64,000 bases of DNA from NCBI RefSeq assembly GCF_029960785.1, contig NZ_JASBQE010000019.1, positions 62,001-126,000 on the forward strand, read 5' to 3'. Source of the DNA: Polyangium sp. 15x6. Lineage in GTDB: Bacteria > Myxococcota_A > Polyangia > Polyangiales > Polyangiaceae. Made by a program: the position numbers and the translations under genes. Position 1 is the stretch's first letter. Every line of letters starts with the position of its first letter. Of this stretch, positions 1-64,000 are shown piece after piece. Under the pieces are notes generated by a model that saw only the letters and a list, made by a program, of their open reading frames with translations, did no database searches and was not told the origin of the DNA.

Positions 1-911
1 CCCGTGTAGTAGGGGAGCTTGTGGCGCGGCTCGAGGCCGCGGAGCGCGACGGCCTCGCGCTGCGTGATCGCCGCGCCGAAGATGCCGTCGCCCGCGAGGA
101 AGGGGCCCTCGGCGACGTTCGGATCGTCCGTCGAGAGCTCGCTGATGCGCAGGTGCGTCCCGGCGTCGTTTTGCCAGAGCAGGACGGCCGTGTGCAGGTT
201 CATCGCCTGCCGCAAGAGCCGCAGCGCGAAGAGCACGGACTGGTGGATCTCCTCCACGCCCGAGCGCACGAGCCGCTCCTCGTCGTTCGCCCGCGACGCG
301 TTGCGCCCGCCGGCCGGCGCGCCGAGCAGCCGGTAGCTGCGCGCGTCGTCGCGAAGTTTCTCCACCTCGGCCTGGATGCGCTCCTTCAGCGCGCTGCGGG
401 CCCGCGCGATCTCGGCGCGCAGGAGCAGCGCGTTGAACGAGGCGAACACGACCATGAACGCGCCCGAGTAAGCGAGCCGCTCGAAGCTCGACGCCACCAT
501 GGCCCAGTGCCGCACGGACGCGTCGAGGCCGAGCGCGAAGGCGAGGATGAGCACGGTGGCGATCGGTCGCGCGAACGCGCTCACGAGGCCCACGCACACG
601 TAGACGAGCGGGTAGAGGCGCCCGTCGAGCGCGCCGTCGCTGCGCGTCACGATCGCGTAGACGAGCACGGTGAGGAGCGTGCCGACCTCGAGGTCGAGGC
701 GGAGCGTGCCCTCGATCGCCCGGGAGCGTCGCGACGCGCGCGCCGCGAGCAGGCCGAGCAGGAGCGCCGAGGCGGGCGCCTCGATCCAGAGCGAGAGCGG
801 GCTCGCCGTGGACGCGACCACGACCGCGCCGAGGGCGATCGCAGCGGTGAGCGGCAAGGCCGCGCGGCCAAGGCGACGAAGCTTGAGCACGAGGACCACG
901 AGCGGAGCCAT
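1..911 (-). CDS. Membrane sensor protein with GAF domain (partial, runs off the window start)
   Basis: The minus strand is open from an ATG at 911 to the window edge (303 codons, no stop). Residues about 15-165 form several hydrophobic membrane segments. A charged, helical stretch follows (about 165-195), then from about 225 a GAF-type sensor domain containing LLWQNDAG and FLAGDGIFGAA. The output domain (kinase, GGDEF or phosphatase) lies outside the window, so the signalling role cannot be named. The gene diverges from the histidine kinase at 988, with about 76 bases between them. The membrane-plus-GAF reading is from sequence; signalling is inferred from the domain type. Confidence 0.7.
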   Translation of the reverse strand, partial: MAPLVVLVLKLRRLGRAALPLTAAIALGAVVVASTASPLSLWIEAPASALLLGLLAARASRRSRAIEGTLRLDLEVGTLLTVLVYAIVTRSDGALDGRLYPLVYVCVGLVSAFARPIATVLILAFALGLDASVRHWAMVASSFERLAYSGAFMVVFASFNALLLRAEIARARSALKERIQAEVEKLRDDARSYRLLGAPAGGRNASRANDEERLVRSGVEEIHQSVLFALRLLRQAMNLHTAVLLWQNDAGTHLRISELSTDDPNVAEGPFLAGDGIFGAAITQREAVALRGLEPRHKLPYYT

Positions 912-987
912 GCGGGTGCTAACGGCCCCGTATCAGAGCTGATCGGACCGGGCCTAGTTTTGGGAGAAGACGGCTACGCTCACCTTC

Positions 988-2133
988 GTGCGCCCCGGCA
1001 TACGGCTCCAGCTCCTCGTCGCGCTCGGCACGCTCCTCGTCCTCGCCTTCCTGCCTCTCTTCTTCGCCGTCGTCAGCTTGCACCGGGCCAGCATGGCGGG
1101 GGTCATCCCCACGGCGCCCCTCGTCCGGCTCCTCGCCCTCTACATGGGCATCTTCGCCCTCGCGCTGCTCGTCTTCATGTACCTCGCGATGACGCGGCTC
1201 GTGGTCGATCCGATCGAGCGCCTCTCGCGCGCCGCGGGCCGCGTCGCAGAGGGCGCGCGGCGACTCGAGTTACCACGCACGGGCGCGCGCGAGCTCGCCG
1301 AGCTCGCCGAGAGCGTGTCGCGCATGACCGAGCGCTTGCGCGCCGACGAGGAGAGCCTGCGCGTGAAGATCGACGAGGCCACGCGGTACGCGAAGGAGCT
1401 CGAACGCGCGCAGGAGCGGCTCGTGCGTTCGGAGCGGCTCGCCTCCGTCGGACGTCTCGCGGCCGGACTCGCGCACGAGATCGGAAACCCCATCGCGGCG
1501 CTGCTCGGCTTCGAGGAGCTACTCCTCGCCGGCAGCCTCGACGAGGCCGATCAGCGCGACTTCCTGCAACGCATGAAGCGCGAGACCGAGCGCATCCACC
1601 ACATCCTGCGCGACCTGCTCGACTTCGCGCGCCCGGCCACGAGCGTGCGTGACGGACGAGCCCCCGAGGCCTTTGGCTCCTTCACGCAAGCGCTCGACGC
1701 CGCGCTCGCCCTCGTCAAACCACAGAAGGCCCTGCGCGACGTGGACATCGCGCTCGACGTCGAGAAAGACCTGCCACTCGTCGCGCTCTCCGAACCGCGC
1801 CTCGTGCAGGTCCTTCTGAATCTGCTGTTCAACGCGGCCGACGCCGTCCCCAAGCCCGGAGGCCGTATCGAGCTCCTCGCCCGCCGCGCGCCCGAGGGCT
1901 TGCGTGTCGAGGTCCGCGACAACGGCCCCGGCGTCGCGCCGGCCATCCGCGATCGCCTCTTCGAACCGTTCACCACGACGAAGGACGTCGGCAAAGGCAC
2001 GGGCCTCGGGCTCGCGGTCTGTCGCGGCCTGCTCGAGTCCGTGGGCGGATCGATCGGCGTCGAGCATGGCGAGGAGGGCGCGGGCGCGCGCTTCTCCTTC
2101 ATGGTCCCGCTCGCGGCGAAGGACCTCAGTTGA
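988..2133 (+). CDS. HAMP-domain sensor histidine kinase
   Basis: A 381-residue orphan sensor kinase with a GTG start at 988; an in-frame stop lies just upstream. Two membrane helices (about 7-32 and 46-70) bracket a very short periplasmic loop, so it probably senses membrane or cytoplasmic cues. A HAMP linker (about 70-122) and a coiled coil (120-150) follow. The HisKA box has its phospho-accepting histidine at 163 (LAHEIGNP). The ATPase domain shows the N box (LLNLLFNAADAV), the G1 box (DNGPGVAP), the F box (FEPFTTTK) and the G2 box (GTGLGL), all intact. It resembles NtrB-type kinases. No response regulator is adjacent, so its partner is unknown. Its last 8 bases overlap the convergent gene at 2126. 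Confidence 0.92.
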   Translation: MRPGIRLQLLVALGTLLVLAFLPLFFAVVSLHRASMAGVIPTAPLVRLLALYMGIFALALLVFMYLAMTRLVVDPIERLSRAAGRVAEGARRLELPRTGARELAELAESVSRMTERLRADEESLRVKIDEATRYAKELERAQERLVRSERLASVGRLAAGLAHEIGNPIAALLGFEELLLAGSLDEADQRDFLQRMKRETERIHHILRDLLDFARPATSVRDGRAPEAFGSFTQALDAALALVKPQKALRDVDIALDVEKDLPLVALSEPRLVQVLLNLLFNAADAVPKPGGRIELLARRAPEGLRVEVRDNGPGVAPAIRDRLFEPFTTTKDVGKGTGLGLAVCRGLLESVGGSIGVEHGEEGAGARFSFMVPLAAKDLS

Positions 2134-2941
2134 ACGAGCGGTGCGCGCTCGGCCGGGCGAGGATCGCGCGGCTGCCACCGAGGCGCTCGAGCTCGCGGGT
2201 GAGCTCCGGCGACGGCGCGATCGCGACGAGGTGCTCGAGCACGTTGCGCAGCCGCTCGTCGTCCCCCCGCGACGCGTGGATGCTGCGGAGGTTCGAGAGC
2301 ATGCGGGCCAGGATCTGGCGCTTGCTACACGGCTCGAGCAGGCGCGGATCGACGCGCGGACCCGCGCCCGTCACACGCGCGTGCAGCGCTTCGAGCTCCG
2401 TATTGCCGAGGATCCGACCGTGGAACGGATCGATCACCAGGTTGACGTTCGAGGCTCCGAGCCGCGCGGCGCGCCTCTCCAGCGCCGATCGCGGCGCTTC
2501 CTTCTCCCGCTCCCCCGCGCCGACCAGGAAATGCCCCGGGAACGAGATCCCCTTCGCGTCGATCCCCGCGCGTGTCGCCACGTCGAGGAGGATCACCGCC
2601 AGCGTGATCGGGATGCCCTTCTTCCGGTCGAGCACCTCGTTCAGGTAGCTGTTGCGCGGGTCGTAGTACTCCTCGGCGTTGCCGCGGAAGCCTTGCGAGC
2701 CGTAGAGCCATTCGAGCACCACGCGCATCCGCTCCTCCGTCGTCCCGTGCGGCGCGGCCTGCGCGATGCGACGGGCGGCGGCGCGGCCGAGCGCTTCGAG
2801 CGTCGCCACGTACCGCGCGACGTCGAGCGACGGGTACTCGCTCTCGGCGAAGACGAGCGCGGCTTGCACGAGATCGATCTCCGACTCGGGACGCGAGACG
2901 AGGTGGGCGAAGAGGGTCAGGCTCGGACGAGAAGGCACCAT
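2126..2941 (-). CDS. Transglutaminase-like / SirB1-family protein
   Basis: A 271-residue soluble protein with an ATG start at 2941. The region from about 70 to 170 carries the SirB1 / transglutaminase-like signature, including NSYLNEVLDRKKGIPITL and the downstream GISFPGHFLV with its conserved His. The family is widespread and poorly characterised; some members sit with tetratricopeptide repeats. There is no signal peptide. It is the last gene of a minus-strand group with the deacetylase at 2978 (36-base gap) and the membrane protein at 3789, which is likely an operon. Family assignment is from motif recall; no biochemical function is claimed. Confidence 0.8.
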   Translation of the reverse strand: MVPSRPSLTLFAHLVSRPESEIDLVQAALVFAESEYPSLDVARYVATLEALGRAAARRIAQAAPHGTTEERMRVVLEWLYGSQGFRGNAEEYYDPRNSYLNEVLDRKKGIPITLAVILLDVATRAGIDAKGISFPGHFLVGAGEREKEAPRSALERRAARLGASNVNLVIDPFHGRILGNTELEALHARVTGAGPRVDPRLLEPCSKRQILARMLSNLRSIHASRGDDERLRNVLEHLVAIAPSPELTRELERLGGSRAILARPSAHRSFN

Positions 2942-2977
2942 GACGATCCGTCTTCGTTCGTAGCGCTCTTCGGGGCC

Positions 2978-3784
2978 CTAGGCCGCACCTTCCTCGCGGC
3001 TTCCTTCCACGAAATCCATGACCGCCACGCCGTCGAGGTTCCTCGCCCGCACGCCCTCGAGGATCGCGGGCAGCGCGCCGAGGCTCGCCGGCACGTGATC
3101 GTCACGCTCGGCGGCGTCGTGCAGGAGCACGATCGCCCCGTCTTCCAGGCCTCGCACGACGCGCGCCGCCACCTTCGTCTCGTCCGCGGAGGCGAGCCCG
3201 TCGATCGCCCGCACCGACCAGCCGATCACCGTCAGGTCGAGCTCGGTGACGACCTTCGCGATGCGCGGGTTCGTGTGCCCGATCGGCGGTCGGAACAGGG
3301 TCGGCTTGCGACCCGTGATCTTTTCCAGCACCACGAGCGAGCGCTCGATGTCCGCGCGCACGGCGGACGTGGGCAGCATGGCGAACGTCCGCGGGTGCGC
3401 GTAGCCGTGGGAGCCGAGCGTGTGACCTCGCGCCACGATGTCGCGAACGATCTCCGGGTGCGCCTCGGCCTTCTTGCCGATCACGAAGAACGTCGCCTTG
3501 AGCTTCGCCCGGTCGAGCAGGTCGAGCACCTTCGGCGTGTGCGTGGGATTCGGCCCGTCGTCGAAGGTCAGGGCCACGCCGCGCGCGTCGTCGGGCCCGC
3601 GGCAGACCGCGTCGACGAACATGCGGAGGCGCAAGACGAGCACGCCGGAGAGGACGATGGCCGTGTACGCGGCGAGCGCGGCGAGCGTGACCCACGTGGG
3701 CACGGGCCGGATCAGGAGCGAGCGCGCGACGAGCGCGAGGGCCCCGAAGGTCGCCACGTAGAACAGGATCCGCGCGGGCGGCAC
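2978..3784 (-). CDS. Polysaccharide deacetylase (CE4 / NodB family), membrane-anchored
   Basis: A 268-residue protein with a GTG start. Two N-terminal hydrophobic helices (about 5-23 and 29-52) anchor it. The NodB catalytic domain follows with TFDDGPN (Asp75, Asp76), the metal-binding HGYAH (His126 and His130), the FRPP loop and a C-terminal LLHDA motif. All canonical metal and catalytic residues of carbohydrate esterase family 4 are visible, so it should remove acetyl groups from N-acetylated glycans such as peptidoglycan or exopolysaccharide outside the membrane. The exact substrate cannot be read from sequence. It lies 4 bases downstream of the gene at 3789-4331 and is probably co-transcribed with it. 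Confidence 0.9.
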   Translation of the reverse strand: MPPARILFYVATFGALALVARSLLIRPVPTWVTLAALAAYTAIVLSGVLVLRLRMFVDAVCRGPDDARGVALTFDDGPNPTHTPKVLDLLDRAKLKATFFVIGKKAEAHPEIVRDIVARGHTLGSHGYAHPRTFAMLPTSAVRADIERSLVVLEKITGRKPTLFRPPIGHTNPRIAKVVTELDLTVIGWSVRAIDGLASADETKVAARVVRGLEDGAIVLLHDAAERDDHVPASLGALPAILEGVRARNLDGVAVMDFVEGSREEGAA

Positions 3785-3788
3785 CGCT

Positions 3789-4331
3789 CTACTTCTTCGC
3801 CTTTTTCTCGTCCGCCGACGTGTCGAAGTCCTCGTCGAACTCGTCTTCGGCCGGCTGCGCGATGCGCTTCTGCGGCCCGGCCTTCGCCGGCGGCGCCTTG
3901 GCCTCTTCTTTCGCCTCGCCCTCGGGCGCGGGCGTGTTGTCCGCGTCGTAGAAGCCGCCGAGCACCGCGGCGATCGCGGCGAGCGAGGTGATGGGGAAGT
4001 AGCCGAACCGGATCGCCTCGCTCTTCGTCATCACGCCGATCTGGCTCAGCGGCTCGGTCGGGAGGTACATCGTCAGCCACTTGCGCGCGGCGAACATGAG
4101 CCCGGCTCCGAGCAGCGCGCCGACGACGGCCTTCATCCCGGCCTCGATCTTCGCGTCCTTCGCCCAGATGGGTTTGCCCGCGACGAGGCCGATCACGACG
4201 CCGGTGATCGCGGCGGCGATGTATGCGAGCCACACAGGCAGTACGGCAAATCCGAGCTTCAAAAGCCCGAACCCGATGAGCCCGCCCACGACGAGGCCCT
4301 TGATGATCCCTATGATCAGGCGCCCGAGCAT
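3789..4331 (-). CDS. Hypothetical membrane protein with charged C-terminal tail
   Basis: A 180-residue protein from ATG 4331, which has an AAGGA ribosome site 8-9 bases upstream. A GTG at 4349 would add six residues but lacks such a site. Three or four hydrophobic, glycine-rich helices cover about residues 1-115, then a tail rich in Lys, Glu, Ala and Asp ends in KKAKK. I do not recognise the family. It is the first gene of a minus-strand group with the CE4 deacetylase, suggesting an envelope role, but this is context only. It diverges from the O-acyltransferase at 4383. Confidence 0.65.
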   Translation of the reverse strand: MLGRLIIGIIKGLVVGGLIGFGLLKLGFAVLPVWLAYIAAAITGVVIGLVAGKPIWAKDAKIEAGMKAVVGALLGAGLMFAARKWLTMYLPTEPLSQIGVMTKSEAIRFGYFPITSLAAIAAVLGGFYDADNTPAPEGEAKEEAKAPPAKAGPQKRIAQPAEDEFDEDFDTSADEKKAKK

Positions 4332-4382
4332 CACCGTAATCCTTGGCACGGCAGCCCGCGCCGTTCAACATGCGGCCCGCTC

Positions 4383-5852
4383 GTGAACTTCATCAGCATC
4401 GAGTACGCGGTTTTCTTCGCCGTTGCGTTCGTCGGTTGGTGGGGCCTTTCGACCCTCCGGCCCTCGTTTGCGACGTCCGGCGGGCGCCTCCTCGCCTCGT
4501 GGCCGCGCATCATCTTCCTCCTTGCGATGAGTTACGGCTTCTACGCCGCCTGGGATTGGCGGTATCTGCCGCTCATCTTCGGCTCGTCGACGGTCGACTT
4601 TTTCCTCGCCCGCATCATCGCGAACGAGACGAGCCCGTCGCGCCGCAAGGCGCTCCTGACGATCACCGTCGTCCTGAACCTCGGCTTCCTCGGCTTCTTC
4701 AAGTACTGGAACTTCGGCGTCGAGAACGTCGAGCTCCTCCGCGCGTGGCTCACGGGCACCGCGCCGAAGACGAGCGACGCGATGCGGGTCCTGCTCCCGC
4801 CCGTCGGCATCTCGTTCTTCACCTTCGAGTCGATGAGCTACGTCATCGACGTCTACCGAGGCGATCTTCCGGCGCACCGGAGCTACCTCCGTTACCTGCT
4901 CTTCGTCTCGTTCTTCCCGCACCTCGTCGCGGGACCGATCGTTCGTCCGCGTGACCTCCTGCCGCAGCTCGAAGCCGTCCCCTCCCTGCCGAGCCGCGTG
5001 GGGGCCGAGGCCATGTTCCTCATCGCGACAGGCCTCCTGAAGAAGGTCGTCTTCGCCGATCAGCTCGCGATCCACCTCGTCGATCGGGTCTTCGAGCGGC
5101 CGGAGAACTACTCCGCCGTCGAGGTGCTCGCGGGCGTCTACGGCTACGCCGTCCAGATCTACTGCGACTTCTCGGGCTACAGCGACATCGCGATCGGCTC
5201 GGCGCTGCTGCTCGGCGTGCGCTTCCCGCCGAACTTCGACGCGCCGTACACCTCGTCGAACCTCGCCGAGTTCTGGCGCCGCTGGCACATCTCGCTGTCG
5301 AGCTGGCTGCGCGACTACCTGTACATCCCGCTCGGCGGAAACCGCGGTTCGAACCTCGCGACGTACCGCAACCTCATGCTCACGATGCTGCTCGGCGGCC
5401 TCTGGCACGGCGCGTCGTGGACGTTCGTCTTCTGGGGGTTCCTCCACGGGCTCGGCCTCGCCGTCACGCGCGCCGTCGAGCGCGCCGGAGGCAAGAGCGC
5501 GGGCAAGCCGAAGCGCTTCCTCCCGAAGCCGATCGGCGTGATCCTCACGTTCCACTACGTCTGCCTCGCGTGGATCTTCTTCCGCGCCCCGTCCTTCGAC
5601 ATCGGCACGCGTGTCCTCAGGCAGATCTCGACCGGGACGACGTTCCACCCGAACCTGCCGCCGATCGTCGCGGCCTTGCTCGCCCTCGGGATCGCCGTGC
5701 ATCACACGCCGCGTGTGATCTACGATCGGCTGCGCGCCTCGTTCACGGCCCTGCCGGCCCCTGCGCAGGGCGCCATGCTCTTCCTCGTCGCCGTCGTGCT
5801 GCACGAGGCGGCGAGCGTGAAGGCCGTTCCGTTCGTGTACTTCCAGTTCTGA
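4383..5852 (+). CDS. MBOAT-family membrane-bound O-acyltransferase (AlgI-like)
   Basis: A 489-residue polytopic protein from a GTG start, close to the usual length of AlgI/DltB-type enzymes. It shows the MBOAT hallmarks: GISFFTFESMSYVIDVYRG, then EFWRRWHISLSSWLRDYLY, then LGGLWHGASW with the presumed catalytic His at 342. Such proteins transfer acyl groups, often acetyl, to extracellular polymers or small molecules across the membrane. No alginate-type partner genes are nearby. The small lipoprotein at 5855 starts 2 bases after the stop, so the two are likely co-transcribed. The acceptor is unknown. Confidence 0.9.
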   Translation: MNFISIEYAVFFAVAFVGWWGLSTLRPSFATSGGRLLASWPRIIFLLAMSYGFYAAWDWRYLPLIFGSSTVDFFLARIIANETSPSRRKALLTITVVLNLGFLGFFKYWNFGVENVELLRAWLTGTAPKTSDAMRVLLPPVGISFFTFESMSYVIDVYRGDLPAHRSYLRYLLFVSFFPHLVAGPIVRPRDLLPQLEAVPSLPSRVGAEAMFLIATGLLKKVVFADQLAIHLVDRVFERPENYSAVEVLAGVYGYAVQIYCDFSGYSDIAIGSALLLGVRFPPNFDAPYTSSNLAEFWRRWHISLSSWLRDYLYIPLGGNRGSNLATYRNLMLTMLLGGLWHGASWTFVFWGFLHGLGLAVTRAVERAGGKSAGKPKRFLPKPIGVILTFHYVCLAWIFFRAPSFDIGTRVLRQISTGTTFHPNLPPIVAALLALGIAVHHTPRVIYDRLRASFTALPAPAQGAMLFLVAVVLHEAASVKAVPFVYFQF

Positions 5853-5854
5853 CC

Positions 5855-6157
5855 ATGCGCCCTCTCGCCCTGCTTCTTCCCTTCCTCGTCCTCGCCGGCT
5901 GCGTCGACAACATCAACGGGCACGGCGCGGCCAGGCCGGTCGTGCTGATGCACGCACAGAAGGACCTCGACTGCCCCAGCGGGGACATCCGCGTGAGCGA
6001 GGAGTTCGGCGGGGTCTACAAGGCCGTCGGCTGCGGCCGGAAGGCGTATTATCAGACGCTCTGCGAGCACCTCTCCTGCGAGGTGAAAGGCGAGGGCGAC
6101 GGGCCCGTCGGCTGGAGGGATCGGCCCGATCAGACCACGCCCGTCCTTCCCAGGTAG
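5855..6157 (+). CDS. Small predicted lipoprotein
   Basis: A 100-residue protein with an ATG 2 bases after the O-acyltransferase stop. A short basic start and hydrophobic helix end in a lipobox (LVLAGC, Cys16), so it should be lipidated and exported. The mature part is rich in Cys (40, 60, 70, 75), which suggests disulfides. I do not recognise a family. Short Cys-containing lipoproteins of this sort are common in myxobacterial genomes. Spacing implies co-transcription with the acyltransferase. Confidence 0.7.
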   Translation: MRPLALLLPFLVLAGCVDNINGHGAARPVVLMHAQKDLDCPSGDIRVSEEFGGVYKAVGCGRKAYYQTLCEHLSCEVKGEGDGPVGWRDRPDQTTPVLPR

Positions 6158-6191
6158 ACATCGAACCTTCGCGTTGCGACAGGACCGAACG

Positions 6192-6572
6192 ATGAGCGAG
6201 ACGAACGAGGGCGCGGATCCGCAGGGCGAGGTCGAAGAGCCGGGCGAGGCCGCTCGCCCCAAGAAGAAGCGCAAGAAGAAGGCGAAGGCTCCGCGCGAAG
6301 GGGTGCCCTCGTTCGCGCAGCGGTTCCCGCGCGACGAGAGCCTCGACGCGCTGCTCGCCGCCTTCGACCGCGGCGACTACGGCCGCGTCCGCGAGGACGG
6401 CGCGCGCCTCGTGAAGAGCACCGACGACCCGGCCGTGCGCCGCGCCGCCGAGGAGCTCCTCCGTCGCATCGAGCCCGATCCGCTCGCGAAGTACATGCTC
6501 TTCGCCGCGTGCTTGCTCCTCGCCTTTTTCACGGTCTGGTACTTCTCGCACAGGCTTTCGCCGACCCCATGA
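6192..6572 (+). CDS. Hypothetical tail-anchored protein with Lys-rich N-terminus
   Basis: A 126-residue protein from ATG 6192; a TTG at 6174 could add six residues. The N-terminus is acidic, then comes a strongly basic run of Lys/Arg around residues 23-35, then a helical segment, and a single membrane helix near the C-terminus (about 102-120) followed by a short tail. This suggests a cytoplasmic domain anchored by its tail. No family is recognised. Its stop overlaps the start of the next lipoprotein gene (ATGA), so the two are translationally coupled. Confidence 0.65.
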   Translation: MSETNEGADPQGEVEEPGEAARPKKKRKKKAKAPREGVPSFAQRFPRDESLDALLAAFDRGDYGRVREDGARLVKSTDDPAVRRAAEELLRRIEPDPLAKYMLFAACLLLAFFTVWYFSHRLSPTP

Positions 6573-7204
6573 CGTCGGGGCCGGGAGCCTTCGCACTCGT
6601 CCTTTCGGGCCTCGCGCTCGCCGCGTGCGGATCTTCTGCGCCCGAGCCGCGGCCTTCGTTCACCGCGCCCGGCGAGGGCGTCGTCGGCGCGTCGTCCGGC
6701 CTGCCGATCGAGCGGTATTTTCCGATCGTGCACGGCAACCTCTGGCACTACGAGACGACGAGCGACGACGGCGAGCGAGGCCTCTTGCTCGTCCGCGCTC
6801 GTCGCACGAGCGCCTACGAGGGCGAGCTCGTCACGCCCACGGGCGCGCGCCGCGTCGCGTTCACGAGCGAGGGCATCGCGCTGCTCGGCCGCGCGGTCTA
6901 CGTGCTTCGCGCGCCGATCGCCGTCGGCATGAGCTGGACCGGCGAGCACGGCGGCTGGACGCGTATCGCGGCGGTCGGACAGAGCGTGACCGTGCCGGCG
7001 GGTCGCTTCGACGGATGTGTCGTCACGGTCGAAGATCGCGGCGGCGATGTACCCGTCCGGTATACGACCACGTTTTGTCCCGATGTCGGCATCACCGTTC
7101 TCGACGTCGAGGCGCGTATGGCCCACGAGCGCGCGGAACTCCGGAGTTACGGGCCACCCGTGAACATCGGACCCGAGGGCACGAGCTTCACCACGACGCC
7201 CTGA
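6569..7204 (+). CDS. Predicted lipoprotein
   Basis: A 211-residue protein; the ATG at 6569 overlaps the previous stop (ATGA). The signal peptide ends in a lipobox (LALAAC). The mature protein is beta-rich, starting with a segment around PIVHGNLWHYETT that resembles periplasmic or outer-membrane lipoproteins annotated only as hypothetical. It has a Cys pair (in FDGCVV and TTTFCPDVG). An upstream in-frame start at 6509 exists but would hide the signal peptide inside the protein, so it is rejected. Exported location is well supported; the function is not known. Confidence 0.72.
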   Translation: MTSGPGAFALVLSGLALAACGSSAPEPRPSFTAPGEGVVGASSGLPIERYFPIVHGNLWHYETTSDDGERGLLLVRARRTSAYEGELVTPTGARRVAFTSEGIALLGRAVYVLRAPIAVGMSWTGEHGGWTRIAAVGQSVTVPAGRFDGCVVTVEDRGGDVPVRYTTTFCPDVGITVLDVEARMAHERAELRSYGPPVNIGPEGTSFTTTP

Positions 7205-7318
7205 TCCCGGGGCCGACGTTACGTTAGCGGCGGCCTGGGGCGCGCTTCGAGCGCGCGCCTCGTGGCTTCCGTTTTCGCGCGTGGGCAGTAGACTCGCCTC
7301 GCGTCGAGGAGCCGAGGC

Positions 7319-8416
<1,098 letters not shown>

Positions 8417-8417
8417 C

Positions 8418-10439
8418 GTGGGCAAACGAATTCTGTCGAGCTTCCTTGAAATCGACGCCCGCTCCCTGGGGCTCTTTCGCATCGCGATGGCCCTCGTCCT
8501 TCTGGGCGACCTCTTTCGCCGCTGGCCGTGGGTGCGCGCGTTTTATTCGAACGAGGGCGTCCTCCCGAATCACAACCACATCTTCAACCTGCGCGACCAG
8601 GGCCAGGTCTGGAGCTTCCTCCACGCTTTTTCGAGCGTCGGGGAGAACCACTTCGCGTTCGTCCTGATCCTCCTCGTCTATCTCGGCTTTCTCCTCGGCT
8701 GGAAGACGCGCGTCTTCCACGCGCTGTCGCTGATCTGCCTGGTGAGCCTCGGCTCGCGGAACATCCTGCTCGAAAACCAGGGCAATTACGCGGCCGTCGC
8801 GCTCCTCTTCTTCACGCTCTTCCTGCCGCTCGGCAGCCGCTTCTCCGTCGACGCCCTCGCCCGCTCGTTTTCGGACCGCGACGAGAAGACCGACGCGGAT
8901 CTGAACGATCGCCCGCGGCCCACGAAGGCCGAGCTCTCGGCCACGCGCGGGCCCGGCTGGTCGCCCCTCTCGTTCGCGGCGCTCGCCGTCACGCTGCAGG
9001 TCGTGATCATCCTGATCGCGTCCGCGGCCTGGCATTTCGCGGGGGCGTGGCGCGACGGCAGCGGCCTTTATTACGCGCTCCACGTCGAGCGCTGGGTGAG
9101 CGATTTCGGGGTGCGGCTGCAGCACGCGCCGGCGGGCGTCTTGAAGGGCCTGTCGTATCTGCTCCTCGCGACCGAATGCGCCGTCCCGCTCCTCGTGCTC
9201 GTCCCCGTGGCGCGTCGGCCGCTCCGCGGCATCGCCGTCGCGCTCCTCGTCGTCTATTCGCTCACGCTCGGCCTCCTGTTCTCGCTCGGCCTTTATGCCT
9301 GGACGCTCCTCGCCGCTGCGGCGCTGCTCCTGCCGGAGGAGAGCTGGGACGCCTTCGAGCGCCGTCTCGCCCCGGCCCGCGCGCGCAGCGTCGTCTACGA
9401 CGAGGATTGCGGCGTTTGCTTGTGGCTCGCGCGTCTCGCCAAGCGCCTCGACGCCCAGCACCACCTCACGTTCCAGGGCAATGGCGACCTCTCGGGGCTC
9501 CTCCGCGGCAAGGCCGACGGCACGGTCGAAAAGGTCGATCTGCCGAAGGAGATCACCGAAGAGCTCGTGCAGAACACGATCGTCGTCGTGGACCCGAAGG
9601 GCACGGTCTTCACGCGGAGCCGCGGCATCGCGGAGATCGTGCGGGCCTTGCCGTTCGGGCGTCCTCTCGCGTTCGTCATGCGCCTGCCGGGCATCTCGAA
9701 CCTGCTCGACGTCTTCTACGACGCCTTCGCCAAGCGGCGCGCCAACGTCAGCGTGCTCCTCGGCATGGACGCATGCGGCGTCCCCGCGCCGAAGGACGAG
9801 GCCGAATCCGACGCCGTCGATCCCCTCGACGTCCCGTCCGCCGTACGCACCCAGCGTTTCTTGACGGGCGGCCTTCGCGAGGCATTCGTGTTCGTGCTCT
9901 TCGTCGCGGCGCTCGCGCAGGCGGCCAAGGCAAACCCGCTCCGGTTCACGATTCCCCAGGGAAAACTCCTCTCGGCGGCCGTCGCGTGGCCGCGCATGAT
10001 GGAGCGCTGGGACGTGCTCGCCGTGGACGGGACCGAGGACGGCGTCTTCGTGGTCGACGGCCAGAACCGCAAGGGCGCGAGCATCGACCCGCTCACGGGC
10101 GCCCCGCCCGCGGTCGACCCCGAGGCCTTCAACGCGCGCAAGCTCGGTCAGCTCTGGAACGATTACCTGAACCGCGTCCGGCAGCGCGAGTACGAGCCGT
10201 TCCAGAAGGCCCTGCGTGATTACCTCGGCAAGGGCGGCCCCGCGCTCGAAGGCCGCGCGCCGGACGAGCAGCTCTCGGGGTACGACGCGTACTGGGTGAA
10301 GTATTCGATCGCGCAGCCCGGCGAGAGCCCGGCGCGGGTCGAGAAGGGCCGCGACAAACTCTTCACGCATTCGCGCGGCGGGCGCATGGCGGTCGACCGG
10401 CTCCCGATCATCAAGCCCGACCTCCGCCGGCAGGAGTAG
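8418..10439 (+). CDS. HTTM-domain membrane protein fused to a DCC (DUF393) thiol-disulfide domain
   Basis: A 673-residue protein from GTG 8418, favoured over GTG 8403 because GAGGA sits 6-7 bases upstream. The first about 310 residues form an HTTM domain, the membrane region shared with vitamin K-dependent gamma-carboxylase: LGLFRIAMALVLLGD, YSNEGVLPNH, LLENQGNYAA, then several helices. A DCC-type domain follows (VVYDEDCGVC, Cys331 and Cys334), typical of DUF393 proteins. The C-terminal third is soluble and contains WPRMMERWDVLA. HTTM proteins in bacteria have no settled function. It is followed at 4 bases by a paralogue with the same layout. Confidence 0.85.
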   Translation: MGKRILSSFLEIDARSLGLFRIAMALVLLGDLFRRWPWVRAFYSNEGVLPNHNHIFNLRDQGQVWSFLHAFSSVGENHFAFVLILLVYLGFLLGWKTRVFHALSLICLVSLGSRNILLENQGNYAAVALLFFTLFLPLGSRFSVDALARSFSDRDEKTDADLNDRPRPTKAELSATRGPGWSPLSFAALAVTLQVVIILIASAAWHFAGAWRDGSGLYYALHVERWVSDFGVRLQHAPAGVLKGLSYLLLATECAVPLLVLVPVARRPLRGIAVALLVVYSLTLGLLFSLGLYAWTLLAAAALLLPEESWDAFERRLAPARARSVVYDEDCGVCLWLARLAKRLDAQHHLTFQGNGDLSGLLRGKADGTVEKVDLPKEITEELVQNTIVVVDPKGTVFTRSRGIAEIVRALPFGRPLAFVMRLPGISNLLDVFYDAFAKRRANVSVLLGMDACGVPAPKDEAESDAVDPLDVPSAVRTQRFLTGGLREAFVFVLFVAALAQAAKANPLRFTIPQGKLLSAAVAWPRMMERWDVLAVDGTEDGVFVVDGQNRKGASIDPLTGAPPAVDPEAFNARKLGQLWNDYLNRVRQREYEPFQKALRDYLGKGGPALEGRAPDEQLSGYDAYWVKYSIAQPGESPARVEKGRDKLFTHSRGGRMAVDRLPIIKPDLRRQE

Positions 10440-10443
10440 GGCC

Positions 10444-12462
10444 GTGGCCGAGATAGCCGCCGAGGGCGAGGTCACGGCCGAACGGCCGGCGGACGTGCCG
10501 CGAGAGGACAAACCCGCAAAACCGCGGTTTTCGCGCCTCCGCGCCGCGTTCGCCTGGCTGCGCGACCATTACATGACGATGGACCCGCGCACGCTCGGGT
10601 TTTTCCGGCTCGTCATCGGGTTCCTCGTCACCGCCGATTGCATCCGGCACTGGATGGAGGCGCGCTGGTTCTACTCGAACGACGGCATCCTCACGAACCA
10701 TTACCACCTCTTCCGTCCGAGCAGCGGCTTCAACTTCAGCATCTTCCACGCGTTCTCCTCCCTCGAAGAGGTCCACGTCGCCTTCGCGATCGCGACGTTC
10801 TGCCATTTTTGCTTCTTCATCGGCTGGCATACCCGCGTCTTTTCGGTCCTCTCGTTCCTCCTCGTGACGAGCCTGGACAACCGGCTCGTCATGGTCGAGA
10901 ACGGCGGGTACGTCGTGGAAAACCTGCTCGTCGGCTGGGCGATGTTCATGCCCACCGGCGAGCGGTTCTCCGTCGACGCGCTTTTACGCTCGTTCCGCGA
11001 GCGCAAGGAGCGTTCGTCCGCGGAGCTCAACGCGCGCGCGCCGTTCGCCTGGGCCACGAAGCCCTACGTCTCGCTGATCGGGCTCCTCACGACCCTGAAC
11101 ATCGCGGTCATTTATTATTTCAACGTCGTCAACAAATCGGGACATATCTGGCGCAAGGGCGACACGGTCCATTACGTGCTCCACCTCGATCGCATGATCA
11201 CGGGGTTCGCCGTGCCGTTTCGCGAGTACATGCCGCTCTGGATGATGCGGCCCGTCGCCTGGAGCGTGCTCGTCGTCGAGGCGCTCCTCGTGCCGCTCAT
11301 CCTCGCCCCCGCCGGCCGCCGCATCACGCGGCCGCTCGCGATGCTCCTGATGACCGGCCTGCACGGGACCTTCGGCGTGATGATGCGCCTCGGCCCGTTC
11401 TCCTGGTTCATGATCGCCTGGAGCTTCCTGTTTCCCCAGCCCGTGCACTGGGAGATCCTCGGCCGCTGGTACACGAAGAAGGCCCGCGCGTGGGTCGTCG
11501 TCTACGATAGGCGCTCGGCGCTCGCGTTTTTCCTCTGCCGCCTCTTCGCGCGCCTCGACCACTGCGAGCGCCTCACGTTCGAGGAGAGCCCCGAGGACGA
11601 AGCCACGCCGAAGCTCCTCCGCGTCCGCGATCCCGCGACGAACGAGGTCCACGACGATCACGCGGCCCTCGCGGCCGTCGCGCGCTCGCTGCCCGCGGGC
11701 CGTTTCCTCTGGCCCGTCTTCCGCGTCCTCACGCTGGGCCTCTCGGGGCCGCTCTTCGGCTACGTCGCGCGCCGTCGCGACGCCGTCGCCCGCGCCTTCG
11801 GCCTCGGCGGAAGGCCCCGCGGCCGCGAGGCGAGCGCCGTGCCTTCTCCGCTCGCCGCGCGCGCCTCGCGCGTGCGCGCAGGCCTGCGGGAGGCGCTCGT
11901 GGCCTGGTTCTTTCTCTGCGCGGTGAGCCAGACGATCAACGAGAACAAGTCCGTCCCTGCGCCCTTCAAGCACCAGCAGCCGTGGCTCATGCAGGCGACC
12001 CTCGGCTACCCGCGCATGTATCAGGGCTGGGGTATGTTCGCGCCGAACCCGATCAGCGACGACGGTTCGATCACGGTCGACGCGATCACGATCAGCGGCC
12101 GCCACGTCGATCCCTTCACTGGAGAGGAGCCCGACCTCAATCTCTCGGACGCGCGTGGTCTCGGTTTGAACCAGATCAGGCAGGACTACTTCAACCGTAT
12201 CCGGCTCGATCGGAACAAGGTGTTCCGTCATGGTCTCAAGGAGTACCTCCTGCGCTGGCACGAAGAGACCGGTCGCCCCGAGGATGAGCTCGCCGCGTTC
12301 GACGTGTACTGGCTGCGGGACCAGTGCCCGCTGCCTGGACAAACGCAGCCGTACAAGCATGAAAAGATTGCGATCCTGACATATCGCAAGCCTGGATACA
12401 GGCCACCGCCGGGCAATCCACCGCTTCCGCCCGAGCCCAAGGTCGAGAGCGCGGGCAACTGA
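10444..12462 (+). CDS. HTTM-domain membrane protein, paralogue with degenerate DCC region
   Basis: A 672-residue protein from GTG 10444, 4 bases after the previous stop, with AGGAG upstream. It matches the previous gene along its length: LGFFRLVIGFLVTAD, YSNDGILTNHYH, VENGGYVVENLL, and a C-terminal segment with YPRMYQGWGMFAPNP. At the place where the first copy has its Cys-x-x-Cys motif this copy reads VVVYDRRSALA, so the redox cysteines are lost. The C-terminus is proline-rich. The two genes look like a tandem duplication followed by loss of the redox site. Function unknown. It is the last gene before the PKS locus. Confidence 0.85.
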   Translation: MAEIAAEGEVTAERPADVPREDKPAKPRFSRLRAAFAWLRDHYMTMDPRTLGFFRLVIGFLVTADCIRHWMEARWFYSNDGILTNHYHLFRPSSGFNFSIFHAFSSLEEVHVAFAIATFCHFCFFIGWHTRVFSVLSFLLVTSLDNRLVMVENGGYVVENLLVGWAMFMPTGERFSVDALLRSFRERKERSSAELNARAPFAWATKPYVSLIGLLTTLNIAVIYYFNVVNKSGHIWRKGDTVHYVLHLDRMITGFAVPFREYMPLWMMRPVAWSVLVVEALLVPLILAPAGRRITRPLAMLLMTGLHGTFGVMMRLGPFSWFMIAWSFLFPQPVHWEILGRWYTKKARAWVVVYDRRSALAFFLCRLFARLDHCERLTFEESPEDEATPKLLRVRDPATNEVHDDHAALAAVARSLPAGRFLWPVFRVLTLGLSGPLFGYVARRRDAVARAFGLGGRPRGREASAVPSPLAARASRVRAGLREALVAWFFLCAVSQTINENKSVPAPFKHQQPWLMQATLGYPRMYQGWGMFAPNPISDDGSITVDAITISGRHVDPFTGEEPDLNLSDARGLGLNQIRQDYFNRIRLDRNKVFRHGLKEYLLRWHEETGRPEDELAAFDVYWLRDQCPLPGQTQPYKHEKIAILTYRKPGYRPPPGNPPLPPEPKVESAGN

Positions 12463-12956
12463 GCGACTCGGGCGCATCTCGGCGCGGCGCGTGATTCTGT
12501 GTGCGACACGCGTGAGCCGTCCGGAGCGCTCTTCGTTTTGCGTATCCCGTGTGTCCGTGCGGGCTGGCTTGCATCGCAGCCGTCGAGCACCGAACGTGCG
12601 ATGGGCAAACGGTTCGGCTTCGTTTAGGATTCTCTGGACTGTATGCGCGACGTCCTCCCTGCTTCGATCGATCTTCGGCGGGGAACCGAGGGCAACGGGC
12701 GCCGATGCCCTCGCCGCGGGGAGGTTCGCCGTCATGGTGCCCGCGGTGCGCGCTCGCCTGGGTGGGCGAGAAACACGCGATGCGGGCTACCGCGTGCGTC
12801 GCTTCGCCTCCTCGGGGTATATGCTGCTTCCGGGAGCGCGCCGCGAGGCGTGCTTCGACCGTTCGAGCAATGTTTCAGGCTTTCCGCGGCACGTGAACAC
12901 GATGGGCCGCGACGAGGTCGAGGGGCTTTCAGGAGACGAGGTCGGGTTACGCGTCG
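12463..12956. other. Noncoding leader region upstream of the PKS genes
   Basis: About 494 bases with no convincing gene. Open frames here on both strands lack family signatures and look like GC-driven noise. It should hold the promoter for PKS1. A short dyad GTGT-GCG-ACAC lies at 12499-12509. One weak sigma70-like candidate lies at 12602-12630. The PKS1 start has only weak ribosome-site sequence (AGGAG about 20 bases upstream, GAGG about 15). Confidence 0.6.
12602..12630 (+). promoter_or_regulatory. Weak candidate promoter for PKS1
   Basis: TGGGCA, 17 bases, then TAGGAT. Each box matches the sigma70 consensus at four of six positions. If used, the leader would be about 320 bases. This is a pattern match only and could be chance. 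Confidence 0.2.
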
Positions 12957-21139
<8,183 letters not shown>

Positions 21140-21143
<4 letters not shown>

Positions 21144-24100
21144 CCACCAGACGCCTCGATGCCCCGCCGGCCATGACGACGCAGCATGACGACGATGCCC
21201 CGCCGGCGTCGGGGCTCTCGTCGATGCAGCGCGCGATCATGACGATCCAGAAGATGCGCGCGAAGATCGAGAACCTCGAGCGCGCGCGCGTCGAGCCCAT
21301 TGCCATCATCGGCATGGGTTGTCGTTTTCCCGGGGGCGCGAACACGCCGGAGGCGTTTTTCGAGCTGCTGAAGGAGGGCGTGGACGCCATCACGGAGGTC
21401 CCGCCCGAGCGGTGGGGGCTCGCGCCCGAGCAATCGTCCGATCCGGAGGCGCGCGCGGTGCGCTGGGGCGCGTTCCTGCGCGACGTGGATCTCTTCGACG
21501 CCCGCTTTTTCGGCATCTCTCCGCGCGAGGCGTCGAAGATGGACCCACAGCAGAGGCTCCTGCTCGAGGTCACGTGGGAGGCCCTCGAACGCGCGGGCCA
21601 GGTGCCCGAGCGCCTCGTCGGCAGCCGCACCGGGGTTTTTCTCGGCATCATGAACAATGATTATGCCGAGCTCTCGGCGAGCGCTGGGCCCGAGCAGGAG
21701 GACGCGTACACGACGACAGGAAATGGCCATTCCTTTCCGTCGGGCAGGCTCTCGTATACGTTCGGATTTCAGGGTCCGAACATCGCCGTCGATACCGCGT
21801 GCTCCTCGTCGCTCGTCGCGATCCACCTCGCTTGCCATAGCTTGCGCAGCGGCGAATGCACGATGGCCGTCGCGGGCGGCGTCAACCTGATGCTGGCGCC
21901 CTCGACCACGCGCAAATACGCGAAGCTGCAGGCGCTTTCGCCTGACGGCCGCTGCAAGACGTTCGACGCGACGGCGAACGGGTTCGTCCGCGGCGAGGGC
22001 TGCGGGATGGTGGTGCTGAAGCGCCTCTCCGACGCCGAGCGAGACGGGGATTCGATCCTCGCGATCATTCGCGGATCGGCCGTCAACCAGGACGGCCGAT
22101 CCACGGGGCTCACCACGCCGAACGTGCTCGCGCAGCAAGCGATGCTGACGCAGGCGCTCGAGGCCTCGCGTTTGTCGCCGGCGGAGGTGGGGTATGTCGA
22201 GACGCACGGCACGGGGACCTCGCTCGGCGATCCGATCGAGGTCGACGCGCTCAAGGCGGTCCTGGGCGGGCCGCGGAGCGATGGGTCTGCGTGCGTGCTC
22301 GGGGCGCTCAAGACGAACATCGGGCACCTTGAATCGGCCGCCGGGGTGGCGGGCCTCATCAAGGCCGTGCTCGTGCTCCAGCAAGGGCTCATCCCGAGGA
22401 ACAACCATTTCCGGACGCTGAACCCTCGCATTCAGCTCGACCGCACGCCCTTCGTCATTCCCACGGAGGCGCGGCCCTGGCGGACGGCACTCAAGCGTCG
22501 GGTCGCCGGCGTGAGCTCGTTCGGGCTGAGCGGGACGAACGCGCACCTCATCGTCGAGGAGTGGGCGCAGAGCTCCGAGGAAGACCTGACACCCGAGGCC
22601 GCCGCGTATTTGTTGCCGCTCTCTGCGAAGAGCCCCGAGGCGCTCCGGGTGCTCGTGGCATCCTATCGTGATTACCTCGGGGCACCCTCGGGCGAGGCGC
22701 GGCTGCGCGATATCGTGTACACGGCGAGCCAGCGGCGTGGGCATTTCGAGGAGCGCCTCTCCGTCGTGGGCGGCGGGCGTGCCGAGCTCGTCCGCCACCT
22801 CGACGCGTTCCTTCGCGGATCGCTGCAACCCGGGAGCGCTGCCGGGAAATCGACGCCGGCGCGGGCGAAGGTCGTGTTCGTCTTCTCGGGGCAGGGCTCG
22901 CAGTGGCTCGGCATGGGCCGGAAGCTCTACGAGGAAGAATCGTCGTTTCGCTCGGTCATCGATTCGTGCGACGCCCTCCTCACGGGCAGGCTCGGGTGGA
23001 GCATCCTCGACGAGCTCGACTCGACGGAGTCGATGTCACGCCTCTCCGAGACGCAGGTGGCGCAGCCGCTCATCTTTTCGCTCCAGATCGCGCTCGTGGA
23101 GCTCTTGCGCTCGTGGGGCATCACGCCCGACGCCGTGATCGGGCACGGCGTGGGCGAGATCGCCGCGGCTTACATCGCAGGCATCCTGTCGCTCGACGAG
23201 GCGATCCGGCTCGTCGCCATTCGCGGGCGGATCATGCAAAAAGCTGGCGGCGGCGCAAAGATGGTGGCCGTCGCGGCGCCCCTCGACGTCGCGCGCGAGG
23301 CGATCGCCGGGTACGAGGATCGGCTGATGGTGGGCGCCGTGAACGACCACGAGTCCGTCGTGCTCGCGGGGCAGCCGCCCGCCATGGACGAGGTCGTCGC
23401 GAAGCTCGAACGGCAGGGCATCGCCTGCCAAGCCCTGCCCGCGACGTACTCGTTTCAGGGCCCGCACATGCAGCCCGCCGCGCAAGACCTCGTCGAGCGC
23501 CTCGTGCGGGTCGACGCGCGGCGGGCGACCCTCGCGATGTACAGCACGGTCCTCGCCGAGTGCGTGGAAGGCAAGGAGCTCGACGTTCGGTACTGGGGGC
23601 GGAACATACGAGAGACCGTGAAGTTCGCGGGCGCCGTGGGCGCGGCGATTCACGATGGGTATCAGCTCTTCCTGGAGGTCGGGCCGCACCCGATGCTCGT
23701 CGATCACCTGCGGCAATGCCTCGCCGCGAAGGGCGTCGAGAATGGCCTCGCGGTCGCTTCGCTGCAGCGGGATCGGCTCGATCGCTGGGCGTTGCTCGCG
23801 GCCACGGGGGCGCTCTACACGCGAGGTTGCGCGGTGGAGTGGTCGCGACTCGTGCCGCCCGGTGGGCGATGCGTGGCCTTGCCGACGTACCCGTGGACCC
23901 GGGAGCGATACTGGGTCGATCCGCCGAAGCCCGCGGCCGTGAAGGCCGGCGCGGGCGCGCGTCGCGTCCCGGCCCTCGCGCGGCGTCGACCGCGGGTGGT
24001 CTTCGTGTTTCCGGGGCAGGGCTCGCAATGGCTCGGCATGGGGAGGCAGCTCCTCGCCGAGGAGGAGGAGTTTCGTTCGTCGCTCAAAACGATCGACCAG

Positions 24101-27100
24101 GCGATCCAGCGGGAGGGCCATTTCTCGGTGCTGGAGGAGCTCGCCGCGCCGGAGGGGCAATCGCGGCTCGGGGAGATCGACGTCATCCAGCCTGTCCTCT
24201 TCGCGATCGAGGTCGCGCTCGCGGCGCTGTGGCGGTCGTGGGGCGTGGAGCCCGACGCGGTGATTGGCCATAGCATGGGGGAAGTCGCGGCGGCGCACAT
24301 GGCGGGCAAGCTCGACCTGGCCGACGCGGCGAAGGTGATCTGCCAGCGGAGCCGGTTGCTCCGGGGCATTCGTGGCCAAGGTGCGATGGCGCTCGTCGAG
24401 CTCGACATGGCCGGGGCGCGGCAGGCGCTCGCGGGGTACGAGGATCGCCTCGGCGTGGCCGTGAGCAATGGGCCCCGCTCCACGGTGCTCTCGGGCGACC
24501 CCGCTGCGCTGGAGGATGTGCTCCAGGTCCTGGAGAAGCAGGGCGTTTTCTGCAGGCGGGTCAAGGTGGACGTGGCTTCGCATAGCCCGCAGGTGGAGCC
24601 GTTGCGGGAGGAGCTCCTGAAGGTGCTCGCCGGCCTCTCGCCGCGGGAGGGCGGGGTGACCATGATCTCCACGGTCACCGGCGAGCCTATCCATGGGCCC
24701 GAGCTCGCGTCCGGGTACTGGTGGAACAACCTGCGTGAACCCGTGCGGTTTTCGCAGGTCGTGCAGTCCCTGCTGCGCGAGGGGTATGGGCTGTTCATCG
24801 AAATGAGCCCTCACCCGATTCTGCTCCCGTCCATCGAAGAGAACCTGAAAGACACGGGGCTCGAAGGCGTCGCTGTCGCCTCTTTGCGGCGGCAATCGGA
24901 GGAGCGCCGGTGCTTGCTCGAATCGCTCGCCAAGGTCGAAGCGCAGGGCTATCCGACGGCGCGTATTCTCGGCGCGGCCGCGCGCGAGGACCAGGAGCAA
25001 CCCGGAGCGGGGGCGCACCATCCCTTGCTCGGTCGACGTGTCGAGACGTCGGCGCTGCAAGACGGAATGCTCTGGCAGGTCGAATTGAGCCTGGACAATC
25101 TCCCCTGGATCGCCGACCACCGGGTCGGTGGGCAGGTCCTTCTCCCCGGCTCCGTGTACATCGAGGCTGCTCTCGCGGCGGCGTGTGAATGCATCGGGCA
25201 AGGACCGGTGGTCCTCGAAGATGTCGCGCTCGTCAGCCCGATCGTCGTCCGGGAAGGGGAAAGCGTCCTCGTGGAGGTCATGCTCACGCAGGCGGAGGGG
25301 GACGCGTGGTCGTTCAAGCTATCGAGTCGCGTCCGGCGGGAGGATGCGCCCTCCCGCACCTCCACGTGGTCGCTGCACGCCACGGCGCGCGTTCGTGCCG
25401 AGACCGAGCCGCGGCGCGCGAAGGGCGAGCCGGTGGCCGAGATGGTGGCGCATTGCCCCGAGAACGTCTCCCTCGCCGACGTCGAGCGGAACGAGCGTCG
25501 GCAGGGACTCGATATCGGCCCGGCATTTCGGGCGATCGCGGAGCTCCGGCGCGGCGGCGCGGGGGTCGTCGCGCGCTTGCGCCTCCCCGAGGAGGCGTCG
25601 GAGCATCCTGCCTATCTCGTGCATCCCGTCCTCCTGGATGCGGCATTGCGAGCGACGCTCGCGGCGCGCGCGAACGAGGAGGCGGCCGAGACCCGCGTGC
25701 TCGCGCATGTGCGCCAGATTCGTTTCCACGAGGTTGTCGGGAGCGCTGCATGGGTCCGCGCGCATGGCGGTGGGGAAACGTCGGTCGCGCTCGTGGACGC
25801 GGCCGGGCGCGTCTTGCTCGAGGTCGACGGCATCACGACGCAAGCATTGCAGGCCCCCGCCGTCACGGGACAGGATCCGCTCGCCCATCTCCTCCTCGTG
25901 CAGCGATGGCAGGAGGCGGAGCTGCCCGTCCCGCGCGGGAGAGACATTGCTGCAGGGCGGTGGCTGATTCTCTGCGACGATCGGGGCATCGGAGCGTCCC
26001 TGCGAGAGATGCTCCAGGCGCGTGGCGGGGACGTGCGGTGCGCATATCTGCGGGCGCCGGGGGTCGAGCCGTGCGCCGATCGTCTCGAAATCGATTCTTC
26101 GAATCTCGACGGCGTCGCCGCGCTCGTGCGGGAATCGTTCCGTTCCGGCGAGCGACCGCGAGGGATCGTGTATCTATGGGGGCTCGATCCCGAGCCGCGG
26201 GCGCTCTCCATCGAGGCGCTCGACGACGCGATCGTGCGAGGATGCGGAGGCACCCTGGAAGTGGTGCAGGCGCTTGGGCGCATGACCATGCGGGACAACC
26301 CCCGCCTTTGGCTGGTCGTGCGCGGCAGCCAGGCGGTCGAGCAAGAGCCGCGTGAGGTCCGGGTCGAGCAAGCGCCGCTCTGGGGTCTCGGCAGGACGAT
26401 CGCCATGGAGGCGCCCGAGCTGCGGTGCACGCGCGTCGACCTCGACCCTGCGGCCAGCGACGCGACGAGCGTCGAAGCGATCCTCGGCGAGGTGCTGGCC
26501 GACGACGTCGAGGAGGAGATCGCGCGGCGCGGCCGCCATCGTTTCGTGGCCCGGCTCGGCAGGCCGCGGGAGGCCGCTGCGCCCGCGGGATCGATCGCCT
26601 TGCGAGCGGATGCGACCTACCTCATCACGGGTGGTCTCGGCGGTGTCGGGCTTTTCGCGGCTCGGAACCTCGCCACGGCAGGCGCGCGCCACCTCGTGCT
26701 GATGGGCCGGCGGGGCGCGAGCTCGCCCGAGCAGCTCGAAGCGCTCGAGGGGCTTCGTTCGATGGGCGTCGAGGTCGAGGTCGAGGTCGCCGACGTCGCC
26801 GACCCGCAGCAACTCGAGGCCGCGCTGCGTGCAATCGAAACGAAGATGCCTCCGCTGCGCGGGATTCTCCATACGGCCGGCGTGCTGGAAGATGGGCTTC
26901 TCCCCACGCAAACGCTGGAGAGGTTCCGCAAGGTCCTCGCGCCGAAGGTGATGGGCGGCTGGAACCTCCACCGGCAGACGCTCGGCCGGGAGCTCGATTT
27001 CGTTCTCTTCTATTCGTCCGTGGCTGCATTGCTGGGCTCGCCGGGGCTCGGCAATTATGTCGCGGCGAACGCTTTCCTCGAAACGCTGGCGCACCACCGG

Positions 27101-27837
27101 AGCCGCCTCGGCCTCGTGGGGACCAGCATCGATTGGGGCTTGTTCTCCGGCAGGGGCATGGCCGTCAAGGCGGACACCATCGGCGGCGTCTCGCAGCGCG
27201 GAATTCGAGGGTTCACGGAGGCCGAGGCCGAAGCGCTCCTCCAGCGCGCATTGCGCGGGGAGTGGGTGCAGATGGGGTGCGTCGCGATCGACTTCCGACA
27301 ATGGATCGAGAGCCACCCCCAGGTCGCCTCCTCGCCGCGGTTTTCGGCCGTCCTGGAGGCCACCCGCACGGCCTCCGAAGGCGGCGCGCGGAGCCACGCG
27401 CGTGTGTGGCTGGAGTCCGTCGCGCATGCTCCGCCGAAGGACCGCGTGGAGATGGTCGAGGCGCTCATTCGGAAGCAGCTCGCCCACGTCCTCCGGATGG
27501 ATCCCGAGCGGATCGACCGGCTCCAGCCGCTCCGCGCGCTCGGGATCGATTCCTTGATGAGCCTCGAGCTTCGCAATCGACTCGAGGCGGCCCTCGGCAT
27601 TCAGCTCTCGGCCACGCTCGTGTATGCCTACCCGAACCTGGCTGCCCTGGGGGAGCACGTCCTGAAGAGCCTCGCGCCCCTGCTGCCGCACGAGGCGAAA
27701 GCCGAGCCAGCTCCGGAAGTGCTGAAGTACACGGCCGAGCCGGTGATCGAATCGCCGCCGCCCGCGGGCGACCTGGAGGACGATCTGCTCTCGTCGTTCG
27801 ACGAATCGATGCGCCGCCTCAAGAGGAAAGGTCGTTC

Positions 27838-27841
<4 letters not shown>
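21140..27841 (+). CDS. PKS2: module 2 (KS-inactive AT-AT-DH-KR-ACP)
   Basis: A 2233-residue PKS from a GTG that overlaps the PKS1 stop by 4 bases. Docking coiled coil 1-50; KS about 52-475 (DTACSSS, Cys221; HGTGT; NIGHLESAAG). First AT about 580-880: the nucleophile motif reads GHGVGE (Gly670 instead of Ser) and the histidine motif reads YSFQGPHM (Gln773 instead of His), so it cannot transfer acyl groups. Second AT about 955-1250: GHSMGE (Ser1045) and VASH (His1148), methylmalonyl type and intact. DH (His1327, Asp1500); KR from about 1825 (TGGLGGVG; LED in place of LDD, so probably B-type; catalytic YSS and GNY present); no ER; ACP Ser2138; basic C-terminal tail. Predicted result: an alpha-methyl, alpha-beta double bond. 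Confidence 0.95.
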
Positions 27842-39753
<11,912 letters not shown>

Positions 39754-39821
39754 ACCGCCTCTGCGTGATGGATGCTCGCCGGAGTCTTCTCGCGGAGACC
39801 CCGGCGTAGCAGGCCCGAACG

Positions 39822-39843
39822 ACGCCCCGTTGAAAGGGGGCGT
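39822..39843. terminator. Candidate bidirectional terminator hairpin after PKS3
   Basis: Perfect 7-bp stem ACGCCCC / GGGGCGT with an 8-base loop, 69 bases after the PKS3 stop and 17 bases past the stop of the convergent small gene at 39860. There is no T-run on either side, so it is at best a GC-rich, possibly factor-assisted terminator. Confidence 0.4.
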
Positions 39844-39859
39844 TACGGGACGTGAGCGC

Positions 39860-40288
39860 TCATCCAGCCGACGGCAATTTCCAGCCAGCGGCGAGTCCGC
39901 TCTGCACCATGTCGGAGGTGTACTGGGCCCACCACCGCGTGAAGAAGGCGCTGGCGGCCTGCTGATGCTCGGCGGAGATGAGCGGGATGAGCTCCTTGTG
40001 GAGGACGATCCCGGTCCACACGGCATACCAGATCATCCGGAGGAGGTCTTCCCCCTGGGTGACCTGTGAGGGCACGACGACTTCCACGTAGGTGCTCCTG
40101 GCCTCGGAGCCCTGACCACCCAGCTCCTCCTCCATCATCCCATGGATGGCCATCAATACCTGCGCGATGTCCGACGCAGAGTAAGCAATTCCTACCGAGT
40201 CCCGCTTGCCGTACCCATCAATGGTCTCGGAAATCGGCGGCACGTTCTTGCGGAATACCGCCAGCAACTCAGCTGCCCACGCATCCAT
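39860..40288 (-). CDS. Small all-helical protein inside the PKS locus (paralogue of 53131-53583)
   Basis: 142 residues from ATG 40288 (MDAWAAELL). A longer frame reaches 40495, but the extra part is low-complexity and lacks helical character. The protein is predicted all-alpha, with a conserved core around residues 80-130: YVEVVVPSQVTQGE, then a hydrophobic helix with IWYAVWTGIVLHKE, then AASAFFTRWWAQY. The same pattern, YxExxxPSxVxxGE, occurs in the 150-residue protein at 53131-53583 and aligns without gaps for about 50 residues. The layout vaguely resembles RsbR-type helical sensor domains, but I do not name a function. It lies on the strand opposite to the PKS genes between PKS3 and PKS4. 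No ribosome site is visible before the ATG. Confidence 0.7.
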   Translation of the reverse strand: MDAWAAELLAVFRKNVPPISETIDGYGKRDSVGIAYSASDIAQVLMAIHGMMEEELGGQGSEARSTYVEVVVPSQVTQGEDLLRMIWYAVWTGIVLHKELIPLISAEHQQAASAFFTRWWAQYTSDMVQSGLAAGWKLPSAG

Positions 40289-40326
40289 AGTTGCGCTAGT
40301 AGCATGAGCCGGAAACGGGCACAAGT

Positions 40327-40346
40327 CCCTGGGGCTCGCCCCAGGG
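40327..40346. promoter_or_regulatory. Perfect hairpin/dyad in the divergent region
   Basis: CCCTGGGG, loop CTCG, CCCCAGGG: an 8-bp perfect stem with a 4-base loop, about 40 bases upstream of the minus-strand gene start. It could be an operator, or a terminator for transcripts running toward PKS4. No T-run follows. Confidence 0.35.
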
Positions 40347-40583
40347 CGGGCTGCCGGTGCCGTCACCGGGGTGCCGACGGACGGGGTTGGTCGGGGATGG
40401 TGGCAGGAAACCCACGAACCGTGGCTCCGCAACACGACCGCATGGTCCAATCGCGGGAGCCCGTGGCTCGATGCATAGATTCGTTCGCAGGTCAAGCGCG
40501 TTCATCCCTGACGCTTGGCCGGTGGCGACATGGGGCGAGGGGGGGGTCGCCTCGTGGGGGCCGTGCGTCCCAAGGGCCCACGG

Positions 40584-40612
40584 TTGACGGCCTCGCGGGA
40601 GGCGTGTTACCC
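40584..40612 (+). promoter_or_regulatory. Weak candidate promoter for PKS4
   Basis: TTGACG matches the -35 consensus at five of six positions, followed after 17 bases by TTACCC, a poor -10. It sits about 118 bases upstream of the PKS4 start. Only the -35 is convincing. Confidence 0.2.
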
Positions 40613-40729
40613 GAAAAAGCAGCGAGCGCGCGTCTCTGCACGGTATGGCGCGAGAAATCCTGGAAATGATGGGCTGACCGTTTCGGGACGCGGACGGCGA
40701 GGAGCTCCGAGCCATCGGGTGTACTTGGA

Positions 40730-43700
40730 ATGAGTACCGGAAGTGACCGCATGAGCCCCCCGCAGCGGGGGCAGACGCCCAGCGATCCAACCCCCCTCCA
40801 GCGAGCGATCGCAGCGCTGGAAAAGATGAAGGCGCGGCTCGATGCGGTGGAGCGCGCCAGCAACGAGCCGCTCGCGGTCGTAGGTATGGGCTGCAGGTTT
40901 CCCGGCGGCGGCGAGGGCCCCGAGGCGTTCTGGCAGGTCCTCGCGAACGGCGTTGATGCGGTACGCGAGATCCCGGCGACCCGATGGCCATCCACGGCGA
41001 TGCCAGCGCATCGGCCCGAGGTCCGGTGGGCTGCGCTGCTCGACGACGTCGCCGGATTCGACCCGTCCTTTTTCGGAATTTCCCCGCGTGAGGCGGAGAG
41101 CCTCGATCCCCAGCAGCGGATGCTGCTCGAGGTGACGTGGGAGGCGCTCGAGGACGCCGCGCAGCGGCCCGATCTGATCATGGGGAGCCAGACGGGGATT
41201 TTCCTCGGGATATGCAGCACCGACTATCAGCAGGCCGTGGTGGCGGCGCTGGCCGGTCGATACGATGCGTATTGTACGACGGGCAATATGTTCAGCACGG
41301 CTGCTGGTCGGCTGGCCTTTTTTCTCGGCGCCCAGGGGCCCACGATCTCGATGGATACGGCGTGCTCGTCTTCGCTCGTGGCGATGGCGCAGGCGTGCCA
41401 GAGCCTCCGCGCGAGGGATTGCGACCTCGCGCTCGTGGGGGGCGTGAACGCGATCCTTTCGCCCGTATCCATGCTGCTCCTCGCCGAGACGCAGGCCTTG
41501 TCGCCGGATGGGCGTTGCAAGACCCTCGACGCGCGCGCCAATGGGTTCGTCCGCGGCGAGGGGTGTGGGATCCTCGTGCTGAAGCGGCTCTCGGATGCAT
41601 TGCGTGACGGCGACCGGATTCGGGCGCTGGTCCGCGGCTGGGCCGTGAACCAGGATGGCCGCTCGACGGGGCTGACGACGCCGAACGTGCTATCGCAGCA
41701 GGCGATGTTGCGGCAGGCGCTGGAGCGAGCGCGCCTCACGCCCGCCGACATCGGCTACATCGAGATGCACGGGACGGGGACATCGCTCGGGGATCCCATC
41801 GAGGCGGAGTCCCTTCGCGAGGTGTTCGGAGAACCGAGCAAGGATGGCTCGTCGTGCGTGCTCGGCGCGGTCAAAACGAACATCGGGCACCTCGAGGGGG
41901 CCGCCGGGGTGGCGGGGGTCATCAAGGCGATCCTCGCGATGGAGCACGAGCGGATCCCGAAGAACCTGCACTTCCGCCGGCTCAACCCGCGCATTTCGAT
42001 GGAGGGCACGCCGTTCGTCATCCCCGCCGAGAGCGTGCCGTGGCTACGCGGGCAGAAGGTCCGTCGAGCGGGCGTGAGCTCGTTCGGGATCAGCGGGACG
42101 AATGCGCACGTGATCCTCGAGGAGGCGCCGCTCGACGAGGGGAAGGCGCCCGCAAAGGAGGCGTCGGCGTATCTCTTGCCGCTGTCGGCGAAGAGCCCGG
42201 AGGCGCTTTCGGCGGCGGCCCGCTCGTACGCGGAATGGCTCTCCAGGGACGACGAGATGCCCCTGCACGACGTGACCTACACCGCGAGCGTGCGTCGTAT
42301 GCACCACGAGCACCGGCTTGCCGTGGTGGGGGCGACGCGAGAGGCGCTCGCGGCGAACCTGTCGTCTTTCGCGCGCGGCGAATCGTCGAGCGGGTGGGCG
42401 CACGGAAAGACCTCGACGCAGGGGCGACCGAAGGTCGCGTTCGTCTTCTCGGGGCAGGGCTCGCAATGGGCAGAGATGGGTCGAAAGCTCCAGGAGGAAG
42501 AACCCGTTTTTCGCGCCAAGCTCGCGGAGGTGGGCGAGCTGCTCCGTGCGCACACGGGGCTTTCGCTCCTCGACGAGCTCGCGGCGCCCGAGGAGCGCTC
42601 GCGGCTCGGGGAGACGGAGATCGTGCAGCCGGCGCTGTTCGCGCTGGAGGTGGCGCTCGCGGAGCTCTTGAAGTCGTGGGGCGTCGTCCCGGATGCGGTG
42701 ATCGGGCACAGCGTGGGTGAGGTCGCCGCGGCGCACGTCGCGGGCGCGCTTTCGCTGGCGGATGCCGTGCGATTGGTGGTGCTGCGTGGTCGCATCATGC
42801 AGCGGGCCACGGGGCACGGGAAAATGGCCTGGGTCTCGTTGCCGGCGGACGAGGCGGCCAAAGCGATCGCGGGGCGCGAGGACGTGCTCGCGATCGGGGC
42901 GGTGAACGACCCGACGTCCGTGGTCCTGTCCGGAGAGACGGCGGCGCTCGAGGAGCTCGTCGCGAAGCTGTCCGCGCAGGGGGTCGTGGTGAGGCCGCTG
43001 CGCGTGAACTATGCGTTTCACAGCCCGCAGATGGAGCCGCTCGCACGCGCACTCGTGGAGGAGCTCGGTCGCGTCGACGCCGAGGCGGGTTCGATTCCGA
43101 TGTACAGCACGGTCACGGGCGCGCGTCTCCTGGGGACGGCGCTCGACGCGGCCTATTGGGGTCGCAACGTGCGGGGCACGGTGGACCTCGTGGGCGCGGT
43201 GTCGGCGGCGCTCGGAGACGAGCATCGGGTGCTCGTGGAAGTGGGTCCGCACCCAGTGGTCCTGACGAATTTGCAGCAATGCATCGAGTCGCGCGGCGTC
43301 TCCGCCTCGGCCGTGCCCACGCTGCGGCGGCAATCCGAGGAGCGGCGGGCGATGCTGGAGGCGCTCGGGCGGCTCCACGTCGAGGGCGTGGAGATCGATT
43401 GGAAGCGCTTGTATCCCGCAGGCGGGCGGGTCGTCTCTTTGCCCGCATACCCCTGGCAGCGCGAGCGATTCTGGATCGAGTGGTCGGGCCAGACCGCGAT
43501 CGCTCCCGCGCCGCACATGGATCCGCTGGCGGAGCTCCTTCATGCCCTGGAATGGCGCCCCCAGGAACCCGTCACCGCCCCGATGGATACGGCCGAGCGC
43601 ACGGGGGCGTGGCTGATTTCGTGTGACGAGGGCGGGGTGGGGGAAGCCGTGGCTGCGCTCCTGGAGAAGCAGGGGCAGACCTGCGTGCGCGTCCGTGTCG

Positions 43701-45469
43701 GGGCGCGGTTCGCGCAGCTCGGCCCGAGGTCGTTCGCGCTCGACCCGGCGAACCCGGAGGAGCATGATTTGCTGCTGCGCCATGCGTTCGTGGACGCGGG
43801 TTGCCGAGGAATCGTGCACCTCATGGCGCTCGATGCGACGCCCACGGAGCAGACGACCGAGGAGACGCTGGCCCGGGATCAGGCGCGCGGATTTCTCGCG
43901 GCGATCCACCTGCTGCAAGCGGTCCTTCGTCATGGCTGGCGGGACAACCCCCCGCTCTGGCTCGTCACGCGAGGCGTGGCGCGCGCCGGTGCGCAGCCAG
44001 TCACGTGCGTGTCGCAGGCGCCCATGTGGGGGCTCGGGCGCACGATCGCGCTGGAGTTCTCCGACCTCACGTGCAAGCTCGTCGATCTTTCGCCCGCGGC
44101 GCATCCGGACGAGGCCCGGTGGCTGCTTCGCGAGCTCACGGCCGGAGGCAGCGAGGATCAGATCGCGCTGCGCAACGAGGGTCGATACGTGGCGCGTATG
44201 GCACGCGTGCCCGCCGACACCCTTCCCTCGGCGGGGGCCGTCTTGCGGCCGGACGCGACGTATCTGATCACAGGAGGCCTCGGGGCCCTCGGTTTGGCCA
44301 CCGCGCAGTGGATGGTGGAGGCAGGCGCTCGCCATCTCGCCCTGGTCGGCATCAAGGGGCCTTCGGCGGCAGCGTCGGAGGTCCTTCGAGGCCTCGGGGA
44401 AGCGGGCGCGCGCGTGCTCGTGCTCCAAGGGGACGTCGCGCGGCGGGAGGAGGTAGCGTCGATCCTCGAAGAGATCGAGAGGCAGGCGCCGCCGCTCCGG
44501 GGAATCGTCCACGCGGCCGGTGTCGCACCGGAGCCGGCGCCGCTGATCGAGCTCGGGCGGGAGACCTTCGAACACGTAATCGCCCCCAAGGTCGCCGGCA
44601 CGTGGAACCTCCACGCGCTCACCCTGGGAATGCCGCTCGACTTCTTCGTGCTGTATTCGTCGGCGTCGGCCCTCCTCGGCCTCGTCGGCAAGGCGAGTTA
44701 TGCCGGGGCAAACGCCTTCCTCGATGCCATGGCGTCGTTTCGACACGGGCGAGGGCTGTCCGGGATGAGCATCCAATGGGGAGCCTTCGTAAGGGTCGGC
44801 ATGACGCAGCATGGAAGTGCCGCAGCGCGCCTCGGCGCCGGGATGGGGCTCACGCCCGCCGAGGGCACCACGGCCCTCGCGCGGCTGCTCGCGCATCCCC
44901 GCCCCGAAATCGGCGTCCTGCGTTTCTCGATGCAGCAGTGGCGAGAGATCTTCCCGCAGCTCGCAGGGCACCCGTTCTGGTCGGAGTTCGCGACGGAGGC
45001 GGGGAGCGCGCCCGAGGTCGCCGCGCCCGCGCAGGGCTTCCGGTCGACGCTGGAGCGCGCGGCGCCCGAGGAGCGGATCGTGCTCGTGGAAGCGCTCGTC
45101 CTCGAGCGGATCGGTCAGGTTTTGCACCGCGAGGCCGTGCGGATCGATCGCCTCGCGCCTTTCTCGGCCCTGGGGATGGACTCCCTGATGAGCCTGGAGC
45201 TGCGCAATCGCCTCGAGCCCGGGTTCGGCCTGAAAATCTCGGCGGCGCAGATGTTCGCCCACCCGACGGCCGCCGCGCTTGCCGCGCACCTGCTCGACCG
45301 CCTCGCCTTGCCCGACGCCGAGGCCACGCCCGCGGACGAGCCTGCCCGCGCTCCCGCGCACGAGGCCGCGCCTGCCGCGGACCCGCAAAGCGCCGACTCC
45401 CTCGCCGAGGACGACGTGGAAGCTCGGCTCCGGGCCAAACTCGCGGCGCTCGACGCGCTGCTCGATTGA
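40730..45469 (+). CDS. PKS4: module 5 (KS-AT-KR-ACP)
   Basis: A 1579-residue single-module PKS. The ATG at 40730 is the first in frame; an in-frame ATG at 40751 has a better ribosome site (GGAAG, 7 bases) and may be the true start. Docking coiled coil about 20-45 (LQRAIAALEKM); KS about 46-470 (DTACSSS, Cys212; HGTGT; NIGHLEGAAG); AT with GHSVGE (Ser661) and YAFH (His764), malonyl type; KR from about 1178 (TGGLGALG, YSSASA, Tyr1324). The KR lacks the LDD motif of B-type KRs (it reads HAAGVAPEPAP) and also the A-type tryptophan. No DH or ER. ACP Ser1485; C-terminal helical tail ending in LAALDALLD. It should leave a beta-hydroxyl. It is convergent with PKS5, 24 bases away. Confidence 0.95.
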   Translation: MSTGSDRMSPPQRGQTPSDPTPLQRAIAALEKMKARLDAVERASNEPLAVVGMGCRFPGGGEGPEAFWQVLANGVDAVREIPATRWPSTAMPAHRPEVRWAALLDDVAGFDPSFFGISPREAESLDPQQRMLLEVTWEALEDAAQRPDLIMGSQTGIFLGICSTDYQQAVVAALAGRYDAYCTTGNMFSTAAGRLAFFLGAQGPTISMDTACSSSLVAMAQACQSLRARDCDLALVGGVNAILSPVSMLLLAETQALSPDGRCKTLDARANGFVRGEGCGILVLKRLSDALRDGDRIRALVRGWAVNQDGRSTGLTTPNVLSQQAMLRQALERARLTPADIGYIEMHGTGTSLGDPIEAESLREVFGEPSKDGSSCVLGAVKTNIGHLEGAAGVAGVIKAILAMEHERIPKNLHFRRLNPRISMEGTPFVIPAESVPWLRGQKVRRAGVSSFGISGTNAHVILEEAPLDEGKAPAKEASAYLLPLSAKSPEALSAAARSYAEWLSRDDEMPLHDVTYTASVRRMHHEHRLAVVGATREALAANLSSFARGESSSGWAHGKTSTQGRPKVAFVFSGQGSQWAEMGRKLQEEEPVFRAKLAEVGELLRAHTGLSLLDELAAPEERSRLGETEIVQPALFALEVALAELLKSWGVVPDAVIGHSVGEVAAAHVAGALSLADAVRLVVLRGRIMQRATGHGKMAWVSLPADEAAKAIAGREDVLAIGAVNDPTSVVLSGETAALEELVAKLSAQGVVVRPLRVNYAFHSPQMEPLARALVEELGRVDAEAGSIPMYSTVTGARLLGTALDAAYWGRNVRGTVDLVGAVSAALGDEHRVLVEVGPHPVVLTNLQQCIESRGVSASAVPTLRRQSEERRAMLEALGRLHVEGVEIDWKRLYPAGGRVVSLPAYPWQRERFWIEWSGQTAIAPAPHMDPLAELLHALEWRPQEPVTAPMDTAERTGAWLISCDEGGVGEAVAALLEKQGQTCVRVRVGARFAQLGPRSFALDPANPEEHDLLLRHAFVDAGCRGIVHLMALDATPTEQTTEETLARDQARGFLAAIHLLQAVLRHGWRDNPPLWLVTRGVARAGAQPVTCVSQAPMWGLGRTIALEFSDLTCKLVDLSPAAHPDEARWLLRELTAGGSEDQIALRNEGRYVARMARVPADTLPSAGAVLRPDATYLITGGLGALGLATAQWMVEAGARHLALVGIKGPSAAASEVLRGLGEAGARVLVLQGDVARREEVASILEEIERQAPPLRGIVHAAGVAPEPAPLIELGRETFEHVIAPKVAGTWNLHALTLGMPLDFFVLYSSASALLGLVGKASYAGANAFLDAMASFRHGRGLSGMSIQWGAFVRVGMTQHGSAAARLGAGMGLTPAEGTTALARLLAHPRPEIGVLRFSMQQWREIFPQLAGHPFWSEFATEAGSAPEVAAPAQGFRSTLERAAPEERIVLVEALVLERIGQVLHREAVRIDRLAPFSALGMDSLMSLELRNRLEPGFGLKISAAQMFAHPTAAALAAHLLDRLALPDAEATPADEPARAPAHEAAPAADPQSADSLAEDDVEARLRAKLAALDALLD

Positions 45470-45476
45470 TGGTCTT

Positions 45477-45509
45477 CGATCGCTCGGCCCGCCTCAGGCC
45501 GGGCGATCG
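45477..45509. terminator. Strong bidirectional hairpin between convergent PKS4 and PKS5
   Basis: Arms CGATCGCTCGGCC (45477-45489) and GGCCGGGCGATCG (45497-45509) pair over 13 positions with a single G-U wobble; the loop is CGCCTCA. It lies 7 bases after the PKS4 stop, and its loop includes the PKS5 stop codon, so it can act on transcripts from both sides. No T-run is present. It is the strongest hairpin noticed in the window. Confidence 0.6.
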
Positions 45510-48500
45510 GAGCCATCGACCTCGCGGAGCACACCGCGGAGCGCTTCGGCGAGGTGCGCGACCGCGGGCACGAAAATCACGTTGATGTGATCGCCGGGGA
45601 GATCGATCACCCGCACGGGACGGCTGCAGAGCGATTGCCAGCCGAAGGTCGTGTCGCCCGGGGAGAAGCCAGCCATCGGCAAACGCCGCGCGCTCTCCTC
45701 CGTTCGAAGCAGCGTGACGGGGACCGCGGAGATCGAAGGGGCATAGCTGGTCAGGGCATGAAGGTGCGCGCGATAGACGCGCAATTGCCGCTGGCTCTCG
45801 CTCACATCGGTCGGCAGCATCAACTTCTCGCTCATGGCAGCGGCCATTTGCGTGAGCTGGTCCTCGTGCGATAGCTTGGTGAATACCGGCTCGTCGATGG
45901 GCAGATCGAAGAGCCGCCCCAGGCTCAGGAGCGAGAGTTGCCCCGTCCCGCCAGGGCCCGGCGCCGGGACGTCACCCAGCACGAGGGCGTCGATCCGCTC
46001 GCCTGCGTCGGTGAGCAGCCGAGCCATCTCGAAGGCTACGAGCGAGCCGAACGAATATCCTCCCAGGCGGTACGGTCCGTGGGGCTGGGCTTGTCGCATG
46101 GCCTCGACGAACCGCGCCGCCAGGACCTCGATCCGGTCGCACGGCGGCGCATCCGTGTCGATCCCCGGCGCGTTGAAGCCATAGAGGGGTCGATCGGCGC
46201 CGAAGTGCTGCGCCAGCGATTGAAACGCGAGCGCCGAGCCCGTGAGCGGAGGCGCGAGGAAGAAGGGGGGATTCGCTCCCTCCCGATTGAGCTCGACGAG
46301 CAGCCCCCGCCGGCTGAGCGGCCCCGCGGCGGCATCGTCGTGGCCCGAACGCAGGGTGCCGAGGACGCGGCGCGAGAGACCCTCGACCGTCGGGTGCGCG
46401 AGCAGGACCCGCACGGGCAAATTCACCCCGAACGCGGACCCGATTCCGCTCAGCACCTGAACCCCCATGATCGAATTCATGCCGAGCACGGACAGATCTT
46501 GATCGTTCGCCGGCAGGTCCGCCGGGCTCACGCCGAGCACGTGCGCGATTTCGCCACGCACGGCGCTCTCGACGATCCGGCGCGCCTGGTCGGGCTCTGC
46601 GGCCGCGACGCGTCGCTTCAACGTGGCGGCGCCCGAGGTCACGCTCCGCGGGTCCCCGAGCCCTTCGAGCAGGGCGCGGCCCATGCGCGCAGGATGCGAT
46701 TGTTCGAAGAGGCCCCACTCCACCCACGCGACCATCGCCACGGGGAGTCCGCTCGCCGCCATCCGCTCGGCCGCCTGCAATGCGAGGGAGGGAGGCATTC
46801 CCTGGAGGCCGGAGGCGAGCTGGGAGAGCTCGTGCTCGGTGCGGCTCGACCGACCCTCGTTCGGGAGCGCGAGGTGAATGACCGTCGCGGGCAAACCCTC
46901 GGCGCGACGGAGCCGCGCGAGCGTGTCGGCGAAATCGGCGGACACGGCATCGGCGCCGAGCACCTCCCAGCCGAGAAATGGCGAAGCCGAGGAGAAAACG
47001 AGGAAGAAATCGAGCGGCAGGGAGGCCGTGAGCGTATGCAGGGAGAGGAGGGCGAGCGAGCTTTGTCGGTAGTGCGAATGCAGCACGGCCTTCGCGTCCC
47101 GGCTCGTGAGCCGATGCAATGCAGTGTCCGTCGCGGCCGTCGCATGGATGACGCCGCCGAGGGGGAGCCGTGCACGCGAGAGGGCCTGGCGGACAGCGCC
47201 TTCGTCGGCGAGATCCACTTCGTCGGCCGCGATTGCGATCCCTCGGGTCGCGAGCGCCCGCGCGGTGCGCTCCCGCGCCTCGCGTTCCTCGTTGTCACGG
47301 GGCGGGGCGTCGAGGAGGAGCAAGCTCTGGGCCCCGCGATCGATGAGAAAGTCCGTCGCCTCGGCGCCGAGCGGGTCGTGCGCGCCCGTGACGACGTAGG
47401 TTCGATCCGGACGAACCTGGACGGATTGCGGCGCGGGCATGGGGATACGGGCGAGACGGCCGACGTAGCGTTTGCCGCCCCGAAGCGCGACGTGATCCTC
47501 GACCCCCATGGTCGAGAGCGCCTGCGCGAGTCGCAGGCCGTCTTCCTCGCCGGGCTGCGGGTCGAGGTCGATCAGCCCGCCCCACATGTCCGGCCGCTCG
47601 ATCGACAGAACACGGCCGAGGCCCCAGGATCCGGCCTGCGCGACGGCGGGGCTCCCGTTCTCGACGACCTGGGCTCCACGCGTCACGATCCACAAGCGCG
47701 GCACGTGCGCCTGCGCGGCGACACGATCGACGATTGCGAGCACGGCGGAGGGCCCTTTTTGCAGGGCATCTTCGAGCATCGCCGGGGACGTCGGGACGCC
47801 GGAGGCCACGTCGAGCGACCCGAGGTGCACGATGCCGAAGAAGGGCCCCGAGAAGCCGAGTACGAGGTCCAATCGATCGATCCGTTGCTCGAGGTCCGCG
47901 GCCGGCAGCACGATCACCGTGTCGCCCGCGGCTTCGAGGTGCGCGGCGAGGGCGCGACCCACCCCGCCGGCATCGGCGAGGACGATCCACCGCCGCTTCG
48001 CCGCAGGGCTCGCGATGGCCGGCGGTGTTTCCCGCCAAACCAGGTCGATGAACGCGTCCTGCAGCGGATCCTTGCCCGCGGCGCGCAGCGCGGTGGCCGG
48101 ATCCTCGGCGCGAAGGACGATTTTCCGCGCCGCGGCCGCGACCTCTCTGTCCTCGCCCACGAGCTCGACGCTCACCCGCCCGGACAAACCGTCGTTGGCG
48201 CTCCAGTTGAGGCGGAGCCAGAACCGCCGCTCCGTCGACGCGGGCCGCACGCTGGCGCCTTCGATCGATTCGATCATCCACGAGCGGCCGTGCGTCGCCG
48301 GGTGGGTGATCGACGCGACCGCGGGCACGGCCCGCAGGAACGCCATCGCCGCCGCGGGATTCTCGAGCCGCACGCGCGCCAGCGTCTCGGCGTCCCTTTG
48401 CCATACCTGATCGATATGGAACGTGTCCATGTCGACGCCGAACGCCTCGAGCCGCCGCTCCCACAAGAGCGTGGACACGCCCTGGCGGCGTCCGGGGCGC

Positions 48501-51424
48501 ATGCTCGGCGGGGCGATGTCCTCGTCCTCGTCCGGTACGAGCGCAGGCACGATGGCGCCATGCGCGATTCGCTTCCAGGGAGCGCTGCTCCGCTCCCGGA
48601 AGAAGATGCCGAGGGATGCTTTTCGGTCGCCCTCCGGCGTGGCGATCACCTGCATCCTGCCCGTCTCTTGCGGGTGCAGCGCGGGCGGGTCGCCGAGGGA
48701 GAGGCCGATCTCCCAGCCTGCCGCCCCGAAGGTCTCGCGCGCCGCGGCGCAAGCGACCTCGACGAGCCCGCCCGTCGAGAGCCGCGACACCCCGGCGAGC
48801 CGCCGTGTGCCGACGCTGCGCAGGCTCGATTCGTCGAGGTCGAGCTGCCACGTGCGGACATCGGGCCGATCCGCGCGGGGATCGAGCACGTGGCCGAGGA
48901 GCGGGTGTCCATCGCCCGCGGCGCGCTCCGGGGAGATCCGGGTCGTCGTGCCAACCCAGTACCGTTGCCGCTGAAATGGATAGGTCGGCAGCGTGATACG
49001 CCGGTAAGGATGGGGCGCATCGACGCCCTCGAAATGCAGGTCCACGCCACGCACGTAGAGCGCCGCGAGCGCCTCCAGGAGCACCCGGATGGGCGGAGCG
49101 TCGAGACGCAACGAAGGGACGATCGGCATGGCCGCGTCCGGTGGCGTCCGGCGCCCCTCGTTTCCTGGACCGGGGCCCATCTCGAGGAAAGCCACGAACC
49201 CCTGGGACGCGAGCTTGCCGATCGCTTGTCTCGAATCGACCGCCTCGCGGACCTGGCGTTCCCAGTAGGCCCTCGTGCCGAGCGAGGTCGCGGAGAACGC
49301 GTCCCCGAGGCTCGGGATCAAGGTGCGCCGCGGGCTCGACAGCTTGATCTTCGCGATGGCGCGGGCGAGGGGCTCGATGTCGCGCCCGTCGCTGCACGCG
49401 AGCCGCGCGCGCGCCTCGGCGAGTACGAGGGCGTCTTCGAGCCCGAGCGCGCCCGAGGCCCACGCGGCGACGCATTCGCCGGTCCCCTCGCCGGTCACGG
49501 CCGCGCATTCGACGCCCCACGAGCGCCACAGCTCGACGAGGGCAACTTGCAGGACGAACAACGCGAGCTCCGCCTCCACGACGTCCTCCGTCGGGCGCGC
49601 ATTCGCGTCGTCCTGGAGGAGCCCGAGAACGCGCCGCCCGAGCTGCGCCTGCACGGCATCGTCCGCGCGATGCAGGGCCGCCCGGAGCGCGGGCGGCGTG
49701 GCGTCGAGCGGCCCGAGCGCGCCCCGCGCCTGGGTCGCGCGCCCCATCAATACGAAGCCGATCCGCTTGCGGGCGGAGACATTGTCGACGCGGGCATGTA
49801 CGTGCGTGCCCGGCGCGCCGTCGAGGTAATCGGAGAGCTGCGCCAGAACCTCGGCGTGCGTGGTGACCACGGCGGCGAAGCGATGTTCGAGGTGTGCCCG
49901 ACCCACGCCGAGGGTATGGCACGTGTCTCCGAGGGATTGCTCGGGACGCGCGGCGACGTGCCGGAGCATCTGCTTGACCTGGTCACGCAGAGCCTCGGCC
50001 GTCTTGGCCGAGAGGACGAAGAGGTGCGCGGGGCGCTCGGGTTTGTCCTGGGCGCGGGGCCCCTCCGGCGGCTCTTCGAGGACGATGTGCGCATTGGCGC
50101 CGCTGAGCCCCGTCGCGCTGACGCCGGCGAACCGCGGACGATCCCCTCGCTTCCAGGGGATCTCGGATACCGGAATGACGAACGCGTCGCGGTCGAGCGA
50201 AGCGTTCGTATTCAGCGATTCGAAATGGAGGTTGCGCGGGATCGTCTCGTGGTGCAGCACGAGGGCGGCCTTGATGAGCGAGGCCATGCCCGAGGCGGCC
50301 TCGGCGTGGCCGATGTAGGTCTTGACCGAGCCGAGCACGCAGCGCGATCCCTCGGCGCGCCCTGGCCCGAGCACTTCCTGGAGCGCTTCGAGCTCGATGG
50401 GATCGCCGAGCGGCGAGCCATTGCTGTGGACTTCGACGTACCCCACGCGCTCGGGCTTCACGCGCGCGTCTTCGAGCGCGGCGCGGAGGACGGCCGTCTG
50501 CGCCTGGAGATTCGGCGCCGTCAGGCTCGTCGCGCGGCCATTCTGGTTCATGGCCGTGCCGCGGACGAGCGCCCATATCCGGTCGGCGCTGCGCTGCGCG
50601 TCGGAGAGCCGCTCGAGAATGACGACGCCGACGCCCTCGGCCCGCACGTAGCCATTGGCGCGTGCGTCGAACGTACGACATCGCCCGTCGGGGGAGAGGA
50701 CCTGGAGCGAGGCGAGGATGTTCGTCGTATCCGGCGAGAGGAGGAGGTTCACGCCCCCGACGATCGCCATGTCGCATTCCCCGCGACGCAGGCTCCGGCT
50801 GGCCAGGTGCAATGCGACGAGGGACGAGGAGCAAGCGGTATCGACGACGGTGCACGGGCCCCGTAAACCGAGCGCGTAGGCAATTCGTCCCGCGGCGAAC
50901 GAGATTGCATTGCCGGTGGGCACGTGCGGCCGCGGCTCGGGCGCCGTCGCGCGCAGCAGCGCCACATAGTCCGGCGACCCGATGCCCACGAAAACGCCGA
51001 CCTTGCCGTCGGCGATCCGGTCGGGCCTCACGCCCGCGTCCTCGAGCGCCTCCCAGGTCACTTCGAGCAGCAGGCGATGCTGGGGGTCCATGTCCGTGGC
51101 TTCGCCGCGGCCGATCCCGAAGAACCCGGCGTCGAATTGCTCGACGTCGTCGAGCAGACCCGCCCACCGGGCAGACGGATGCGGCGTGCCCACGGTGCTC
51201 GACCATCGCTCGGCCGGGACCTCCGTGACGGCGTCGGTCCCCGCGTGGAGCAGCTGCCAGAGCGCGGCGGGGCTCTTTGCGCCGCCGGGGAATCGGCATG
51301 CCATCCCGACGATCGCCAGCGGCTCCGTCTTGGCTCGCTCCGCCGCCGCGAGCTTCGTCTCCATCTTTTCGAGCGCGAGCAGGGCGCGTTCGAGCGTGGA
51401 CCCTCCAGGTTGCCGCGTCGTCAC
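45494..51424 (-). CDS. PKS5: decayed terminal module with intact thioesterase (KS-AT remnant-DH remnant-KR remnant-ACP-TE)
   Basis: A 1976-residue protein on the minus strand from a GTG at 51424. The N-terminal docking helix (LERALLALEKM) resembles those of PKS2 and PKS4. KS: DTACSSS with Cys198, His333 in an altered motif (VEVHSNGSPLGDP for HGTGT), His373 (YIGHAEA). AT: GEGTGE for GHSxGE (Glu646, Gly647), GQGSQ also lost, and the segment holding the YAFH histidine is missing, so inactive. DH: the His and Pro of HxxxGxxxxP and the Asp of HPxxLDA are gone. KR: TGAHDPLG replaces the nucleotide loop and the catalytic Tyr is lost. ACP: GMNSI, with Ser1651 kept and Asp changed to Asn. TE: GYSFGS with Ser1791, Asp1818, His1946 intact. 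It probably receives the chain and releases it without adding a unit; alternatively it is a decaying gene, although the frame is fully open. Confidence 0.92.
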   Translation of the reverse strand: MTTRQPGGSTLERALLALEKMETKLAAAERAKTEPLAIVGMACRFPGGAKSPAALWQLLHAGTDAVTEVPAERWSSTVGTPHPSARWAGLLDDVEQFDAGFFGIGRGEATDMDPQHRLLLEVTWEALEDAGVRPDRIADGKVGVFVGIGSPDYVALLRATAPEPRPHVPTGNAISFAAGRIAYALGLRGPCTVVDTACSSSLVALHLASRSLRRGECDMAIVGGVNLLLSPDTTNILASLQVLSPDGRCRTFDARANGYVRAEGVGVVILERLSDAQRSADRIWALVRGTAMNQNGRATSLTAPNLQAQTAVLRAALEDARVKPERVGYVEVHSNGSPLGDPIELEALQEVLGPGRAEGSRCVLGSVKTYIGHAEAASGMASLIKAALVLHHETIPRNLHFESLNTNASLDRDAFVIPVSEIPWKRGDRPRFAGVSATGLSGANAHIVLEEPPEGPRAQDKPERPAHLFVLSAKTAEALRDQVKQMLRHVAARPEQSLGDTCHTLGVGRAHLEHRFAAVVTTHAEVLAQLSDYLDGAPGTHVHARVDNVSARKRIGFVLMGRATQARGALGPLDATPPALRAALHRADDAVQAQLGRRVLGLLQDDANARPTEDVVEAELALFVLQVALVELWRSWGVECAAVTGEGTGECVAAWASGALGLEDALVLAEARARLACSDGRDIEPLARAIAKIKLSSPRRTLIPSLGDAFSATSLGTRAYWERQVREAVDSRQAIGKLASQGFVAFLEMGPGPGNEGRRTPPDAAMPIVPSLRLDAPPIRVLLEALAALYVRGVDLHFEGVDAPHPYRRITLPTYPFQRQRYWVGTTTRISPERAAGDGHPLLGHVLDPRADRPDVRTWQLDLDESSLRSVGTRRLAGVSRLSTGGLVEVACAAARETFGAAGWEIGLSLGDPPALHPQETGRMQVIATPEGDRKASLGIFFRERSSAPWKRIAHGAIVPALVPDEDEDIAPPSMRPGRRQGVSTLLWERRLEAFGVDMDTFHIDQVWQRDAETLARVRLENPAAAMAFLRAVPAVASITHPATHGRSWMIESIEGASVRPASTERRFWLRLNWSANDGLSGRVSVELVGEDREVAAAARKIVLRAEDPATALRAAGKDPLQDAFIDLVWRETPPAIASPAAKRRWIVLADAGGVGRALAAHLEAAGDTVIVLPAADLEQRIDRLDLVLGFSGPFFGIVHLGSLDVASGVPTSPAMLEDALQKGPSAVLAIVDRVAAQAHVPRLWIVTRGAQVVENGSPAVAQAGSWGLGRVLSIERPDMWGGLIDLDPQPGEEDGLRLAQALSTMGVEDHVALRGGKRYVGRLARIPMPAPQSVQVRPDRTYVVTGAHDPLGAEATDFLIDRGAQSLLLLDAPPRDNEEREARERTARALATRGIAIAADEVDLADEGAVRQALSRARLPLGGVIHATAATDTALHRLTSRDAKAVLHSHYRQSSLALLSLHTLTASLPLDFFLVFSSASPFLGWEVLGADAVSADFADTLARLRRAEGLPATVIHLALPNEGRSSRTEHELSQLASGLQGMPPSLALQAAERMAASGLPVAMVAWVEWGLFEQSHPARMGRALLEGLGDPRSVTSGAATLKRRVAAAEPDQARRIVESAVRGEIAHVLGVSPADLPANDQDLSVLGMNSIMGVQVLSGIGSAFGVNLPVRVLLAHPTVEGLSRRVLGTLRSGHDDAAAGPLSRRGLLVELNREGANPPFFLAPPLTGSALAFQSLAQHFGADRPLYGFNAPGIDTDAPPCDRIEVLAARFVEAMRQAQPHGPYRLGGYSFGSLVAFEMARLLTDAGERIDALVLGDVPAPGPGGTGQLSLLSLGRLFDLPIDEPVFTKLSHEDQLTQMAAAMSEKLMLPTDVSESQRQLRVYRAHLHALTSYAPSISAVPVTLLRTEESARRLPMAGFSPGDTTFGWQSLCSRPVRVIDLPGDHINVIFVPAVAHLAEALRGVLREVDGSDRPA

Positions 51425-51524
51425 CCTGGTTGTTTACCTGGAACACTGGGCGGTTTGCAACCGTCGGCCCTCCTGGGTGTGGAAAAATCCACGTGCGCAG
51501 CCGAGCGCGTCCGCGGTCGAGGAG

Positions 51525-51554
51525 CATATAGGTCCGTTCATGCAACGCGACCAA
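51525..51554 (-). promoter_or_regulatory. Candidate promoter for PKS5
   Basis: On the minus strand TTGGTC (51554-51549), 18 bases, TATATG (51530-51525). The -10 matches four of six positions and the -35 three of six. The leader would be about 95 bases. The -35 falls on the left arm of the dyad at 51550-51578. Confidence 0.3.
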
Positions 51555-51582
51555 CACGAATGCCTCGATTGTGTTGGTTGCA
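51541..51582. promoter_or_regulatory. Operator-like inverted repeat between PKS5 and the PilZ gene
   Basis: Perfect 8-bp arms ACCAACAC (51550-51557) and GTGTTGGT (51571-51578) separated by 13 bases, nested in an outer pair TGCAAC (51541-51546) and GTTGCA (51577-51582). The position between divergent genes, overlapping a candidate -35, suggests a regulator binding site controlling both. Confidence 0.45.
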
Positions 51583-51631
51583 GCTGATCGCCTGTGTGGA
51601 CCGAAGATCCGCCCGTTCGGGAAGGTTCCTG

Positions 51632-51660
51632 TTGACGCAGCTTCGTGTTTGTCGGATATT
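51632..51660 (+). promoter_or_regulatory. Candidate promoter for the PilZ gene
   Basis: TTGACG (51632-51637), 17 bases, GATATT (51655-51660). The -35 matches five of six positions and the -10 four of six. Predicted start of transcription is near 51667, giving a leader of about 50 bases before ATG 51717, which has AAGGGG upstream. Confidence 0.45.
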
Positions 51661-51716
51661 TCGGGCTGTATAAAGAGCGTGTCTGCCACACGACGTTGCT
51701 GCGAAGGGGCATCCTC

Positions 51717-53138
51717 ATGGATACGCACAAGCACAGTCGAGCGCGCTTGGGTGAGCAATTCGGCGGCGACCACGGAGGCGGGCCCGTAATCGTCGAAGGG
51801 ACATCCTGCGGGCCGACGGGCGCCTCGGTCGCCGCGCTCCCCTCCCTCAGCTGTCGCGTACAATACGAGCAGCAGTCGTTCGTCGTTTCGGTATCGAACA
51901 TCAGCGAGCGCGGGATGTTCATCCCCGGGGGGAGCCCGCCCACCCTCGGCAGCATCGTCAACGTTCATCTCGTTTGTCCTGGTGGCGAGGACGTCGTCGC
52001 CGAGGGCGAGGTCCGCTCGCTCGGCGTCGATCCGCAAGTCATTCTCGGCACCACCGGCTTCGTCCTCCGATTCACGACGGTCTCGAGCGGCGCGTCGACG
52101 CTCCAGACGCTCGGAAAACGCCGAATCGAGCTCTTGCGGCGAGCGAATGACGGCGACGCGCAGCTCGTCCCGCTGCTCTTGCTGCCGGAGCTCTCGCTCG
52201 TCGCGATGCGGGACCGGATCAGCCGATATCCGCTTTCACCTTTGCTCGAATCGTTCATCCAGGAGTATCAGGCGGTCGGGATGCCCCACAGGAACAAATC
52301 CCTGTGGAAGTCGACGCGAATGGGGATGGACGTCGTGATGCTCCCCTCGGTGACCCCCGAGCTGAAGCCGCTGATCAACGACATCAAGACCCTGGGGGCC
52401 ATGGCGGACGTGCTGCTCGACGACCTGGCCGACGAGAAGCAGGATCGAGAGCGGCTCGAGAAAATGATCGCGCTGTTCGGCCGTCGCCTGACGGGGCAGG
52501 GGACGGCGCCCGTCCCCGTGGGCGATCCTTACCTCGAATTCGCCTCGTCCCTCTGGGAGCGAATGTGGGACATGATCGAGCGATTGCCGAGGTGTTCCGA
52601 GTTCGTTCGGGTGCTCCAGTACGACTGGCACCAGGTCATCAATTCGATGCGATACTCGCTGCTCGTCAATCAGATCCCGGCGCTGCAGAATGCGACCGAG
52701 CACGACGCCTACGTCCCTCACAACATGCACATGATGTGCAATGCGACGCTCGATCTGATGTGCTCGCCGACCGTGAACATGGCCGAGCTCGGCGCGATCC
52801 GGAAGGTCGCGCTCCTCGCGCAGGATCTCGGGCGCATCGGCAACATGGTCACCACGTGGGAGCGCGAGATCATGAGCCGCGATTTCACGAGCGGCGTCTT
52901 CGCGCACGCCGTGGACCAAGGCGTCCTGTCGGTCCGGGAGATCGAGAGCCAGCCGCCGCGTGCCCTCGCCAGCCAGCTCCGTCACTCCGGCGTCGAGACC
53001 AGGCTCTTGCTCACCTGGGAGCGCAAGCGGGCCGAGGTGCTCGGGCTGCGGAGCACGACCCGCGTCGACCTCGAAGCGTTCGCGGAGCTGCTCGACGAGA
53101 TGCTGGCGATTCAGCTCGCCTTGCGAGGAATCATCTAG
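51717..53138 (+). CDS. PilZ-domain protein with class I terpene-synthase-like helical domain
   Basis: 473 residues from ATG 51717, chosen because AAGGGG sits 8 bases upstream; the frame is open further to 51645. Residues about 42-125 look like a PilZ beta-barrel with the second half of the c-di-GMP motif, NISERG (61-66); the first Arg pair is not clear. Residues about 150-450 are helical and carry DDLAD (235-239) and, 141 residues later, NMVTTWERE (376-384), that is N-x3-T-x3-E. This pair, its spacing, and the following SRDF/GVLSVREIE segment fit bacterial class I terpene synthases (Asp-rich motif and NSE triad). The usual effector Arg upstream of the triad and the C-terminal RY are not visible, so catalysis is uncertain. 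The gene diverges from PKS5 and overlaps the convergent small helical gene by 8 bases. Confidence 0.6.
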   Translation: MDTHKHSRARLGEQFGGDHGGGPVIVEGTSCGPTGASVAALPSLSCRVQYEQQSFVVSVSNISERGMFIPGGSPPTLGSIVNVHLVCPGGEDVVAEGEVRSLGVDPQVILGTTGFVLRFTTVSSGASTLQTLGKRRIELLRRANDGDAQLVPLLLLPELSLVAMRDRISRYPLSPLLESFIQEYQAVGMPHRNKSLWKSTRMGMDVVMLPSVTPELKPLINDIKTLGAMADVLLDDLADEKQDRERLEKMIALFGRRLTGQGTAPVPVGDPYLEFASSLWERMWDMIERLPRCSEFVRVLQYDWHQVINSMRYSLLVNQIPALQNATEHDAYVPHNMHMMCNATLDLMCSPTVNMAELGAIRKVALLAQDLGRIGNMVTTWEREIMSRDFTSGVFAHAVDQGVLSVREIESQPPRALASQLRHSGVETRLLLTWERKRAEVLGLRSTTRVDLEAFAELLDEMLAIQLALRGII

Positions 53139-53583
53139 CCGAGAGCGGGTTCATGCTGCTCGCCGGGCTGCCTTTCACGGTGACGATTCGCGCGACCCAC
53201 GTCGCGAAGAACCTCGACAGCCAATCCATCGCGGCGTCCCGGATCTCGGGATCCACGTGCCTGCCCACGTCGTCGGCGATGAAAACCATCATGCCCACCG
53301 TGACGTGGACCATGGTGTCCACACGCTCGCCCGCGGCCACGAGCGAGGGAATGATGGATTCGAAATACACCGTCGCGATCACGGGCGGATCGCGGTCTTC
53401 CAGAGCCTCGGTAATCATCGCGATGTAGCCGTCGATGATCTGTGCCAGCGCGTCGTGATCGTAATCCGGTTGCGTGACCGGAAGGATCTCCCGAGAATTC
53501 TTGATTGCAGTCGCGAGGGATTTGATGTAGATTTCCCTACGGGACTGCAGGAGCGCCAGCAGCGTGGGGCCAAAGGCCAACAT
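53131..53583 (-). CDS. Small all-helical protein (paralogue of 39860-40288)
   Basis: 150 residues from ATG 53583. All-alpha by inspection. The core YFESIIPSLVAAGE, then a hydrophobic helix (VHVTVGMMVFIADD), then DAAMDWLSRFFATW matches the protein at 39860-40288 position by position, including Y-x-E, P-S, V and G-E. The remaining similarity is in hydrophobic pattern more than identity. The fold could be of the RsbR N-terminal (globin-like) sensor type, by layout only. Its 3' end overlaps the PilZ gene by 8 bases on the opposite strand. No ribosome site precedes the ATG, and a candidate promoter ends about 10 bases upstream, so the mRNA may be nearly leaderless. Confidence 0.7.
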   Translation of the reverse strand: MLAFGPTLLALLQSRREIYIKSLATAIKNSREILPVTQPDYDHDALAQIIDGYIAMITEALEDRDPPVIATVYFESIIPSLVAAGERVDTMVHVTVGMMVFIADDVGRHVDPEIRDAAMDWLSRFFATWVARIVTVKGSPASSMNPLSAR

Positions 53584-53591
53584 GGGGCCAG

Positions 53592-53619
53592 GGTATCGGT
53601 GTTAGCGCGCTCATGTCAA
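53592..53619 (-). promoter_or_regulatory. Candidate promoter of the small helical gene with overlapping direct repeat
   Basis: On the minus strand a perfect TTGACA (53619-53614), 16 bases, GATACC (53597-53592). Transcription would begin only a few bases before the ATG at 53583. The octamer GCGCTCAT occurs at 53607-53614 and again at 53621-53628, 14 bases apart, flanking the -35. Confidence 0.35.
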
Positions 53620-53630
53620 GGCGCTCATTT

Positions 53631-53651
53631 CGTCGTGTGTACGACACGACG
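53631..53651. promoter_or_regulatory. Operator-like perfect dyad
   Basis: CGTCGTGT, GTACG, ACACGACG: 8-bp perfect arms around 5 bases, just upstream of the direct repeats and candidate promoter at 53592-53628. The remaining bases up to 53826 show no supported gene. Confidence 0.4.
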
Positions 53652-53826
53652 CGAACTCCGTGACGCAGCCCAGGCGTGAGAACCGCGCACGTCGACCGAA
53701 TCGCGCCGCGCGCGAGTCCCTGCCAAACCGCACTCGGGCGGTGCGAATTGTAGGTTGTCGCCGTACACGCTTTCCCACACCTTCCGTTGCCGCCCCCCCT
53801 CCCTCGGTGCCACAACCACGCCCCCG

Positions 53827-54966
53827 ATGGCCCGCCCCCAGCTCCTCTCCATCCCCGAGCGCCTCGACGCCAACCCCCGCTTCACCGGCCGCGGCGTCGT
53901 CATCGCCCTCGTCGACAGCGGATTCTATCCGCACCCGGACCTCATGCGTCCGAAGCGCCGTATCAAGGCGTACGCCGACGCGACCCGCGACGAGGCCGTC
54001 GCCGACGACTTCTTCACGCCGCGCGCCGCGTCCTGGCACGGCACGATGACCGCCTGCACCGCCGCAGGAAACGGCTACGTCTCGGGGGGTCGCTACCGCG
54101 GGCTCGCCTCGGATGCCGAGGTCGTGCTCATCAAGGCGCTGAGCAGCGAAGGAAAGATCACGGGCAAGAACGTCGCCCATGCGATCCGCTTCCCGCTGCG
54201 TTACCCGCACCTCGGTATCCGCGTGCTCAACGTGTCGCTCGCCGCGCCGTCGAGTGATCCCGACCTCGCCGAGGTCGAGGCCGCCGTGGCCGAGGTCGTC
54301 GCCGCGGGGATCACGGTGTTCGCCGCCGCAGGCAACACACCCGGCCGGCCCTCGCGCCCGCCCGCGTCCGCGCCCGAGGCGATCACCGTGGGCGGGCTCG
54401 ACGACAAGGGCGAGCGCGAAGGCGACGCGTCGCTCTGGCCGTCGAGCTACGGCACGATCCGCGAGGGCCTCGACAAGCCGGACCTCGTCGCCCCCGCGAT
54501 CTGGGTACCCGCGCCGATGCTGCCAGGCACGCTCGTCGCGCGTGAAGCGGTCGCGCTCTTCCAGCTCCTCTCCGTGCTCGAAGAGCTCTCCGTGGAGCAG
54601 GGTTTTTCCGAGCAGAAGCAGCGCGCGGGCCACGAGGAGCGTAGCAGCGTGAACGGGCTCATCGACGCGGTGAGCGCGCGCATCAACCGGCAGAAGTACA
54701 TTGGCGTCGACTATCAGCACGTCGACGGGACGTCGTTCGCCGCGCCGATCGCCGCGAGCGTGGCGGCGCAGATGCTCGAAGCGAACCCGAGCCTCACGCC
54801 CGCGCAGATCCGCGAGGGCCTGCTCGCGACGGCCGCGCCCATGCCGCAATACCCGAAGATCCAGCAAGGCGCGGGTTTCATCCGGCCGCGTCAGGCCGTG
54901 ATGTGGGCGCAACAGAAGAAGCAGGACAAGTTCGTCGCCGTGGTGGAAGAAGGCGCGCTCGAGTAG
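53827..54966 (+). CDS. Subtilisin-like serine protease (S8), no signal peptide
   Basis: 379 residues from ATG 53827; the longer open frame from 53755 starts at TTG and adds no recognisable sequence. Catalytic triad: Asp30 (LVDSG), His71 (WHGT), Ser303 (DGTSFAAP), with oxyanion Asn170 (AAAGN). There is no leader or propeptide, so it is probably cytoplasmic. Between the Asn and the Ser is a long helical insertion (about 225-295) that classical subtilisins lack, possibly a regulatory or partner-binding element. It is convergent with the sulfate-binding gene at 54970, 3 bases away. Confidence 0.88.
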   Translation: MARPQLLSIPERLDANPRFTGRGVVIALVDSGFYPHPDLMRPKRRIKAYADATRDEAVADDFFTPRAASWHGTMTACTAAGNGYVSGGRYRGLASDAEVVLIKALSSEGKITGKNVAHAIRFPLRYPHLGIRVLNVSLAAPSSDPDLAEVEAAVAEVVAAGITVFAAAGNTPGRPSRPPASAPEAITVGGLDDKGEREGDASLWPSSYGTIREGLDKPDLVAPAIWVPAPMLPGTLVAREAVALFQLLSVLEELSVEQGFSEQKQRAGHEERSSVNGLIDAVSARINRQKYIGVDYQHVDGTSFAAPIAASVAAQMLEANPSLTPAQIREGLLATAAPMPQYPKIQQGAGFIRPRQAVMWAQQKKQDKFVAVVEEGALE

Positions 54967-54969
54967 CGC

Positions 54970-56001
54970 TCAAGGCGCCGCGTACACGCTCTCCCACGTG
55001 CGCGGAAAGACGCCGTCCTTGCCGAAGAGCTTCGGCACGACCTCGCTCCAGCCGCCGAGCGAATCGATCCGCACCGGGTCCTCCACCTCGGGGAAGACGG
55101 CGGCGTGCGCGGCGCGCACCTCGGGGTCGTCGCTGCGGAAGCCGTACGTCGCGAGCATGTGCTGGGCCTCGTTGGAGCTCAAATAATCGACGAAGGCCTC
55201 GGCCTCGGGCAAGAGGGCGTGCTTCTGGGCGTTCACGTCGACGACGGCCGCCATGACCTCGACGACCATCGTCGAGGAGGGGATCACCATGTCGTAGGTG
55301 CGGCCGGCGGCGCGGCCCGCGAAGACCTCGCTCTCGTAGGTGACGGCCACGTCGCCGACGCCCTTCTCGAAGGTGATGAGGCTCTCGCGCGCGCCCTTGT
55401 CCGCGATGGCCACGTTCTTCAAGACGCCGCGGAGATACCCCTCTGCGGCGCCCTCGTCGTTCGCGGCGACGCCCGCGTGGCCGCGGAGCGCCGAGGCCCA
55501 GAGCGCGCTGACGTTCCACATCGCGCCGCCGCTCGTCTTCGGGTTCGGCATGAGCACGTCGAGGCCGGGGCGCGCGAGGTCGGAAAAACCCGTGATGCCC
55601 TTGGGGTTGCCCGGACGAACCGCGAGGGCCACGACCGAGGTGGTGAAGGCGCCGCGCCGGCCGCGCTTGCGCCAGTCGTGCGTGATGAGCTTTTCCTTTT
55701 CCAGGCGCGTGACGTCCGGTGCGAGCGCGAGCACGACGACGTCGGCAGGGAAGCCGGACGCGACGGCGCGGGACTGCGCGCCACTCGCGAGGTACGAGGC
55801 GCGCACGCGGAGGCGCTTGCCCGTGCGGGCCTCGTGCTGCGCTTGGAAGGCCGGAAGGATGGCGCGTTCGAAGGCGTCACGCGACGCCGAGTACGCGGCG
55901 AGGACGAGCGTGACGTCCGCCTCGGGTTCGCGCCGCGCGCTCGTGCACGACGCGAGCCCGAGGAGGGACGAGAGCGCGAGGGCGAAGCGCGCCCAGCGCA
56001 T
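54970..56001 (-). CDS. Sulfate-type ABC transporter substrate-binding lipoprotein
   Basis: 343 residues. The signal peptide ends in a lipobox (LLGLASC). The mature protein matches the Sbp/CysP family: VLAAYSASRDAFERAILPAF, ADVVVLALAPDV, and the anion-binding MPNPKTSGGAMWN followed by VTYESEVFAG. These proteins bind sulfate or thiosulfate for import. No permease or ATPase gene is adjacent, so it must work with components encoded elsewhere or have another role. It begins 3 bases after the kelch lipoprotein stop on the same strand and is likely co-transcribed with it. Confidence 0.88.
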   Translation of the reverse strand: MRWARFALALSSLLGLASCTSARREPEADVTLVLAAYSASRDAFERAILPAFQAQHEARTGKRLRVRASYLASGAQSRAVASGFPADVVVLALAPDVTRLEKEKLITHDWRKRGRRGAFTTSVVALAVRPGNPKGITGFSDLARPGLDVLMPNPKTSGGAMWNVSALWASALRGHAGVAANDEGAAEGYLRGVLKNVAIADKGARESLITFEKGVGDVAVTYESEVFAGRAAGRTYDMVIPSSTMVVEVMAAVVDVNAQKHALLPEAEAFVDYLSSNEAQHMLATYGFRSDDPEVRAAHAAVFPEVEDPVRIDSLGGWSEVVPKLFGKDGVFPRTWESVYAAP

Positions 56002-56004
56002 CGA

Positions 56005-57492
56005 TCAGGGGAGGATCGACGGATCGAGGATGCCGCCGGTGTTCGTGACGCCGCCGCCGGGCGTGACGCCGCCCCAGATGACCATCTTGCTGCCCGTGCT
56101 GACGGCCGTGTGATGCGCGCGGCCGATGGGCGCGGTCGGGATCGGCTTCGCGCTCCAGGTGTTCGTCGCCGGGTTGTAGAGCGAGCCCGTGTTGAGGTAG
56201 ATGCCGTCGACGTTCTGGCCGCCCCACACGATGAGGCGCGGCGCGATCCACACGGCCGTGTGGTACTGCCGGAGGTCGGGCGCGCCCTCGGTCGTCATGA
56301 AGCTCCACTCGATCTTCGGCTTGTACCGCGCGCCGATCGAGGCCGGGCCGAGCAGGTCGTAGCCGCCCCAGACGATCATCTCGGTGCCCGTCCACTCGGC
56401 CGCGTGACGCGCGCGCGCCGGCGGCTGGCCGTCCTTGACGGCGCTCCAGACGCCCGTGCCCGGATCGAACTCGGCGCCGTCGCCGAGGTAGGTGACCTCG
56501 ACGCCGTTGAAGCCGTAGCCGCCGAACACGATCATGTCCGAGCCGGTCCACACGGCCGAGTGATCCGAGCGCGGGCTCGGCGGCGTGCCGCCGGCGGGCA
56601 GCGGATCCCAGCGGTCCTCGGTCACGTCGTACGCGCCGCCGTCGCCGAGGTAGTTCGTCCCGTCGAACCCGCCCCACACGATCACCTTCGAGCCGGTCCA
56701 CACCATCGTGTGGCCCGAGCGCGGCGAGGGCGCGCCGGCCGTGGCCATCGACGACCACGTGTTCGAGATCGGGTTGAACACGCCGCCCGTCTTGATGGGC
56801 GTGCCGTTCTCGCCGCCCCAGACGACCATGTGCGTGCCGGTCCAGACGGCGCGGGCGCGGGCGCGCGGCGGCGGGACGTTCGCGGTGCTCATCGGCGTCC
56901 ACGTGCCCGTGTCGAGGTCGAGCATGCCGCCGGTGTTCGTGGTGCCGCCGGCGGTGTTGCCGCTCCAGACGATCATCTTCGCGCCGGTCCACACGGCGAC
57001 GTGATGCGAGCGCGCGGCGGGCGCTTCCTGTGTCGGCGTCGGCTCCCAGGCGTCGGCGCACTTGCCCTCGGTGCACGCGCCGTAGCACGCGTGCCCGCAC
57101 TCGCCGCAATCCTGGCTGCTCGTCTGCCGATCGACGCACCGCGCGGGCTCGCCGCAGAACGACTCACCCGCGGTCGGACAGACGCACTCCCCCTGGGAGC
57201 AGATCGTGCCGGGGCGGAAGGCGCAGTCCTGGATCTCGAGGCACTCGACGCACGTCGACTTCTTCGTGTCGCAGACCGCGGTGGGCGCGGGGCAATCGGA
57301 GTTCGAGATGCAGCTCGTGGGAACGCCGCCGCCCTCGCCGCCGCTCCCTCCACTGCCGGCGCCTGCGCCGCCCGAGGGTCCGGTCGGATCCTCGGGTCCC
57401 AGGGTCAACGCATCGGGGCATCCGCCGAGCAGCATCACGAGCGCTGCCGAGACACCCACGAGCCCCCACGGCCTTTGGCGAGTAGCACCCAT
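56005..57492 (-). CDS. Kelch-repeat lipoprotein with Cys-rich N-terminal region
   Basis: 495 residues from ATG 57492, which has GGAAGG 6 bases upstream; in-frame ATGs at 57507 and a start at 57513 are less likely. The lipobox is MLLGGC. A Gly/Ser-rich linker is followed by a Cys-rich stretch (about 60-150) with many CxxC-like pairs, then at least six kelch repeats, each with a variant of AVWTG..MIVWGG followed by a Tyr/Phe and TGTW-type turn. This should form a beta-propeller on the cell surface or in the periplasm. The organisation is typical of myxobacterial surface lipoproteins. Ligand unknown. The next gene downstream (3 bases) is the sulfate-binding protein. Confidence 0.85.
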   Translation of the reverse strand: MGATRQRPWGLVGVSAALVMLLGGCPDALTLGPEDPTGPSGGAGAGSGGSGGEGGGVPTSCISNSDCPAPTAVCDTKKSTCVECLEIQDCAFRPGTICSQGECVCPTAGESFCGEPARCVDRQTSSQDCGECGHACYGACTEGKCADAWEPTPTQEAPAARSHHVAVWTGAKMIVWSGNTAGGTTNTGGMLDLDTGTWTPMSTANVPPPRARARAVWTGTHMVVWGGENGTPIKTGGVFNPISNTWSSMATAGAPSPRSGHTMVWTGSKVIVWGGFDGTNYLGDGGAYDVTEDRWDPLPAGGTPPSPRSDHSAVWTGSDMIVFGGYGFNGVEVTYLGDGAEFDPGTGVWSAVKDGQPPARARHAAEWTGTEMIVWGGYDLLGPASIGARYKPKIEWSFMTTEGAPDLRQYHTAVWIAPRLIVWGGQNVDGIYLNTGSLYNPATNTWSAKPIPTAPIGRAHHTAVSTGSKMVIWGGVTPGGGVTNTGGILDPSILP

Positions 57493-57609
57493 CTCGAACC
57501 TTCCCATTCTCACGGCCTCCGAGGCGCGCGCCGAGCGGCGCCGACAATGGATTCGAGACGTTACCAGAACGCTCGATTTTCGTCGCGGTCGTCGGGCCGC
57601 CCGGACGGA

Positions 57610-58824
57610 TCAGGGGTTCGTCGCGCGCCGGATGCCGTCGACGAGCCGCTCGATGTCCCGCTCGGGAACCGAGCAAATCCCGACCCGGAGCGCACCTTGG
57701 ACCGGCACCACGAAGATGCCTTCTTGGCGCAGGCGCGCGGCGGCCCCCGGCGCGTCCTCGCAAAATACCGTGGTGAAGAAGCCGCCGTCGTAGCGGGGAT
57801 AGCCGAGGCCCGCGGTGGTCGCGAGCGTGTTCCAGCGCTCGACGCGGCGGTCGAGGAGGTCCTTGTACGTCGCGCGCTCCTGGTCGACGCTGGCGCGGAG
57901 ATCGGGAGCGGCGAGGACCCGGGCGATGGCGTTCATGCCGGCGGCGTTGCAGTTCGACCACGTGCCGCGGCTCGCGTACGAGAGCGCGTTCTGAACACGC
58001 GTGCGCTCGCCTTCGTCGGGGCAGAGCGCGACGAGCGAGCCGACGCGCAGGCCGTACTGCGTGAACGACTTCGACGCCGACCAGGCGAAGAGGACCATGG
58101 CCTTGTCCGTGAGGCGCAGCGCCGGGGCGAACGTGTCCGTGAGGTTCTGCTTCGCGTACCGTCCATAGGCGACGTCGAGCAGCACGGTGATGGGCCCACG
58201 CGCGGCGGCGCGCCCGACGACGTCGACGATGCCGTTCCAGTCTTGTTCGTCGAGCGAATAACCCGTCGGGTTGTGACAAGGCGTGTTCAGGAAGACGAGC
58301 GCGCGGCCCTGCGCGTCGAGGACGCCGGCGAGCTTGCGCTCGAAGTCCGCCACGTCGAGGCGGCCCTTGTCGTCGAACATGCGGAACGTCGCGAGGGTGC
58401 GATCCGCCTCGTCCGCGAGGGTCTTGTACGGGCTCCAGTAGAAGCCCGTCGTGAGCAGCATCTGCTGCGGTTCGAGGAACGTGGTGATCGCGTGGCGGAG
58501 CGCGCCGGAGCCGCCGGGCGTGGCGACCGCGGTGGCGAAGGAGGCCTCGGGTCGGCCGGCGAAGAGGTCGTCGATGACGCCCTGCAGGAAGGCCGGCGGG
58601 CCGGCGATCGGAGCGTACGCGGCGCCGACCTCGGGCGGCACGGAGCGCAGCGCTTCGACCACGGCGCCGATCACCGCGAGCTTGCCGTCGTCGTCGAGCA
58701 GCACGCCGACGGTCGCGTTGATGACCGGCTCACCGGACTTCTTTCTCGCCTGCGCTTCCGCGTTCAGCGCGAAGATGGGATCGTCCGCGGGGCGCGCGGT
58801 TCGCGAGGGAATCAAGAACTCCAT
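57610..58824 (-). CDS. Aromatic/aspartate aminotransferase, PLP-dependent class I
   Basis: 404 residues from ATG 58824 (MEFLIPSRTARP); a GTG at 58842 could add six. Fold-type I aminotransferase of the aspartate/tyrosine group: YAPIAGPPAFLQGV, LNTPCHNPTGYSLDEQDW with the conserved Asn-Pro-Thr-Gly, LLDVAYGRY with the PLP-binding Asp and Tyr, and WSASKSFTQYGLRVGS with the Schiff-base Lys and phosphate-binding Arg. The C-terminus keeps a carboxylate-binding Arg (GALRVGIC). It should exchange amino groups between 2-oxoglutarate and an aromatic or acidic amino acid; the substrate is not fixed by sequence. Probably monocistronic, divergent from the protease at 58956. Confidence 0.9.
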   Translation of the reverse strand: MEFLIPSRTARPADDPIFALNAEAQARKKSGEPVINATVGVLLDDDGKLAVIGAVVEALRSVPPEVGAAYAPIAGPPAFLQGVIDDLFAGRPEASFATAVATPGGSGALRHAITTFLEPQQMLLTTGFYWSPYKTLADEADRTLATFRMFDDKGRLDVADFERKLAGVLDAQGRALVFLNTPCHNPTGYSLDEQDWNGIVDVVGRAAARGPITVLLDVAYGRYAKQNLTDTFAPALRLTDKAMVLFAWSASKSFTQYGLRVGSLVALCPDEGERTRVQNALSYASRGTWSNCNAAGMNAIARVLAAPDLRASVDQERATYKDLLDRRVERWNTLATTAGLGYPRYDGGFFTTVFCEDAPGAAARLRQEGIFVVPVQGALRVGICSVPERDIERLVDGIRRATNP

Positions 58825-58955
58825 GGAAGCGGCCGCTACCACGACTCAGGGAGCGCTGCCAAGCCGCGATACGCGCCGCGATGCGTCCAAGGTCGTCCCG
58901 CCCGCCGGCTCGATGCGCACGGGACCCGGCTTCCGCGCTGCGCTAGGATAGCGTC

Positions 58956-60791
58956 ATGCGAACGTCTGCCGCTCTCCGGACCGCGCTCGTCGCGACCGCG
59001 CTCGTCGCCACCGCAAGCGCCGCGAGCGCCCGAGGCCCCGAGCGCTCGCTCGTGGATCCTTCGCAAGCGAACGGCATTCCCTCGACTTACGCAGACGCGC
59101 TCGGCCCGCTCTACGAGCCCGTCGCCATCGCGACGGAAGGGTTTCTGTCGACGCCGTCGGATCTCGGCGAGACGAGCTGGGACGTGCCGGGGCAGATCGT
59201 GGTGGACGCTCGGGACGACCTCGACGCGTCTTCGCTGCTCTCGCTCGCCACGGACTTCGGTCTCACGTTCACGCCGACGCGGCTCGAGCCGTCGACGAAG
59301 ATCCAGATCGCGACGGTGTCCCCGGGCGACATGGCGAGCGTGCTCGATCGGCTCTCGCGTGATCCGCGTGTCGAGTTCGCCGAGCCGCTCGCGCGCGTGC
59401 AGATGTCGTTCGTCCCGAACGACCCGCTCGCCGGCGAGCAGTGGCACATGCAGCGCATCGGCGCGCAGCGGGCGTGGGACTTCTCGGTCGGGCGCGGTGT
59501 GACCGTCGCCGTCGTCGACACGGGCATCGCCTGCGAGGATCACGGCCCGTACATGAAGGGCACCGATCTCGCCGCCACCGAGTGCGTGGAGGGCTGGAAC
59601 TTCGTCACGGGCGACGAGCACGCGAACGACGATCAGGGCCACGGCACGCACGTGGCCGGCACGATCGCGCAGTCGACGAACAACGGGATCGGCGCGTCGG
59701 GCGTGGCGTTCGGCGCGCGGCTCATGCCCGTGAAGGTGCTGAACGAGAGCGGCTGGGGCACGACGGCGGACGTGGCCGATGGCATCCGCTGGGCCGCCGA
59801 TCACGGCGCGCACGTGATCAACCTGAGCCTCGGCGGCCCGCGCAACGCGAAGGTCTTGCAGAAGGCGATCGACCACGCGCGAAGCATGGGCGCGGTGGTC
59901 GTCGCGGCCGCGGGCAACACCGGCGGCAGCGTGCAGTTCCCCGGCGCCTCGGACGGCGTCATCGGCGTGAGCGCGGTTGATCCGAACGACAAACTCGCGT
60001 CGTTCTCGTCGCGCGGCGAGGGCGTGGATCTCGCCGCGCCGGGCGTGAAGGTCGTGCAGCAGACGGTGTGCAACAAGGGCCGCAACAAGTGCGAGCAGTT
60101 CCCCGGCTGGAACGGCACCTCGATGGCCTCGCCCCACGTCGCCGGCGCGGCCGCGCTCGTGATGGGCCTCGGCGTGACCGATCCGGCCGCGGTCGAGGAC
60201 GCGCTTCGGAAGAGCGCGCGCGTGGTCGATGACTCCGAGGGTGGCAAGCGCCTCTACGGCGCGGGCGTGCTCGACGCGGCCGAGGCGGCCGTGTCCGTGA
60301 CGAAGCAGCACGCGCTCACGCGCCTCGTCGCGCTCGTGCTGATGACGGCCTTCGTCGCGCGGGCGGCGCGCAAGAAGAACAAGGACGCGAAGAGCCCGCT
60401 GCGCCTCGACTTCCTCGTGCCCGCGCTCGCCGCGGGTCCGGGCCTGTTCTTCTTCGCGCCGTGGCTCCTGCCGCGCGCGGACTTCTGGGTCGACGTCGCC
60501 GCGCGCCCGATCGCGGATCTCGACCTGCTCGTGGGCGTGTCGCTGCATCGCTTCCTGCCGCTCGCGAACGCGTTCGTCCCCTTCGCGCTCACCGCGGTGG
60601 GCTTCGGCATCAAGCGCCTGCGCCCGGCGATCGCCGGCCTCTCCGTGGGCACGGGGGCGTATCTGCTCTCGCTCGTCGCGCTCGGCGACGCGGGCGGGCC
60701 CTTCGGCCGCGTGGCGCTCGTCGCCTGGTGCGCCCTGAACGCAGCGATCTGCGCCTGGATCGCGCGTACGAACCTCGCCGAGACCCGCTAG
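58956..60791 (+). CDS. Secreted subtilisin-like protease (S8) with C-terminal membrane segment
   Basis: 611 residues. A Sec signal peptide (about 1-26, ASA-R cleavage) and an inhibitor-like propeptide (about 75-150) come first. The S8 domain has Asp188 (VVDTG), His229 (GHGTHVAG), Asn321 (AAAGN) and Ser389 (NGTSMASPH). After about residue 455 come four or five hydrophobic helices broken by a basic KKNKD stretch, which ordinary subtilisins do not have. The enzyme is therefore probably anchored with its catalytic domain outside the cytoplasm. Substrates are unknown. A small lipoprotein gene follows at 46 bases. Confidence 0.9.
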   Translation: MRTSAALRTALVATALVATASAASARGPERSLVDPSQANGIPSTYADALGPLYEPVAIATEGFLSTPSDLGETSWDVPGQIVVDARDDLDASSLLSLATDFGLTFTPTRLEPSTKIQIATVSPGDMASVLDRLSRDPRVEFAEPLARVQMSFVPNDPLAGEQWHMQRIGAQRAWDFSVGRGVTVAVVDTGIACEDHGPYMKGTDLAATECVEGWNFVTGDEHANDDQGHGTHVAGTIAQSTNNGIGASGVAFGARLMPVKVLNESGWGTTADVADGIRWAADHGAHVINLSLGGPRNAKVLQKAIDHARSMGAVVVAAAGNTGGSVQFPGASDGVIGVSAVDPNDKLASFSSRGEGVDLAAPGVKVVQQTVCNKGRNKCEQFPGWNGTSMASPHVAGAAALVMGLGVTDPAAVEDALRKSARVVDDSEGGKRLYGAGVLDAAEAAVSVTKQHALTRLVALVLMTAFVARAARKKNKDAKSPLRLDFLVPALAAGPGLFFFAPWLLPRADFWVDVAARPIADLDLLVGVSLHRFLPLANAFVPFALTAVGFGIKRLRPAIAGLSVGTGAYLLSLVALGDAGGPFGRVALVAWCALNAAICAWIARTNLAETR

Positions 60792-60837
60792 CGTCCCCCC
60801 GCCGGCCGGGCTCCCTCAGCTCGGTTATAGTCCGCGC

Positions 60838-61035
60838 ATGCGTTCGCGATCCCTCCTCGTCTTGCTCGTCTTCTCGCTCTTCGGCTGCGGCGGCTCCTCC
60901 AGCGAGACGCCGTGGCCCGCGGAGCCCGAGGGGCCTGCGCTCGGTCCTGCCGGCGAGACGTCGCCCGGCGAGCTCGACGACATCCGCAGCGCCGCGCCCG
61001 ACGCCGGCAGCGGGGGGCCGGGCGTCGAGCCGTGA
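60838..61035 (+). CDS. Very small predicted lipoprotein
   Basis: 65 residues: a basic start, a hydrophobic helix and a lipobox (SLFGC), then a low-complexity tail rich in Pro, Gly, Glu and Ala. The tail has no recognisable domain. The stop overlaps the start of the next gene (GTGA), so the pair is translationally coupled. A TATAGT box lies 6 bases before the ATG (60826-60831), but with no good -35. Small lipoproteins of this type are plausible but hard to prove from sequence. Confidence 0.55.
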   Translation: MRSRSLLVLLVFSLFGCGGSSSETPWPAEPEGPALGPAGETSPGELDDIRSAAPDAGSGGPGVEP

Positions 61036-62354
61036 CCGCGCCCCGGCGCGCCTGGTCGTTCGCGCTCGCGACCTTCGTCGCGATGCTGGCGGTGCCGCTC
61101 CTCGTGTGGCTCGTGCTGCCGAGCCCCGGCGCGCCGCCTGCGCGACAGCCGCGCCCACGCGCCACCGCAGCGGCCCTCGCGACGCCCGTGGAGACGGCGC
61201 CTCTGGACACGACGCCCACGCCACGCGCGCCGTCGAAGCCCGCGATCGCCAAGGAAGACGAGCCGCCGGTCGGCGACGACGTGACCGGGACCGTGCTCGA
61301 TTCGGACGGGCAACCGGTCACGCGCGCGGCTGTCGGCTGCGACGATCGAAGCGCGCACCTCACGGCGACGACCGACATGGAGGGGCGTTTCCGGCTCCCC
61401 GCGGAGGCCTCGGGCTGCATGGTGGTCGCGCATCACCCGCAGCATCCGTCGTCCGAGCGCGTCCGTGTCGAGGTGGGCAAGGACAACACCGTGAAGCTCG
61501 GCGCGGGCGGCGCGATCGAGGGCGTGGTCGTCGACGAGCAAGGCGCGGCGATGACCTCGTATCGCCTCACGATCGAGCTCTTCTTGCCGAACACGGAGGG
61601 CGTCGACATCGGCGCGCGTGGCCGGCCGAAGACGGTGGAAGATCCGGCAGGCGCGTTCCGCTTGGAAAAACTCCCACCCGGGAAATACGTGCTCGGCGCG
61701 AGCGCGGAGGGGCATCCGCCGGGCAAGAGCGAGACCGTGGAGGTCGAGGTCGGACAAACCGCGCGCAACGTGCGAATCGCGCTCCCCCGCGCGGCGACGC
61801 TCTCGGGCACGGTGCGCGACGAGGAGACACGCAAGCCGATCGCGGGGGCGACGTTGCGCCTCGACGGCATGGCGGGCGGCGGAGGCTTCGACATCGCGGC
61901 GCCCGTCACGACGGACGCGGAGGGCGCGTTCTCGCTCGTGGGCGTGCCGCCGGGGCCGTTCTCGGTGCGCGTGGAGCGCGACGGCTACAAGAGCCGCGTC
62001 GTGTCGGGTTTGACCACGCGCGGCGCGTCGGTCATCCGCGAGGACATCACCCTCCGCGCGCGCGGCGACGGCGGCAGCGAGAGCGAGCTCGAGGGCATCG
62101 GCGCGATCCTCGCGCCCACGCCGAGCGGCATCGTGATCACATCGCTCGTGGAGAACGGGCCGGGGGCGAAGGCGGGCCTCAAGCAAGGCGATCGGCTCCT
62201 CCGCATCGACGGCGCATCGGCCCAGGAAATGCCGCTCTTCGATGCGATCCAGAGGCTCCGCGGGCCCTCCGGATCACGCGTCACGGTGTCGGTGTCGCGC
62301 GAGGGCGACGGCAACGTCGACGTGACGGTGACGCGCGAGCGCATCGAGCGGTAG
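61032..62354 (+). CDS. Membrane-anchored protein with carboxypeptidase-regulatory-like repeats and PDZ domain
   Basis: 440 residues from a GTG overlapping the upstream stop. One N-terminal membrane helix (about 8-30), a Pro/Ala-rich linker, then three CarboxypepD-regulatory-like beta-sandwich repeats (starting near VTGTVLDSDGQPV, IEGVVVDEQG and LSGTVRDEETRKPI, each with a GxFxLxxLPPG-type strand). The C-terminus has a PDZ domain with SGIVITSLVENGPGAKAGL and GDRLLRIDG. This is an extracytoplasmic scaffold or adhesion-type architecture with no protease domain of its own. It lies downstream of a membrane subtilase; a functional link is possible but only inferred. Confidence 0.82.
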   Translation: MTAPRRAWSFALATFVAMLAVPLLVWLVLPSPGAPPARQPRPRATAAALATPVETAPLDTTPTPRAPSKPAIAKEDEPPVGDDVTGTVLDSDGQPVTRAAVGCDDRSAHLTATTDMEGRFRLPAEASGCMVVAHHPQHPSSERVRVEVGKDNTVKLGAGGAIEGVVVDEQGAAMTSYRLTIELFLPNTEGVDIGARGRPKTVEDPAGAFRLEKLPPGKYVLGASAEGHPPGKSETVEVEVGQTARNVRIALPRAATLSGTVRDEETRKPIAGATLRLDGMAGGGGFDIAAPVTTDAEGAFSLVGVPPGPFSVRVERDGYKSRVVSGLTTRGASVIREDITLRARGDGGSESELEGIGAILAPTPSGIVITSLVENGPGAKAGLKQGDRLLRIDGASAQEMPLFDAIQRLRGPSGSRVTVSVSREGDGNVDVTVTRERIER

Positions 62355-62405
62355 CACTCGGCTGCTCGCCCAATCCGCTTCGCGGCCGTGCTACATGCTC
62401 GCCCC

Positions 62406-64000
62406 ATGGTCACCCGTAAGGCCGAGCTGCCGCCGCCGGGCGCGTCCGATGTCCTCTACATCATCGACCTCTCGGGGTACGTCTTTCGCGCGTATCACGC
62501 GATCCAGACGCCCCTGACGAGCCCCACGGGCGAGCCCACGCATGCCACGTACGGCACCGTGAGCATGCTGTCGAAGCTCGTCGACGAGCGCAAACCGGCG
62601 TTCCTCGCGGTCGCGATGGACTCGCCCGGCCGCACGTTCCGCGACGATCTCGACGAGCGCTACAAGGCGCACCGCCCCCCGCCGCCGCCGGACCTTCACG
62701 TGCAGATGGCGCGCTGCAAGGAGATCGTCGAGGCGTACCGCATCCCGATCTACATCGCCGAGGGCCTCGAGGCCGACGATCTGCTCGCGGTCGCGGTCGC
62801 GCGCGCGAAGGAGCAGGGGCTCCGGGTCGTGATCGTGAGCAGCGACAAGGACCTGATGCAGCTCGTCGACGCGGATCGCGTGATGCTCTGGGACGGGCGC
62901 GACAAGGTCTACGGCCCTTCCGAGGTCGAGGAGAAGTTCGGCGTGCCGCCCACGCAGCTCCGCGATCTGCTCTCGCTCGTGGGCGACACGAGCGACAACG
63001 TGCCCGGCGTGCCCGGCGTCGGCGTGAAGACGGCCGCCGACCTCTTGAAGGAGTTCGGCACGCTCGACGCGATCTACGCGGGCCTCGATCGCGTCAAGCG
63101 CCAGAAGATCCGCGACAACCTGCGCGAGCACGAGGCCGACGCGCGCCTGTCGCAGAAGCTCGTCAGCTTGCACATGGAGGCGAAGGTCGACTTCGACTTC
63201 GAGGCGCTCCGGTACGGCGGCGCGGACGTCGCGCGGCTGCGCGCCCTCTTCACGGAGCTCGGCTTCACGCGCTTCATCAAGGCCGTGCCCGCCGCGGCGC
63301 CCGTGGGCGGCAGCAGGCGCGTGATCGCCGCGCGCGACGAGCTCACCGCGTTCGCCGCGGAGGCGCAGAAGGCCGGCAGGCTCGCGATCGAGATCCACGC
63401 GACCTCGCGCGAGGCCATGCGCGCGCACGTCTGCGGCCTCGCGCTCGCGTACGAGCGTGGCCAGAGCGTGTACGTGCCGATCGGCCACCGCTACCTCGGC
63501 GTGCCCGCGCAGCTCGGCATGACCGACATCGCCGCGGTCCTCGGCCCGATCTTGAACGACCCTGCGATCGCGAAGCTCGGCCACGATCTGAAGTTCGTCG
63601 ACGTCCTTCTGCGCCGCAACGGCCTCTCGCTTCGCGGCGTCACGTTCGACACGATGCTCGCGAGTTACCTGCTCGACTCGGAGGCGTCGCACGAGCTCGC
63701 CGACGTGGCCGAGCGCGACGCGGGCGTGAAGATGCAGCCGTTCGAGGAGCTCGCGCCGAAGAAGCGCGGGCAAGCGCAGCGCGCGCTCGACGACGTCGAG
63801 ATCGAGCAGGCGACGGGCTACGCAGCGGCCTTTCCCGAGGTGGTCCTCACGCTCTTGGACCAGCAGACGCCGCGCCTCGAAGCCGCGCACCTCACGGACC
63901 TCTTCGCGAAGATCGAGCTGCCCCTCGCGTCGGTGCTCGCGCAGATGGAGTACACGGGCGTGCTCGTCGATCCGAAGGCGCTCGCGTCGCTCGGCGAGGA
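62406..64000 (+). CDS. polA: DNA polymerase I, N-terminal part (partial, runs off the window end)
   Basis: The first 531 residues of Pol I from ATG 62406. The 5'-nuclease domain (about 15-290) is canonical: FRAYHAI, EGLEADDLLA, SSDKDLMQL, and GDTSDNVPGVPGVG of the helix-hairpin-helix. The following exonuclease-like domain (about 310-480) has GHDLKFVDVLL and DTMLASYLLDS, but its proofreading residues are altered: motif I reads IEIHA where active enzymes have D-x-E, and YAAAF replaces YxxxD. The polymerase domain begins at the window end (LASVLAQMEYTGVLVD). The enzyme should process Okazaki fragments and repair gaps; 3'-5' proofreading is probably absent. Confidence 0.92.
   Translation, partial: MVTRKAELPPPGASDVLYIIDLSGYVFRAYHAIQTPLTSPTGEPTHATYGTVSMLSKLVDERKPAFLAVAMDSPGRTFRDDLDERYKAHRPPPPPDLHVQMARCKEIVEAYRIPIYIAEGLEADDLLAVAVARAKEQGLRVVIVSSDKDLMQLVDADRVMLWDGRDKVYGPSEVEEKFGVPPTQLRDLLSLVGDTSDNVPGVPGVGVKTAADLLKEFGTLDAIYAGLDRVKRQKIRDNLREHEADARLSQKLVSLHMEAKVDFDFEALRYGGADVARLRALFTELGFTRFIKAVPAAAPVGGSRRVIAARDELTAFAAEAQKAGRLAIEIHATSREAMRAHVCGLALAYERGQSVYVPIGHRYLGVPAQLGMTDIAAVLGPILNDPAIAKLGHDLKFVDVLLRRNGLSLRGVTFDTMLASYLLDSEASHELADVAERDAGVKMQPFEELAPKKRGQAQRALDDVEIEQATGYAAAFPEVVLTLLDQQTPRLEAAHLTDLFAKIELPLASVLAQMEYTGVLVDPKALASLGE

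Follow-up and report, generated by a model that had tools for sequence, protein, structure and literature searches.

A motif-degenerate acyltransferase retained ahead of a second acyltransferase in a Polyangium polyketide synthase module

Organization of module 2

The window analyzed here is a stretch of 64,000 nucleotides from Polyangium sp. 15x6. It contains the gene PKS2, in which two acyltransferase (AT) domains, called AT2a and AT2b in the following, lie one behind the other between the KS and the DH. The features of this gene, together with the comparison gene PKS1, are:

12957–21143, + strand: PKS1, comparison gene, loading module ACP-KS-ATa-ATb-DH-ER-KR-ACP
21140–27841, + strand: PKS2, 2233 aa, module 2, KS-AT2a(predicted dead)-AT2b-DH-KR-ACP (ORF, Pfam)
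21293–22411, + strand: module 2 KS, active-site motif DTACSSSL (Pfam, residues 52–424; translation)
22412–22867, + strand: KS-AT linker (KAL) belonging to AT2a (Pfam KAsynt_C_assoc, CurL-like_PKS_C and RhiE-like_linker between KS and AT)
22868–23836, + strand: AT2a, putative pseudo-AT, Gly670 for Ser (codon 23147–23149) and Gln773 for His (23456–23458) (motifs, dN/dS)
23837–23914, + strand: post-AT linker (PAL) of AT2a, ending in PTYPWTRERYW
23915–23992, + strand: 26-aa linker from the PAL to AT2b (comparison with G001, model)
23993–24928, + strand: AT2b, bare AT core of methylmalonyl type, GHSMGE / CQRSRLL / VASH
24929–25018, + strand: short linker where a post-AT linker would be, running into the DH (HPLLG)
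25019–25864, + strand: PKS2 DH, HxxxGxxxxP present
26612–27145, + strand: module 2 KR (Pfam, 1825–2002)
27464–27661, + strand: module 2 ACP, LGIDSL (Pfam, 2109–2174)

AT2a has neither the Ser of the GHSxG motif nor the His of a catalytic AT, these being replaced by Gly670 and Gln773, and is thus predicted to be a catalytically inactive pseudo-acyltransferase; the Arg of RGRIM and a GQG motif are retained. The motifs are found where a preliminary description of this DNA had placed them, GHGVGE at residues 668–673 (23141–23158), RGRIMQ at 695, and YSFQGPHM at 770 (Gln773). The linker PTYPWTRERYW occupies residues 915–925 (23882–23914) and, 26 residues further on, a complete VASH-type AT begins that has no YPW linker of its own, both as described there, and no KS-AT linker precedes AT2b either. 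The motifs of AT2b are GHSMGE (residue 1043), CQRSRLL (1068), and VASHSPQ (1145).

The Pfam profile Acyl_transf_1 covers both domains nearly in full (1–311 of 319 on AT2a and 1–309 of 319 on AT2b), and the AT fold of AT2a is also seen in the predicted model and in Foldseek matches to PKS KS-AT structures. The model was built on alignment A3, A1 and A2, in which the methylmalonyl ATs fell on AT2a, being set aside. It has a mean pLDDT of 81.9, with both AT cores mostly above 80 and residues 923–947 below 50. Two AT folds are thus predicted with confidence, one on each side of a low-confidence tether, and the 26-aa linker is probably flexible.

The window contains a single instance of the signature, a post-AT linker with an AT behind it, compared to a mean of 0.00 in 100 shuffles, and a second genome, G001, shares the tandem along with the loss of both residues (GHGVGE, TYTYQGPHM). 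The arrangement can therefore not be due to chance, and the identical two substitutions in an independent genome rule out a sequencing error. The linker between the PAL and AT2b is homologous in G001, being 26 aa long in both, with a nucleotide identity of 0.63 versus a codon-shuffle mean of 0.37.

PKS2 carries the catalytic motifs of the KS, AT2b, and the ACP in one chain, like an extension module of a cis-AT modular type I PKS. A module of this kind has a single AT flanked by KAL and PAL, whereas PKS2 has two ATs, and both linkers belong to AT2a. PKS1 fits the myxobacterial tandem-AT loading type and has an ACP ahead of the KS, which PKS2 lacks. The first AT of PKS2 is also different from a catalytic starter AT, as it is devoid of Ser and His, carries an Arg of malonyl type, and falls outside the starter-AT clade of the tree, i.e. 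it does not group with the loading ATs. The DH of PKS2 has an Arg inside the second DH motif. Gln or His is usual at this position.

Ancestry of and selection on AT2a

Homologous clusters are present in five genomes of the same genus. Four of them have a single intact malonyl-type AT (GHSVGE/YAFH) in module 2, which is KS-AT-KR-ACP in G002, G003, and G005 and KS-AT-DH-KR-ACP in G004, and the fifth, G001, has the tandem, KS-AT*-AT-DH-ER-KR-ACP. These layouts come from blastp with the PKS1 domains (E 1e-8), a search that a very divergent domain could escape and that detected a module 2 DH in none of G002, G003, and G005, and an ER in none of the four relatives with a single AT. Since four of the five relatives keep one intact malonyl-type AT and the fifth has the same dead tandem, AT2a is considered to be the original AT of module 2, as the preliminary description had proposed.

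The same follows from a tree of 39 ATs, from which 12 ATs of contig C55 and three truncated terminal ATs were excluded. The two dead ATs come together (100/100), next with the live AT2 of G002 (96/93) and then with all AT2 (100/99), so that AT2a nests among the live module-2 ATs; it also lies in a 100/99 clade with malonyl-type (YAFH) ATs of other modules. In none of the six genomes does module 2 have a tandem whose first AT is intact. Judged from these sequences, the single AT is the older state and the tandem the later one, and the motif has switched in type from malonyl-like (YAFH) to methylmalonyl-like (VASH).

The two dead ATs are 86% identical, and the reading frame of AT2a is open and of full length in both species. 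A codon model (6 sequences, 322 codons) gives an omega of 0.104 for the live ATs, 0.201 for the stem of the dead ATs, and 0.107 for the dead tips, values that are rough because the synonymous distances are large, exceeding 1 on several branches. The stem is mildly relaxed (2dlnL 4.3), and omega = 1 on the dead tips is rejected (2dlnL 141). Purifying selection on AT2a is undiminished, and the earlier suggestion that the old AT had decayed is thus not borne out. As controls from the same cluster, the terminal truncated AT and a degenerate KR have omegas of 0.257 and 0.328, against 0.146 for the KS and 0.137 for the TE of the same proteins (four genomes, G003 being excluded as too divergent). Recent pseudogene decay of AT2a is ruled out by these controls and the dead-tip omega.

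Origin of AT2b and distribution of the tandem

AT2b has an xxSH motif (VASH) and falls in a 98/98 clade of methylmalonyl ATs, which also contains PKS1 ATb, and it would accordingly be expected to load methylmalonyl. Within the 39-AT tree, the window AT2b lies inside the downstream methylmalonyl ATs of the relatives (97/93). It had been described as closely resembling the methylmalonyl AT of PKS1; the VASH type is indeed shared, but the closeness was overstated, as the identity is 61% to the window PKS1 ATb compared to 64–70% to methylmalonyl ATs of the relatives' extension modules. The proposed origin from PKS1 is not supported for the window AT2b, since its clade with the six PKS1 ATb is rejected (AU, p = 0.0002).

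The second AT of G001 behaves differently. Some of its stretches are most like PKS1 ATb, and its FastTree position is closest to the side of PKS1 ATb (0.825); it has no resolved place in IQ-TREE. A single clade of the two AT2b is rejected (AU, p = 0.009), which excludes one unchanged ancestry for both, and the two species differ in the reductive part as well. Of the extender change by insertion suggested previously, the derived tandem and the motif switch hold, but not the insertion of an AT only, since the part behind the linker also carries the DH (DH and ER in G001). Neither was a recent event caught, as the state is common to two species whose gyrA genes are 91% identical.

In the gyrA tree, the window species groups with G004 (97/98), and window plus G001 is rejected (p = 0.0016), which rules out simple inheritance of the tandem along the species tree. 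Horizontal transfer of the dead AT block, or else an old recombination event, is therefore probable.

Among 377 genomes of the phylum, the pattern of a post-AT linker followed by an AT is matched only by the genome of the window and G001, and the separately fetched loci of G002 and G003 do not match it. A scan of genome contigs for a post-AT linker and then an AT, reaching one YW codon form and linkers of about 17–37 aa (the window's genome and near ones may be outside this reach), yielded 63 stretches, none with an AT within 500 residues upstream (blastp, AT query). The YW hexamer is out of the frame of the AT in 60 of them, the other three being in frame without an AT, and a KS lies upstream in 52 of the 63, i.e. 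the ordinary KS-linker-AT order. In the portions of the open-access literature consulted, no extension module was found whose first AT is dead and whose second is live, nor anything on this arrangement in the available part of the paper on 72 Sorangium genomes (PMC12800573).

Proposed role of the tandem and alternatives

We consider it likely that AT2a is a scaffold pseudo-AT, that the tethered bare AT2b loads methylmalonyl, and that the junction arose once. Without Ser and His, AT2a could not form an acyl-enzyme, and it would remain in the center of the KS-KAL-AT-PAL core, by which the ketosynthase module is held together; we infer that its kept role is structural. AT2b, a bare core on the 26-residue tether behind the PAL, would charge the ACP with methylmalonyl. 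In a single junction event, a segment starting with an AT core would have become attached after the module 2 post-AT linker, the likeliest donor being the AT-DH-ER-KR-ACP half of a downstream methylmalonyl module. Catalysis by AT2a would then have been lost under redundancy, and recombination in at least one of the two lineages would later have swapped AT2b and the reductive part.

Several points speak against this reading. A mere scaffold should have no need of the GQG motif and the carboxylate-binding Arg, both of which AT2a keeps, and an AT core that lacks flanking KAL and PAL is uncommon and might work poorly. The Arg in the second DH motif of PKS2 and the partial likeness of the G001 AT2b to PKS1 ATb also weigh against it. 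The donor scenario leans partly on weakly supported DH, ER, and KR trees and leaves the missing PAL of AT2b in both species unexplained.

More tentatively, the dead AT, the PAL, and the tether could together be a selected noncatalytic socket, which in different species has received AT cores and reductive segments that differ in ancestry, the dead AT block itself seemingly having moved between species. If so, extender type and reduction level would be exchangeable with the KS-AT core untouched.

We regard it as unlikely that AT2a has gained a new, non-acyltransferase role, in which it would bind the ACP or malonyl through the Arg and GQG and gate or guide ACP2, with the TY(S/T)(F/Y)QGPHM loop as the working part. 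The full-strength constraint and the retained Arg and GQG would fit such a role, as would the clustering of the dead-stem changes in one loop, which is in line with the scaffold reading as well: within LRVNYAFHSPQM, 6 of 12 positions, all invariant in the four live ATs, are changed alike in both dead ATs (window and G001), compared to 13 among the 216 other invariant positions (Fisher p = 0.0001). However, changes at the Ser, the His, and the neighboring specificity loop would be expected from a mere loss of catalysis too, and loop positions 771 and 772 differ between the window and G001. Moreover, we know of no function for an AT variant of this kind, which counts against this role.

It appears quite improbable that the PKS1 methylmalonyl AT was copied into module 2 and took over, with the old AT as a decaying relic. 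The VASH type, the larger clade shared with PKS1 ATb, the PKS1-like stretches and FastTree position of the G001 AT2b, and the relaxed stem are in line with it, but the topology test, the higher identity (up to 70%) to other ATs, the rejected neutrality of the dead tips, and the full-length open frame in both species are not. Finally, it is very improbable that ACP2 is charged by another AT, with AT2b vestigial or structural, or that the module is skipped: AT2b does lack both flanking linkers, and the cluster's terminal module, whose AT is truncated in all five genomes aligned, must rely on another AT if it elongates, but AT2b has intact catalytic motifs in both species, its fold is predicted with confidence, and the KS, KR, and ACP motifs of module 2 are present.

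Engineered polyketide synthases are often harmed by AT swaps, which disturb the flanking linkers and the KS contacts. PKS2 appears to be a natural alternative, with the native KS-AT core left whole, its AT silenced, and a second AT tethered behind, which suggests a route to change the building block without dismantling the assembly line. The single-AT modules of four related genomes provide an ancestor-like comparison, so this idea is directly testable. The conservation of AT2a suggests, in addition, that an AT domain can be selected for something besides acyl transfer.

As far as the available portions of the cited papers go, several known systems share parts of this arrangement. Two adjacent ATs in one cis-AT protein are found in the myxobacterial loading modules of stigmatellin, soraphen, myxothiazol, and myxalamid and in JomP1 of jomthonic acid (ACP-KS-AT1-AT2-KR-ACP), one of whose two ATs might be inactive according to the authors (PMC6117699). 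All of these are loading proteins with an AT1 conjectured to load an unusual starter, and in JomP1 it is the second AT that is suspect (PMC6117699). PKS2, in contrast, is an extension module; its first AT is predicted dead and bears KAL and PAL, the second being a bare core. AT12 of the irumamycin PKS is, like AT2a, a natural cis-AT kept in its module with the GHS Ser replaced by Gly, and is taken as inactive; the text available mentions no second AT in its module, and loading by AT11 of the neighboring module is proposed (PMC11672594). In the auroramycin synthase, inactivation of AT6, AT9, and AT10 (Ser to Ala) still allowed product formation with the trans Dszs AT, one of the three giving <5% yield (PMC6943886). 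There, and in AT-null DEBS (PMC6164871), the module's AT activity is missing and the extender comes from another AT, as proposed for PKS2, but these cases are engineered and act in trans, whereas PKS2 is natural and tethered covalently in cis (PMC6943886, PMC6164871). The PAL wraps the AT and the KAL and touches the KS (PMC11907408, PMC10423236), and trans-AT PKS modules keep the KS-AT linker with no fused AT (PMC11907408). As in PKS2, the structural context is preserved although the AT activity itself is missing; PKS2 differs in having a whole pseudo-AT and an AT in the same chain.

Architecture of the PKS2 module and its neighbors

The window's genome comprises 13.4 Mb in 275 contigs. The following PKS proteins are considered here, with modules 3-5 being encoded by PKS3 and PKS4.

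12957-21143: PKS1, ACP-KS-ATa-ATb-DH-ER-KR-ACP
21140-27841: PKS2, a single module (module 2), KS-AT2a-AT2b-DH-KR-ACP, 2233 aa
45494-51424, minus strand: terminal PKS, with KS, truncated AT, degenerate KR, ACP, and TE

In AT2a, the first AT of PKS2, the usual GHSxGE motif reads GHGVGE, with Gly670 in place of the nucleophilic Ser, and YAFHSPQM reads YSFQGPHM, with Gln773 in place of the His. The RGRIM arginine and the GQG are retained. A normal post-AT linker (PTYPWTRERYW) follows, and a further linker of 26 residues leads into AT2b, which carries the motifs GHSMGE, CQRSRLL, and VASH and has neither a KS-AT linker upstream nor a post-AT linker downstream. The reading of these motifs in the preliminary description was thus correct, and its overall observation of a dead AT beside a second AT is confirmed.

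An AlphaFold2 model of the segment from the KS-AT linker to AT2b (867 aa, 20 sequences; mean pLDDT 81.9) gives two AT domains, mostly with pLDDT above 80, separated by a stretch (residues 923-947 of PKS2) with pLDDT below 50; the pTM of 0.57 offers no basis for relying on the relative placement of AT2a and AT2b. The Foldseek matches are PKS KS-AT didomains and AT domains, among them the AT of salinomycin module 8 (target TM 0.92).

The DH of PKS2 (about residues 1294-1575) retains HxxxGxxxxP. Its second motif reads DAALR, with Arg at the place normally taken by Gln or His, and dehydration by module 2 is therefore uncertain.

In PKS1, ATa has the sequence HQATLVQ and thus lacks the carboxylate-binding Arg, as expected of a starter AT; the starter is therefore probably not a dicarboxylic acid. 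ATb is of the VASH type and has its own linkers. PKS1 is a loading protein of the soraphen/stigmatellin kind, and its layout matches known tandem-AT loading proteins (PMC6117699).

Distribution and descent of the tandem

Searching 59 genomes with the two-AT stretch (cutoff E<=1e-120) gave matches in eight, six of which are the window's genome and five others of its genus (G001-G005). All six contain a homologous cluster with an identical PKS1 layout. Module 2 is KS-AT-KR-ACP in G002, G003, and G005 and KS-AT-DH-KR-ACP in G004, with GHSVGE and NYAFHSPQM in each of these single ATs. In G001, the module is KS-AT*-AT-DH-ER-KR-ACP, where the dead first AT (AT*) has GHGVGE and TYTYQGPHM. The tandem is thus found in 2/6 genomes, both with the identical two catalytic losses, and a module-2 tandem with an intact first AT occurs in none of the six. 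Among 377 genomes from the phylum, only the window's and G001 contain the pattern of YW, about 17-37 residues, and FxGQGxQW; in a genome collection scan that gave 63 stretches with this pattern, no AT was found upstream of any of them.

An IQ-TREE phylogeny was built from 39 ATs, leaving out three truncated ATs and the 12 of contig C55, which carries a second PKS cluster of the window's genome. The two dead ATs pair with each other (100/100) and then with the live AT2 of G002 (96/93), inside a module-2 AT clade (100/99) that lies within the malonyl-type ATs (100/99). Judged from this tree, the tandem state of module 2 is derived. The preliminary description had proposed that a copy of the PKS1-type methylmalonyl AT was inserted beside an original malonyl AT, an interpretation that holds in part. 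The malonyl-type descent of the dead AT is borne out; an origin of the window's AT2b from PKS1 is not supported. This AT2b falls among the methylmalonyl ATs that belong to downstream modules (97/93), and forcing it into a clade with the six PKS1 ATb domains carries a penalty of 36 log units (AU p=0.0002). Uniting the AT2b domains of both species costs 16 log units (p=0.009); their identity is only 64%, versus 86% for the dead ATs.

When PKS2 of the two species is compared window by window, nucleotide identity is 0.78-0.93 between residue 576 and about residue 905, compared to 0.59-0.72 in the preceding KS-AT linker and 0.49-0.81 past the dead AT core, 0.81 being the conserved start of AT2b. 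The block common to both is the dead AT core. The 26-residue tether is equal in length in both, with a nucleotide identity of 0.63, where codon shuffles average 0.37 (0/10000 shuffles as high), and therefore the junction behind the post-AT linker looks like a single event. Past the junction, neither the DH nor the KR of the window is closely related to its G001 counterpart (FastTree; windows), and the ER and KR of G001 cluster, with modest support, with those of fully reducing modules downstream. The gyrA comparison places the window's species nearest to G004, with G001 the outlier of the genus, and the dead AT block has therefore probably moved between lineages.

At the G001 locus L022 (68-2668), the PKS2 KS shares 93% identity with G005 and 70% with the window, and the KS-AT linker 73% and 58%, respectively. 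The adjoining AT, in contrast, has its nearest counterpart in the window, so that a sharp recombination edge lies where the AT core begins. In the 39-AT tree, the module 3 and 4 ATs of G002 (locus L025, G2_P3 and G2_P4) are near-identical (branch lengths 0 and 0.006), a sign of recent AT copying within one cluster.

Constraint on the dead AT and its proposed role

A codon model of six AT2 sequences (322 codons) gave dN/dS (omega) values, rough owing to long branches, of 0.104 for the live branches, 0.201 for the stem leading to the two dead ATs (2dlnL 4.3 versus the rest), and 0.107 for the two dead tips. Holding the dead tips at omega 1 costs 2dlnL=141, which contradicts the earlier view that the old AT decayed. 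As a yardstick, the terminal PKS in four genomes (G003 left out) gave 0.257 for the truncated AT (214-228 aa; 29-60% identity between genomes), 0.328 for the degenerate KR, 0.146 for the KS, and 0.137 for the TE. By these estimates, the contrast is clear: AT2a, although devoid of the enzyme residues, remains under constraint. The four live ATs share 228 invariant positions, of which 19 are changed identically in both dead ATs, including 6/12 in LRVNYAFHSPQM, the segment containing the His, against 13/216 elsewhere (Fisher p=0.0001).

According to published work, the KS-AT linker and the 30-residue post-AT linker are wrapped around the AT and touch the KS (PMC11907408), chimeras are barely active when the portion of the post-AT linker that contacts the KS is foreign (PMC10423236), Ser-to-Ala AT-inactivated modules still form product with an AT in trans, 1/3 at <5% (PMC6943886), and a natural Ser-to-Gly AT in irumamycin biosynthesis is taken as inactive (PMC11672594). 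The simplest account is that AT2a would be retained as a scaffold, the partner of the KS in the structural core, and that AT2b would act as a tethered loader, transferring methylmalonyl to ACP2. If so, the product is predicted to carry a methyl branch at the position set by module 2, which the products of the single-AT relatives would lack. There is precedent for tandem ATs, for inactive ATs, and for AT complementation; in the portions of the open-access literature available to us, we did not find an extension module in which a pseudo-AT under selection precedes a bare live AT.

Elsewhere in these clusters, the terminal PKS has KS and TE motifs and an AT of only 228 aa, in which the His segment is missing and GHSxGE is replaced by GEGTGE; this truncated AT is common to the window, G001, G002, G003, and G005. 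In G004 (locus L030), a terminal-type KR groups with the minus-strand PKS KRs, yet lies in a plus-strand protein (G4_P5) with an intact GHSMGE and VASH AT. The second PKS cluster on C55 (L036, 62001-72500) likewise begins with an ACP-KS-AT-AT-DH-ER-KR-ACP protein. Upstream of PKS1, two plus-strand genes (8403-12462) encode a DCC1-like thiol-disulfide oxidoreductase domain and an HTTM domain.
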